A DNA stretch of 45,014 nucleotides, from contig NZ_JAMZGM010000028.1 of NCBI RefSeq assembly GCF_024158605.1, forward strand, positions 1-45,014, read 5' to 3'. The notes beneath the pieces are model-generated. The model did not search any database, was not told where the DNA came from, and worked only from the letters and a program-made list of their open reading frames with translations. Position 1 is the stretch's first letter; every line of letters begins with the position of its first letter. The DNA comes from Sebaldella sp. S0638 (lineage in GTDB: Bacteria > Fusobacteriota > Fusobacteriia > Fusobacteriales > Leptotrichiaceae). Below, piece by piece: positions 1 through 45,014 of the stretch. Both the position numbers and the translations under genes were made by a program.

Positions 1-34
1 AAATAATTATTACATAAAGTAACAAAGATTTTAA

Positions 35-60
35 GTAGTTAATTTAGCTTTTTTAACTAC
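35..60. repeat. Inverted repeat upstream of the OmpA lipoprotein gene
   Basis: GTAGTTAA at 35-42 is mirrored by TTAACTAC at 53-60 across a 10-base AT-rich loop. There is no run of T after it, so it does not look like a terminator. It lies just upstream of a possible -10 (TATTAT, 66-71). It may be an operator or an mRNA structure. Function unknown. Confidence 0.35.
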
Positions 61-88
61 AAACATATTATACAAGGGAGGTAATACA

Positions 89-730
89 ATGAAAAATAAG
101 TTTATAATGACTTTAGCGTTAAGCCTTATAATCGTGTCTTGTACAACGACTAATCCTGAGACAGGGAAAACACAAGCCAGTAAAACTACTATAGGTGCAG
201 GTGCTGCTGCAGGGGCTGTACTGGGTCAGATTATAGGTAAAGACACTAAAGGAACTGTAATAGGTACCGCTGCTGGTGCTGCGGTAGGTGCAGTTATTGG
301 TAATATATTTGATAAACAGGAAGCTAAATTAAGAGAAGATCTAAAAGGAACTGGAGTAGAAGTAACAAGAACTGCCGAAGGTGAAATAAAATTAACGGCT
401 CCGGAAAATGTTACATTTGCTACAAACAGCAGTACTATTTCTTCAAAGTTTACTAATACGCTTGACTCTATTGCATCTGTATTAAAAGAATACCCTGACT
501 CTAACATCACAGTTTCAGGACACACAGACAGTACAGGGAATGATGCTATAAATAATCCTCTTTCAGTAAACAGAGCAAACAGTGTTGCCAGTTATCTGAA
601 ACAGCAAGGTATTGCTTCTAGCAGAATAACTGCTGCAGGTTACGGAAGTAAACAGCCGATAGCTTCGAACTCTACAGCTGACGGACGTGCACAAAACAGA
701 AGAGTTGAAATAAAAATAACTGCAAAATAA
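89..730 (+). CDS. OmpA-family lipoprotein with glycine-zipper region
   Basis: A probable outer-membrane lipoprotein tethering the envelope to peptidoglycan. The first 17 residues form a signal peptide ending in a lipobox (IVSC), with Cys18 as the likely lipidated residue. Residues about 35-75 are rich in Gly and Ala with repeated GAAAG and IG patterns, typical of a glycine-zipper segment. The C-terminal part (about 105-213) is an OmpA-like peptidoglycan-binding domain, with GHTDSTG, an LSVNRA helix and a closing NRRVEI motif that carry the Asp and Arg expected to bind the peptide stem. At 213 aa it has the usual length of such lipoproteins. The start is supported by GGGAGG about eight bases upstream of the ATG. 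A strong terminator follows at once, so it is probably monocistronic. The exact role beyond envelope anchoring cannot be read from the sequence. Confidence 0.9.
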   Translation: MKNKFIMTLALSLIIVSCTTTNPETGKTQASKTTIGAGAAAGAVLGQIIGKDTKGTVIGTAAGAAVGAVIGNIFDKQEAKLREDLKGTGVEVTRTAEGEIKLTAPENVTFATNSSTISSKFTNTLDSIASVLKEYPDSNITVSGHTDSTGNDAINNPLSVNRANSVASYLKQQGIASSRITAAGYGSKQPIASNSTADGRAQNRRVEIKITAK

Positions 731-741
731 GATTCATAACG

Positions 742-789
742 AAAAACAGACTTTGAGCCAATTTATAAAACTGGTAAAGTCTGTTTTTC
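742..789 (+). terminator. Intrinsic terminator after OmpA lipoprotein gene
   Basis: AAACAGACTTT pairs with AAAGTCTGTTT around a 20-base loop and is followed by T residues. It lies just past the stop codon at 730. Confidence 0.8.
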
Positions 790-841
790 TATTTTTAAAG
801 GAAAATATAAATTACTAAAACTGCTGTCTTACCAACAGTAA

Positions 842-1261
842 CTATAAAACTGACGATATTTTCTCTACTATAATAAACTCTCTTCCATCTTTTTCATATT
901 TTTTATCTGTCTTTATAAAACCAAATTTTTCATAAAATCCTGTTTTTTCTATTCTTGAATTACACCATATTTTTTTTATATCATTTCTTTCTGCATAGTC
1001 AATTACCTCATTAAGAAGTATTGTACCGTAGCCTTTTCCCTGTTCATCCTTAAGAGTGGCAAATTTTCTGAACTGAATACTGTCCTCTTCTGTAAATAAA
1101 GATATTACTGATACTAATTTATTATTTATATAAAAACCCAGATGTATCCCGTTTTCATCATCTGCCAGTTTTACATACTCTGTATCTTTTTCAGGATACA
1201 TGACTTCGTGTCTTAATTCCCATACTTTTTCAAGCTCTGTTTCTTTTATCTGCATTTTCAT
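842..1261 (-). CDS. GNAT family N-acetyltransferase
   Basis: A 139-residue acetyl-CoA-dependent N-acetyltransferase of the GNAT fold; the acceptor is unknown. The acetyl-CoA pyrophosphate-binding loop is visible as QGKGYG, followed by a helix, and the C-terminal WCNSR...GFYEKFGF stretch matches the beta5-alpha4 and tyrosine region typical of the family. The start chosen is the ATG at 1261, because GGAG lies five bases upstream of it. An in-frame ATG at 1279 has no ribosome binding site and would place that Shine-Dalgarno inside the gene. It stands alone between two plus-strand genes, and no promoter or partner was recognised. Confidence 0.8.
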   Translation of the reverse strand: MKMQIKETELEKVWELRHEVMYPEKDTEYVKLADDENGIHLGFYINNKLVSVISLFTEEDSIQFRKFATLKDEQGKGYGTILLNEVIDYAERNDIKKIWCNSRIEKTGFYEKFGFIKTDKKYEKDGREFIIVEKISSVL

Positions 1262-1391
1262 ATTTTCTCCTGTTATCATTATTATATTCTTATTTTTTTT
1301 ATATATTTTATTTTTGATATATTGATTTTAATATGATCCGAAAAACAAGTCAAATTTATTTTCAGGCACTGCCCTTTTTTAATTTTTTCCA

Positions 1392-1420
1392 TTGATAAAT
1401 TACCCTATAAATGTTATACT
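1392..1420 (+). promoter_or_regulatory. Sigma-70-type promoter for sppA
   Basis: TTGATA (1392-1397), a 17-base spacer, then TATACT (1415-1420). The predicted transcript starts near 1427, downstream of the possible ATG at 1411, which supports translation starting at 1441. Confidence 0.75.
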
Positions 1421-1440
1421 TTACACTCAGGAGGTGTAAC

Positions 1441-3195
1441 ATGAAATTCTTTGATTTCATAAAAAGTTTTTTCATTTTCACAATAAAAGAGATATACTCT
1501 TTTTTTTTAAAATTGCTGTTAGCAATAGTTGTTTTTACAATCATCATTCTTGTTTTCGCTGCTTCAATGGGGAAAATGCTTGAGCAAAAAAATACCGTAA
1601 ATAAGAATTATGAATATGTTGTGTTTAATCCTTATGATCCCACAGAGGATAAATTAAATAACAGACTTTTTGTAAATTCCAAATATAATGTAAATTTTTA
1701 TAAAATACTTAACTCTGTGGACCATATTGCACAGGATCCCAAAGTAAAAGGTGTTATTATTAATCTTGATCAGATTTCACTGAATTCTGCACAGATAGAG
1801 GAACTCATCCCGAAATTTGAAAAGATAAAAAAGAGCGGGAAAAAGATATATGCATATGGAAGCTACATTGATAACAATAAATACTCGCTGGCTATAAATG
1901 CAAATGAAATTAGCATGGTACCGTCAGCATCTGCCGACCTGTCTATCACAGGTTATCATTATTCAAGCCTTTATTATAAAAATCTTTTTGATAAGCTTGG
2001 AATTGATATTAAGGTTATTCATATCGGTGACTTTAAGTCATACGGGGAAAATTATACCAGAACTTCTATATCTGATGAACTGAAAGGTGAGCTGACAAGA
2101 ATTTTGGACAGAAGGCTTAATATATTCACAGAAAATATTTCTAAAGCAAGAAAAGTTGAAAAAAATAAACTTTCTGCTGATATTCTGAATGGTGACGATT
2201 CTTTCCTTACTCCGTTTAATGCGAGAGACAGAGGATTCATCGACAAACTTGAATATTCCGGGCAGCTTTTCCAAAGATTGGGAGTAACTGACGATAATGT
2301 CATCGACATCTATGATTATGCTGATAAAGTCCGTACACCGCAGAAAAAGGATAAAATAGCTGTTATTTACGCTGAAGGCCCTATTATGTATGATGAAAAT
2401 ACAGGAAATAACATTGCTATTACACCGGCTAATATTGCAGAAAAGATAAAACAGCTGAAAAAAGTAGATAATCTTAAAGGTGTAGTATTAAGAGTAAATT
2501 CTCCCGGTGGTTCTGCACTGAGTGCTGAACTTATCTACCAGATGTTCTCGGAACTACCTGTCCCTGTTTATGTTTCAATGGGAAGTACTGCAGCTTCGGG
2601 CGGTTATTATATAGCTATGGCAGGAGACAAGGTTTTTGCTGATAAAAGTACAATTACAGGCTCTATTGGTGTGGTAAGTGCCATCCCAAAAGTACAGAAG
2701 GCTGCCGGTAATTTGGGAATAGACAGCAGCAGTATTACAAAAGGAAAATTCTCTGATTTATATGATCCTTTTGTGGATTTAAGCGACGAAAGCGCAGAAA
2801 GATTACGTACAAGCATGTTAGAGACTTATAATGAATTTAAGTCAAGAGTTCAGAAAAACAGAGGTATATCAGCCGACAAGATTGAAGAGTATGCACAAGG
2901 CAAGGTATGGCTTGGTGATGAGGCAAAAGAAATAGGACTTGTTGACCAGATCGGCTCACTAGACGATACAATACAAACTATGGCAAAAGACCTTAAATTA
3001 CAAAGTTACAGTGTGGAAGAAGTTTTTGTAAATGAAGATTATAACAAAATTCTCCAAAGACTTTCAGGATACATAACAGCTCAGGTTACTCTGCTGGACA
3101 TACCTAAAGCTATGAATGAAATAGAATTTTTAAAGAAAAATTCTGTAAAACCGCTCTATTATCTGCCGTATGATATTAGAACACTTGTTTATTAA
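1441..3195 (+). CDS. sppA: Signal peptide peptidase SppA, 67K type
   Basis: A membrane-bound serine protease that degrades signal peptides left in the membrane after secretion. It has 584 residues, near the 618 of the double-domain E. coli SppA. One transmembrane segment lies at about residues 20-42. The N-terminal half carries the catalytic lysine in GDFKSYGE (K199), and the C-terminal half carries the nucleophile in AASGGYY (S386). These match the Lys/Ser dyad of the tandem-domain form, in which each half contributes one catalytic residue. The start at 1441 is preceded by AGGAGGTG. An in-frame ATG at 1411 lies upstream of the predicted transcription start and has no ribosome binding site. 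It has its own promoter and terminator. Confidence 0.93.
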   Translation: MKFFDFIKSFFIFTIKEIYSFFLKLLLAIVVFTIIILVFAASMGKMLEQKNTVNKNYEYVVFNPYDPTEDKLNNRLFVNSKYNVNFYKILNSVDHIAQDPKVKGVIINLDQISLNSAQIEELIPKFEKIKKSGKKIYAYGSYIDNNKYSLAINANEISMVPSASADLSITGYHYSSLYYKNLFDKLGIDIKVIHIGDFKSYGENYTRTSISDELKGELTRILDRRLNIFTENISKARKVEKNKLSADILNGDDSFLTPFNARDRGFIDKLEYSGQLFQRLGVTDDNVIDIYDYADKVRTPQKKDKIAVIYAEGPIMYDENTGNNIAITPANIAEKIKQLKKVDNLKGVVLRVNSPGGSALSAELIYQMFSELPVPVYVSMGSTAASGGYYIAMAGDKVFADKSTITGSIGVVSAIPKVQKAAGNLGIDSSSITKGKFSDLYDPFVDLSDESAERLRTSMLETYNEFKSRVQKNRGISADKIEEYAQGKVWLGDEAKEIGLVDQIGSLDDTIQTMAKDLKLQSYSVEEVFVNEDYNKILQRLSGYITAQVTLLDIPKAMNEIEFLKKNSVKPLYYLPYDIRTLVY

Positions 3196-3281
3196 TTCTA
3201 AAATTTTGAATAACAAATCACAGAGATATCTGTCAGAAATATAACTATTTTTCTAACAGGAATATCTGGAAAATATATCAT

Positions 3282-3323
3282 AAAAGGACTGATCCCTGTA
3301 TATAAGGTTCAGTCCTTTTTATT
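3282..3323 (+). terminator. Intrinsic terminator after sppA
   Basis: AAAAGGACTGA pairs with TCAGTCCTTTTT and is followed by a T-rich stretch, about 90 bases past the sppA stop codon. Confidence 0.8.
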
Positions 3324-3345
3324 TTTCCTCTACTTAATTCACAAG

Positions 3346-3456
3346 CTATAATTTAGCTATTTCAATACTTACATTGCTTATTGCTCCACTGTCATGACTA
3401 TAATCAGAAACTTTAATCATGTAATTATCTCCTGCTACTTTTTCATATGGAAATAC
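3346..3456 (-). pseudogene. Possible C-terminal remnant of a decayed secreted or beta-rich protein
   Basis: A minus-strand reading frame of 36 sense codons runs from just after an in-frame TAA (3457-3459) to a TAG at 3346-3348. It has no plausible start codon with a ribosome binding site. The translation includes YEKVAGDNYMIKVSDYS and ends in SGAISNVSIEIAKL, which reads like the last strands of a beta-sandwich domain and not like random AT-rich translation. I infer a truncated gene whose upstream part is lost. The rest of the 505-base gap (3196-3700) holds two terminator hairpins and AT-rich sequence. Minus-strand codons near 3545-3690 also look partly protein-like but are broken by stops. 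Family unknown. Confidence 0.3.
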
Positions 3457-3491
3457 TTATCCATTTGTTTTTATTTTTAATTTTATTAAAT

Positions 3492-3528
3492 AAAAAAAGG
3501 CTCTTTCTCAATATTTCAGAACCTTTTT
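3492..3528. terminator. Palindromic terminator in gap between sppA and flavin reductase gene
   Basis: AAAAAGG and CCTTTTT, extended by TCT/AGA pairing, form a hairpin with A and T runs on both sides. It can act on either strand. It lies downstream of the minus-strand flavin reductase gene. Confidence 0.55.
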
Positions 3529-3700
3529 AAAATAATAACTTTTATCAGATGAACATATACTTTATTTTTATCTCTATTTTATCTTCAAGATTATATTTGC
3601 CAATATATTCAACAGATCTAATTTAATATTTTATAATATAAAATTTATCAATTATTTTAAAATCAATAAACATTCCCTTTGCACCATACATCTCTTATAT

Positions 3701-4189
3701 TTATTCACCTTCATAACATTCTACTATTTCCCCGAAATACATATAGTGATAATCTTTTAAAGGATAACTGGCACTCTTTACATCTTCTGGAAATTCGTCA
3801 CCATTCATAAGCTGCTTAAACTTTATTTTGCATTCATAATACATGTCACAGCCTTTTATCACAGGTGATTTTGTCACTTTTGACGGGATAAATTCCACTG
3901 TTTCCGATTTATCTATATCTCTTCCTGATTTTGTACCGCATATCCCCAGTTCTTTGTTCAGATCATTTCCAAAAGGAATACTTACTGTGAAATCTTCCGC
4001 CTCTCCCAAAAGTTCGTTTGTATATCTCTGCGGTCTCACCAAAACCATAAAATATGGCTTATTCCACATTATCCCTATATATCCCCATCCTATAGTCATT
4101 GTATTTACCTTAGTCCCTGATCTGACACTTAGAAAGGCTCCGTTTTTTAGTCTCCCCATTGTTTTTTCCATATTCATAGTAAAATCCAT
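3701..4189 (-). CDS. Flavin reductase-like (flavoredoxin family) protein
   Basis: A 162-residue protein of the FMN-binding flavin reductase-like fold, comparable in size to flavoredoxin. The N-terminal pattern (NGAFLSVRSG, then NTMTIGWG and NKPYFMVLVRP) matches the flavin-binding strands of the family, and FTVSIPFGND follows as in its relatives. Such proteins bind FMN and take part in reduced-flavin or electron transfer. The substrate here is unknown. GGTGAT precedes the start codon. It is a single gene separated from the upstream receiver gene by a palindromic terminator. Confidence 0.8.
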   Translation of the reverse strand: MDFTMNMEKTMGRLKNGAFLSVRSGTKVNTMTIGWGYIGIMWNKPYFMVLVRPQRYTNELLGEAEDFTVSIPFGNDLNKELGICGTKSGRDIDKSETVEFIPSKVTKSPVIKGCDMYYECKIKFKQLMNGDEFPEDVKSASYPLKDYHYMYFGEIVECYEGE

Positions 4190-4219
4190 AATATCACCGC
4201 TTTCAAAATTTATAATAAT

Positions 4220-4250
4220 AAAAAGACCTATTTAATTATAAGGTCTTTTT
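4220..4250. terminator. Bidirectional-looking intrinsic terminator
   Basis: AAAAAGACCT pairs perfectly with AGGTCTTTTT around a short AT loop. It lies directly after the stop codon of the receiver gene (4252) and ahead of the flavin reductase gene, so it ends the HAD-receiver transcript on the minus strand. Confidence 0.85.
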
Positions 4251-4251
4251 G

Positions 4252-4614
4252 TTATATATTTAATCTTTTTATTTCTTTTAAGAGTTCACTTTCAGAAAAA
4301 GGTTTTGATAAAAAAGCCTTTGCTCCTGCTTCTTTTCCTAGTTTAACATAGTTTGATAATGCTACCATTGTACTGCAGATTATGATATTAGCATTCGGAT
4401 CAAAATTCGTAATCATCTGTGTAGCTCGTAATCCGTGAATTTTCGGCATGTTTATATCCATCGTTACCAGATCCGGTCTGTTTTCTTTATATAACTCTAC
4501 TGCTTCTGCACCATTCTCAGCTTCCATTACCTCAAATCCGTTTCTTTCCAGTATCTCCCTTATATCAGATCTGATATAAGATGTATCATCAACAACCAAT
4601 GCTTTTTTAGCCAT
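4252..4614 (-). CDS. CheY-like single-domain response regulator
   Basis: A stand-alone receiver domain of 120 residues without an output domain. All phosphorylation residues are present: the acidic pair D9/D10 (VVDDTS), the phospho-acceptor D53 (TMDINMP), S81/T82 (ICSTMV) and K104 (FLSKPF). Such proteins pass a histidine kinase signal by binding a target. The start chosen is the ATG at 4614, because AGGTGG is properly spaced in front of it. A GTG nine bases further upstream would overlap that site. It follows the HAD phosphatase gene by 11 bases and is probably co-transcribed with it. No histidine kinase, chemotaxis or flagellar gene is nearby, so its partner is unknown. Confidence 0.88.
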   Translation of the reverse strand: MAKKALVVDDTSYIRSDIREILERNGFEVMEAENGAEAVELYKENRPDLVTMDINMPKIHGLRATQMITNFDPNANIIICSTMVALSNYVKLGKEAGAKAFLSKPFSESELLKEIKRLNI

Positions 4615-4625
4615 CTCCACCACCT

Positions 4626-5423
4626 CTATAAAAATAATTCAATTAGTTTTTTTGCCTCTGCATCAGAATCACAGCTGCCTATTATTTCATGATCAGGAAG
4701 TGCTTCTTTCAGCTGATACAGTGCATTCCCCATAACATATCCTTTTCCTACCATTTTCAACATTTCATAATCATTAAAACCATCACCAAAAGCAACAACT
4801 TCTGACATTTTAATTTTTTCCTTTTTCATCAGAATTTTTATTGCATTACCTTTATGAACCTCTATATCAAATACTTCCAGACATTCCGGAGTAACCATCG
4901 CTATATTTACATTACCGTCAGTCAGTAAAAATAATTCTTTTTCCAGTCTCATCAAATGCTCATGTTCCCCTATGAAAAAGAACTTTGAAACTGACATCTG
5001 TTTTGCCTCTTCCACTTCTATTTTATGAGGAAGAAAATGTTTCAAGTCCTTAAAAGGATCCATTGTCATCTCTTCAGTAATATACCATACATTATCAGAA
5101 TACAGATTCAGAAATATTTCTTCTCCGTATTTTTTATAATCCATTTCCAGAATTTTTCTAGCATATTTTTTTTCCAGATCATTAGCGTATATTGTTTCAC
5201 CGTTTTCATCATTTATTCTTGCACCGTTTGATGTAATCAACGGAACTTTTATCCCGATTGTTTCCATTATTCTTTTTGTATCCGGATATGATCTTCCCGT
5301 TGCTATAAAGAACTTTATTCCTTTTTCCCTGATTTTGTTAATTACATCTTTTGAAAATTCCGAAACTTCCTTTTCATTGTTTAGTAAAGTACCGTCAAGA
5401 TCTGTTACAACTGCCCTGTACAT
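4626..5423 (-). CDS. HAD superfamily Cof-type phosphatase
   Basis: A 265-residue HAD-IIB (Cof-like) hydrolase that probably dephosphorylates small metabolites such as sugar phosphates or nucleotides. Motif I is TDLDGTLLN near the N-terminus (nucleophile D8, acid D10), motif II is ATGRS, a Lys lies before GNAIKIL, and motif IV is FGDGFNDYEM, with a large cap domain between. Length and motif order match the family; the substrate cannot be told. GAGGTGAG precedes the ATG. Upstream is an extended -10 (TGATAGAAT, minus strand, near 5451-5459). It appears to be the first gene of a two-gene operon with the CheY-like receiver. Confidence 0.9.
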   Translation of the reverse strand: MYRAVVTDLDGTLLNNEKEVSEFSKDVINKIREKGIKFFIATGRSYPDTKRIMETIGIKVPLITSNGARINDENGETIYANDLEKKYARKILEMDYKKYGEEIFLNLYSDNVWYITEEMTMDPFKDLKHFLPHKIEVEEAKQMSVSKFFFIGEHEHLMRLEKELFLLTDGNVNIAMVTPECLEVFDIEVHKGNAIKILMKKEKIKMSEVVAFGDGFNDYEMLKMVGKGYVMGNALYQLKEALPDHEIIGSCDSDAEAKKLIELFL

Positions 5424-5548
5424 TTTGAGCTCACCTCTTGTTTTTCCTTTATTCTATCATAATTTACGGGAAAAAGAAACTTTTTTAATTTATTTGTTTT
5501 CCTCATATAATATTTTATATTTAATTTTATAAAATAATATAAGCTAAC

Positions 5549-5597
5549 AAAAAAGTAAGCTTGAACAGTATGGTAATACTGAATCAAGCTCACTTTT
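5549..5597 (-). terminator. Terminator after methyltransferase gene
   Basis: AAAAAGTAAGCTTGA and TCAAGCTCACTTTT form a long stem with one mismatch. On the minus strand it ends in a U run and lies 16 bases past the methyltransferase stop codon. Confidence 0.8.
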
Positions 5598-5612
5598 CAT
5601 ATTTATTTTTTG

Positions 5613-6446
5613 TTATTTATAAGCTGCAGTGCATATTATATTATTCTCTTCTGTATAATCTTTTCCTGAAACATCTCCATAAAAACTACACTTATCGAAT
5701 CCCGCTTTTTTGAGATCCTGCCTTAGTTCTTCTATTGAAAATGCATGATTCCACAAATTATAGCATTTTATGCTTTCTTCCTCTATTACCACATACTGTT
5801 CAAGGAAAATCGCGGTTTCATCATACCGGTAAAATGAATACAGGCATACATATGGATTTTCACTCCAGTATCCTCTGTCATTATATGACCAGTTTGCAGT
5901 TTCCTCTTTTGCTTTATATTCTTCTTTTGAAAAAACATCAAATATCAGTATTCCCTCTGGTTTCAAAGCCTTATATATTTTTTTCAGAAGTATTTCCCTA
6001 TCTTCGGGATTCAGCACTCCAAAATCACAATAAATCAGTGTCACAACGTCAAATTCTTCTGAATAATCCATTTCCAAGTAGCTTTTCACATTATACTCTA
6101 TATTACTCCTGTTTTTTAGGGTATTTTCCTTTGCATAATTTATCGAACGTTCTGAAATATCCAGACCTGTTACATCAAATCCTTTTTTTGCGAACAATTC
6201 CGCATAAATACCCGGACCACAGCCAAGATCCAAAAGTTTTTTTCCTGTTCCGCCATTTGCCAGCTCCTCTATCCAGCTAACAGATTTTTCTATAAAATCA
6301 TATTTTCTTGTAGCACTTTCCAGTTCCGGATTCAGATGTGCCGTAAGCATTCCTTTGGATATATGAGGGTCATCCCAAAATTTCAGTCCTGTTACTTCGT
6401 AAATTTCAGGTCTTTTCCCCAGGTATTTCAACAATATTTTATTCAT
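5613..6446 (-). CDS. Class I SAM-dependent methyltransferase
   Basis: A 277-residue Rossmann-fold methyltransferase. Motif I is clear as LLDLGCGPG (about residues 70-78), followed by VTGLDIS with the acidic residue that binds the SAM ribose, then VTLIYCDFGVL and a KPEGILIFDVF strand. An N-terminal extension of about 60 residues includes FWDDPHIS, seen in a group of uncharacterised small-molecule methyltransferases. The acceptor is unknown. GGGAG lies about nine bases upstream of the ATG. The gene is flanked by a terminator downstream and a 281-base AT-rich gap upstream, and has no obvious operon partner. Confidence 0.85.
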   Translation of the reverse strand: MNKILLKYLGKRPEIYEVTGLKFWDDPHISKGMLTAHLNPELESATRKYDFIEKSVSWIEELANGGTGKKLLDLGCGPGIYAELFAKKGFDVTGLDISERSINYAKENTLKNRSNIEYNVKSYLEMDYSEEFDVVTLIYCDFGVLNPEDREILLKKIYKALKPEGILIFDVFSKEEYKAKEETANWSYNDRGYWSENPYVCLYSFYRYDETAIFLEQYVVIEEESIKCYNLWNHAFSIEELRQDLKKAGFDKCSFYGDVSGKDYTEENNIICTAAYK

Positions 6447-6676
6447 AATTTATTTTCTCCCGTGAATTTTTTTATAATCATATTCTAACCTGTCTTACTT
6501 TTCACATTTTCGTCTCTCCTCTTATTTTTACTTATCTGGTTCTCATCTGGTTTCCAAAAATTTACCAATATATTAATTATAATTTTTGTTTAACCAAATT
6601 ATTTTTATTTTACCACATTTTTTCCCGCGTGAAAACTTAGAAATGAAATTTTTTTAACCGCTTCTCCTTGAAGTAC

Positions 6677-6705
6677 TTTCATTTTTTTTCATTTTAGTTT
6701 ATAAT
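6677..6705 (+). promoter_or_regulatory. Putative promoter for the thioredoxin-like gene
   Basis: A consensus -10 (TATAAT, 6700-6705) lies 22 bases upstream of the start codon. The -35 at the correct distance (TTTCAT, 6677-6682) is weak. The rest of the gap between 6447 and 6676 shows only AT-rich sequence and a short ACCAGAT direct repeat. Confidence 0.45.
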
Positions 6706-6727
6706 ATGTCTAATGAGGTGATTATAT

Positions 6728-7216
6728 ATGAATGATTTTAGTGAATATTTAGACTATTCTGATGAAACAGACAAAGCAAAACAATTAAAAATTATGGATA
6801 AAATATTACTTAGCGGGGACGCAGCAGAAAAGATCAAAAATGTAAGCAAAAAAATATCTTTTCTTATTTTTGCAGAGCCGTATTGTCCTGATTGCAGAGC
6901 ATTTGTTCCTTTTATGGAGAAATTCGCGGAACTTAATCCTTTTATACATGTAACGTATTTATCAAGAAAAGATAATTTGGAATTACTCGCTTCGTTATCT
7001 AAAGAAGCCAGAATACCAAGTATGTTTTCATATGTGAACGGTAAAGCACATCTTGTTTATCTGGAGCTCCCGAATTTTGTATGGGAAAGAATAAAAAACA
7101 ATGAAGATTCCAGTGAATTACGGTATAACTACCGTACAGGAGTATATAATAAAGAAGTCGAAAAAGAATTACTCAACATAGTTTTAAAAGCTGAAAAAGA
7201 AAATGATCTGCCTTAA
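6728..7216 (+). CDS. Thioredoxin-like protein with CPDC active site
   Basis: A 162-residue cytoplasmic protein of the thioredoxin superfamily. The redox motif is C53-P-D-C56, in the context FAEPYCPDCR after a beta strand, and a cis-proline-like ARIPSMFSY segment follows at about residues 95-105. No signal peptide or membrane segment is present. The CPDC motif differs from the CGPC of classical thioredoxin and is found in thioredoxin_9-type proteins, whose partners are mostly unknown. The start has GAGGTG eight bases upstream. The flavodoxin-fold oxidoreductase follows 50 bases later with no terminator between, so the pair may form a small thiol/flavin redox operon. Confidence 0.85.
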   Translation: MNDFSEYLDYSDETDKAKQLKIMDKILLSGDAAEKIKNVSKKISFLIFAEPYCPDCRAFVPFMEKFAELNPFIHVTYLSRKDNLELLASLSKEARIPSMFSYVNGKAHLVYLELPNFVWERIKNNEDSSELRYNYRTGVYNKEVEKELLNIVLKAEKENDLP

Positions 7217-7266
7217 GGACTATTTCAGATACAGCTTTTATCTCACATAAGAAAGGGTGTTTATTT

Positions 7267-7821
7267 TTGAAAAATAATTTAATCATTTGCTGCTCACCTG
7301 TTACAGACAGCTGCAGCAATAAAATAAAAAACGGACTGACAGAAATTTTAACAAAAAGAAATGAAAATGTAGAAGTAAGAGATCTTTATGCATTGAAATT
7401 CGATCCTGTAATCACGGAAAATGATATATCTTCTGCTTTTCAGGGAAATTACAGCGATGATATAAAGATAGAACAAGAATACATAAGAAATGCAGATAAT
7501 ATTATTCTTATATTCCCGATTTATTCATCATCAATGCCTGCTTTAATGAAAGGCTATATTGACAGGGTTCTTTCACAGAATTTTGCATACAGCTATAATA
7601 AAGACGGAAGTATGAACAAATTAATGGCAGGAAAAACTATCTCTACTTTTTCACCTATGGGTGCAACAGTGGAATACTACGAAAAAAGCGGTATAAAATC
7701 AGCTATGGATTCTATTTTTTCAATAACATTTGTATTTAGAGGATTTGAAGTTCTCGGTATCAATTATTTCGGATCTGATAATCGTGAAGAAATGCTCTCT
7801 GAGCTGGAAAAATTAATATAG
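7267..7821 (+). CDS. Flavodoxin-fold NAD(P)H oxidoreductase, TTG start
   Basis: A 184-residue member of the flavodoxin_2/NAD(P)H quinone-reductase group, which uses FMN or FAD to reduce quinones or other acceptors with NAD(P)H. The flavin phosphate loop near the N-terminus (CCSPVTDSCSNK) and the diagnostic FPIYSSSMPALMKGYIDRV segment are present, followed by FAYSY. The start codon is TTG: AAAGGGTG lies seven bases upstream, and no ATG occurs in frame before the conserved N-terminal strand. It follows the thioredoxin-like gene closely. A two-sided terminator follows. The natural electron acceptor is unknown. Confidence 0.85.
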   Translation: MKNNLIICCSPVTDSCSNKIKNGLTEILTKRNENVEVRDLYALKFDPVITENDISSAFQGNYSDDIKIEQEYIRNADNIILIFPIYSSSMPALMKGYIDRVLSQNFAYSYNKDGSMNKLMAGKTISTFSPMGATVEYYEKSGIKSAMDSIFSITFVFRGFEVLGINYFGSDNREEMLSELEKLI

Positions 7822-7854
7822 TAACCTAATTTTCAAATAACTCAAAATATTGAA

Positions 7855-7905
7855 ACTACCCGGTAAATCTGAAATAAAATTTCAGAAAGCCAGGTAGTCT
7901 TCTTA
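7855..7905. terminator. Terminator between convergent genes
   Basis: ACTACC pairs with GGTAGT (7893-7898), and the inner CTGAAAT/ATTTCAG continues the stem. T-rich sequence follows on both strands. It separates the plus-strand oxidoreductase from the minus-strand ribBA. Confidence 0.75.
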
Positions 7906-7957
7906 TTTATATGATATGTTTACGTGCTTAATTAAAGGATTTTTTCTTTGCATTTTT

Positions 7958-9160
7958 TTATAATTCCTGTTTTAAAATATGTCCCATTTTATATTTTTTA
8001 GTTCTCAAATAATCTCTGTCTGTATCATTGGATTTTATTTCCAGTTCTTCCCTGTCTGATACTTTTATTCCGTATTTTTCAAGTCCGTTTATTTTTTTAG
8101 GATTATTTGTCATAATCGAAACTGATTTTATATCCAGATCTTTTATTATCTGTGCTGCTACTGCATAATCCCTCATATCATCTCCGAATCCTAACTGATG
8201 GTTAGCTTCAATAGTATCATATCCTTCATCCTGAAGATTATAGGCTTTTAGTTTGTTTATAAGTCCTATTCCGCGTCCTTCCTGTCTAAGGTAGATAAGC
8301 AGCCCTTCGCCTTTTTCTTCAAGCTCTCTCAATGCCCTTTCAAGCTGTTCCCCGCAGTCACATCTTTTCGAACCAAATACATCTCCCGTGAGACATTCGG
8401 AATGAAGTCTTGTACTTACTCTCTCTTTTCCTTTTATATCACCTTTTATCATAACGACATATTCTTTATTCTCTATTTTGTCATTATAAGCAGCTATCTT
8501 AAAGTTCCCGTACTTAGTGGGAAGATTTGCAGTTACCTCTTTTTGAACCAGTTTTTCATTTATTTTTCTGTATAATATCAAATCTTCAATTGTTATTATT
8601 TTTAGATTATTTTCCTCTGCAAATTTCAATAAATCATCTCTTCTTGCCATTGTTCCGTCATCTTTTAATATTTCTATTATTACTCCGACTTCCTGAAATC
8701 CGGCTATTCTGCATATATCCACAGCTGCTTCGGTATGTCCCTTTCGTTCAAGAACACCATTTTCCTTAGCTATCAGAGGAAATATATGTCCCGGCTTTCT
8801 AAAGTCATTTTCTCCTTTGGAATTATCTGCAAGATCTTTAATTGTGGCAAGTCTGTCCTGTACAGAAATTCCCGTAGTAGTATTTTCAAATGAATCTACT
8901 GATACTGTAAATGCTGTTCCGTGATTATCTGTATTTTTCTCTGCCATATAATAAAGCCCCAGTCTGTCGGCTCTTTCCTTTATAAGCGGCACGCACATAA
9001 GTCCTCTTGCTTCTTTTACCATAAAATTTACTACTTCTTCACTTATTGTTTCTGCGGGAATAAAAAGATCTCCTTCATTTTCCCTGTTTTCATCATCCAC
9101 AATAATAATTGGTCTGCCTTTTTTTATGTCCTCAAGAGCTTCATCTATAGTGTTAAACAT
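7958..9160 (-). CDS. ribBA: RibBA: DHBP synthase / GTP cyclohydrolase II
   Basis: A bifunctional riboflavin enzyme of 400 residues. The N-terminal half (about 1-200) is 3,4-dihydroxy-2-butanone 4-phosphate synthase, which makes the four-carbon unit from ribulose 5-phosphate; it shows DDENRENEGDLF and the downstream GHTEAAVD segment. The C-terminal half is GTP cyclohydrolase II, which opens GTP; it shows the zinc cysteines in HSECLTGDVFGSKRCDCG and the YLRQEGRGIGL loop. Length is typical of the fusion. It is the last gene of the rib operon, 14 bases after ribE, so both entry steps of the pathway are made from one riboswitch-controlled transcript. A good ribosome binding site (GAGGAG) precedes the ATG. 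Confidence 0.97.
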   Translation of the reverse strand: MFNTIDEALEDIKKGRPIIIVDDENRENEGDLFIPAETISEEVVNFMVKEARGLMCVPLIKERADRLGLYYMAEKNTDNHGTAFTVSVDSFENTTTGISVQDRLATIKDLADNSKGENDFRKPGHIFPLIAKENGVLERKGHTEAAVDICRIAGFQEVGVIIEILKDDGTMARRDDLLKFAEENNLKIITIEDLILYRKINEKLVQKEVTANLPTKYGNFKIAAYNDKIENKEYVVMIKGDIKGKERVSTRLHSECLTGDVFGSKRCDCGEQLERALRELEEKGEGLLIYLRQEGRGIGLINKLKAYNLQDEGYDTIEANHQLGFGDDMRDYAVAAQIIKDLDIKSVSIMTNNPKKINGLEKYGIKVSDREELEIKSNDTDRDYLRTKKYKMGHILKQEL

Positions 9161-9174
9161 GTTATTTCTCCTCT

Positions 9175-9810
9175 CTAAAAACCATTTTTGCTCAAAAATT
9201 CCTGTGTAAGACCTGTTTCCTTTTCTGAATTTAGTATTTTTTCTACATACTTTGCAAACAGATCAGTTTCTATGTTAACCAGATCTCCGCTTTTTTTGCT
9301 TCCCAGTATAATATTTTCAATTGTATGCGGTATCAAAGATACACTGAAAGTATCATTTTCTGCATCAATAACTGTAAGACTTGCTCCGTCCAGCGTAATT
9401 CTTCCTTTTTCCACTACATACTTCATATACTTTTTATCCATTTTTATTTTATAATGTCTGGCTATTCCGTTTACCTCTACTGACATAATCTCGCCTTCAC
9501 ATTCTACATCACCTGTTACCAGATGTCCTCCCAAAGGTTTTGAGAGAGTCAGTGATTTTTCGAGGTTTACTCTGTCGCCGGGTCGCAGTCTTTTCAAATT
9601 TGACCTGTTTATTGTCTCATACATAGCATCTGCCGTAAATGAATTTTTTGAATATTCTGTTACTGTAAGACAAACTCCGTTTACTGCTATGCTGTCTCCT
9701 ATATTCACATTTTCAATAACTTTATCTGCTTCTATCTTTATTTTAAGGCCTTGGCTTTTATTTTTTATATCTGATATTTTTCCTATTTCTTCAATTAATC
9801 CAGTAAAAAT
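9175..9810 (-). CDS. ribE: Riboflavin synthase alpha chain, probable ATT start
   Basis: Riboflavin synthase, which converts two 6,7-dimethyl-8-ribityllumazine molecules into riboflavin. It shows the two repeated lumazine-binding domains: FTGLIEEIG...VNGVCLTV in the first, and TGDVECEG...LDGASLTV in the second. Relatives normally begin Met-Phe-Thr-Gly. Here the codon at the Met position is ATT (9808-9810), with AAAGGAG eight bases upstream, which is ideal spacing. The only nearby canonical alternative, GTG at 9817-9819, overlaps that Shine-Dalgarno and cannot use it. I therefore place the start at ATT, giving 211 residues. Translation probably also depends on coupling to ribD, whose stop lies 27 bases upstream in the same frame. 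Confidence 0.93.
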   Translation of the reverse strand: MFTGLIEEIGKISDIKNKSQGLKIKIEADKVIENVNIGDSIAVNGVCLTVTEYSKNSFTADAMYETINRSNLKRLRPGDRVNLEKSLTLSKPLGGHLVTGDVECEGEIMSVEVNGIARHYKIKMDKKYMKYVVEKGRITLDGASLTVIDAENDTFSVSLIPHTIENIILGSKKSGDLVNIETDLFAKYVEKILNSEKETGLTQEFLSKNGF

Positions 9811-9837
9811 AACAACCACTCCTTTCTGTAATATTTT

Positions 9838-10920
9838 CTATAATTCAAATTCCACACCTATGTTATTATTATATAAATTATATTTTATATTTTTGAGTAT
9901 TATTGAATCACTTATTTTCTCTGTTGAAAAACCACTTATAAAACTTTTTCCGCTGCTGTCTCCCAAAATTTTATCCGAAATAAAAATCTCTCCGGCATCA
10001 ATTACTTTTTCTCTAAAAGCCTGTGAAATAAGTTTTTCCCCGCCTTCAAGCAAAACAGAATCTATTTTGTGTTCACCCAGTTTTTTCAGAATATCCAAAA
10101 CAGAAAATTCATAATCGGGAAGTGTTATAAATTTTACTCCGAAATTATTTTTTAATTCTTTATATTTTGCTTTACTCATATTATTTTCCGAAGTTATAAC
10201 TATAGTTTTTTTATCATGATTTTCTTTTATTATAGTAAAATCCTGACTTATTTTCAAATGAGGATCTACTATAATTCTCAGAGGATCAACACCGTTTTCT
10301 ATTCTCGCTGTTAGTCTCGGATTATCATTTAGCACTGTCCCTATCCCTACCATTAGTCCCATAAATTTATTTCTGTAAAACTGTACTTTCTCTCTTGCAG
10401 CTTCATTACTTATCCACTTGGAATCACCATTTCGGGCTGCTATTTTTCCGTCCAGTGTTATAGCACATTTTAGAAATAAATATGGTACCCCCTCTTTTAT
10501 ATATTTTAAAAAAGCTCTGTTAATACTATTGCATTCTTCTTCCATTACACCTGTGTACACCTCTATATTATTCTCCCGCAGTATTTCTATACCTTTGCCG
10601 GAAACGAGAGGATTCGGATCTATTGAACCTACAAAACATCTTTTTATTCCTGATTCTATTATTTTTTTTGCACAGGGAGGTGTTTTCCCATAATGGGAAC
10701 AAGGCTCCAAAGTCACATATATATCTGCTCCCTCTGCTTCTTTCCCGGCTTCATCCAGAGCATAAACCTCCGCATGAGGCCCGCCGTATACACCATGGTA
10801 GCCTCTTCCCACTACCACACCGTTTTTTACTACAACTGCCCCTACCAAAGGATTCGGATTTACATGTCCCAGTCCTTTTTCAGCAATTTTAAGGGCCATT
10901 TCCATATACTTTTTATCCAT
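9838..10920 (-). CDS. ribD: RibD: pyrimidine deaminase/reductase
   Basis: A bifunctional enzyme for the second and third steps of the GTP branch of riboflavin synthesis. The N-terminal deaminase has the zinc motif HAEVYAL (H49, E51) and PCSHYGKTPPC (C74, C83). The C-terminal reductase (about 150-360) has the NADPH-binding TLDGKIA and LLEGGEKL segments. At 360 residues it has normal length. GGAAGGAAG lies just upstream of the ATG. It follows ribH by 90 bases and precedes ribE by 27 bases within the FMN riboswitch operon. Confidence 0.97.
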   Translation of the reverse strand: MDKKYMEMALKIAEKGLGHVNPNPLVGAVVVKNGVVVGRGYHGVYGGPHAEVYALDEAGKEAEGADIYVTLEPCSHYGKTPPCAKKIIESGIKRCFVGSIDPNPLVSGKGIEILRENNIEVYTGVMEEECNSINRAFLKYIKEGVPYLFLKCAITLDGKIAARNGDSKWISNEAAREKVQFYRNKFMGLMVGIGTVLNDNPRLTARIENGVDPLRIIVDPHLKISQDFTIIKENHDKKTIVITSENNMSKAKYKELKNNFGVKFITLPDYEFSVLDILKKLGEHKIDSVLLEGGEKLISQAFREKVIDAGEIFISDKILGDSSGKSFISGFSTEKISDSIILKNIKYNLYNNNIGVEFEL

Positions 10921-11010
10921 ATACTTCCTTCCGGTAACTTGATCTGATTTTATATTACCAGATATTCACGGTTAAAATCATCAATCTTCCCTGATATCTT
11001 TTACAAAGTC

Positions 11011-11478
11011 TTAGTTTTCAATCTGTTTTATTAAATTTACCATTTCTATTGCTGACATTGCTGCTTCAAAACCTTTGTTCCCTGCTTTTGTCCCTGCTCT
11101 TTCTATAGCTTCCTCTATGCTGTTTGTAGTAAGCACACCAAATATAACAGGAATTTCACTATCCAAAGATACATGTGCCACACCTTTTGAAACTTCTGCA
11201 CTTACATAATCAAAATGTGGTGTAGAGCCTTTTATTACAGCTCCTAATGTAATTACCACATCATATTTTTTTGATTTTGCCATTTTTTTAGCTATAAGCG
11301 GTATTTCAAAAGCTCCCGGAACCCATGCTGTTTCTATATTTTCTATACTTGTTTCATGTCTTGTCAGACCATCCACAGCTCCTTCTACTAATTTGGATGT
11401 TATGAACTCGTTAAATCTTCCTGCTACAATTCCTACCCTTAAATCTTTTCCATTGAACTTTCCTTCTAGTCTTTTCAT
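11011..11478 (-). CDS. ribH: Lumazine synthase (6,7-dimethyl-8-ribityllumazine synthase)
   Basis: Catalyses condensation of the ribitylamino-pyrimidine with the four-carbon phosphate made by RibBA to give 6,7-dimethyl-8-ribityllumazine; its relatives assemble as pentamers or icosahedra. The 155-residue sequence has the conserved [30 protein letters not shown] and VLTTN segments. It is the first gene of the rib operon, whereas in many Firmicute operons ribH comes last. AGGAGG is well spaced before the ATG. The FMN riboswitch and its terminator lie between the promoter and this gene. Confidence 0.97.
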
Positions 11479-11556
11479 TTTCTATTCCTCCTGATAGTTT
11501 TTTGAAAAACATAAGCAACAGTTTGGATTTTATAATAGCCTGACTATTATTATAAA

Positions 11557-11588
11557 TAAAAAAATCCGGATTCTAAATCAAATCCAGA
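11557..11588 (-). terminator. Riboswitch-controlled terminator upstream of ribH
   Basis: On the minus strand TCTGGATT pairs with AATCCGGA and is followed by a run of T. A second small hairpin (TATATC/GATATA, 11595-11615) lies between aptamer and terminator and may be part of the switch between antiterminated and terminated forms. Confidence 0.8.
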
Positions 11589-11627
11589 GCATCGTATATC
11601 AAAAAAACTGATATATTTTTTTATTTA

Positions 11628-11742
11628 TCTACTTCTTTCATCCAGACTTTACTGTCGGTACTGGAATTACACCAGTTCATGCTTAAATATAAGCTCGTGG
11701 ACTTTACCACCGGTCGGGAATTTAACCCTGCCCTGAAGTTTA
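11628..11742 (-). ncRNA. FMN riboswitch (RFN element)
   Basis: The minus strand carries the RFN aptamer core almost exactly: CTTCAGGGCAGGGT, CCCGACCGGTGGTAAAGTCC, CACGAGC, then CCAGTACCGACAGTAAAG and GTCTGGATGAAAGAAG. The outer P1 stem pairs CTTC with GAAG. FMN binding to such elements stops expression of riboflavin genes. Here the aptamer is followed about 40 bases later by a terminator and then ribH, so control is most likely by transcription termination. Confidence 0.97.
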
Positions 11743-11759
11743 ATTGTTTTTCTAAATTT

Positions 11760-11788
11760 ATGATATAATATTTTTCCCTTTATGTCAA
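11760..11788 (-). promoter_or_regulatory. Promoter of the riboflavin operon
   Basis: Minus-strand TTGACA (11783-11788), 17-base spacer, TATCAT (11760-11765). It places transcription start just upstream of the FMN aptamer. Confidence 0.8.
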
Positions 11789-11862
11789 ATATTTTCTCAC
11801 ACCTTTTTCAGTAAAAAATTTTTAATTCTTACATAATATACCAGAAAGACGTATTATTCGCA

Positions 11863-12891
11863 CTAATCTTCCATTATTTTTTTCAGTTCCTCTTTGCTTG
11901 GAAGTATTAACTGGTATTTACTCGCAAATATCTGTGTATTTTCTTCAGGAAGTGTCATTTCCACTATGGATTCGCTTTTATCTTTACATAATATTATTCC
12001 TATAGTTTTATTTTCATCTTCATTTTTTATTTTCCTGTCATAATAATTAACATACATCTGCATCTGTCCGATATCCTCATGTTTCAGCCCGCCTATTTTC
12101 AAATCTATCAGGACAAAACATTTCAGTAATCTGTTATAGAATACCAAATCCACATAAAAATGTTTTTCGTCAAAACTAAACCTCTCCTGTCTTCCCGAAA
12201 AAAGGAATCCTTTTCCCAGTTCCAGCAGAAAATGTTCCAGCTTGTCAATTACCTTATGTTCGAGATTACTTTCAGTATATAAAGAATTTTCCTCCAGTCC
12301 TAAAAAATCCAGAATATACGGATCTTTTATCAAATCTTCGGGTTTTTCCACTATCTGTCCTTTTTTTGCCAAAGTTTCTACTTTATCTTTATTTTTACTA
12401 ATAATAAGTCTTTCATATAAACCTGTATTGTACTGTCTTTTCAACTCTCTCAGACTCCAATTGTTTTTATCTGATTCTATTTCATAAAAACTTCTTTCAT
12501 TCTCTTCTAGTCTCATCAGAAAGATATAATGTGACCAGGTTAGTCTAAATTTGTATACTCCCAGTATTTTACCATCATTCCCCAATTCTTCAGACACTGT
12601 CTGAAGAATTGATAATTTTGAATATATTAAATAAAATTTTCGCATTTGTGTTAAATTAGTGAATGAGAATCCCTTTCCAAATTCTTTTGTCAATATTTTT
12701 GACAAATTTTCTAAAAGCTGTTTACCATACTCTGCACGCTCTCTTCCTTTTTGCTCTTCCTCTACTATTCGTCTCCCTACTTCATAATAAGTATAAGTCA
12801 TTACACTGTCCACTGTTCTTTTCACTTTATTTCTTGCATCATTCAGCAGATCTACAACTTCTTTATAAAATTTCTGATTTTCCAGTTTCAT
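11863..12891 (-). CDS. DUF1016 / PDDEXK nuclease family protein (YhcG-like)
   Basis: A 342-residue protein with an N-terminal helical DUF1016 domain (about 1-160) and a C-terminal PDDEXK nuclease-like domain. The catalytic-looking residues are D248 (FYVDLVFY), D263 and K265 (LIDLKIG, the D/E-x-K motif) and Q276 (GQM). Family members are often found beside restriction-modification systems or as lone genes and are suspected of acting on DNA or in defence; the biochemical role is not settled. Here it stands alone, with no methyltransferase, specificity subunit or helicase nearby. GGGGGA precedes the ATG, and a good promoter lies upstream. Confidence 0.85.
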   Translation of the reverse strand: MKLENQKFYKEVVDLLNDARNKVKRTVDSVMTYTYYEVGRRIVEEEQKGRERAEYGKQLLENLSKILTKEFGKGFSFTNLTQMRKFYLIYSKLSILQTVSEELGNDGKILGVYKFRLTWSHYIFLMRLEENERSFYEIESDKNNWSLRELKRQYNTGLYERLIISKNKDKVETLAKKGQIVEKPEDLIKDPYILDFLGLEENSLYTESNLEHKVIDKLEHFLLELGKGFLFSGRQERFSFDEKHFYVDLVFYNRLLKCFVLIDLKIGGLKHEDIGQMQMYVNYYDRKIKNEDENKTIGIILCKDKSESIVEMTLPEENTQIFASKYQLILPSKEELKKIMED

Positions 12892-12926
12892 AAAATCCCC
12901 CTTTTTAAAATTCTTCTTTGTACTAT

Positions 12927-12955
12927 ATGATATATTCTTTTTATAATTTTTTCAA
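12927..12955 (-). promoter_or_regulatory. Promoter for the DUF1016 nuclease gene
   Basis: Minus-strand TTGAAA (12950-12955), 17-base spacer, TATCAT (12927-12932), 36 bases upstream of the start codon. Confidence 0.65.
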
Positions 12956-13092
12956 TTAAAAAATTATGTTTAACTAATTTTCCGTTGACTAAAGTATACT
13001 TATTTTCCTGTTTTCTCATATCCCTGTTCTTCTAATTTTCTTATTTCTATGATATTATACTAGTATAATTTGTATTAAGAAAGGAATATAAC

Positions 13093-14325
13093 ATGAAGAC
13101 TTTTGAACAAAAACTGGATGATTATGCAAAATTAATCACTAAAGTAGGACTTAATATACAAAAAGACCAGGATTTTATCATTACTGCACCTGTTTCTGCA
13201 GTAGAATTTATAAGATTAATAGTAAAAGAAGCATATTTTCTTGGAGCAAAAGAAATATACTACAGATGGTACGATGATGAATTATCATTAATACGTTATA
13301 ATCATGCACCTGAAAGTGTTTTTGATACATTTCCCCAATGGATGGCCGACGGATATACAGATCTTGTAAAAAACGGCGCTGCTGTATTATCTGTATTTGT
13401 ATCTGACCCTGAATTACTGAAAGATGTCAATCCTGAAAAAATAAAAAGAGACACTATTACAAGATCTAACGCTTTTAAGGAATATAAAGACTATGTTATG
13501 AACGGCAGCAGCAACTGGTGTGTTGTTTCTGTTCCGAGTATTCCATGGGCAAAAAGTGTTTATAGAGAGTTTGAGGCTTCAGAAGCTGTTTCAAAGCTTT
13601 GGGATTCTATTTTCGAAATAAACAGAATTAATGACACTGACCCTGTACAGTCTTGGATGAAACATTTTGAAAAGCTTGAAAAATTCAAAATTTATCTGAA
13701 TGAAAAACAATTTACAAAACTTCATTATAAAGGAGAAAATACAGATCTTACTGTAGAACTGCCAAAAAATCATATCTGGCAGGGCGGGTGCGAACATACT
13801 TCAAAAGGACTTCTGTTTGCTGCAAATATTCCTACGGAAGAAGTTTTCTGCATGCCGTACAAATATGGTGTCAATGGTGTTTTAAGCAGTACTATGCCAT
13901 TGGAATATAACGGTAACATTATTGATAATTTCAAATTTCATTTTGAAAACGGAAAAATTGTTAACTTTGAAGCAGAAAAAGGATATGCCACACTTGAAAA
14001 CCTCTTAAGCTCGGATGAAGCAGCAAGATATCTCGGGGAAGTAGCCATTGTTCCTGTTTCTTCACCTATATACAAAACCGGGCGTATTTTTTACAATACT
14101 CTTTACGATGAAAACGCAAGCTGTCACTTTGCCCTTGGAAGTGCTTACCCGAACTGTATAGAAAACGGTGAAAACATGACGAAGGAAGAACGTGAAAAAG
14201 CCGGTGTTAATGACAGTATTATCCATGTGGATTTTATGGTAGGAAATGATAAACTTTCTATTACAGGAGAAACAGAATCAGGAGAAAAAATTTCTATTTT
14301 CAAAAACGGAGAATGGAATATTTAA
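13093..14325 (+). CDS. M29-family aminopeptidase
   Basis: A 410-residue cytoplasmic metallo-aminopeptidase of the M29 family (AmpS/PepS/aminopeptidase T type), which removes N-terminal residues from peptides. The metal-binding residues fall in the family positions: Glu in IPTEEVFC, Glu in YLGEVAIV, His in SCHFALG and the His-x-Asp pair in IIHVDFMVG. Length matches the family (about 410). AAAGGA precedes the ATG at suitable distance. Upstream, an extended -10 (TGATATTAT near 13050-13058) may drive it. It is followed by a strong palindromic terminator and appears monocistronic. Confidence 0.92.
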   Translation: MKTFEQKLDDYAKLITKVGLNIQKDQDFIITAPVSAVEFIRLIVKEAYFLGAKEIYYRWYDDELSLIRYNHAPESVFDTFPQWMADGYTDLVKNGAAVLSVFVSDPELLKDVNPEKIKRDTITRSNAFKEYKDYVMNGSSNWCVVSVPSIPWAKSVYREFEASEAVSKLWDSIFEINRINDTDPVQSWMKHFEKLEKFKIYLNEKQFTKLHYKGENTDLTVELPKNHIWQGGCEHTSKGLLFAANIPTEEVFCMPYKYGVNGVLSSTMPLEYNGNIIDNFKFHFENGKIVNFEAEKGYATLENLLSSDEAARYLGEVAIVPVSSPIYKTGRIFYNTLYDENASCHFALGSAYPNCIENGENMTKEEREKAGVNDSIIHVDFMVGNDKLSITGETESGEKISIFKNGEWNI

Positions 14326-14327
14326 CT

Positions 14328-14364
14328 AAAAAAGGTGTCTTTCATAATTTTGAGACACCTTTTT
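14328..14364. terminator. Bidirectional terminator between convergent genes
   Basis: AAAAAGGTGTCT pairs perfectly with AGACACCTTTTT around an 11-base loop. It ends the M29 gene on the plus strand and the OmpA-domain gene on the minus strand. Confidence 0.9.
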
Positions 14365-14369
14365 ATTTA

Positions 14370-14807
14370 CTAATTTTCTTTTACAAAAAATCTTATATCT
14401 ACTCTTCTGTTGCTGTATCTGCCTTCTTCAGTAGTATTTGTCATAATCGGATTATTTTTCCCCTCTCCTGAAAGATTCACTTCTATATCTTCTCTTAATC
14501 CGAAAATCTTCATATATGTATGTACATTTTCTGCCCTTACATAAGAAAGCTCCTTATCCCCCATTATTTCCTCAGTATCTGTGTATCCTATGAGCTCTAT
14601 TCTGTTAACACCCGGGTATTCATTTATTATTTGCACTATTTTCTGCAAATCCTCCAATTCCCAGTCTGACGGGATACTTCCAGTTACCTTGTATCCGTTA
14701 ATAAAACACTCCCTGCTGCTAAGCTTACACTTCAAAGAACTCGATGAAGCACTCATAAATGTTGATATCCCTGCTAATAAGATAAAAACTAAAACTCCTT
14801 TTTTCAT
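14370..14807 (-). CDS. Small secreted OmpA-domain protein
   Basis: A 145-residue exported protein made almost entirely of one OmpA-like peptidoglycan-binding domain. A signal peptide covers about residues 1-20 and shows no lipobox cysteine, so the protein is probably soluble in the periplasm. The domain has IELIGYTDTEE, the LSYVRAENVHTYM helix and a closing SNRRVDIRF, so the binding Asp and Arg are kept. AAGGTGG lies six bases upstream of the ATG, and a TATAAT-like -10 lies at 14839-14844 (minus strand). It differs from the lipoprotein at 89-730 by lacking both the lipid anchor and the glycine-zipper region. Confidence 0.85.
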   Translation of the reverse strand: MKKGVLVFILLAGISTFMSASSSSLKCKLSSRECFINGYKVTGSIPSDWELEDLQKIVQIINEYPGVNRIELIGYTDTEEIMGDKELSYVRAENVHTYMKIFGLREDIEVNLSGEGKNNPIMTNTTEEGRYSNRRVDIRFFVKEN

Positions 14808-14874
14808 AATTAACCACCTTATAATTTAATATGTTTTAATTATACACATTCTATGTGAATTTAAAGTGAACATA

Positions 14875-14912
14875 CAAAAAAAGCTGCACCAAAACTTTCA
14901 TTTTGATACAGC
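14875..14912 (-). terminator. Terminator after gmhA
   Basis: GCTG and CAAAA pair with TTTTG and CAGC, separated by a small internal loop. On the minus strand it is followed by a run of seven T, 16 bases past the gmhA stop. Confidence 0.75.
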
Positions 14913-14928
14913 AGAAATATAATCTATA

Positions 14929-15516
14929 CTAATCTACATAATTTTCCGGGAATAAAATTCTTTCTACTCCTTCAATTATAACGTGCAAAATCATCATATG
15001 TACTTCCTGAACTCTGTCAGAAGTTTTTGCATTTATTATAAATTCGTAGTCACACATTCCTTTTAGCTGTCCTCCGTCTTTCCCCAGAAGAGCAACTGTT
15101 TTCAGACCTCTTTCTTTTGCTGCTTTCACAGCTTCAATTATATTCTTTGAATTTCCAGAAGTTGAAAGTCCTAAAAAGAAATCGCCTTCCTGTCCGAATG
15201 CCTCTACGCCTTTAGAAAATATTGCATCGAATCCGTAATCATTTCCCACGCAAGTTATATGTGAAGAATCAGAAATACTTATTGACGGTAATGCAGGTCT
15301 TTCTTTTCTGAATCTCCCTGTGAATTCTTCTGCAAAGTGCATTGCGTCACAGTTACTTCCGCCATTTCCTGCAATCAGTGATTTTTTACCGTTTTTATAA
15401 GCAGCTGCTAATTCTGTTGCTATTTTCCCCATTGTTACAAAATTTTTCTCATCCTTAATAAATGCTCCAAGTACATCATACTCATCTAAAAATGACTGTT
15501 TCAAAATCTGATCCAT
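14929..15516 (-). CDS. gmhA: Phosphoheptose isomerase (GmhA)
   Basis: Sedoheptulose 7-phosphate isomerase, the first step of ADP-heptose synthesis for the inner core of lipopolysaccharide. The 195-residue SIS-domain protein has the GmhA hallmarks: AGNGGSNCDAMHFAEEF near residues 48-64, SISDSSHITCVGNDYGFD, the LSTSGNSKNI sugar-phosphate loop and the C-terminal VQEVHMMILH. It overlaps nothing but starts 10 bases after the LysR stop, with AGGAGG spanning that junction, so both are on one transcript. No other heptose genes lie in this window. Presence of gmhA supports a lipopolysaccharide-bearing outer membrane. Confidence 0.95.
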   Translation of the reverse strand: MDQILKQSFLDEYDVLGAFIKDEKNFVTMGKIATELAAAYKNGKKSLIAGNGGSNCDAMHFAEEFTGRFRKERPALPSISISDSSHITCVGNDYGFDAIFSKGVEAFGQEGDFFLGLSTSGNSKNIIEAVKAAKERGLKTVALLGKDGGQLKGMCDYEFIINAKTSDRVQEVHMMILHVIIEGVERILFPENYVD

Positions 15517-15525
15517 GTTTTCCTC

Positions 15526-16407
15526 CTATTTTTTTATATCACTCATTATTTCATAATTTTTCAAAAATTCCACAAACTTGCTGATTCCTTCTTTATCTTC
15601 ATTTTCTCTGATTAAAACTATCTGGAATCTGTCTTCTGACTTCTCAAAACTGTGAATTGTCTTTAGGATTCCTTTTTCCACTTCTTCATAAACACTGTAA
15701 TATGGCAGTATTGCAAAACCAAGACCTTGTTTCAGAAGATTTTTCATAGTTTCGATACTTCCGTTTACAGCTATTCTCTTTTCAAGATTAAACCCGATTA
15801 TTTTTTCAAAAAAATCAAGATATTTAGTTGTCAGAAGCGTATCTCTTTTCAATAACGGTACTTCTTTCAAGTCCTCATAAGATTCCACATCTACAGAAGT
15901 CACCACCACAAAAGGATATTCATCAGTTTCTATAACCTTTATTTCCTTATCCTCTATAAAGTATTCCTCCATAAGAGCTATATCCACTGTTCCTTCTTTC
16001 AGATGTTTTACCAAAGATTCTTTATTCTTTATGTATAAATCAAATTCTATTTCCGGAAATTTTTTTCTGAATTCTATCATAATTCTCGGCAGTATTGGTT
16101 CACCAATATTATGTGTTGCACCAATTGATATTTTTCCCTTTTTATATTGAAGTATTTTTTTCATTTCATTTTCCATTCTTGAAATTCTCTCAAATACATC
16201 CTGTGACATTTTAAATAATTCTTTTCCGGCAAAAGTCAGCTTAAAGTTCTTGGAATTTCTTTCTATAAGCTGTAATCCCAAAGTATGTTCCAGTTTTTTT
16301 ATCTGTATGGAAACAGCCGACTGACTTATGTAAAGCTTTTTGGCAGCTTTTGTAAAGCTTTTTTCATTACATGCCTCAAAGAATATTTTTAAATGGTGTA
16401 TATCCAT
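15526..16407 (-). CDS. LysR-family transcriptional regulator
   Basis: A 293-residue LysR-type regulator. The N-terminal winged helix-turn-helix (about 1-60) shows SFTKAAKKLYISQSAVSIQIKKLE and the LIERNSKN wing. The C-terminal part (about 90-290) is the periplasmic-binding-protein-like effector domain. The effector is unknown. LysR regulators usually sit divergent from their target. This one instead precedes gmhA on the same strand with a 10-base gap, which suggests the two are co-transcribed from the promoter upstream of lysR. A GGAGAG ribosome binding site precedes the ATG. Confidence 0.93.
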   Translation of the reverse strand: MDIHHLKIFFEACNEKSFTKAAKKLYISQSAVSIQIKKLEHTLGLQLIERNSKNFKLTFAGKELFKMSQDVFERISRMENEMKKILQYKKGKISIGATHNIGEPILPRIMIEFRKKFPEIEFDLYIKNKESLVKHLKEGTVDIALMEEYFIEDKEIKVIETDEYPFVVVTSVDVESYEDLKEVPLLKRDTLLTTKYLDFFEKIIGFNLEKRIAVNGSIETMKNLLKQGLGFAILPYYSVYEEVEKGILKTIHSFEKSEDRFQIVLIRENEDKEGISKFVEFLKNYEIMSDIKK

Positions 16408-16440
16408 AACACTCTCCTAATCATTTACAAATTATATTTA

Positions 16441-16469
16441 ATTATATATCACTTTTAAGTATTTGTCCA
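16441..16469 (-). promoter_or_regulatory. Promoter of the lysR-gmhA operon
   Basis: Minus-strand TGGACA (16464-16469), 17-base spacer, TATAAT (16441-16446), 33 bases upstream of the lysR start. It lies directly after the stop codon of the preceding operon, and I see no strong terminator between them. Confidence 0.7.
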
Positions 16470-16481
16470 GTAAGTTATTTT

Positions 16482-17156
16482 TTATAAATGCATTCTTTTT
16501 TGTAATTCTTCATCATACTCTTCATAAAAATGCTTAAACATTAAACCAAATACTATTAAAGGTATTGATGCAAGCAGCGACCAAGAAATTTTTCCGCTTA
16601 AGATAATCTCTATCGAAATTATAAATATCCCCACCAATATCAAAAAATAATTAAAAATCTTTATTTTAGATTTATTTTGTTTTCTTATTCTGGAAAAAAT
16701 AAGTCCAAGCACAAAGAAGCTTCCTACTATGGGTATTCCTATTTTTGCAGACCATGTAATATTTTCATCATACATATCCAGAATAAAAAGAAATACAGCA
16801 AGACTCGCACTCAGCAGAAAAAGATTTTTTCTCAGATTCCACCCGTTAATTGCTATAAAAATACCAATATTTGTAAGTATTATAGAAGGAATTACAAAAT
16901 ATCCCCATGTAAGTCTCCCGTTTATAGTAATATTTCCGAGTAATACCTCCAGAATGGAAATAACTGTCAGTGTAAGCATTATAAAATATATTCTGCTTTT
17001 TATTTTTTTCTTATTCATTTTATAAAGATTTATTTTTACCTCGGGATATTCCTCCTCGGATTCATTCTCCAGATCTTCATACATCACTTTTGTCTTACAG
17101 AGCGGACATTCTTTTCTCCCCTTTTCTAATTCAACACCACATTTCACACAATACAT
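16482..17156 (-). CDS. Zinc-ribbon multi-pass membrane protein (DUF6320-like)
   Basis: A 224-residue protein with an N-terminal zinc ribbon (CVKCG near residue 3 and CPLCKTKV near residue 17, two Cys pairs) followed by an acidic linker and about six transmembrane segments from residue 52 to the C-terminus. This layout matches the DUF6320 family. Its function is unknown, and it is often found beside an alcohol acetyltransferase-like gene, as here. AGGAG precedes the ATG, and the gap to the upstream acyltransferase gene is eight bases, so they are co-transcribed. Membrane association of the acyltransferase through this protein is a guess from context. Confidence 0.75.
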   Translation of the reverse strand: MYCVKCGVELEKGRKECPLCKTKVMYEDLENESEEEYPEVKINLYKMNKKKIKSRIYFIMLTLTVISILEVLLGNITINGRLTWGYFVIPSIILTNIGIFIAINGWNLRKNLFLLSASLAVFLFILDMYDENITWSAKIGIPIVGSFFVLGLIFSRIRKQNKSKIKIFNYFLILVGIFIISIEIILSGKISWSLLASIPLIVFGLMFKHFYEEYDEELQKRMHL

Positions 17157-17164
17157 TTTTTCTC

Positions 17165-18376
17165 CTAATAATTGCTGATAATTTTTGATTTTATCCCTAA
17201 TTTTCTCAAATATCTGAAATAATTCATTTCCAGCTCGTTATTTGAACTTAGATTTCCAAAAGTCAGATATACTCTTCCGTTAAACCCTATCATTCCGATT
17301 TTAGCTTTGCATCTTTTGCTCGGCGGTGGTATAAATTCAATTTTTTCTATATATTTTACCAGCTCATTCTCTATTTTAAAATCTCCCAGATTTGAAAATC
17401 CTGAAGTATAACCTCTCTCCCCGTAATAATCGAATATAAAGGGCAGAAATAAACGTTTTACAAAGTAAGGAACCACGCCTATAAGCTTATTCCTGCTCGG
17501 CTTCATGGCTTTATAAATACTTTTGTAAAATTCTTTCTGGTTTATTTTTATTTCAAAATAGGTATTTACATATTTTATTATTTCTTCAAGAGTATACTCA
17601 CCTAGTGTAGGATCAATACTCGGTGTTATATTTATAAAAAAATTCCTGTTTGTTTCATTATTAAATATTTTTCTCAGATCTACAGGCACTCCTATAACAA
17701 TACTTTCTTTTGATGCATTAAAGGTATCTATTATCGTCTTAAAATATACACTTAATAAAAATTTTCCTGTACTTGTACCGTATTTTTTAGCAACACTTTT
17801 TATTTCACTAAGTTCCATTTCACCTGTAGTAACGAAGTAATAGCCTTTTTCCAGAACTTTGTAGGGAAAATGAAACGCTTTTTTTATGGTAACTTCTTTA
17901 CTTACTTTCTTCATATATTTCTCATAAAGATTTTCATATCCCGGCTTTTCATCATCACATTTTTTTTCCGGCAGATCATACTTCAAAATGAGATATTCTC
18001 TAAGCAGATCCCTCAAAAAATTAATTGTTCCCATTCCGTCAGTAAGAAAATGAGCGATCTCTATTGATATTTTTTTCTTATAGTAAAGTATTCTTAAAGG
18101 ATTATCTTTCTTTACATATGTACAGGGATATGTCCTTTCTCTTGAAACAGAAAACTTTTTATTTTTCTGCTGTAAATAATTCCAAAATACACCTTTTTTA
18201 AGTTCTACATTGAAGAAATCATATTTTTCAAGCAGATTATCTGCTGCTTTGCTCAATATACTTTTTTCCACATCTTCTTTTAATACAGCTGACAAACGGA
18301 AGCAAGTACTGCGCCCTTCACTGATAATCGATGAATAAGTTTTAGCAAAAGCATCTAATTTATACCATTTTTTCAT
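17165..18376 (-). CDS. Condensation-fold acyltransferase (alcohol acetyltransferase-like)
   Basis: A 403-residue protein of the chloramphenicol-acetyltransferase/condensation superfamily. The catalytic motif HxxxDG is present as HFLTDG (H109, D113, G114). A VIGVPVDLRK segment and a late SNLGDF segment match the two-lobed fold, the latter resembling the DFGWG region. It probably transfers an acyl group from a CoA or carrier thioester to an alcohol or similar acceptor. The substrate is unknown and no carrier protein is encoded nearby. Its ATG shares one base with the proC stop (TAATG), so translation is coupled to proC. The DUF6320-like membrane gene follows by eight bases. Confidence 0.75.
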   Translation of the reverse strand: MKKWYKLDAFAKTYSSIISEGRSTCFRLSAVLKEDVEKSILSKAADNLLEKYDFFNVELKKGVFWNYLQQKNKKFSVSRERTYPCTYVKKDNPLRILYYKKKISIEIAHFLTDGMGTINFLRDLLREYLILKYDLPEKKCDDEKPGYENLYEKYMKKVSKEVTIKKAFHFPYKVLEKGYYFVTTGEMELSEIKSVAKKYGTSTGKFLLSVYFKTIIDTFNASKESIVIGVPVDLRKIFNNETNRNFFINITPSIDPTLGEYTLEEIIKYVNTYFEIKINQKEFYKSIYKAMKPSRNKLIGVVPYFVKRLFLPFIFDYYGERGYTSGFSNLGDFKIENELVKYIEKIEFIPPPSKRCKAKIGMIGFNGRVYLTFGNLSSNNELEMNYFRYLRKLGIKSKIISNY

Positions 18377-19179
18377 TATTTCTCACTTAATTTTACAGAT
18401 TTTTCGGTACATTTATTTACGGCTTCTATTAATGTTGCTCTAAAGCCTCCTTTTTCCAGCACTGCTACTGCTTCTATCGTTGTCCCTCCCGGAGAACAGA
18501 CTTCATCCTTCAAAAGGCCCGGGTGTTTTTTTGTTTTTCCTACCATATGCGCTGAACCTGCCACTGCCTCAGAGAGTATTCTGTACGCTTTATCTCTCGG
18601 CATACCGTTTAACACTGCACCGTCAGCTAAGGCTTCAATAAATATATCCACTACCGCAGGTATTGAACCGCTTATAGAAGTGAATACATGCATAAGTTTC
18701 TCATCTATTTCTTCTGCTCCTCCAAAACCTGAAAGCAGTTCCATAACCTTTGTTTTCTCATTTTCTGTTATATTATTATTAAAGACTACACCTGTCATTC
18801 CTTCCAAAATCTGAGCCGGCATATTCGGCATAGTTCTTATTATTTTTTTATTATTTCCAATAATTTTCTCTGCTCTTTCCACTGAGTAACCGGCTGCTAT
18901 AGTCAGAATTATCTTTTTTTCATCTATATTTTCTTTTATTTTTTCCAGAACAATATCATAAATATTCGGCTTTACTGCGAGTATTATCAAATCCGAGGAT
19001 TCTGTAAGCTCATTCTCGCTTCCTGTTCTTGTTACCCCGTGTTTCCCACATAGTACGTCTAATTTTGTCTGATCAGGATCATAAATAAATATATCTTCCT
19101 TTTTTACTTTTCCGGAAACAATAAAACCTTCAAGAATAGCCTGTCCCATATTTCCAGTACCTACAAATCCTATTTTCAT
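18376..19179 (-). CDS. proC: Pyrroline-5-carboxylate reductase
   Basis: Last step of proline synthesis: NAD(P)H-dependent reduction of 1-pyrroline-5-carboxylate. The 267-residue protein has the N-terminal nucleotide-binding GFVGTGNMGQA, the AVKP loop, RTMPNMPA and the C-terminal substrate region (GSIPAV, VAGSAHMV, EVCSPGGTTIEAV) in the usual order and length. AGGAGG precedes the ATG. It lies between a TSCPD-domain gene and an acyltransferase gene and overlaps the latter by one base. It is about 9 kb away from proBA, so the pathway is split between two transcripts. Confidence 0.95.
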   Translation of the reverse strand: MKIGFVGTGNMGQAILEGFIVSGKVKKEDIFIYDPDQTKLDVLCGKHGVTRTGSENELTESSDLIILAVKPNIYDIVLEKIKENIDEKKIILTIAAGYSVERAEKIIGNNKKIIRTMPNMPAQILEGMTGVVFNNNITENEKTKVMELLSGFGGAEEIDEKLMHVFTSISGSIPAVVDIFIEALADGAVLNGMPRDKAYRILSEAVAGSAHMVGKTKKHPGLLKDEVCSPGGTTIEAVAVLEKGGFRATLIEAVNKCTEKSVKLSEK

Positions 19180-19192
19180 TTTATTTTCCTCC

Positions 19193-19441
19193 TTATTCTT
19201 TATCCAAATATGCTTCCAGAGCCAGTGACAGCTGATCAGGGCATGAAGTATCCCTTGAACCGCAAGGCACGCCTTTTAGTCTTTTCAGTGCTTCATGTAT
19301 GTCCATTCCTACAATAAGTCTTGCCATCCCCACGGAACTCCCCGGACACCCTCCTGTTATTTTTATATTTTCTATTATATCTTCATTTATTTCTAAAATC
19401 ATCTCTTTTGCACAAACCTGCTTTGGTATATAAGTAAACAT
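19193..19441 (-). CDS. TSCPD-domain protein (TIGR03905 family)
   Basis: A small 82-residue protein built of one TSCPD domain, recognisable by GGCPGSS near residue 30, the GVPCGSR motif and DTSCPDQLSLAL at the C-terminal side. The same domain occurs at the end of some vitamin B12-dependent ribonucleotide reductases, where it may bind metal or nucleotide. The role of stand-alone members is unknown. GGAGG precedes the ATG. It is the first gene of the proC operon, 13 bases ahead of proC, and has a good promoter. Confidence 0.85.
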   Translation of the reverse strand: MFTYIPKQVCAKEMILEINEDIIENIKITGGCPGSSVGMARLIVGMDIHEALKRLKGVPCGSRDTSCPDQLSLALEAYLDKE

Positions 19442-19475
19442 TTTTCCTCCGTTTTATTTATTTTTGCTACTTATA

Positions 19476-19504
19476 ATTTTAACCTATTCCCTGACTATGT
19501 GCAA
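19476..19504 (-). promoter_or_regulatory. Promoter of the TSCPD-proC operon
   Basis: Minus-strand TTGCAC (19499-19504), 17-base spacer, TAAAAT (19476-19481). Confidence 0.65.
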
Positions 19505-19524
19505 GCAAATTAATTCCAAATTAT

Positions 19525-19557
19525 AAAAATAACACCGAAAATATTATTCTCCGGTGT
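19525..19557 (-). terminator. Terminator after the permease/TIM-barrel operon
   Basis: ACACCG (19532-19537) pairs with CGGTGT (19552-19557). On the minus strand the hairpin is followed by TTATTTTTA. Confidence 0.75.
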
Positions 19558-19599
19558 CATTTCTAAATTCACGCAAAATTTCATTTTTTAAAGAAATAT

Positions 19600-20451
19600 T
19601 TAAGCCTGTTTTTTTAATGATAAAAATTTCTTTACTACATTTGTTGCTGCTTCTGATACTACATTATCTATAGATGTTCCTATTACAAGTATATTTACTC
19701 CTGTGTCTCTGAATGCTACATAATTAGTGTCATTTATTCCGCCTTCTGCCAGTGTGGGTACTTTTACTGAATTCACAAGTGCTGCGAGTCTTTCTTTTAT
19801 TACAGGATGAATTTCCCCTGCTGCTGTTCCTTCATAACTCATTCCTGTCATTAGTCCTATCATATCCACGCCTATTTCTTCCATTGCTTTTGCAGCTTCC
19901 GCCACTTCTTTCGGTGTACTTGCAGATATTCCGAATGTATGAAGATCGTCAGGATGACCGATATAAGCATCTACAAGTAAACCATATTTATGTGCATATT
20001 TTACTACATCTTTCAAATCTTCAAGGGTAGATTTATGTATATGTACCCCGTCTGCACCGCTCATTGCTATTTTCAGAAAATCTTCCTCTTTCAGTTCCAA
20101 AGGAAGTATTTCTGTAAATCCGCCGGGAACACCCACAGTTATATAAATATCTTCTCCTACTACATTTCTTACTCCGTGTGTCACTTTCAGCATCTCGTCC
20201 AAAGGTATTTCATGTCTTACCTGTTCCGCGGCATGCATTGTAATTACTCCTTTATGTCCTCTTGCCAAAGCCACTGCCGGATGATTAGGTTCCAGAAGTC
20301 TTGCTCCTCCTGCCACTGCTGCTCTTGCTATTCTGGCATCATCTCCTGTTATCCCCGTGCTTAATATAGTTGTCCCTCCGTGTTCCTCTATTGCATTCAG
20401 CACTTTTTTCAGTGCTTTTCTTCTTTTTTGTTCTGAATCTCCTAAAATCAT
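19600..20451 (-). CDS. TIM-barrel-like protein of unknown function, linked to permease
   Basis: A 283-residue soluble protein I cannot assign to a known enzyme. The alternating strand-helix pattern with GTTILSTGITGDDARIA, LLEPNHPAVALARGHKGV, DGVHIHKST, DAYIGHPDD, GVDMIGLMTG and the late LAEGGIND...NILVIGTS resembles a (beta/alpha)8 barrel with a phosphate-binding C-terminal end, as in phosphosugar or phosphoenzyme aldolases. It follows the PTS-IIC-like permease by 14 bases and shares its operon, so it probably acts on the imported, perhaps phosphorylated, compound. That is inference. A LacI regulator lies upstream and a terminator downstream. Confidence 0.7.
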   Translation of the reverse strand: MILGDSEQKRRKALKKVLNAIEEHGGTTILSTGITGDDARIARAAVAGGARLLEPNHPAVALARGHKGVITMHAAEQVRHEIPLDEMLKVTHGVRNVVGEDIYITVGVPGGFTEILPLELKEEDFLKIAMSGADGVHIHKSTLEDLKDVVKYAHKYGLLVDAYIGHPDDLHTFGISASTPKEVAEAAKAMEEIGVDMIGLMTGMSYEGTAAGEIHPVIKERLAALVNSVKVPTLAEGGINDTNYVAFRDTGVNILVIGTSIDNVVSEAATNVVKKFLSLKKQA

Positions 20452-20465
20452 GTAAATCTCTCCTT

Positions 20466-22025
20466 TTATGAATTATTTTTCTTTGATGATATTTTATTTG
20501 CAAGTGATGTTATTAAAAATGCCGAACCAGCTGATATAATCATGCTTATTGCGAATCCTACGGCATTATTTGACATAATCGGCGCAAAAATCGACGGCAC
20601 ATAAGCAGTTCCTCTCAGATCATACATCCCCACCACTATTCCGCCAAGACAGCCGGAAATCATGGCTCCTGCCATTATAAGCTTATCAGAGAACATAAAC
20701 GGATATGAAGCCTCCACAAATGTCCCAAAAAATACATTTATTAAAAATCCCGGTGTCGCTATTGCCCTGTCACTTTTTTGTCTTGGGAAAACTATATTAG
20801 CAAGCATTATACCGGTAGAAACCATTACAAGCCCTGTCATATCTATTGCTCCAAGAAAGCTTGTTCCTGTTTTCTCCATTTCAAGCAACACTATAGGTAA
20901 TATTGCAGCATGGTACACTCCGCCTATAATTGCCGGCCATATCAGCAGACCTGCTATTCCCCCTGCAAGAATAGGACTTATATTCAATGCCATTTCTATA
21001 AGGGCTCTCAGACCATCTCCAAGCCACAAAGCTATAGGAGCTATAAAATAATAGACTACTAACCCTGAAGCAAGTCCGGAAATACCACCAGCTACTATAT
21101 TTGCAGTCGTAGCAGGAAAATTATAGCTAAAACATAGTTTTATCATATAAAAGCATAATATCCCGGCCAGAATTCCGCCTATCATACCACCTATTATTCC
21201 GCCGTTTACTGATAAAACACCGGCTACTATCCCGGAAACTATTCCTACCTCATCAAGTCCGGAAACCTGTTTTGCCGCTAAAGCTGCTATAATTACAGGA
21301 AGTGCTTTTATTAATATATCAAATATTTCATTAAGCCCGTTTAAGAAGGGAAGCTTACTAGCTGCAAGCACCAGTGCCATTGTAATGAATCCCGGAATTG
21401 CTGCCATCATTACTCCTCTTACATTTATTCTGGAAAAGACTCCCTTATCTTCCATTACTCCGTCTCTTTTTGCCGAGCCTATAACAGGCGAATATTTTAT
21501 TTTCCAAAATTTACTAAGCGATGTCACTGCTGCTACTGCTCTTGTTCTGTTAGTTGTTCCTGTTGTCCCCGAAGAAGAAATTACATTTGCCCCCATAGAG
21601 CTTATTGTTGCCATAGATGTTCCGCCTGTTCCTACTATAGGAATCTTCTTTTTTGCCGCAGCCAGAATAACATTTTTATTTATTCCGTCCGGATCACAGC
21701 TCATTACTATTAGTCCGTCTATAAGGCCTTCTTCTATTTTTTCTGCCAGTTTCTTATCATATTCCAATGCTTCTTTATTTATATCAGGAAGTTTTCTTTC
21801 TTCACTGGATAATAAAACACCGTTTTCCAAATAAAACAAGCTGGCTAAAACATTATCATTTTTATTATCCATAGAAGTTTTCGCTCCTACGAATTCCACA
21901 TCTTCCAGTTTCATTCCTGCAGAATCCAGCTGTACCTTTATCTCATCAATCATTTTTTCAGGATCTTTTCCGCCGAGGTTATATAAATTTCCTCCGCTGC
22001 TCCCCACTACCGCAATTTTTTTCAT
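20466..22025 (-). CDS. PTS EIIC-like permease with novel N-terminal cytoplasmic domain
   Basis: A 519-residue protein. Residues 1 to about 190 form a soluble alpha/beta domain starting KKIAVVGSSGGNLYNLGG, with DGLIVMSCDPDG and VGTGGTSMAT later; I do not recognise it, and it lacks the usual IIB phosphocysteine loop. Residues about 205-510 are hydrophobic, with Gly-rich segments (GGIIGGMIGGILAG) and a late GTFVEASYPFMFSDKL that resembles the GITEG...PF region of PTS IIC proteins. It therefore looks like a sugar permease of the PTS superfamily, but no IIA or IIB domain is present in it or its neighbours. A LacI-type operator lies 22 bases upstream of the ATG, over the likely 5' region. Confidence 0.7.
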   Translation of the reverse strand: MKKIAVVGSSGGNLYNLGGKDPEKMIDEIKVQLDSAGMKLEDVEFVGAKTSMDNKNDNVLASLFYLENGVLLSSEERKLPDINKEALEYDKKLAEKIEEGLIDGLIVMSCDPDGINKNVILAAAKKKIPIVGTGGTSMATISSMGANVISSSGTTGTTNRTRAVAAVTSLSKFWKIKYSPVIGSAKRDGVMEDKGVFSRINVRGVMMAAIPGFITMALVLAASKLPFLNGLNEIFDILIKALPVIIAALAAKQVSGLDEVGIVSGIVAGVLSVNGGIIGGMIGGILAGILCFYMIKLCFSYNFPATTANIVAGGISGLASGLVVYYFIAPIALWLGDGLRALIEMALNISPILAGGIAGLLIWPAIIGGVYHAAILPIVLLEMEKTGTSFLGAIDMTGLVMVSTGIMLANIVFPRQKSDRAIATPGFLINVFFGTFVEASYPFMFSDKLIMAGAMISGCLGGIVVGMYDLRGTAYVPSIFAPIMSNNAVGFAISMIISAGSAFLITSLANKISSKKNNS

Positions 22026-22046
22026 CTCTTTTCCTCCACAATTTCA

Positions 22047-22060
22047 TGATATCGTTGTCA
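22047..22060. promoter_or_regulatory. LacI-type operator upstream of permease gene
   Basis: TGATATCGTTGTCA, quasi-palindromic and one base different from the site at 22308-22327. It lies 22-35 bases upstream of the permease ATG, where bound repressor could block transcription. Confidence 0.65.
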
Positions 22061-22185
22061 TAATTAATAATAAAAATTTATCAGAATTTTTTGCATTCTC
22101 CTTTCCTGAAAATATTTTATATTGGAGTACTGATTTCTATGTATATATTTTCTTATTATAAACATTATAAAACTAATCTCTTCCA

Positions 22186-22210
22186 GTATCTTATTATATT
22201 TCTAAGATAC
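22186..22210. repeat. Inverted repeat between the two operators
   Basis: GTATCTTA (22186-22193) is mirrored by TAAGATAC (22203-22210). CAAGTG (22210-22215) also pairs with CACTTG (22242-22247). Neither has a U run, so they do not look like a simple lacI terminator. The 323-base gap 22026-22348 otherwise holds two operators and AT-rich DNA with several TATAAT-like hexamers on the minus strand. Confidence 0.4.
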
Positions 22211-22307
22211 AAGTGTTCTCATTCATAGTTTTTGACTAAGTCACTTGAAACACTAGTCCGCGGCTACTTGGAATTAATATCAGTTCTATTTTTAAAATTT
22301 TCGACAC

Positions 22308-22327
22308 TTTTGACATCGTTGTCAAAA
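22308..22327. promoter_or_regulatory. LacI-type operator downstream of lacI-family gene
   Basis: TTTTGACATCGTTGTCAAAA is the best palindrome of the three matching sites. It lies between the regulator stop codon and the permease gene, about 250 bases from the site at 22047, a spacing that would allow DNA looping. Confidence 0.65.
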
Positions 22328-22348
22328 ACTTTAAAAAGAAAATGTGAC

Positions 22349-23338
22349 CTATTTTACGCTTTTTCTTATTACAAGTTTTGTCTTTACTTTTATTTCTGCT
22401 TTTTCTGTAACAGCCTGAGTATCTGAAAAATATTCAAAAATAGCTTCTGACATTCTGTAATAATTCTGTTCAATTGTAGTAAGACTCGGATTATAGAATT
22501 CCGAAGTAGGTATATTGTCAAACCCCATTACAGATACATCTTCGGGTACATTTATATTTTCTTCCTGAAGAGCCTTGTATACTCCGAGAACTTTTTCATC
22601 CCCTGAAACAAAGAAAGCCTTTGGGATATTTTTTGATTTTATTTTTTTTTTGGTATATTCATAAGCATCTTTTACATGAGCAATTCCATACTTTACTTCA
22701 AGGTTTTTTATTTCTGCGTTCATATTCATATAAGCTGTTACAGCTCCTTTTTCACGCTCAATATTAGTAGGAGACTCATTTCCAAGCAGCAGCTCTATTG
22801 TATCGCAGCCTCTTGACAAAAGGTATTCCGTTCCTTCCATCATGGCAGTATAGTCGTCATTTGTCACATAAGTACTGTTTTTATCATATGCCTTATCAAA
22901 TATAATATAAGGAACATTGCTTTCTTTCAGCAGTATTACTCTCGGATCATTTTTTTTCTCATAAAAGACTACTGCTCCGTCAAGAAAACCAATTGAAGAA
23001 TTCAGCATTGAAATTTTTTCTATATCTTTGACATCTGAATAAGTTTCCATAAGTAATGTATATCCCATTTTATTTCCACGTTCTACCAGTTCATTTATCA
23101 GAATCTCAATCCATTGGGGAACCGGTGAATTTTTATTTTTCAATATAGAAACCAGAATATTTTTTTGTACCTTTTTTCTGAGACTCTGGGCATATATATT
23201 CGGCTTATAATTAGTCTCTTTTATTGTTTTCAGTACTTTTTCCTTTGTTTCAGGAGTAACATGTTCTTCATTATTAATTACCCGTGATACAGTTTTTGGT
23301 GATACTCCGGCTATTTTTGCAAGTTCTTTTATTGTCAT
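22349..23338 (-). CDS. LacI-family transcriptional repressor
   Basis: A 329-residue LacI/GalR regulator. The N-terminal helix-turn-helix and hinge (TIKELAKIAGVSPKTVSRVIN) are intact, followed by a periplasmic-binding-protein-like effector domain (about 60-329) with VSGDEKVLGVYKAL, VMGFDNIPTSEF and the closing TTIEQNYYRM typical of the family. GGGAGAAG precedes the ATG. It is transcribed towards the permease operon. Three similar palindromes, two before the permease and one over its own promoter, are its probable operators, which points to repression of the permease/TIM-barrel operon and autorepression. The inducer is unknown. Confidence 0.93.
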   Translation of the reverse strand: MTIKELAKIAGVSPKTVSRVINNEEHVTPETKEKVLKTIKETNYKPNIYAQSLRKKVQKNILVSILKNKNSPVPQWIEILINELVERGNKMGYTLLMETYSDVKDIEKISMLNSSIGFLDGAVVFYEKKNDPRVILLKESNVPYIIFDKAYDKNSTYVTNDDYTAMMEGTEYLLSRGCDTIELLLGNESPTNIEREKGAVTAYMNMNAEIKNLEVKYGIAHVKDAYEYTKKKIKSKNIPKAFFVSGDEKVLGVYKALQEENINVPEDVSVMGFDNIPTSEFYNPSLTTIEQNYYRMSEAIFEYFSDTQAVTEKAEIKVKTKLVIRKSVK

Positions 23339-23374
23339 TATCTTCTCCCATTATATCTTTGCTTTCTTAAACTA

Positions 23375-23402
23375 AGTTTACCACATTTTTTTCAATTGTC
23401 AA
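23375..23402 (-). promoter_or_regulatory. Promoter of the lacI-family gene
   Basis: Minus-strand TTGACA (23397-23402), 16-base spacer, TAAACT (23375-23380). The -35 hexamer lies within the operator at 23396-23411. Confidence 0.6.
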
Positions 23403-23411
23403 CGATGTCAA
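23396..23411. promoter_or_regulatory. LacI-type operator over regulator promoter
   Basis: TTGTCAACGATGTCAA; its reverse complement shares GACATCGTTG with the site at 22308. It covers the -35 of the regulator promoter and lies 36 bases from the divergent -10 of the DKNYY gene, so autorepression is likely and an effect on the neighbour possible. Confidence 0.65.
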
Positions 23412-23443
23412 TTAAAAAAACATTATTAATCTTTCGGATAATA

Positions 23444-23452
23444 TGGTATAAT
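23444..23452 (+). promoter_or_regulatory. Extended -10 promoter of DKNYY-repeat gene
   Basis: TGGTATAAT (TG at 23444-23445, TATAAT at 23447-23452) without a good -35, 35 bases upstream of the start codon. Confidence 0.5.
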
Positions 23453-23487
23453 TCAAGAAAATCAGTCTTATTTACTAAAGGAGTTAT

Positions 23488-24192
23488 ATGAAAAAAAATA
23501 TTTTTTTAATCATTATATTATTTTTATGTTTTTCTGTTTCTGTACTTGCACAAACAGATTCAGTATCTGTTGCAGATTCGAATTTATGTTATACTAAAAA
23601 TGACAGTTCAGTTTTTTTCAAAGGGAAAGAAATTACTTCTGCTGATCCTGCTTCATTTGAAATTGTCTTTATTTCATATGGTGACGATTGTTCTCCATAT
23701 ACAAAGGATAAAAATCAGGTCTATCTTAATGGAATCCCCATAATTAACAGTGAACCTTCTACCTTTGAATTTATTTATTCAGATTTTTCAAAGGATAAAA
23801 AGCATGTTTATCTGGACGACGTAATATTTCCCACGGCTGATCCAGAGTCTTTTGAATTTATTGGTTCATATATTTTTAAAGATAAGAATCATGTTTATTA
23901 TAATGATGGAACTATTTTAGATATATACAGTGATCCTGCCACTTTTGAAAGGATAGGGGAAGATTATTATAAAGATAAATTTTATGTATATTTTAGTGAT
24001 GTTATTGTGCTTGGAGCTGATCCCGGCACATTCAAAGCTTTGAATATTTCATACGGCAAAGATAAATATCATGTATATTATGGTGAAAAAATACTAAAAG
24101 ATGCTGATGTGAAAACATTTAGAGTTATTGATTATAATACTGCAAAAGACAAAAATTATTTTTTCACTGATGATATCAAAGAAAAAAGATAA
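23488..24192 (+). CDS. Secreted DKNYY-repeat protein
   Basis: A 234-residue exported protein. A signal peptide covers about residues 1-21 (ending SVLAQ). The mature part consists of about six repeats of 27-40 residues, each with a KDK-x2-VY core (KDKNQVYLNG, KDKKHVYLDD, KDKNHVYYND, KDKFYVYFSD, KDKYHVYYGE, KDKNYFFTDD) and most followed by a variant of ADPxTFE. This is the DKNYY repeat, whose function is unknown; the pattern suggests a beta-rich, perhaps solenoid fold. No lipobox is present. AAAGGAG precedes the ATG. It is monocistronic and ends at a strong terminator. Confidence 0.88.
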   Translation: MKKNIFLIIILFLCFSVSVLAQTDSVSVADSNLCYTKNDSSVFFKGKEITSADPASFEIVFISYGDDCSPYTKDKNQVYLNGIPIINSEPSTFEFIYSDFSKDKKHVYLDDVIFPTADPESFEFIGSYIFKDKNHVYYNDGTILDIYSDPATFERIGEDYYKDKFYVYFSDVIVLGADPGTFKALNISYGKDKYHVYYGEKILKDADVKTFRVIDYNTAKDKNYFFTDDIKEKR

Positions 24193-24239
24193 AAAAACAG
24201 ACCTTATCATAATATAACTGATAAAGTCTGTTTTTTTAT
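24193..24239. terminator. Bidirectional terminator between convergent genes
   Basis: AAAACAGAC and TATCA pair with TGATA and GTCTGTTTT, with A and T runs on both sides. It serves the DKNYY gene (plus) and the VanZ-like gene (minus). Confidence 0.85.
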
Positions 24240-24240
24240 T

Positions 24241-24681
24241 TTATACGGTTTGATTAGACAATTTTCTCTGTTTCATATCTGAATTTCTGTGCCGGTATAT
24301 AAAGAACAGAGCAATTCCTGTAGCTGCAAGCATATACAAAACATCCATAATATCAAAAGTTCCCGGCACGAACCAAAGCTGCCCTATTTCTGTAAGAACA
24401 CTACCTATACACGGAATCATAATAAGAAGAATATTTTTAAAATAAAAGCTCAGAAACATAGTAAAAGAATATACCCACAAACAATCCGGCAGCGAAAACA
24501 ATACACTTTCCGGTATATATTTTCTGTAGTAAAACGTATACTCCCGCAAAGAATAAATAATTTTATCTATTTTGAGAAATTCAAACCATCTAAACATCAA
24601 AAGTGTATCACTTCTGAACAAAATATATACTATACCGCCTACAACCATTGTTAATATCACATGCAAAAAAAATCTCTTCAT
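24241..24681 (-). CDS. Small VanZ-like membrane protein
   Basis: A 146-residue integral membrane protein with about four transmembrane segments (near 5-24, 66-83, 84-104 and 112-130). The segment TEIGQLWFVPGTFDIMDVLYMLAATGIAL resembles, in part, the ExxQ...PGRxFDxxDxxxNxxG motif of VanZ-like proteins, with several conserved positions (E, Q, G, F-D, D) kept. The function of most VanZ-like proteins outside teicoplanin resistance is unknown. It appears monocistronic and shares its terminator with the convergent DKNYY gene. The assignment rests on this one motif and the membrane layout. Confidence 0.55.
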   Translation of the reverse strand: MKRFFLHVILTMVVGGIVYILFRSDTLLMFRWFEFLKIDKIIYSLREYTFYYRKYIPESVLFSLPDCLWVYSFTMFLSFYFKNILLIMIPCIGSVLTEIGQLWFVPGTFDIMDVLYMLAATGIALFFIYRHRNSDMKQRKLSNQTV

Positions 24682-24907
24682 TTATAAACTCCCATCACTA
24701 TTTTTCTTTTTCCTTAGTTTTATAAATATATATCTTTATATATTCAGTAAATTCTTAAAAATTTATATTTATTATTACTTAGTTTTTTTATAATACTTTC
24801 TGTAAATTATACTAGATATTCTCATAATTGTAAATTTTAATTTTTCATATTCTCCAGTAAAATTTACTCTCTCTTAATTCCAATTATTTTCTGGGTTTTC
24901 TTATCTC

Positions 24908-24936
24908 TTGCACTTTAATTAATTATGCATTATAAT
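24908..24936 (+). promoter_or_regulatory. Promoter of the NmrA-like oxidoreductase gene
   Basis: TTGCAC (24908-24913), 17-base spacer, TATAAT (24931-24936), about 36 bases upstream of the proposed TTG start. Confidence 0.7.
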
Positions 24937-24971
24937 TATTGTATATAAAACAATAGAAAGGGATGATGTAT

Positions 24972-25619
24972 TTGAAAATTATTTTAATAGGTTCCACAGG
25001 ATTTGTAGGATCTCATATACTGGACGAAGCTCTGGAAAGAGGGCATGAAGTTCATGCTATACTTAGAGATATTAATAAAATAACTAAAACACACCCTAAT
25101 TTATTTCTTATAAAAGCAGATGTAATGGAAGAATTTGAACTGGAAGATATTTTCAGTACAGGTTATGATGCAGTTATAAGCGCATATAACCCCGGATGGT
25201 CAAATCCTAATATTTACAATGATTTTATACTTGGGTATAAATCTATACTAAACGCATTAAAAGGTGCAAAATTAAAGAGAATTATCCTTATCGGCGGAGC
25301 GGGAAGTCTTATTGTAAACGGACACAAGCTGATTGATGATGATAATTTCCCTAAATCTATATATAATGGTGCAAAAGCCGCTTCTGATTTACTTGATATA
25401 CTCTATGACGAGAAAGATACCATTGACTGGACAATGGTGAGTCCGGCAATTGATCTTATTGACGGCAAACGCACTAATAATTTCACGCTTGGTAAAGATT
25501 CCCCTGTATTCAATGCTGAAAATAAATCTGTTGTTTCAGTTCAGGATCTGGCTGCAGCTGTAATTAATGAATTGGAAAAACCGGAACATATAAAACAGAG
25601 ATTCACTCTGGGAAGTTGA
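24972..25619 (+). CDS. NAD(P)-binding SDR/NmrA-like oxidoreductase, probable TTG start
   Basis: A Rossmann-fold protein of 215 residues with the N-terminal GSTGFVGSHILDEAL nucleotide-binding loop, ADVMEEF and a mid-protein IGGAGSL, as in atypical short-chain dehydrogenases of the NmrA/YwnB group. These bind NAD(P) and act as reductases or redox sensors. The classical Tyr-x3-Lys pair is replaced by YNGAKAAS (Y and K four apart, so a catalytic role remains possible). The start chosen is TTG at 24972: AAAGGG lies nine bases upstream and the protein then begins with the family-typical MKIILIGSTG. The two ATGs at 24963 and 24966 lie zero and three bases from that site. Confidence 0.82.
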   Translation: MKIILIGSTGFVGSHILDEALERGHEVHAILRDINKITKTHPNLFLIKADVMEEFELEDIFSTGYDAVISAYNPGWSNPNIYNDFILGYKSILNALKGAKLKRIILIGGAGSLIVNGHKLIDDDNFPKSIYNGAKAASDLLDILYDEKDTIDWTMVSPAIDLIDGKRTNNFTLGKDSPVFNAENKSVVSVQDLAAAVINELEKPEHIKQRFTLGS

Positions 25620-25627
25620 TTTTAAAA

Positions 25628-25667
25628 ATACAGGAGGCCATAAATAAAATAACCTCCTGTATATTGT
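25628..25667 (+). terminator. Terminator-like hairpin after oxidoreductase gene
   Basis: ATACAGGAGG pairs perfectly with CCTCCTGTAT around a 5-base loop and is followed by a moderately T-rich stretch. The 5' arm contains a Shine-Dalgarno-like AGGAGG, but no start codon follows it. Confidence 0.65.
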
Positions 25668-25733
25668 TAATTTTTATAGATAATTCAGATATTTCTGAAC
25701 TATTTATTCATCTAATTATATAAATCATTTACA

Positions 25734-25762
25734 TTGTTAAATTCATTTTATCATTGTATAAT
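25734..25762 (+). promoter_or_regulatory. Promoter of the VIT1/CCC1-type transporter gene
   Basis: TTGTTA (25734-25739), 17-base spacer, TATAAT (25757-25762). Confidence 0.7.
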
Positions 25763-25808
25763 TTAATTAGAGAAAAAATATAATCTGATTATGAAACGGA
25801 GGTACAAA

Positions 25809-26687
25809 ATGAATGATAACGATTTTAAAAAAATGATTTTAAATCTTCAGAGTAATGAAATTACCGGCCGGGAAATATATAGAAGCATATCAGAAAACAT
25901 TAAAGACCCTCATAATAAATCCCTTCTTATTGAAATAGCAGAAGAAGAACTGGTTCATTACAGTATTTATAAAAAATATACATCCGAAGATGTAGACCCT
26001 GATAAGAAAAAAGTTATGCTTTACACTATTTTATCAAAAATTTTCGGATATATTTTCACCATACGTCTGCTTGAACGTGAAGAAGACCGTGCACTTGAAA
26101 TTCTCCGCGACCCTGATATAGCTGACTCTGTTCTCGATACAAAAGCTATCCGCGAACAGGAAGAAGAGCATGAAGAAAAGCTCATTTCTATGCTGAATGA
26201 AGAGAAAGTAAGCTATATAAGCTCCATTATACTGGGACTTAATGATGCACTGGTAGAAATAACAGGTTCTCTTGCAGGTTTTACTTTCGCTCTGCAAAAT
26301 ACACGAATTATTGCTTTATCAGGTCTTATTACCGGTATTGCCGCCTCTCTCTCCATGGCATTTTCCCAATATCTCGCTGAAAAATCTGCAGGAAAACATA
26401 ATTATATAAAAGCAAGTCTTTATACCGGAATTACATATTTTGTTACTGTTCTTTTACTTATAATGCCCTTTTTATTCTTTCCTGATAATATGTATGGTGC
26501 TGCTCTGGCAGTTACATTATTTATCGTTATAATTGTTATATTTATTTTTACTTTTTATATTTCTATTGTAAAAAAAGTGAATTTTAAGCAAAGATTCCTT
26601 GAAATGCTTGCTATTAGTATTGGCGTAACTATTTTCTCTTTCTTGCTGGGAATTATTGCCAAAAAATTACTTGGAATAGATATATAA
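25809..26687 (+). CDS. VIT1/CCC1-family transporter with ferritin-like N-terminal domain
   Basis: A 292-residue membrane protein probably exporting iron or manganese. The first 130 residues form a helical ferritin/rubrerythrin-like domain with metal-type EExxxH patterns (AEEELVHYSIYK and QEEEHEEKL). The rest has about five transmembrane helices and the family segment LNDALVEITGSLAGF, followed by SMAFSQYLAEKSA. This domain order is known for bacterial ferritin-like VIT proteins, where the soluble domain may sense or deliver metal. ACGGAGG precedes the ATG at 25809. An upstream in-frame ATG at 25791 lacks a ribosome binding site. It is a single gene with its own promoter and terminator. Confidence 0.88.
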   Translation: MNDNDFKKMILNLQSNEITGREIYRSISENIKDPHNKSLLIEIAEEELVHYSIYKKYTSEDVDPDKKKVMLYTILSKIFGYIFTIRLLEREEDRALEILRDPDIADSVLDTKAIREQEEEHEEKLISMLNEEKVSYISSIILGLNDALVEITGSLAGFTFALQNTRIIALSGLITGIAASLSMAFSQYLAEKSAGKHNYIKASLYTGITYFVTVLLLIMPFLFFPDNMYGAALAVTLFIVIIVIFIFTFYISIVKKVNFKQRFLEMLAISIGVTIFSFLLGIIAKKLLGIDI

Positions 26688-26735
26688 AAAAAATTACAGA
26701 TACAAGGATTTTTCCTGATTATCTGTAATTTTTTA
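26686..26735. terminator. Bidirectional terminator
   Basis: AAAAATTACAGATA pairs with TATCTGTAATTTTT, with A and T runs at both ends. It ends the VIT1-type gene on the plus strand and the proBA-EF-Tu-domain operon on the minus strand. Confidence 0.88.
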
Positions 26736-26736
26736 T

Positions 26737-27291
26737 TTAAAAATATTTTATTAATAATAAAGCTGTAAGCAGTTTCGTATTTTCTTCGTCAGAGAGCTGC
26801 CATCCGGCTTCTCCCGCTGAAAAAACAACTTTTATTTTCTTTTTGCCAGTTGCATACATTCTCATATACCTTGTAAAGTCCTTGACAAATTTATCAGAAT
26901 CTACTGTTCTCTGGCTTGTACTACTGATAACATTGGTTTCAATAGGATTGTATATATCTTTACCTTCAAGATTTACTGTTAATTCTATTTCTCCGTTTTT
27001 ATTTACCTTTGAATCTTTTACTTCGGCCTTTATCAGATCAAAATTAACTCCTATCATTGAATAAAGCTTCTGATTGATCTCATCAGCCGGCATAGTATCA
27101 TCAAAGGCTTTACCTTTATACTCCATCACATTATATATATGCCCTATAGCCGTTTCTACATATTCTTTCTTAAGATCACTGCTTTTCAAATATTCAGTGA
27201 GCAGTCCGCTGACATAGTTTTCATCTTCGCTTGGAGCCGCAAAACCAAATATTGTTAATGTCACTAATAATAAAATAATTTTTTTCAACAT
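26737..27291 (-). CDS. Secreted protein, paralogue of the 28092-28790 gene product
   Basis: A 184-residue exported protein of unknown function. Residues 1-19 are a signal peptide ending GFAAPS without a lipobox cysteine. The mature part lines up with the product of 28092-28790: YLKSSDLKKEYVETAIGHIY against YLKNEEIKRAYIQASIQEIY, IELTVNLEGKDIYNPI against IELTITIEGKNLVYPL, and a C-terminal LLTALLLIKYF against LLNAMVFVKYY. The fold looks like an alpha+beta domain of the type seen in lipoprotein-like stress or substrate-binding proteins, but I cannot name it. It is the last gene of the cluster, with AAGGAG upstream of the ATG and 43 bases after the membrane-anchored EF-Tu-domain gene. Confidence 0.75.
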   Translation of the reverse strand: MLKKIILLLVTLTIFGFAAPSEDENYVSGLLTEYLKSSDLKKEYVETAIGHIYNVMEYKGKAFDDTMPADEINQKLYSMIGVNFDLIKAEVKDSKVNKNGEIELTVNLEGKDIYNPIETNVISSTSQRTVDSDKFVKDFTRYMRMYATGKKKIKVVFSAGEAGWQLSDEENTKLLTALLLIKYF

Positions 27292-27334
27292 GATATAAAT
27301 TCACTCCTTTTTTATTATACACTGTTTTTCAAAG

Positions 27335-27754
27335 TTATTTTGTTACTTTATCTCCTCTTTCCAAATCATTTCGTTTTGAATTTTTCAGCAGTAATCCTAC
27401 ATGACCGCCTGCTTCACCTGTGTCCAAAATCTTTCTCATACTTTCTATCCCCGTAACAGTATCTTCTATTACTGCTCCGTTTGTCTTTTTTATAAAAACT
27501 TTATCCCCTTTTCTTATCACACCGCTTTTTATCAGACCGGTTACCACAGTCCCTCTTCCTGTGATAGAAAATACATCTTCTATTTCCAGCTCAAAGTTTC
27601 CGCTGCTGTAAAAATCAGCTGAATTTATTTTATTATTACTTGTTTTTTCAAAAATATCTTCTTTGTTCCTGTCACTTATTGCATTTCTTTTCAAAATAAA
27701 TACAATTAATAAAAGTACAACCATAACCATTAATATCATTATCACTGTTGTCAT
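27335..27754 (-). CDS. Membrane-anchored stand-alone EF-Tu domain II protein
   Basis: A 139-residue protein. An N-terminal transmembrane helix (about 3-21) is followed by a linker and then, from about residue 53, a translation-factor beta-barrel (EF-Tu domain II). The match to EF-Tu is direct: IEDVFSITGRGTVVTGLI, GVIRKGDKVFI, VTGIESMRKILDTGEAG and VGLLLKNSKRNDLERGD follow the EF-Tu pattern almost position by position. There is no GTPase domain and no domain III, so it cannot be an elongation factor. In EF-Tu this barrel touches the aminoacyl end of tRNA. The partner here is unknown. AAAGGGG precedes the ATG. Topology (barrel inside or outside the cell) cannot be fixed from sequence alone, though the basic residues after the helix favour a cytoplasmic barrel. 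Confidence 0.82.
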   Translation of the reverse strand: MTTVIMILMVMVVLLLIVFILKRNAISDRNKEDIFEKTSNNKINSADFYSSGNFELEIEDVFSITGRGTVVTGLIKSGVIRKGDKVFIKKTNGAVIEDTVTGIESMRKILDTGEAGGHVGLLLKNSKRNDLERGDKVTK

Positions 27755-27786
27755 TCATAGCCCCTTTCCCCAGCTAGATTATGTAT

Positions 27787-28077
27787 TTATAATTTTCTTA
27801 CTATTTTATCTCCGGCTTTCAGATCCTCTTTTCTACTTTTCTTCAAATCAATTGATACAAAATCCCCGTGTCCCCATATGCAGGTTACAATGTCCTCCCA
27901 GACTTTTCCATCTGTAGTTTTTATATAAACAGAATCACCTAACATGTATACTCCGCTTTTTATATCACCTACAACCACAGTTCCTCTTCCTGTGAGATTA
28001 AAAACATCTTTTATTTCAAATTCAAAATCATCAGTACTTTCGTCCTTTACTTTCTCAATACGGTCTTTAATATTCAT
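27787..28077 (-). CDS. Small cytoplasmic EF-Tu domain II protein
   Basis: A 96-residue protein consisting almost only of a translation-factor beta-barrel. FEIKDVFNLTGRGTVVVGDI and GVYMLGDSVYI match EF-Tu domain II closely, and LKKSRKEDLKAGDKIV matches its last strands, but the middle loop that is strongly conserved in EF-Tu (MFRKLLDEGQAG) is missing or changed (IWGHGDF). No GTPase domain, signal peptide or membrane helix is present. The start chosen is the ATG at 28077 with GGTGG close upstream. A GTG at 28086 would also be in frame. It begins 14 bases after the secreted-protein gene, so the two are co-transcribed. Confidence 0.8.
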   Translation of the reverse strand: MNIKDRIEKVKDESTDDFEFEIKDVFNLTGRGTVVVGDIKSGVYMLGDSVYIKTTDGKVWEDIVTCIWGHGDFVSIDLKKSRKEDLKAGDKIVRKL

Positions 28078-28091
28078 AACCACCACGAATT

Positions 28092-28790
28092 TTACAGAGA
28101 ATCTTCAAGATTTTTATTATAATATTTTACAAATACCATCGCATTTAATAATTTTAAAAAATTCTTATTATCCATTACCCAGTTGCCGTTCTCAAGTTTA
28201 TATATCAGTTTCACATTTGTTTTTCCTGCACTCATGGCGTTCATATCATCAAGGGAACTGCTTATGTAAGATACAGGCTCCAGTGTGTCCTGCTGTATAT
28301 CCTGTATCTTTAATACCAAAGGATAAACAAGATTTTTACCTTCTATTGTAATAGTAAGTTCTATAGTATCTGCAAGCCATTTTATTCCTATGATATTTAC
28401 TGCCAGTTTATCAAATTTTTTACTCAAAGGTTCATTTACAGAATTTATAAGGGCATCTTCTGAGATATTAGGAACCATACTTTTATTGCTTACACTCAAC
28501 ACCTTGTATATTTCCTGAATGCTCGCCTGTATATATGCTCGTTTTATTTCTTCATTTTTCAGATATTTATTAAAAGAATCCCTTATCACTGTTTTATCAT
28601 CAGTTACATGGTTCAAAATTTCACTATTTGGAAAATTGCTTATTTCGTCATTTGTAATAATCAGCTGAAGTCTGTTACTGCTTATCCAGTCAGAAGCCCT
28701 CGAAAGATCTGAAAATGTCCTCTCTGTTGCAGCGTAACTGGAAAAAACAGAAACTAATAATAATATTATTATCTGAATACTTCTCTTCAT
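28092..28790 (-). CDS. Secreted protein of unknown function, first gene after proA
   Basis: A 232-residue exported protein. The signal peptide covers about residues 1-21 (ending SSYAA). About 60 extra residues precede the region shared with the product of 26737-27291 (from about residue 75 onward), where charge pattern, helix YIQASIQEIY, strand TIELTITIEG and a C-terminal FVKYY all align. I recognise no named family. The proA stop codon lies within its ribosome binding site (AAAAGGA, 10 bases before the ATG), so it is translated from the proBA transcript. An EF-Tu-domain gene follows at once. Confidence 0.75.
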   Translation of the reverse strand: MKRSIQIIILLLVSVFSSYAATERTFSDLSRASDWISSNRLQLIITNDEISNFPNSEILNHVTDDKTVIRDSFNKYLKNEEIKRAYIQASIQEIYKVLSVSNKSMVPNISEDALINSVNEPLSKKFDKLAVNIIGIKWLADTIELTITIEGKNLVYPLVLKIQDIQQDTLEPVSYISSSLDDMNAMSAGKTNVKLIYKLENGNWVMDNKNFLKLLNAMVFVKYYNKNLEDSL

Positions 28791-28805
28791 ATTTTATATC
28801 TCCTT

Positions 28806-30068
28806 TTATTTTCTTATTTGACCGTTTCCTCTTATAATGTATTTTATTGTAGTAAGCTCTCTTATTCCCATAGGTCCTCTTGAATGAAGCTTCTGTGTGC
28901 TTATTCCTATCTCTCCGCCGTATCCGAATTCCCCGCCGTCGGTAAATCTTGTCGAAGCATTCACATATACTGCTGCTGAATCTATTTCATTAATGAATTT
29001 CTCTGCATTTTCCAGATTTTCTGTCAGTATTGCATCTGAATGCTGTGTACTGTATCTGTCTATATGCTGAATTGCTTCTTCTATATTTTTCACGGTTTTT
29101 ACAGATAAAATAAGTTCAAGATATTCAGTTTCCCAGTCTTCTTCCGTTGCTTTTTTTACTTCTATCCCGCTTTTCTTTATTATTTCAAAAGCTTTTTCAT
29201 CAGCTCTGATCTCTACCTTGTCATTGTGAAGAACTCTGCTTAATTCAGGAAGAAGTTTTTCAGCTGCATTTTCATGTACCAGTAAAGTTTCAATTGTATT
29301 ACATGTATTGCATCTCTGAGTCTTTGCATTTTCAATAATAGGTATTGCTTTTTGTATATCCGCAGTCTCATCCACGAAAATATGGCAAAGCCCTGCTCCT
29401 GTTTCTATTACAGGGACTGTTGCATTCCCTATTATAAAATTCTTAAGACCTTTTCCGCCTCTTGGAATTATGACATCAATATATTTATTTAATCTTATAA
29501 AATCTTTTACTATTTCCCTGTCTGTATTTTCTATGAGCTGGACTGCCCCGTCAGGAAGTCCGTGTTTTTTCCCTTCTTCCATAAAAATATTTTTTAATAC
29601 TTTATTGGAATTAATGGCATCACTTCCGCCTCTCAAAATAATAGCATTCGAAGACTTTAGGGCAAGTCCTGCTGAATCTATGGTTACATTAGGTCTTGAT
29701 TCAAATATCATACCAATAACCCCTAAAGGTACTCTCTGCTTCAAAATCTGCATTCCGTCGGGATGTTTCCATCCTTCCAGTATTTCCCCTATAGGATCTT
29801 TGAAATTAGCTATTTCAATAAGACTTTTTGCCATTCCTTCTATTCTTGAATCAGTTAACTCAAGTCTGTCCAGAAGTGCACTGCTTATCCCTTTTTCCCT
29901 GCCGTATTCCAAGTCTTTTTTATTTTCAGCTTTTATCAAATCTTTTTTTTCTATAAGTGCTTTTGAAACAGCTGTTAAAACAGCATTTTTTGCATTTGTA
30001 TCAAGAATAGCCAGTTTTTTTGAAGCTTCTTTGGCCTTTTCCCCCAGTCCGAGTATATATTCATCCAT
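28806..30068 (-). CDS. proA: Gamma-glutamyl phosphate reductase
   Basis: Second step of proline synthesis, reducing gamma-glutamyl phosphate to glutamate semialdehyde with NADPH. The 420-residue aldehyde-dehydrogenase-like protein has the PLGVIGMIFESRPNVT segment, LRGGSDA, IPRGGKGL, ETGAGLCHIF and the catalytic cysteine C256 in NAKTQRCNTCNTIETLL. The length is standard. It starts 11 bases after the proB stop. Its stop codon overlaps the ribosome binding site of an unrelated secreted-protein gene, so the proline operon extends into the EF-Tu-domain cluster. Confidence 0.96.
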   Translation of the reverse strand: MDEYILGLGEKAKEASKKLAILDTNAKNAVLTAVSKALIEKKDLIKAENKKDLEYGREKGISSALLDRLELTDSRIEGMAKSLIEIANFKDPIGEILEGWKHPDGMQILKQRVPLGVIGMIFESRPNVTIDSAGLALKSSNAIILRGGSDAINSNKVLKNIFMEEGKKHGLPDGAVQLIENTDREIVKDFIRLNKYIDVIIPRGGKGLKNFIIGNATVPVIETGAGLCHIFVDETADIQKAIPIIENAKTQRCNTCNTIETLLVHENAAEKLLPELSRVLHNDKVEIRADEKAFEIIKKSGIEVKKATEEDWETEYLELILSVKTVKNIEEAIQHIDRYSTQHSDAILTENLENAEKFINEIDSAAVYVNASTRFTDGGEFGYGGEIGISTQKLHSRGPMGIRELTTIKYIIRGNGQIRK

Positions 30069-30079
30069 AAAATTTCCTC

Positions 30080-31201
30080 CTATAATATAGTCAAATTATC
30101 TATATGTATTACGTTATCGTCATATTTATAGCCAAGGACATTTTCTATCTCATCACTTTTGTATCCTCTTATTATATTTATCTCATCTGATGAATAGTTG
30201 GCAATTCCTTTTGCTATAACATTTCCCTTGGAGTTCAGAATCTGAACCACAGTTCCTTTTTCAAATTTACCTTCAACTTTTTTTACCCCTACGGGAAGGA
30301 GACTGTTCCCCGACAGAAGGGCTTTTTCCGCTCCGCTGTCTATATAGATATTTCCGTTTTTATTCGTACCGTATGCAAGCCAGTATTTTTTCGACTTAAT
30401 TCTTTTGTTGCTCTTTACAAATAATGTCCCGACCATCTCATAATTTACTATTTTATTTATATTTTCAGGCTCTCCTCCACTTGCTATTACCAGATTAGTA
30501 CCAATTTTCGTAGCCATTTCCGCTGCAATTATCTTAGTGTACATTCCTCCGGTTCCGAATTTTGACCCTTCCATACCAGCCATTTTCTTCACATCTTCAT
30601 CAATCTTGCCTACAAGCCTGATTAACTTTGCATCGTCATATTTCTGAGGATTTTTATTATAAAGTCCTTCTATGTCTGAAAGTATAATAAGCAGATCAGC
30701 ATCTATAAGACCGGCTACCAAAGCCGAAAGCGTATCATTATCGCCTACTTTTATCTCATCTGCCACTACGGCATCATTTTCATTTACTACGGGAATTATT
30801 CCCTTTTTCAAAAGATTCAGGCTTACATTTCTGGCATTCAGATATCTGTTTCTATCAGAAAAGTCAGCTTTTGTAAGTAAAAACTGTGCTATTATTTTAT
30901 TATACCCTGAAAACAAATTCTGGTACAAATGTGTCAGAGCTACCTGACCCACTGCTGCCACAGCCTGTTTTTCAGTAAGAGTTTTTGGTCTTTCAGACAT
31001 TCTGAGTCTTCCCATTCCTGCTCCCACTGCACCGGATGTCACCAATACTACTTCATATCCGTTATTGCTGAGCAGGCTTATTTCCCTGACAAGCTTATTT
31101 ATTTTGTCTATGTTCAAATTTCCGTCTTCTTTAGTCAGTGTGGAAGTCCCCACTTTTATTACTATTCTTTTTAACGCCCCCAATAATTCCTTCCTGTCCA
31201 T
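30080..31201 (-). CDS. proB: Glutamate 5-kinase with PUA domain
   Basis: First step of proline synthesis, ATP-dependent phosphorylation of glutamate, normally feedback-inhibited by proline. Residues 1 to about 260 form the amino-acid kinase domain (VIKVGTSTL, VTSGAVGAG, NENDAV, VGDNDTLSALVA, GTGGMYTKI). The C-terminal 100 residues form a PUA domain starting near GNIYIDSGAEKALL. The length of 373 is usual for this form. GAGGTG precedes the ATG. It is the first gene of a six-gene minus-strand transcript with a near-consensus promoter. Confidence 0.96.
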   Translation of the reverse strand: MDRKELLGALKRIVIKVGTSTLTKEDGNLNIDKINKLVREISLLSNNGYEVVLVTSGAVGAGMGRLRMSERPKTLTEKQAVAAVGQVALTHLYQNLFSGYNKIIAQFLLTKADFSDRNRYLNARNVSLNLLKKGIIPVVNENDAVVADEIKVGDNDTLSALVAGLIDADLLIILSDIEGLYNKNPQKYDDAKLIRLVGKIDEDVKKMAGMEGSKFGTGGMYTKIIAAEMATKIGTNLVIASGGEPENINKIVNYEMVGTLFVKSNKRIKSKKYWLAYGTNKNGNIYIDSGAEKALLSGNSLLPVGVKKVEGKFEKGTVVQILNSKGNVIAKGIANYSSDEINIIRGYKSDEIENVLGYKYDDNVIHIDNLTIL

Positions 31202-31234
31202 TTTACACCTCTAAAAAGTATTTATATACCATGT

Positions 31235-31263
31235 ATTATATATCTTTTGTATCAAAATATCAA
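31235..31263 (-). promoter_or_regulatory. Promoter of the proBA operon
   Basis: Minus-strand TTGATA (31258-31263), exactly 17 bases, TATAAT (31235-31240), 34 bases upstream of proB. No T-box, leader peptide or other riboregulator is visible between it and proB. The sequence from 31264 to 31525 is AT-rich and I see nothing else in it. Confidence 0.75.
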
Positions 31264-31525
31264 TTTATCTTTTTTATGTTTTTGTATTAGTATCATATTT
31301 TACATATAATTTTGAAACATTTTCAAAATGATAAATCACTGCTGTTATATTATATCATTTTCTTATTCATTCTTAAAATATTTTCTTTTATATATTTATT
31401 TTTCATATGATAATATTACAAAATATAAAGTAAAACAATCTGAATCATACCTTGTAAAAATTTATGTAAATCAAGACAGATGCTTTTATCCCGACATTAA
31501 TATATATCCCCCAAAGCGGAAAACT

Positions 31526-31555
31526 AAAAAAGCTGCCCTTCAAGGCAACCTTTTT
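31526..31555 (-). terminator. Terminator after DedA-family gene
   Basis: AAAAAAG and TGCC pair with GGCA and CTTTTT, with a small internal mismatch. On the minus strand it ends in a U run just past the stop codon at 31561. Confidence 0.8.
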
Positions 31556-31560
31556 ATAAT

Positions 31561-32157
31561 TCAAACTGCTTTATTCCTTAGTTTTTTTCTGACAATTTTA
31601 TATCCTGCAAATCCAATCGCAAAAACAACAACCACTCCAACAAACATATCCGTAATATATTTCTCAATAAAAAACCTTGCCTGCTCATTTATGGCAACAA
31701 GATAACCAAGATAAGAAATAATCATAAATTTAAAAGCTCTCCCGACAAATGATGCCCAGACATAATTCCGGAATTTCATCTTTGTAACTCCTGCTGAATA
31801 TGTAAAAATCTTATATCCTATAGGAAGAAAGCCAGACAGCAGCAACGTCAACACACCGTGTTTCCTGAACTGTTTTTGTGAAATTACTTCTACTTTTCTA
31901 AGCATACGGCTTTTCCCGCTTAATTTTTTCAAAACCGGCTTTCCAAAATGAAGTCCTGCCAGATAAGCAGCCATCGCTCCGATCCATGATCCCACAGATA
32001 ATAAAAGCCAGATTAATACCCAGATATCCGGATTAATAAATATCAAATACCACACATAAGCGTCTACGGGAACGGGAAGGCCCAAGGATTCAAGCCCTGC
32101 CCAGATTCCCACTCCAGTAAAACCCAGATGTTTTAACAATAATATAAAATGTTCCAT
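31561..32157 (-). CDS. DedA/VTT-domain membrane protein
   Basis: A 198-residue DedA-family protein with the VTT (SNARE-associated) core and about five membrane segments. Family signatures visible are GxxE near the N-terminus (WAGLESLGLPVP), the cytoplasmic basic loop (KSRMLRKVEVISQKQFRKHG) and the re-entrant region LLSGFLPIGYKIFTYSAGVTKM, which in relatives contains FxRxxPxxR and G-x3-M. Several DedA proteins have been shown to flip phospholipids or undecaprenyl phosphate; the substrate here is unknown. The usual arginine of FxR is replaced (SGFLPIG), which is odd. It follows the alpha-amylase gene by 18 bases, an unlikely functional partner but probably co-transcribed. Confidence 0.85.
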   Translation of the reverse strand: MEHFILLLKHLGFTGVGIWAGLESLGLPVPVDAYVWYLIFINPDIWVLIWLLLSVGSWIGAMAAYLAGLHFGKPVLKKLSGKSRMLRKVEVISQKQFRKHGVLTLLLSGFLPIGYKIFTYSAGVTKMKFRNYVWASFVGRAFKFMIISYLGYLVAINEQARFFIEKYITDMFVGVVVVFAIGFAGYKIVRKKLRNKAV

Positions 32158-32175
32158 TTTTCCGCCTTTACTTTA

Positions 32176-33618
32176 TCATTTCTTTACCCATACAGCTGCT
32201 TTCCCGTCATTTACCCTGAATTCAGCTTCGCCGTTCTCGTCTATACAGATTTCGTCTTTTATATTTTCAGTAATTTCATACCATGTCTCACCGGCATGTT
32301 CTTTACCAATATTTATTCTTTTTGTTCCTTCAAGATGATTCGACAGGAGCATAACCAGTCCTGACCCCGGATGTTCCTCGTCTCCTTTCCTTACCATTCC
32401 TATGAGATTAGGATCATCAAAGTAATTTATCTGTTCACCGTAAGCATGATGCTTTCTCGCATAAAGCAGTTTTTCTATTACCCATCTGTGCGGACTTTCT
32501 TTCCCGCCAACACCGTAATAATCACCGTAAAATATACAAGGGTAACCGTCAGCTATAAGCAGAATCAACGCATATGCCAGAGGCTTAAACCAGCTGTCTA
32601 TCTGTGATTCCAGTGAACCGCCCCACTGTGAATCATGATTATCCACAAAAGTTACCGCAAATAATTTATTGTTGACTACCAGAGCATTATCAAATATCTG
32701 TCGCAAATCATAAGCACTTCCGTTTTTAGAAGCTGTAAAAAAGTTAAAATGAAGCGGTACATCAAAGAGATCTGCCTGATAATTCACATTATCAAGATAC
32801 TCCTGTATAGACTCAAGATCACCTTTCCAGTATTCACCCACAGCATAAAAATTTTCACCTCTGACTCCTCTTACTTCTTTGAGAAATTCTTCTATAAAGT
32901 TATTATTTATATGCTTTATTGCATCAAGCCTGAAGCCGTCCAGATTTAGTTCATTTGCTACCCACGCGCCCCATTTTTTCATCTCTTCCACTACATCGCC
33001 GCGTTCATAATCTATATTTGCAAACATGAGATAATCATAGTTTCCATTTTCATCATCTACATTCTGATCCCAGTTTTTACCGTCACCTGTCATTTTATAA
33101 ATAGCTGTTTTCTTATTTATATTATTATAGTCAGTACCGTTAAAATGATACCAGTGCCACTTAAAATCCGAGTATTTATCTTTACGTCCCTCAAAATCAA
33201 ATTTAGTCCATCCCTCTATTTCATACGGGTCTGATATTGCCTTGTTTCTGTCATTAGGATCTACTTCCTGCACCATAAACTTTTCTGTCCCGTCAGCTCC
33301 GGCTTTATGGTTCATCACTGCATCCAGATAAACTGATATTTCATTTTCGTGGAGTATTTCAATTGCTGATACCAGTTCTTCTTTTGTTCCGTACTTTGTG
33401 GCTACCGTTCCTTTTTGGTCAAATTCACCGAGATCGTATAAATCATATGCTCCATATCCTACATCCAGATCAGAAGTCCCTTTAGTCGCCGGAGGTATCC
33501 AGACTGCATTTATTCCTATCTCTCTTAGATGCTCCGCATCATCTGCCAGACGTTTCCAGTGTTTTTTATCCGCCGGCAGATTCCATTCAAAGTATTGAAT
33601 CATTACTCCATTTATCAT
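32176..33618 (-). CDS. amyA: Cytoplasmic alpha-amylase (GH13)
   Basis: A 480-residue alpha-amylase hydrolysing internal alpha-1,4-glucan bonds. It aligns along its length with the intracellular AmyA type: it starts MIQYFEWNLP, lacks a signal peptide, and has WIPPATKG, YDLYDLGEFDQKG and DAVMNHKAGAD. The catalytic residues are D232 (GFRLDAIKH), E262 (AVGEYW) and D329 (FVDNHDSQ). The C-terminal beta-domain is present. GGAGG precedes the ATG. With malQ elsewhere in the window it supports intracellular maltodextrin or glycogen breakdown. The upstream gap 33619-33924 is AT-rich; a TATAAT-like hexamer lies near 33661 (minus strand) but without a clear -35. Confidence 0.94.
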   Translation of the reverse strand: MINGVMIQYFEWNLPADKKHWKRLADDAEHLREIGINAVWIPPATKGTSDLDVGYGAYDLYDLGEFDQKGTVATKYGTKEELVSAIEILHENEISVYLDAVMNHKAGADGTEKFMVQEVDPNDRNKAISDPYEIEGWTKFDFEGRKDKYSDFKWHWYHFNGTDYNNINKKTAIYKMTGDGKNWDQNVDDENGNYDYLMFANIDYERGDVVEEMKKWGAWVANELNLDGFRLDAIKHINNNFIEEFLKEVRGVRGENFYAVGEYWKGDLESIQEYLDNVNYQADLFDVPLHFNFFTASKNGSAYDLRQIFDNALVVNNKLFAVTFVDNHDSQWGGSLESQIDSWFKPLAYALILLIADGYPCIFYGDYYGVGGKESPHRWVIEKLLYARKHHAYGEQINYFDDPNLIGMVRKGDEEHPGSGLVMLLSNHLEGTKRINIGKEHAGETWYEITENIKDEICIDENGEAEFRVNDGKAAVWVKK

Positions 33619-33924
33619 CTTTCCTCCAAATTTTTTAAAGGATTTTTCTATAATATGGATTATACTACTTTTGAAACAAAATAGATATAAAAAGTTTCAG
33701 CATACAAATGTTAATAAATTTTTATAGAATAATAATAGTAAAAGAAAAAAAATCATTCCTTTATTTACAAGGATTTTCACTATAAATACAGAGTTTATGA
33801 AAAAATATATATTTTATTTCAATACGTTATAAAAATAAAAATTGATTAAGAACTTTTTTTACTATTTTTTTCTAAAGAATGGTTTGTTTAATTTATAATG
33901 TAAATATAATTTCTCAAACATATG
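33619..33924. other. AT-rich gap upstream of amyA, no gene seen
   Basis: About 300 bases of very AT-rich sequence with no reading frame of substance on either strand. Apart from weak promoter-like hexamers near 33640-33665 (minus strand), I see nothing in it. Confidence 0.6.
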
Positions 33925-33950
33925 AAAAGGCAGTTAATACTTACTGCCCT
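33925..33950 (-). terminator. Terminator after toxin-antitoxin genes
   Basis: AAGGCAGT pairs with ACTGCCCTT around a short loop, followed on the minus strand by a short T run, immediately past the antitoxin stop codon. Confidence 0.6.
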
Positions 33951-33954
33951 TATT

Positions 33955-34227
33955 TTATCTAAATTCTATATGTAATTCTTTTCCCAAGCCCCGTGCGAGC
34001 TTCTTCAAAAATTTAAGACTGGGATTATACTCACCTTTTTCAAATCTGCTGATATTGCTTTGTTTAGTTCCTGTCCGCTCTGCCAGCTGCTGCTGTGTTA
34101 ACTTTTGGTCATTACGAATTTTAATAACCTGTTTTATAAGCTCATATTCAGGCTCTAATTTCTTATATTCCTCATATAACTCCGGGTCTCCTTTAAATAC
34201 TTTTTCCTTATATTCTTTAAATTTCAT
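33955..34227 (-). CDS. XRE-family antitoxin
   Basis: A 90-residue DNA-binding protein. The helix-turn-helix lies in the C-terminal half (LTQQQLAERTGTKQSNISRFEKGEYNPSLKFL pattern, residues about 48-79). An N-terminal helical segment of about 40 residues probably holds the toxin-binding part. It overlaps the upstream toxin gene by four bases (ATGA), the order seen in HigBA-type modules. As antitoxin it should neutralise the toxin and, with it, repress the promoter, whose spacer holds a palindrome. No helper gene is nearby. Confidence 0.88.
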   Translation of the reverse strand: MKFKEYKEKVFKGDPELYEEYKKLEPEYELIKQVIKIRNDQKLTQQQLAERTGTKQSNISRFEKGEYNPSLKFLKKLARGLGKELHIEFR

Positions 34228-34571
34228 ATCTCAAACCTCCTTTTATAGTCAGCCATCCTTTTTCTTGCAGTATCTTTTTCACATTCCGGCGTCTTATTAG
34301 TTTTCTTTATGAATCCATGCAATAGAATAATTTTATTATATACTGATATAAAATAGAATATCCGTGAAATACTGACAGAAGCTTTTATTCTTAATTCCCA
34401 TAACTTACCTTCAATTTTTTTAGCATGAGGCATTGTTAATTCTATTCCAAATTCCTCAAGCAATTCAATTTCCCTAATTGCTCTGGCCTTACGCTTCACA
34501 GGCAGACTTTCCAAAAAATCCAATATTACATTTCTTCCGCTTTCTGTTTCATAAAACTCAATTTCCCACAT
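34224..34571 (-). CDS. RelE/HigB-type toxin (Gp49-like family)
   Basis: A 115-residue protein of the Gp49-like/HigB branch of RelE toxins, which cut mRNA on the ribosome. Typical features are the short N-terminal strand EIEFYETE, the helical SLPVKRKARAIREIELLEEFG, GKLWELRIK, the basic ISRIFYFI strand, then ILLHGFIKKTNKTP and a basic C-terminal helix. The catalytic-type basic residues (R and K in the last two strands) are present. The gene is first in the operon, with the antitoxin overlapping its end. GGAGGGGG is about six bases upstream of the ATG. Confidence 0.88.
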   Translation of the reverse strand: MWEIEFYETESGRNVILDFLESLPVKRKARAIREIELLEEFGIELTMPHAKKIEGKLWELRIKASVSISRIFYFISVYNKIILLHGFIKKTNKTPECEKDTARKRMADYKRRFEI

Positions 34572-34600
34572 AACCGGCCCCCTCCGATATTATTACACAC

Positions 34601-34629
34601 ATCATATATCATATACGATATATTGTCAA
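34601..34629 (-). promoter_or_regulatory. Toxin-antitoxin promoter with operator in the spacer
   Basis: Minus-strand TTGACA (34624-34629), exactly 17 bases, TATGAT (34601-34606). The spacer and -10 edge hold the palindrome ATATATC/GATATAT (34604-34623), the likely binding site of the antitoxin. Confidence 0.8.
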
Positions 34630-34664
34630 GGATTTTTTCAAATAAAAATATTTTCATCAAAATC

Positions 34665-34692
34665 AAAAAAACTGCCTGTAAAAAGACAGCTT
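34665..34692 (-). terminator. Terminator after NCS2 permease gene
   Basis: On the minus strand AGCTGTC pairs with GGCAGTT (two G-T pairs) and is followed by seven T. Confidence 0.7.
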
Positions 34693-34700
34693 TTCCTGTA

Positions 34701-36044
34701 TCACATATTTATATAAAGCCTTATTATAAACAAAACCGCGAGTATATACATTACCGGTTTTATCTCTTTATACCTTCCAGTGGCCAGTTTTAATACCACA
34801 TAAGTTATTATTCCTCCCGCTATTCCCTCTGCAATGCTAGTAGTAAAAGGCATCATAGTAATAGTAAAGAAAGCCGGCGCTCCTTCTGTGAGATCATTAA
34901 AATTTATTCTTGTAATAGAACCCAGCATAAGTGCTCCTACTACAATCAAAACAGGTGCTGTTGCCGCTTCTGGTATTATACACACAATTCCCGAAAGAAA
35001 AAATGCCATCCCGAATAGCACTGCCGTAGAAAGTGCCGTTAAACCCGTTCTGCCTCCGGAAGCAATACCAGCTGTACTTTCCAGATAGGTAGATGTTGTC
35101 GTTGTTCCTAAAAATGAACTTAATGTTGTAGAAATAGAATCACATACAAGAGCTTTTTTCATATTTCTTACTTCACCTTTTTCATTATAAAGTCCACCTT
35201 TTTCAGCTATTGCCAAAAGAGTTCCTATATTATCAAAAAGATCCACCAGACTTATCGTAAGTATTATCATAAGAATATTAAGCAGCCCGGAAAGCACTCC
35301 TTTATTCCCTATAAGCCCTAAAAAGTCCTGTTTAAAAAAAGTTGCTGAAATCCCGTGCGGAAGCCCGAAACCTCTCCAGTCACTGAGATTAGTAACGCCA
35401 AGCGGTATTCCCACAAGTGTTGTAATAAGTATTGACAGAATCAAAGCCGTTTTCAGTCCTTTTGACATAAGCGTAAGCATAAGAAGCAAGCCAAATATGC
35501 TTAATAATACTGCCGGATTTTTCAAATTTCCAAAAAACATTCCGTGGTCAGTAGATACTACTATACCTGTGTTTCTAAAACCAATTATTGCAATAAAAAG
35601 ACCAATTCCTCCTGTTATTGCAATTTTTATATTTTCCGGCAGACTTCTGATTATTATTTCCCGTATAGAAGTAAGCGAGATACATAAAAATACCAGTCCT
35701 GAAATCGTTACTGCAGCAAGACCCTGCTGCCAGGTATAGCCCATTCTTCCGATTACTGTTGATACAAAAAACGCTGAAAGTCCTAATCCGGGTGCTGTTG
35801 CCACAGGCAGTTTGGAAAAGAACGCATGTGCCAGAGTTCCTATGATGGCAATTAAACAAACTGAAGTATACAACCCCTCTGATGGAATCCCTGCCGACCG
35901 CAAGAATCCCGGAATTACCGCCAGTACATATGACATAGTCAAAAACGTTGTAAGTCCTGCCATAAGTTCCGTTTTAATATCAGTACCATACTTTGATAAT
36001 TCATAATAATTCTCAAAAAAATTCCCTGCTCTTCCTTTTATCAC
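34701..36044 (-). CDS. NCS2-family purine permease (AzgA/PbuG-like)
   Basis: A purine:proton symporter with about 12-14 hydrophobic segments. Family hallmarks are the N-terminal TEL.AGLTTFLTMSYVLAV, the NBD-like APGLGLSAFF segment, FDNIGTLLAIAEKGG and STTSTYLESTAGIASGGRTGLTAL, as in adenine or guanine/hypoxanthine transporters. I place the start at the GTG at 36044 (447 residues), because GGAGG lies nine bases upstream. An in-frame ATG at 36089 would put this ribosome binding site inside the coding region and add an unusual N-terminus. It lies 159 bases after the guanine deaminase gene with no clear terminator between, so guanine or a related purine is the likely substrate. Confidence 0.9.
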   Translation of the reverse strand: MIKGRAGNFFENYYELSKYGTDIKTELMAGLTTFLTMSYVLAVIPGFLRSAGIPSEGLYTSVCLIAIIGTLAHAFFSKLPVATAPGLGLSAFFVSTVIGRMGYTWQQGLAAVTISGLVFLCISLTSIREIIIRSLPENIKIAITGGIGLFIAIIGFRNTGIVVSTDHGMFFGNLKNPAVLLSIFGLLLMLTLMSKGLKTALILSILITTLVGIPLGVTNLSDWRGFGLPHGISATFFKQDFLGLIGNKGVLSGLLNILMIILTISLVDLFDNIGTLLAIAEKGGLYNEKGEVRNMKKALVCDSISTTLSSFLGTTTTSTYLESTAGIASGGRTGLTALSTAVLFGMAFFLSGIVCIIPEAATAPVLIVVGALMLGSITRINFNDLTEGAPAFFTITMMPFTTSIAEGIAGGIITYVVLKLATGRYKEIKPVMYILAVLFIIRLYINM

Positions 36045-36203
36045 TGTTAAAATCCTCCTCCATTTATTATATTTATTACTTTTTATCATTTATAAAAAAT
36101 TTGATAAAAATCTTATTTATAAATATTTTCAGAATTTTGTATTCTCTTATGGTGTCCGGATTTTTCGGGAAAATATATTACCTGTTTTCCCATAAATATT
36201 TAG

Positions 36204-37472
36204 TTATATTTTCTTTATTTCCTTTCCTGCACAAAATCTTCTTTCTATATCTGATAAAGCCCCGGAATATATAAAGCTTTGCAGGCGTTCTTCCAAAGAC
36301 TTGTCTGCATTTCTGTCGTTTATTATCAATGCATCAAATTCGTATTCTTCTTCAAAACTTCCTACTTTTCCGAAAAATTTTCCTCCGCCCTTTGTAGCCA
36401 GATAGAATGCTTCTGAAGTTTTTAATATCGGGCTGTTTTTATCCACATACATATTATAAATTTTAGAAGCTTGAAGTGCATAAGCTGTGCAGTCTTTTAT
36501 TGATAAAATATGACCGCCGGAAATATCACTTCCTATTCCCACATCTATTCCGTTATCCATGTATTTTTTCACAGGAGCTGTTCCGCTTGACAGATTTATA
36601 TTTGAAGTCGGACAGTGTGCCACAAACACTCTCTTTTTCTTCATAATTTCTATTTCTTTATTGTCATTATGTACACAATGTGCCATTACTGCGGAATCCT
36701 GACCCAAAATCCCATATTTATCATATACACCAAGATAATTATCACTTTCAGGATGCAGTTCGTGTACCCAGTTTATTTCTCCGGTATTTTCCGACAAATG
36801 AGACTGCACAGGTACCTTATACTTCTGGGCTAACTCTGCTAATCCTGTCATTAATTCAGAACTGCATGTCGGTATAAATCTTGGAGTTATTATAAATTTT
36901 ACTAATTCACTGCTGTTTGCATATTTTTTTATAAAATATTCAGTATCTTCCAACGATTCCTCTGTGTTTTCAATAAGATAATCCGGAGAATTTCTGTCCA
37001 TATTTACTTTACCTATAAAAGCCCCCATCCCTGATTGATTAATTAAATCAAAGAGAATATCCGTTGCTTCCTTATGAAGTGTCGCAAAAATCACACTTCT
37101 TGTTGTTCCGCTTTCCAAAAGAGCATTCACAAACTCAAGATACACTTCTCTTGCATATCTGGTATCCTGAAATTTAGACTCTTCCGGAAAAGTATACGTC
37201 TCTAGCCATGGAAGCAGCTCTTTGTCCATACCGAGTCCCAAATTTCTAAACTGACCTGCATGTAAATGAAGATCCACAAAACCGGGAATAATCATTTTAT
37301 CTCCAAAATCTGTTATTTCCATATTTTTGCAGCTTTCATCCAGTTCACGGCATATTTTTTTTATTTTGTTTCCCTCTACTAAAATATAGCCGCCTTCTAT
37401 ACTTTCAAATTTGTCCGGAGTTTTTGTAAAAATAATATCACCTTTATAAATTTTAATGTTATCCTTAGCCAT
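36204..37472 (-). CDS. guaD: Guanine deaminase
   Basis: Converts guanine to xanthine and ammonia. The 422-residue amidohydrolase has the zinc ligands in PGFVDLHLHAGQ, the SHLSENTGE motif, AHCVHND and GIGSDISGG, and the guanine-deaminase-type segments LPWLETYTFPEE and HCPTSNINLSSG. The start is the ATG at 37472, with AAAGGAGG about eight bases upstream. In-frame ATGs up to 37592 lie in a probable untranslated leader. The NCS2 permease gene follows on the same strand, which gives a purine uptake and salvage pair. Confidence 0.93.
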   Translation of the reverse strand: MAKDNIKIYKGDIIFTKTPDKFESIEGGYILVEGNKIKKICRELDESCKNMEITDFGDKMIIPGFVDLHLHAGQFRNLGLGMDKELLPWLETYTFPEESKFQDTRYAREVYLEFVNALLESGTTRSVIFATLHKEATDILFDLINQSGMGAFIGKVNMDRNSPDYLIENTEESLEDTEYFIKKYANSSELVKFIITPRFIPTCSSELMTGLAELAQKYKVPVQSHLSENTGEINWVHELHPESDNYLGVYDKYGILGQDSAVMAHCVHNDNKEIEIMKKKRVFVAHCPTSNINLSSGTAPVKKYMDNGIDVGIGSDISGGHILSIKDCTAYALQASKIYNMYVDKNSPILKTSEAFYLATKGGGKFFGKVGSFEEEYEFDALIINDRNADKSLEERLQSFIYSGALSDIERRFCAGKEIKKI

Positions 37473-37605
37473 AATCTTACATCCTCCTTTTACAAACAGC
37501 TTTATTTCCTTTAATATTTCTATATCTGCGGGAAAATCAATAAAGTCGTTTCTAAAATATATAAAATAATTTTTGTTATTTTTTAACATCAATGAATTAT
37601 ATTTT

Positions 37606-37633
37606 ATTCTACCTCTTTTTTTTAATTTGTCAA
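37606..37633 (-). promoter_or_regulatory. Promoter of the guaD-permease operon
   Basis: Minus-strand TTGACA (37628-37633), 16-base spacer, TAGAAT (37606-37611). It gives a 5' leader of about 130 bases. I looked for a purine riboswitch core in the leader and did not find one. Confidence 0.65.
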
Positions 37634-37905
37634 GTGTATTATAATAAAAAAAATTATAATTTTATATATTTAAATTATAAATTAATATGAAAAATAAGCT
37701 CAATCATTGTCACAGTCATTTTCCGGCATTTCAATTTTCATTTTAAAATACTTATTTTATTTATTTCAAAAGAAAAATAATTTATTTTATTCATTTAATG
37801 TTTAAAAATAACGTATTTCCAATACATTAATATAAATGTTTTTATTTTTTAAAAATAAAATAAAATTCAATAAATAAGTTTATTTATAAAAATATTTGAA
37901 TTCAC
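37634..37905. other. AT-rich gap with palindromes between guaD and ABC genes
   Basis: No gene seen. The stretch is extremely AT-rich and holds small palindromes: GTATT/AATAC at 37813-37825 and TAAATAA/TTATTTA at 37871-37886, plus a TTTTATTTTT/AAAAATAAAA mirror near 37840-37862. They may be chance in such composition. Confidence 0.4.
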
Positions 37906-37934
37906 AAAAAAAGCTGTTCTTCTTTAGAACAGCT
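37906..37934 (-). terminator. Terminator after the ABC exporter genes
   Basis: AGCTGTTCT pairs perfectly with AGAACAGCT around five bases, followed on the minus strand by seven T, just past the stop at 37944. Confidence 0.88.
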
Positions 37935-37943
37935 CCCTATATT

Positions 37944-40001
37944 TTATATATTTAATGCAAATTTTTCTTTAGTATTTTTCAAAACTTCATGTGTATATTC
38001 TTCTCTCATCTGTGACTGATACATTTTTGCATAAAGTCCGTCTTTTTCCACAAGTTCTTCATGCGTTCCTCTTTCCACTACATTTCCTTTATTCAGAACA
38101 ATAAGCTGATCTGCGTGTTTTACTGTAGAAAGCCTGTGAGCTATTATAAATGTAGTTCTGTTTTGTGATATTACATTAAGGGCTTTTTGTATCATAATTT
38201 CTGTTTCTGTATCTATATTTGCCGTAGCCTCATCCAGTATTAATATTTCCGGATCATAGACCATTACTCTCGCAAAGGCTATAAGCTGTCTTTCTCCTAC
38301 AGAAAAGTTTTTCCCCATATCTTCCACCGATTCGTGTATACCATTCGGCTGTTTATCAATAAAGCTCTGTGCACCTATCTGATTCATTATCTCAAGGACT
38401 CTTTCCTCGCTTACATCATTGCTGTTAAAAGTTATATTAGAAAATAGCGTGCCGCTGAAAAGCACCGGATCCTGAAGAACCATTCCCACATGCGACCTGT
38501 AAGTCTGAACGGGATAATCCTTCAACGACCTTCTGTCTACGATAATATCACCATTCTGATAATCATAAAACCTGAGCAGAACATTCATAAGCGAACTTTT
38601 CCCGCTTCCTGTGTGACCTACTATTCCCACTGTATTTCCCGCCGGGATATTAAGATTAATATTTTTCAACACATAATTCTCATCATCATAAGCAAAACTA
38701 AGGTCTTTGAATTCCACATTTCCTTTCAGTTCCAATTTTTCATCGCTGAATTCCAGTTCTTTTGAAGGAACATTCAAAAACATGTCAAATATTCTTCTTG
38801 CTGAAACAATTGCTCTCTCAAATCTGTTCAGAACTCCGAAAAACCAGAACAACGGTGCAAATGCGCTGTCTACATACTGTACAAAGGCAAATACCGTACC
38901 CACCGACAGAATCATACTTCCGCTTAAAAATTCCCTTCCAAAATACACAAGTGTAAGTGTAATTGCCAGACGACGCACTGTATGAGCCATACCATCTGTG
39001 TAAAGCGCGCTTAACACTGCGAATTTTCTTTTATATTCCAGATAATCATCTGCCAATACGTCAAATTCTGCTATTGATTCATCTTCGTGAGTAAATGCCT
39101 GAACTACTTCTATTCCCTGAAACTGCTCGTTCATCATTGCATTCATATTAGACTGTATTTCTCTCGTTTCCTTGAAATTTGCCGATACATATTTTCTGTA
39201 TAAATACAGCCAGATCATAATAATCGGAAGTATCATCAACGCATAAGATGCAAGTCTTGCATTCAGAAAAAACATTGCTATATATATGAAAACCACCTGT
39301 ACTACTGCCTTTACTATCTCAAGAAGTGTATTTTCATATAATCCGAATATTGCATTACTGTCATGCACAATATACGACACTACCTTTCCGTCAGGGTAAT
39401 CACTGAAATATTGTACCGGAAGTTTCTGCAGCTGCTTAAATGCATCCCTACGCAGATCGAATACTACTTTAGTAGCAAGTATTCTCAGGCTGTAACCGCA
39501 TGTATACATCAAACACGCAGCAGCCATGAAAAGTATAAATATCATTGCTACCATAGACATTGCAGGTGCAACATACGGTTTATAAAAATTCCATACATCA
39601 TCTTTTGTAAGCATATTGAACTCAATGTTGCTTGCCTGATTATTTATATAAAGCTGGTTATCTTTTATTTCCGCTTTTTCATCTGAAACATCCGAATCTA
39701 CGAGTACATACCCATCTTTAGTTAAAATTATGCTGTTTTTTCTTAATACTTCAATATTACTATTTTCCTCAATTCTTGTATAATATTTTCCCTTATAAAA
39801 AACCGATTTTTTTTCATTCTGTATTGTGTTACTCACTGAAACAGGTCTGAACATCCCCATAATATATTTATCTATAATTATTTTTGTCGTCATTGTTCCC
39901 ACTATAAATATCGTTGTGGAAAGCATTAAGGCAAAAAGACTGTAAAATAAAAATCTCTTATATGGTTTTGTATAGGCCCATAACTGTTTCCATATATACA
40001 T
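37944..40001 (-). CDS. ABC exporter half-transporter, catalytically complete subunit
   Basis: A 685-residue half-transporter with six transmembrane helices and a C-terminal nucleotide-binding domain. A roughly 100-residue soluble insert lies between the first two helices (about 50-145), as in YheH/BmrD-type subunits. The ATPase has a normal Walker A (GHTGSGKSS), a canonical Walker B with catalytic Glu (LILDEATANID), an altered signature (SVGERQ in place of LSGGQ) and the switch His (IIAHRLST). The altered signature faces the degenerate site of the partner, which fits a heterodimeric multidrug exporter. Its ATG shares one base with the partner stop (TAATG), and GGAGGCGG overlaps the end of that gene. 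Confidence 0.93.
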   Translation of the reverse strand: MYIWKQLWAYTKPYKRFLFYSLFALMLSTTIFIVGTMTTKIIIDKYIMGMFRPVSVSNTIQNEKKSVFYKGKYYTRIEENSNIEVLRKNSIILTKDGYVLVDSDVSDEKAEIKDNQLYINNQASNIEFNMLTKDDVWNFYKPYVAPAMSMVAMIFILFMAAACLMYTCGYSLRILATKVVFDLRRDAFKQLQKLPVQYFSDYPDGKVVSYIVHDSNAIFGLYENTLLEIVKAVVQVVFIYIAMFFLNARLASYALMILPIIMIWLYLYRKYVSANFKETREIQSNMNAMMNEQFQGIEVVQAFTHEDESIAEFDVLADDYLEYKRKFAVLSALYTDGMAHTVRRLAITLTLVYFGREFLSGSMILSVGTVFAFVQYVDSAFAPLFWFFGVLNRFERAIVSARRIFDMFLNVPSKELEFSDEKLELKGNVEFKDLSFAYDDENYVLKNINLNIPAGNTVGIVGHTGSGKSSLMNVLLRFYDYQNGDIIVDRRSLKDYPVQTYRSHVGMVLQDPVLFSGTLFSNITFNSNDVSEERVLEIMNQIGAQSFIDKQPNGIHESVEDMGKNFSVGERQLIAFARVMVYDPEILILDEATANIDTETEIMIQKALNVISQNRTTFIIAHRLSTVKHADQLIVLNKGNVVERGTHEELVEKDGLYAKMYQSQMREEYTHEVLKNTKEKFALNI

Positions 40002-41755
40002 TATTCCGCCTCCTCTGATTCCTGAGTTGTCATTGTATTTTGTTCCATAAACTGATCATAATACCAGCCTTTGAGCTCCATAAGCTCATCATGATTACCC
40101 TTTTCCACTATTGTACCTTCCTGAAGAACAATTATGCAGTTTGCATTTCTTACAGCGGATAATCTGTGCGCTACTATGATTTTTATCATTGCCGGATAAT
40201 ATTCTGTTATATTCCTGATTATATTTTCCTCTGTTTTCCCGTCAACTGCTGACAATGAATCATCCAGAACCAAAACATTTCCTGCTCTTACAAAAGCTCT
40301 TGCAAGCGACAGTCTTTGTTTCTGTCCTCCGGAAAGCATAACCCCTGATTCTCCGGTTACAGTTTCCAGTCCGTTTGTAAGTGTTCCGATGTCTTTGGTA
40401 AAATCTGCATGATCTATTGCTGTCATTATATCTTCACGGGAAGCATTCAGATTTCCCAGTCTGATATTTTCATATACTGTTTTTGAAAAGACAATATGCT
40501 CTTGAGGAACATATGCTATATGCTCTCTTATATCTTCTGCATTATACTCTGTTATGTCCCTGTTATTTATTTTAATTCCGCCTTCTCCTAATTTATACTG
40601 TCTCAAAAGCTGACGGATAATAGTTGTTTTTCCGCTTCCTGTTGTCCCTACTATTCCCAGTGTTTCGCCGGTTTTCACGCCGATACTGAATGAATCAAGG
40701 CTTTTTACAGAAGAACCGGGATAAGAAAAACTGTAATTATCAAATTCTATACTTTCTATTTTTCCAAGTCCCAAAGGCTTTTCCGGAATAATAATATCAC
40801 TTTCTTCATTGTATACTGCATCAATTCTTTCATAAGAACCGCTTCCTCTCTGCAGTGTGTTAATAAAGGCACCTAAGGCGAAAACAGGCCATTCCAGCAT
40901 CATTACATACACAAAGTATGTAACCAGTTTACCTGTTGTCATGTTACTTTTGAATACATCCATTATCCCGAAAAAAAGCGCCAGTGCCATTGCAACTGTA
41001 AATACTCCTATAAATAAAGGTTCATACAGTGAAATAACTTTTGAAAAAGCAATACTTTTATCATAAGTAGTCTGTGATTTTGAAAGAAGCTTTTCTATAT
41101 CGTCTCTCTCTTTTGCATAAGCTCTTATTACCCGCACACCTACTATAGACTCAAGTACACTGTTGCTCAGCATACTTGTGGACTGCTGTCTTTCTTCATA
41201 AAGTCTCTCTATTGTTTTTTCCAGTTTATCTACCCCGAATGGAATTATTAAAATGGGAATCAAGACTATAATCGAAACTTTCGGATTAATGAAAAACATG
41301 CTTGAAATAAGCAGTGTCAGGTATAGCGAGGCCTCAGCCAGCATCAGAAAACCGAAATCCACTGCTTCACTCACAGCATTAACGTCTTCTGTAGCTCTGG
41401 ACATAAGATCACCTGTCTGATACTTCTTAAAAAATTTTCCGTCCATTCTTATAATATGTCTAAAAAACTTTTTCAGTACTTTAAAAGAAAGAATATTGGC
41501 ATTTTGAATAAAAATATAGTTCCATATTCCTGTAGTAATATATCCTATTACTATTATGGAAACCAATACTATTGTTATTTGTGTCATTTTTGTTCCTGTC
41601 AGTGTTCTCATCGTCATCTGATCTATTGTATACCCTGTGATCCACGGAACAATCAATGAAAATACATCTCCTATGAGCAGCATTAACAGCACCAGAAGAT
41701 ATCTCCATTTCATCTCCTTTATGAACCAGCCAAGCTGCTTAAAAATCTTTATCAT
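40001..41755 (-). CDS. ABC exporter half-transporter, degenerate ATP-site subunit
   Basis: A 584-residue half-transporter of the YheI/BmrC/TM287 kind. Six transmembrane helices (about 1-320) precede the ATPase with Walker A GTTGSGKTT, a proper signature LSGGQKQR and a Walker B ending in Asp-Asp (VLVLDDSLSAVDG), so the catalytic Glu is replaced by Asp. The site formed by this Walker B and the altered signature of the partner would be the non-hydrolytic one of a heterodimer. The likely role is multidrug or lipid export from the inner membrane. AAGGAGG precedes the ATG. Upstream lie a short leader ORF and two terminator hairpins, which suggests induction by translation-blocking compounds. Confidence 0.93.
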   Translation of the reverse strand: MIKIFKQLGWFIKEMKWRYLLVLLMLLIGDVFSLIVPWITGYTIDQMTMRTLTGTKMTQITIVLVSIIVIGYITTGIWNYIFIQNANILSFKVLKKFFRHIIRMDGKFFKKYQTGDLMSRATEDVNAVSEAVDFGFLMLAEASLYLTLLISSMFFINPKVSIIVLIPILIIPFGVDKLEKTIERLYEERQQSTSMLSNSVLESIVGVRVIRAYAKERDDIEKLLSKSQTTYDKSIAFSKVISLYEPLFIGVFTVAMALALFFGIMDVFKSNMTTGKLVTYFVYVMMLEWPVFALGAFINTLQRGSGSYERIDAVYNEESDIIIPEKPLGLGKIESIEFDNYSFSYPGSSVKSLDSFSIGVKTGETLGIVGTTGSGKTTIIRQLLRQYKLGEGGIKINNRDITEYNAEDIREHIAYVPQEHIVFSKTVYENIRLGNLNASREDIMTAIDHADFTKDIGTLTNGLETVTGESGVMLSGGQKQRLSLARAFVRAGNVLVLDDSLSAVDGKTEENIIRNITEYYPAMIKIIVAHRLSAVRNANCIIVLQEGTIVEKGNHDELMELKGWYYDQFMEQNTMTTQESEEAE

Positions 41756-41847
41756 TTCTTTCCTCCTTAAAACAAAATTTTTATTTTCTGCCTTTTATTC
41801 TTATCTTTTAGCACTCACTCCCATCTCTTAATCAAAATTTTTATAAT

Positions 41848-41874
41848 AAAAAAAGTAAGGTCTATCACCCTACT
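41848..41874 (-). terminator. Second leader terminator before the ABC genes
   Basis: On the minus strand AGTAGGG pairs with CCTTACT (one G-T pair) around seven bases and runs into seven T. It lies about 95 bases upstream of the first ABC gene, so read-through is needed for expression. Confidence 0.8.
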
Positions 41875-41894
41875 AAAATTTTATTGCCTGTTTT

Positions 41895-41939
41895 AAAAAA
41901 TAAAATTCGAGCTGAGCCTCTAAAATAGAGGCTGCACTC
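41895..41939 (-). terminator. First leader hairpin (attenuator-like)
   Basis: On the minus strand AGCCTCTA pairs with TAGAGGCT around three bases (41915-41933), and the stem extends as GAG/CTC to 41909-41939 with two mismatches. It is followed by GAATTTTATTTTTT. Its 5' arm can alternatively pair with upstream bases: AAATAGAGG of the transcript (top-strand 41939-41947), starting at the leader-ORF stop codon, pairs with CCTCTATTT (41923-41931). The two structures exclude each other. Confidence 0.7.
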
Positions 41940-41945
41940 CTCTAT

Positions 41946-42035
41946 TTATATATAAGAACAAAGGCTCAACACTAATATGCCGGCTGTTGTTCTGTTTGTA
42001 TTAAATTCTTTAATCGCACTTAACTTAATATCCAT
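41946..42035 (-). CDS. 29-residue leader ORF upstream of ABC exporter
   Basis: A short reading frame of 29 codons starting ATG GAT ATT (MDIKLSAIKEFNTNRTTAG) and ending LSLCSYI before a TAA. It has a strong ribosome binding site (AGGAAGGTG, six bases upstream), lies just after a near-consensus promoter, and its stop codon is where the attenuator-like hairpins begin. No homologue is recognised. The layout is that of a leader peptide whose translation controls downstream transcription, as known for the bmrB leader of the B. subtilis bmrCD exporter. Whether the peptide senses an antibiotic or an amino acid is not visible. Confidence 0.65.
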   Translation of the reverse strand: MDIKLSAIKEFNTNRTTAGILVLSLCSYI

Positions 42036-42078
42036 GTTGTCACCTTCCTCTCTAAAATTTCAAAATTTATCTTCCAAA

Positions 42079-42108
42079 ATCTTAACATACACTTATCGAC
42101 TATGTCAA
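42079..42108 (-). promoter_or_regulatory. Promoter of the leader and ABC exporter operon
   Basis: Minus-strand TTGACA (42103-42108), 18-base spacer, TAAGAT (42079-42084), about 40 bases upstream of the leader ORF start. Confidence 0.7.
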
Positions 42109-42169
42109 GGTTTTTTTCCTGTTTTTAAAGGCTCTGAAATATCTTCCCGTTTAATATTTAAGAAAATTT

Positions 42170-43660
42170 TTATCTTCCGTAAAGTTTGCTTATTCTTTTT
42201 ATTTCATCTGATAAAACTGTTGTCAAATCCTCTTCTTTCATTCTCCATTTCCAGTTTCCCGCTGCAACTCCTGGGGTATTCATTCTTGCCTCGCTGTCCA
42301 GACCTAAAAAATCCTGCATAGGTGCCAGTGCCATGTTAGCAACTGATCTCCACGCGGCTTTTATAAACCGCCAATTTATCTCATTATCAGTATAAATATC
42401 CAGATAATCCCTCACATATTCTTTATCATGCTCGCTTGCTTTGGAATACCAGCCTGTAATTGTATCATTATCGTGTGTTCCGGTATACACCACACAGTTA
42501 TGATTATAAGAATGCGTGAGATAATCATTCTCCTCATCTGAATCAAATGCAAACTGTAATATTTTCATACCTGGAAATCCTGTTTCATTTCTCAGTTCCA
42601 CTACTTCATTAGTAAGGTTCCCCAGATCTTCGGCAATTATAGGGAGATCACCAAGTGCTGCCTTTATGGAATTAAAAAAATCTATTCCCGGTCCTTTTCT
42701 CCATTCACCTATGACCGCTGTTTTCTCTTCTGCGGGAACTGCCCAGTATGATTCAAATCCTCTAAAATGATCTATTCTTATAATATCTGCTGTTTTCAGA
42801 TTAGCTCTTACTCTCTCTATCCACCATTTATAGCCGCTTCCTTTTAATTTTTCCCAGTCAAACAAAGGATTCCCCCAAAGCTGCCCTGTTTCACTGAAAT
42901 AATCAGGCGGAACACCAGCCACATCTATAGGTTTTCTCTCTTTATCAAATAAAAATATTTCTGGATTTGCCCATGCATCCGCACTGTCAAAAGCAACAAA
43001 AATCGGAATATCCCCTATTATGCTGATACCTTTTGAATTAGCGTACCCTTTTATCTTTGCCCATTGATTAAAAAAAAGATACTGCACAAAGTAATTGTAC
43101 TCTATATCATCTTTCAAAAGTTTTCTGTATTTTTTCAAGGCGCTTTCTTTTCTCAGTAGTATGTCTTCATCCCATTTTGACCATTCATACCCCTTAAAAT
43201 AATATTTTAGGGAAATAAATAATGAATAGTCTTCCAGCCAAAAAGAATTCTCATCCTTAAAAATCTGTATTTCAAATTTCATCTGTTCATTATCTGATTT
43301 TTTGTAGTTTTCATATGCTTTACGCAACAAAGGAAGCTTATTTTTATATAAAAGACCATAATCTACATTTTCAGGATCGTCTCCCAATTCTGCTTCATCT
43401 GCATCCTCTGTCTGCAGCAGACCTGAATCTATCAGAGTCTCAAGATCTATCAAATATGGATTCCCCGCAAAAGCTGAAAAAGACTGATATGGTGAATCTC
43501 CATATCCTGTAGGCCCTAAAGGAAAAACCTGCCAGAGTTTCTGATTTGATCTGCTCAAAAAATTTATAAATTCTATCGCACTGTTCCCTAATGTTCCAAT
43601 ACCATATTTTCCGTATAATGATGACGGATGCAGTAAAATCCCCGAACTTCTTGGAAACAT
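42170..43660 (-). CDS. malQ: 4-alpha-glucanotransferase (amylomaltase)
   Basis: A GH77 enzyme that moves alpha-1,4-glucan chains between maltodextrins and releases glucose. The 496 residues cover the whole family fold: RSSGILLHPSSL at the N-terminus, the catalytic nucleophile in IIRIDHFRGFESYW, acid/base Glu in PIIAEDLG, and YTGTHDNDT for the third Asp. AGGAGG precedes the ATG. It has its own promoter and ends 62 bases before the exporter promoter. With the intracellular alpha-amylase it forms a maltodextrin-degrading set, though the two genes are 8 kb apart. Confidence 0.96.
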   Translation of the reverse strand: MFPRSSGILLHPSSLYGKYGIGTLGNSAIEFINFLSRSNQKLWQVFPLGPTGYGDSPYQSFSAFAGNPYLIDLETLIDSGLLQTEDADEAELGDDPENVDYGLLYKNKLPLLRKAYENYKKSDNEQMKFEIQIFKDENSFWLEDYSLFISLKYYFKGYEWSKWDEDILLRKESALKKYRKLLKDDIEYNYFVQYLFFNQWAKIKGYANSKGISIIGDIPIFVAFDSADAWANPEIFLFDKERKPIDVAGVPPDYFSETGQLWGNPLFDWEKLKGSGYKWWIERVRANLKTADIIRIDHFRGFESYWAVPAEEKTAVIGEWRKGPGIDFFNSIKAALGDLPIIAEDLGNLTNEVVELRNETGFPGMKILQFAFDSDEENDYLTHSYNHNCVVYTGTHDNDTITGWYSKASEHDKEYVRDYLDIYTDNEINWRFIKAAWRSVANMALAPMQDFLGLDSEARMNTPGVAAGNWKWRMKEEDLTTVLSDEIKRISKLYGR

Positions 43661-43718
43661 AAAAAACCTCCTGATATTTTATTTATCATCCTTAATATTC
43701 TACATTTTTCATAGTTTT

Positions 43719-43747
43719 AATATACCATATATCCCTTTGTTTGTCAC
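43719..43747 (-). promoter_or_regulatory. Promoter of malQ
   Basis: Minus-strand GTGACA (43742-43747), 17-base spacer, TATATT (43719-43724) with an extended TGG just before the -10. Confidence 0.65.
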
Positions 43748-43827
43748 TTAAATTAATTATTTCATGTATAAATTTTGTTTTTCAAATTACTTTCAATGAT
43801 ATATTTTGAATATACAATTATTTTAAA

Positions 43828-43857
43828 TTGACATTTATTTCACTTATCTGATATAAT
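43828..43857 (+). promoter_or_regulatory. Promoter of the DUF1858 gene
   Basis: TTGACA (43828-43833), 18-base spacer, TATAAT (43852-43857). Transcription would start near 43864, after the upstream ATG at 43861, which fixes the start codon at 43885. Confidence 0.82.
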
Positions 43858-43884
43858 TAGATGAAATTAGGAGGTGTCGTTATA

Positions 43885-44097
43885 ATGGCAAAAGTAACTA
43901 AAGAAATGAATATCATGGAGGCTGTGGAAAAATATCCTATTATAGCACAGGTGCTTATGAGATACGGACTTGGTTGTGTGGGATGTATAATATCAACAGC
44001 GGAGACTCTTGGTGAAGGGATTGCGGCCCATGGGTTAAATCCTGATATTATAATAGAAGAAGTTAACATGATTTTAGATAAACAGGAAGCTGAATAA
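43885..44097 (+). CDS. DUF1858-domain protein
   Basis: A 70-residue protein consisting of one DUF1858 domain, with the features MNIMEAVEKYP, VLMRYGLGCVGC and ETLGEGIAAHGL. The CxxC pair (GCVGC) is the conserved feature and suggests a redox or metal role; relatives are sometimes fused to hybrid-cluster-like or radical proteins, and the function is unknown. AGGAGGTG precedes the ATG at 43885. An in-frame ATG at 43861 lies before the predicted transcript start. Monocistronic, with its own promoter and terminator. Confidence 0.88.
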   Translation: MAKVTKEMNIMEAVEKYPIIAQVLMRYGLGCVGCIISTAETLGEGIAAHGLNPDIIIEEVNMILDKQEAE

Positions 44098-44123
44098 TCT
44101 TACTTAATTTTGAAATATTGTTC

Positions 44124-44173
44124 CCTCTTTAAGTATACACTGACTTTTCGGTGTTATTTAAAGAGGTTTTTTA
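44124..44173 (+). terminator. Terminator after DUF1858 gene
   Basis: CCTCTTTAA and ACAC pair with GTGT and TTAAAGAGG with small bulges, followed by TTTTTT. Confidence 0.85.
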
Positions 44174-44256
44174 TTTTATCAAAGGCTTTATTTTCAGCAT
44201 TCCTACTGAATTTTTTGCTTTTTCTGCGCATTTTTCCTTATATCAAAAATTTCTTC

Positions 44257-44286
44257 TTGACAATAATGTATATTTTATGGTATCAT
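44257..44286 (+). promoter_or_regulatory. Promoter of the tRNA pair
   Basis: TTGACA (44257-44262), 18-base spacer, TATCAT (44281-44286) with an extended TGG before the -10. Confidence 0.75.
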
Positions 44287-44346
44287 TCTTCTTGCGATGA
44301 TTAGAAAAGATGTTGCTTTTCTGTAGTTGCAGAATTTAATGTCTGT

Positions 44347-44438
44347 GGAGAAGTGGCAGAGTGGCCGAATGCGCTCCCCTGCTAAGGGAGTATCCGGGGA
44401 AACTTGGATCGAGGGTTCAAATCCCTCCTTCTCCGCCA
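44347..44438 (+). tRNA. tRNA-Ser (GCT)
   Basis: The acceptor stem GGAGAAG pairs with CTTCTCC, discriminator G and an encoded CCA (44436-44438). The anticodon arm CTCCC-CTGCTAA-GGGAG gives GCT, reading AGC and AGT. The long variable arm and the TTCAAAT T-loop are typical of serine tRNA. It shares a promoter and terminator with tRNA-Arg. Confidence 0.97.
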
Positions 44439-44450
44439 TTTTTTTATTTT

Positions 44451-44527
44451 GTACCCATAGCTCAATTGGATAGAGTGTCTGGCTACGGACCAGAAGGTTA
44501 GGGGTTCGACTCCTCTTGGGTACGCCA
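44451..44527 (+). tRNA. tRNA-Arg (ACG)
   Basis: The acceptor stem GTACCCA pairs with TGGGTAC, discriminator G and encoded CCA (44525-44527). The anticodon arm TCTGG-CTACGGA-CCAGA gives ACG (44485-44487), whose first base is normally changed to inosine to read CGN codons. The T-loop is GGTTCGACTCC. It lies 12 bases after tRNA-Ser. Confidence 0.97.
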
Positions 44528-44572
44528 TCGTTTAATTCTGACCACTTCAATGTGGATTTAAACATATATGAG

Positions 44573-44600
44573 AAAAAGAGTAGGTTTTCTACTCTTTTTT
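44573..44600. terminator. Terminator after tRNA genes
   Basis: AAAAGAGTAG pairs perfectly with CTACTCTTTT around a short loop, followed by T. Confidence 0.88.
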
Positions 44601-44694
44601 AGTTTTTAAACATATTGCTAGAATTGAAAAAAATTTTTAAGGATTGTATTAATGATATAATCTCTCATTATTTTTACTATTTTAACTATTCTCT

Positions 44695-44919
44695 TTAAAA
44701 TCCTAAAAATAATGATGCTAATATTATTAAACATATAGCACAGATACATCCGCTGAAAGCCATGTGTAATATATTGTGATAGTATCTTTTGTCATTTTCT
44801 ATATTTGCTTCTAATGTGTAAGAAGCATATGGTAAGTATATCCATATTAACGCCAGCATGGATATGCTGAATCCATATAATCTGGTACTGTATAAATGAG
44901 CCAGTATTATAATAGACAA
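44695..44919 (-). CDS. Small hydrophobic protein, possibly a gene remnant
   Basis: A 74-codon frame beginning with TTG and encoding two hydrophobic stretches (about 3-29 and 53-74) around a charged loop (EANIENDKRYYH). The hydrophobic pattern looks like genuine membrane protein sequence. The frame stays open for about 17 codons upstream of the TTG to a stop near 44970, and the extra codons (FIYRLFITGSKRLN) also look coding, yet no start with a ribosome binding site is present. It may be the C-terminal part of a decayed gene. Family unknown. Confidence 0.4.
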   Translation of the reverse strand: MSIIILAHLYSTRLYGFSISMLALIWIYLPYASYTLEANIENDKRYYHNILHMAFSGCICAICLIILASLFLGF

Positions 44920-45008
44920 CGCTATATTCAGTCTTTTAGAGCCTGTGATAAAAAGTCTGTAAATAAAAAAATCTTTTTATGATAAACTAAAAACAGGAGG
45001 ACTTTATT

Positions 45009-45014
45009 ATGAAA
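45009..45014 (+). CDS. Start of a gene cut by the window end
   Basis: ATG AAA at the very end, preceded by AGGAGG (44996-45001) at good spacing. Only two codons are visible, so nothing can be said about the product. A TATGAT hexamer at 44978-44983 could be its -10. Confidence 0.6.

Follow-up and report, generated by a model that had tools for sequence, protein, structure and literature searches.

A leader ORF and competing hairpins ahead of BmrCD-type exporter genes in Sebaldella: a probable bmrB-type attenuator

Why should a small open reading frame (ORF) and a series of overlapping hairpins stand between a promoter and the genes of a heterodimeric ABC exporter in a fusobacterium? The question is raised by a stretch of 45,014 nucleotides from Sebaldella sp. 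S0638 (hereafter the window; source genome of 4.27 Mb in 292 contigs). On its minus strand, a leader-attenuator region lies between a gene that matches the 4-alpha-glucanotransferase family (42170-43660) and two ABC exporter genes. Read 5' to 3', it consists of a promoter, a Shine-Dalgarno (SD) sequence, a leader ORF, hairpin B, the overlapping hairpin T1 and terminator T2, followed by the exporter genes (Table 1). The original prediction, made from the letters alone, had likened this arrangement to bmrB-bmrCD of Bacillus subtilis, where, according to passages of the published study, leader translation is required and ribosome-targeting drugs induce (PMC4191407). We hold it probable, with moderate confidence, that the locus is a translation-sensing transcription attenuator of the bmrB type that controls a BmrCD-type drug exporter. 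What the sequences themselves show is a set of parts that stand in the same order and are kept in four genomes, and a BmrC that falls among bmrC-like genes most of which carry a leader.

Table 1. Features of the leader-attenuator region and the exporter genes in the window.
Feature	Position	Strand	Details	Basis
Promoter	42079-42108	minus	TTGACA (42108-42103), 18-nt spacer, TAAGAT (42084-42079), TG before the -10 box	Promoter scan and conservation in the genus
Shine-Dalgarno sequence of the leader	42040-42048	minus	GGAAGGTGA	6-base match AGGTGA
Leader ORF	41946-42035	minus	29 codons, MDIKLSAIKEFNTNRTTAGILVLSLCSYI	Frame open in 4/4 genus genomes
Hairpin B, candidate antiterminator	41924-41946	minus	AATAGAGG (41946-41939) with CCTCTATT (41931-41924)	Folding and pairing in four sequences
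Hairpin T1	41909-41939	minus	Core AGCCTCTA/TAGAGGCT, outer GAGT/GCTC; offset T-run 41905-41895	Folding
Terminator T2	41847-41874	minus	AGTAGGGT/ACCTTACT, then T7; stem 41874-41854	Terminator scan
BmrC-like ABC exporter half	40001-41755	minus	584 aa, start at 41755	Structure-database match and tree
BmrD-like ABC exporter half	37944-40001	minus	685 aa	Structure-database match

The downstream genes are the heterodimeric ABC exporter that had been predicted. The top PDB match of the first half is B. subtilis YheI (BmrC; 441.9 bits) and that of the second half is YheH (BmrD; 509.4 bits); the two halves are thus nearest BmrC and BmrD, adjacent and in the same order, as expected of members of the BmrCD group. 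Heterodimeric exporters have one degenerate ATP site, and the translations read LDDSLSAVD in the first half versus LDEATANID in the second, and FSVGERQ in the second half versus LSGGQKQ in the first. Between T2 and bmrC, no promoter-like site reaches the scan threshold. In a midpoint-rooted tree of 52 BmrC-like proteins, from which B. subtilis BmrC was left out, the four rows of the genus sit in a 34-row clade with 100/100 support, together with three further fusobacterial exporters and all 27 bmrC-like rows entered from the phylum sample and comparison order described below; all 14 paralogue rows fall outside this clade, and the tree gives long-branch warnings that name fusobacterial and BmrC-clade rows.

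How far does this system reach within Fusobacteriota? The first exporter half is matched at E<=1e-85 in 7 of the 98 genomes of the phylum; four of these are the genus genomes compared here, and the remaining three come from a single other genus (33-34% identity). A profile built from the four leaders finds only its own members among the 98 genomes (E of 5.1e-18 or better; next E of 0.0575). The three other fusobacterial exporters in the BmrC clade have no such leader, a point against the bmrB-type reading, and by eye an ORF lies right upstream of them.

Within the genus, the region is well preserved. We compared four genomes (the window, G026, G025 and G024), whose upstream regions align across promoter, leader, B, T1 and T2, and the alignment of regions upstream of homologous exporters that the original prediction had proposed finds leader and hairpins kept throughout: all four genomes retain the whole set, from promoter, SD sequence and open frame to hairpin B, the stem of T1 and terminator T2. 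Promoter-like matches in the stretch show no excess (2 versus a shuffle mean of 3.7), and the support for the predicted promoter is therefore the recurrence of both boxes in all four loci. The leader ORF and its ribosome binding site were also foreseen correctly. The frame is open in each genome (29, 29, 29 and 31 codons), the SD match spans 6, 6, 6 and, in G024, 5 bases, and the other two frames over the leader close after 2-22 codons. The whole leader fold has a z score of -2.2 and is reached in stability by 2 of 100 shuffles.

The peptide itself varies much more than its frame. Identity to the window's leader is 69, 69 and 38%, with M1, D2, I3, K4, L5, N14, R15, A18, V22 and S24 invariant in the four genomes. 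In G024, a 3-nt insertion and a 1-nt alignment gap near the end mean that the last codons differ and that the stop codon (TAG) falls inside the 5' arm of B. Changed codons are mostly nonsynonymous, and the substitutions are spread over the codon positions (5, 6 and 4 between the window and G026; 12, 12 and 15 between the window and G024). Third positions are not enriched for them, and four sequences therefore reveal no selection acting on the peptide. In place of a codon-position signature, it is the frame and the SD sequence, together with analogy, from which we infer that the leader is translated.

The alternative stem that had been proposed to start from the leader stop codon was recovered as well: the 5' arm of B begins at the final base of this codon, and its 3' arm doubles as the 5' arm of T1. 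Compared with the window, the B 5' arm is identical at 7/8, 7/8 and 8/8 positions and the B loop at 5/7, 4/7 and 1/7. B pairs in 32/32 cells of the four sequences, with two pairs varying on one side, a count not above chance (shuffles reach it 500/500 times, and slid versions pair in 34-75%). Of the 32 cells of the T1 core, 30 pair, and two of its pairs differ on both sides; 94 of 500 shuffles reach this count, which is not significant with four sequences. Free energies for the window, G026, G025 and G024 are -17.4, -13.8, -10.5 and -11.3 kcal/mol for T1 and -8.1, -9.2, -9.2 and -7.6 kcal/mol for B; against shuffles, hairpin stability gives p of 0.002-0.049 for the T1 region and 0.006-0.013 for the T2 region.

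Are both downstream hairpins terminators? The original prediction of two hairpins with T runs stands for T2, with its T7, and for the strong stem of T1, but the T-run of T1 is offset from the stem by three or four bases (GAA in the window, AAAG in G026 and G025), and it is absent in G024. The terminator scan calls T2 in 4/4 genus loci, T1 in 0/4 and B in 4/4, the last because TTTT follows B. T2 is the one terminator-like site in the leader stretch of the window (shuffle mean 0.1). T2 is thus the conserved terminator of the region, and T1 would be a weak one at most.

These differences, with T2 and its T-run kept in all four genomes, speak for a rival reading in which T2 is the only real terminator. 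The ribosome-controlled B/T1 switch would then act on T2 or on the polymerase instead of terminating at T1, be it by pausing, by Rho or by the shared arm pairing with the 5' arm of T2. The shared-arm sequence CTCTATT can indeed pair with AGTAGGG of T2 at -5.2 to -6.0 kcal/mol, but the p values of this pairing are 0.07-0.22, and it has probability 0.0 in every ensemble of the ribosome-position folding described below. Nor does B touch T2, and T2 has no significant competing partner in the genus sequences. The bmrC upstream regions of a comparison order (see below) also speak against this reading, since their T2 shows no excess of partners in 71 loci or, in a second analysis, in 47 loci. We regard it as unlikely, though not to be neglected. 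Other ways of controlling T2 were tried and rejected. Long-range pairing with the leader SD sequence is favored in G026 and G025, but in neither the window nor G024. Pairing of the T1 arms or the upstream stretch with T2 does not hold as a general rule in the comparison set: the four combinations tried reach p<=0.05 in 5, 0, 1 and 4 of 71 loci, and the T1-T2 spacer does so in 4% of 47 loci.

Does the leader RNA behave as a ribosome-gated switch when folded? At equilibrium without a ribosome, T1 has a probability of 0.92-0.95 in three species, and G025 gives 0.55 for T1 versus 0.41 for B. The claim that B holds T1 off is not borne out in the window under these conditions, where the probability of B is 0.03, or 0.00 for a shorter transcript. 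With a ribosome masked, equilibrium folding still prefers T1 in three of the four species at nearly every position. In the window, B rises only around codons 16-18 (0.29 at codon 16; 0.77 at codon 18 for the shorter transcript); in the other genomes it reaches 0.78-0.93 at codons 16-18 (G025), 0.01 (G026) and 0.13 (G024). When the last sense codon occupies the P site, the probability of B is 0.00 in all four sequences. Folding the leader with and without a ribosome footprint had been proposed as a check on the idea that a stalled ribosome favors B, and the stall effect turned out no better than in shuffled leaders, the best stall position being reached by 13, 90, 18 and 87 of 100 shuffled leader bodies (window, G026, G025 and G024).

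Pairing tests gave a similar picture. The upstream stretch pairs with the T1 5' arm better than dinucleotide shuffles at p of 0.03, 0.013, 0.02 and 0.065 (same order), or 0.034, 0.08, 0.03 and 0.09 when scored as a fold. The control pairing with the T1 3' arm does about as well (0.02, 0.026, 0.025 and 0.177), and the upstream-stretch pairing is therefore not specific for B. The leader ORF does not pair with the T1 5' arm beyond chance in the four genus sequences (p of 0.66-0.999). Overall, the stall-folding and pairing tests do not support B as antiterminator. A composite antiterminator, in which leader codons near 23-25 and the T1 3' arm pair around B, brings the probability of B to 0.77 (window) and 0.93 (G025) at codon 18, but leaves it at 0.01 in G026 and at 0.13 in G024 (codon 22); it does not exceed shuffles and is no more than a possibility.

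Because T1 beats B at equilibrium in three of the four species and stalled-ribosome folds match shuffles, antitermination by B would have to be kinetic. In the growing B/T1 region, B has a probability of 0.98-0.99 up to 30 nt, and T1 takes over with 0.74-0.99 at 33 nt. Going from B to T1 along the direct path means crossing a barrier of 10.5-11.4 kcal/mol (an upper bound), and B might therefore outlast the passage of the polymerase.

The mechanism we propose for a bmrB-type attenuator would then run as follows. RNA polymerase would start at the promoter and transcribe the leader ORF. Under free translation, the ribosome at the stop codon would cover the 5' arm of B, which would let T1 form, and transcription would mostly end at T1 and T2. 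If leader translation slows, for which ribosome-targeting drugs are the most likely cause, the 5' arm of B would stay free; B would form first and be kinetically trapped, T1 would fail, and more polymerases would reach the exporter genes. T2 would act as a fixed, leaky downstream terminator that holds basal expression low. The B/T1 switch does not explain T2 or its regulation.

Related leaders were also sought ahead of other bmrC-like genes. In a sample of 398 genomes from the phylum of G098, 24 have such a gene at E<=1e-105. One of these is G368, and in its order 273 of 397 genomes have a bmrC-like gene at E<=1e-120. The comparison order probably belongs to Bacillota, judging by B. subtilis protein matches and plasmid-collection matches in Listeria, Cytobacillus and Acetoanaerobium. 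From it we drew 110 upstream regions (30 loci plus 80 hand-picked from the best scores down); 109 remained once a clipped region had been removed. Because the 80 loci were picked by hand from a score-ordered list, this is not a random sample.

A leader followed by a terminator is the rule in these regions. With a loose leader rule (SD match of at least 5 bases), a small ORF ends near a terminator in 99/109. With a strict rule (at least 6 bases), 86/109 have a leader plus terminator and 64/109 a leader plus two terminators, compared with 5/545 and 0/545 of the dinucleotide shuffles. Lower-scoring paralogue exporters of the phylum sample reach 3/14 and 0/14 (14 of 15 were used, the clipped L062 being left out), and other fusobacterial exporters 0/8 and 0/8; 6 of the 12 higher-scoring exporters of the phylum sample have a leader plus terminator, 4 of them with two. 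In the genus, the window passes the strict rule with one terminator (T2) and G026 and G025 with two (B and T2), and G024 fails it (SD match of 5) and meets the loose one.

We could assign leader and T1 in 94 of the 109 loci and took the stretch from 45 nt before the leader end to T1. This stretch pairs with the T1 5' arm at p<=0.05 in 51/94 loci as a duplex and 62/94 as a fold, and the control pairing with the T1 3' arm is significant in 1/94. A competing antiterminator therefore looks general in the comparison order. For the most part, the 5' arm of this antiterminator falls within the ORF (at a median of -31 to -13.5 relative to the stop codon), and 19/60 overlap the stop region.

Several further observations were made on these loci. 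At least two terminator-like hairpins occur in 82/109 regions, the second one without a detectable competing partner. A second SD-led small ORF, less than about 160 nt upstream of bmrC and ending in ESG, EGG, DSG, DGG, DDG or similar, is found in 76/109 regions versus 0/545 shuffles and 0/14 paralogues, by a pattern chosen post hoc; it was not seen in the four fusobacteria. At a locus outside this set (L056), a bmrC-like gene stands behind an apparent tRNA gene (by eye), a 23-codon leader and two terminators, and the start of its protein may resemble streptococcal PatA.

The leaders of the comparison set (L072-L133 and L135-L181) often carry [QN][LF][NHI], frequently followed by [VA]T.P. Of 81 nonredundant leaders, 18 have QL[NH] versus 1.4 after shuffling, 14 have NFI versus 1.0, and 13 have [VA]T.P versus 0.4, all patterns chosen post hoc. 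Since the antiterminator arm occupies the same part of the ORF, this recurrent pattern could be a motif for stalling. The four fusobacterial leaders were also scored for a shared arrest motif, with a gapless model trained on the 81 nonredundant leaders (of 99), and the motif was rejected there as unproven: p was 0.108, 0.17, 0.156 and 0.747 at width 9 and 0.503, 0.084, 0.156 and 0.048 at width 11, the best of eight tests being 0.048.

With the comparison set in hand, another alternative can be weighed, in which plain terminators stand beside an incidental small ORF, read-through is fixed and nothing is sensed. A peptide without codon-position signature and equilibrium folds without a stall-dependent switch beyond chance are what this alternative would lead one to expect. 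It is nevertheless improbable: such a leader is regulatory in B. subtilis, according to passages of the study of that system (PMC4191407), leader plus terminator is the rule before bmrC, and the frame, the SD sequence and the B 5' arm are kept in all four genomes while the B loop and the spacer diverge. Control of the terminators by a ligand-binding riboswitch or by a protein-binding RNA, with the ORF left untranslated, is also very improbable: the reading frame is kept in the four genomes, and no Rfam family reaches its gathering score in the leader region (a permissive scan gave six matches, all far below). Overlapping alternative stems, which are also a riboswitch feature, would fit such an element.

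How close is the favored bmrB-type attenuator to the known systems? The likeness to bmrB-bmrCD holds for the BmrC and BmrD relatives and for the leader and terminator usual before bmrC, but not for an equilibrium switch, and it leaves T2 unexplained. Like bmrB-bmrCD as described in passages of its study, the locus has a small leader ORF ahead of BmrC and BmrD homologues, a terminator with a candidate competing antiterminator, and a proposed logic in which free translation leads to termination (PMC4191407). Unlike bmrB, compared here by its published description, the leader is 29 codons long, with a candidate antiterminator arm that begins at its stop codon and with T1 and T2 behind this arm; BmrB has 54 residues according to a passage of a review (PMC7828314), and the bmrB terminator, antiterminator and a further stem are placed inside the ORF, at nucleotides 60-162, in the passages cited (PMC4191407). 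PatAB of Streptococcus pneumoniae is similar in having a predicted terminator, antiterminator and anti-antiterminator before a heterodimeric ABC exporter, but the term "leader peptide" is absent from the main text of that study, which discusses fluoroquinolones and DNA damage as inducers (PMC4319486). The original prediction knew of no description in a fusobacterium, and none was found in the open-licence literature either, searched for Fusobacterium leader-peptide attenuation and Sebaldella ABC transporters.

The fusobacterial loci resemble those of the comparison order in that an ORF of about the same length follows an SD sequence, in having one or two terminators and in upstream complementarity to the T1 5' arm. 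The comparison order differs in an arm mostly inside the ORF, a shared QL[NH]...[VA]T.P-like motif and the second ORF of 76/109 regions. Tentatively, and with some doubt, we suggest that leader attenuation travels with BmrCD across two phyla while its sensing part is rebuilt, the fusobacterial version being a general sensor of slowed translation. In the comparison order, presumably of Bacillota, the conserved motif beside the in-ORF arm would then reflect drug-dependent stalling at a set place. A fusobacterial peptide free to change, together with an arm starting at the stop codon, would mean that the switch reads whether the ribosome finishes. Should these readings be true, attenuation that senses antibiotics and controls multidrug exporters would also exist in Fusobacteriota, BmrCD with its leader would lend itself to comparison between phyla, and leader frame and timing would be able to persist while the peptide changes; the comparison set supplies a candidate stalling motif and antiterminator position.

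Two other elements on the minus strand of the window deserve mention. An ordinary FMN riboswitch (11626-11744) lies ahead of apparent riboflavin synthesis genes (genes assigned by eye), and a 115-aa ORF (34224-34571) resembles, by eye, a HigB/RelE-type toxin of a toxin-antitoxin pair.
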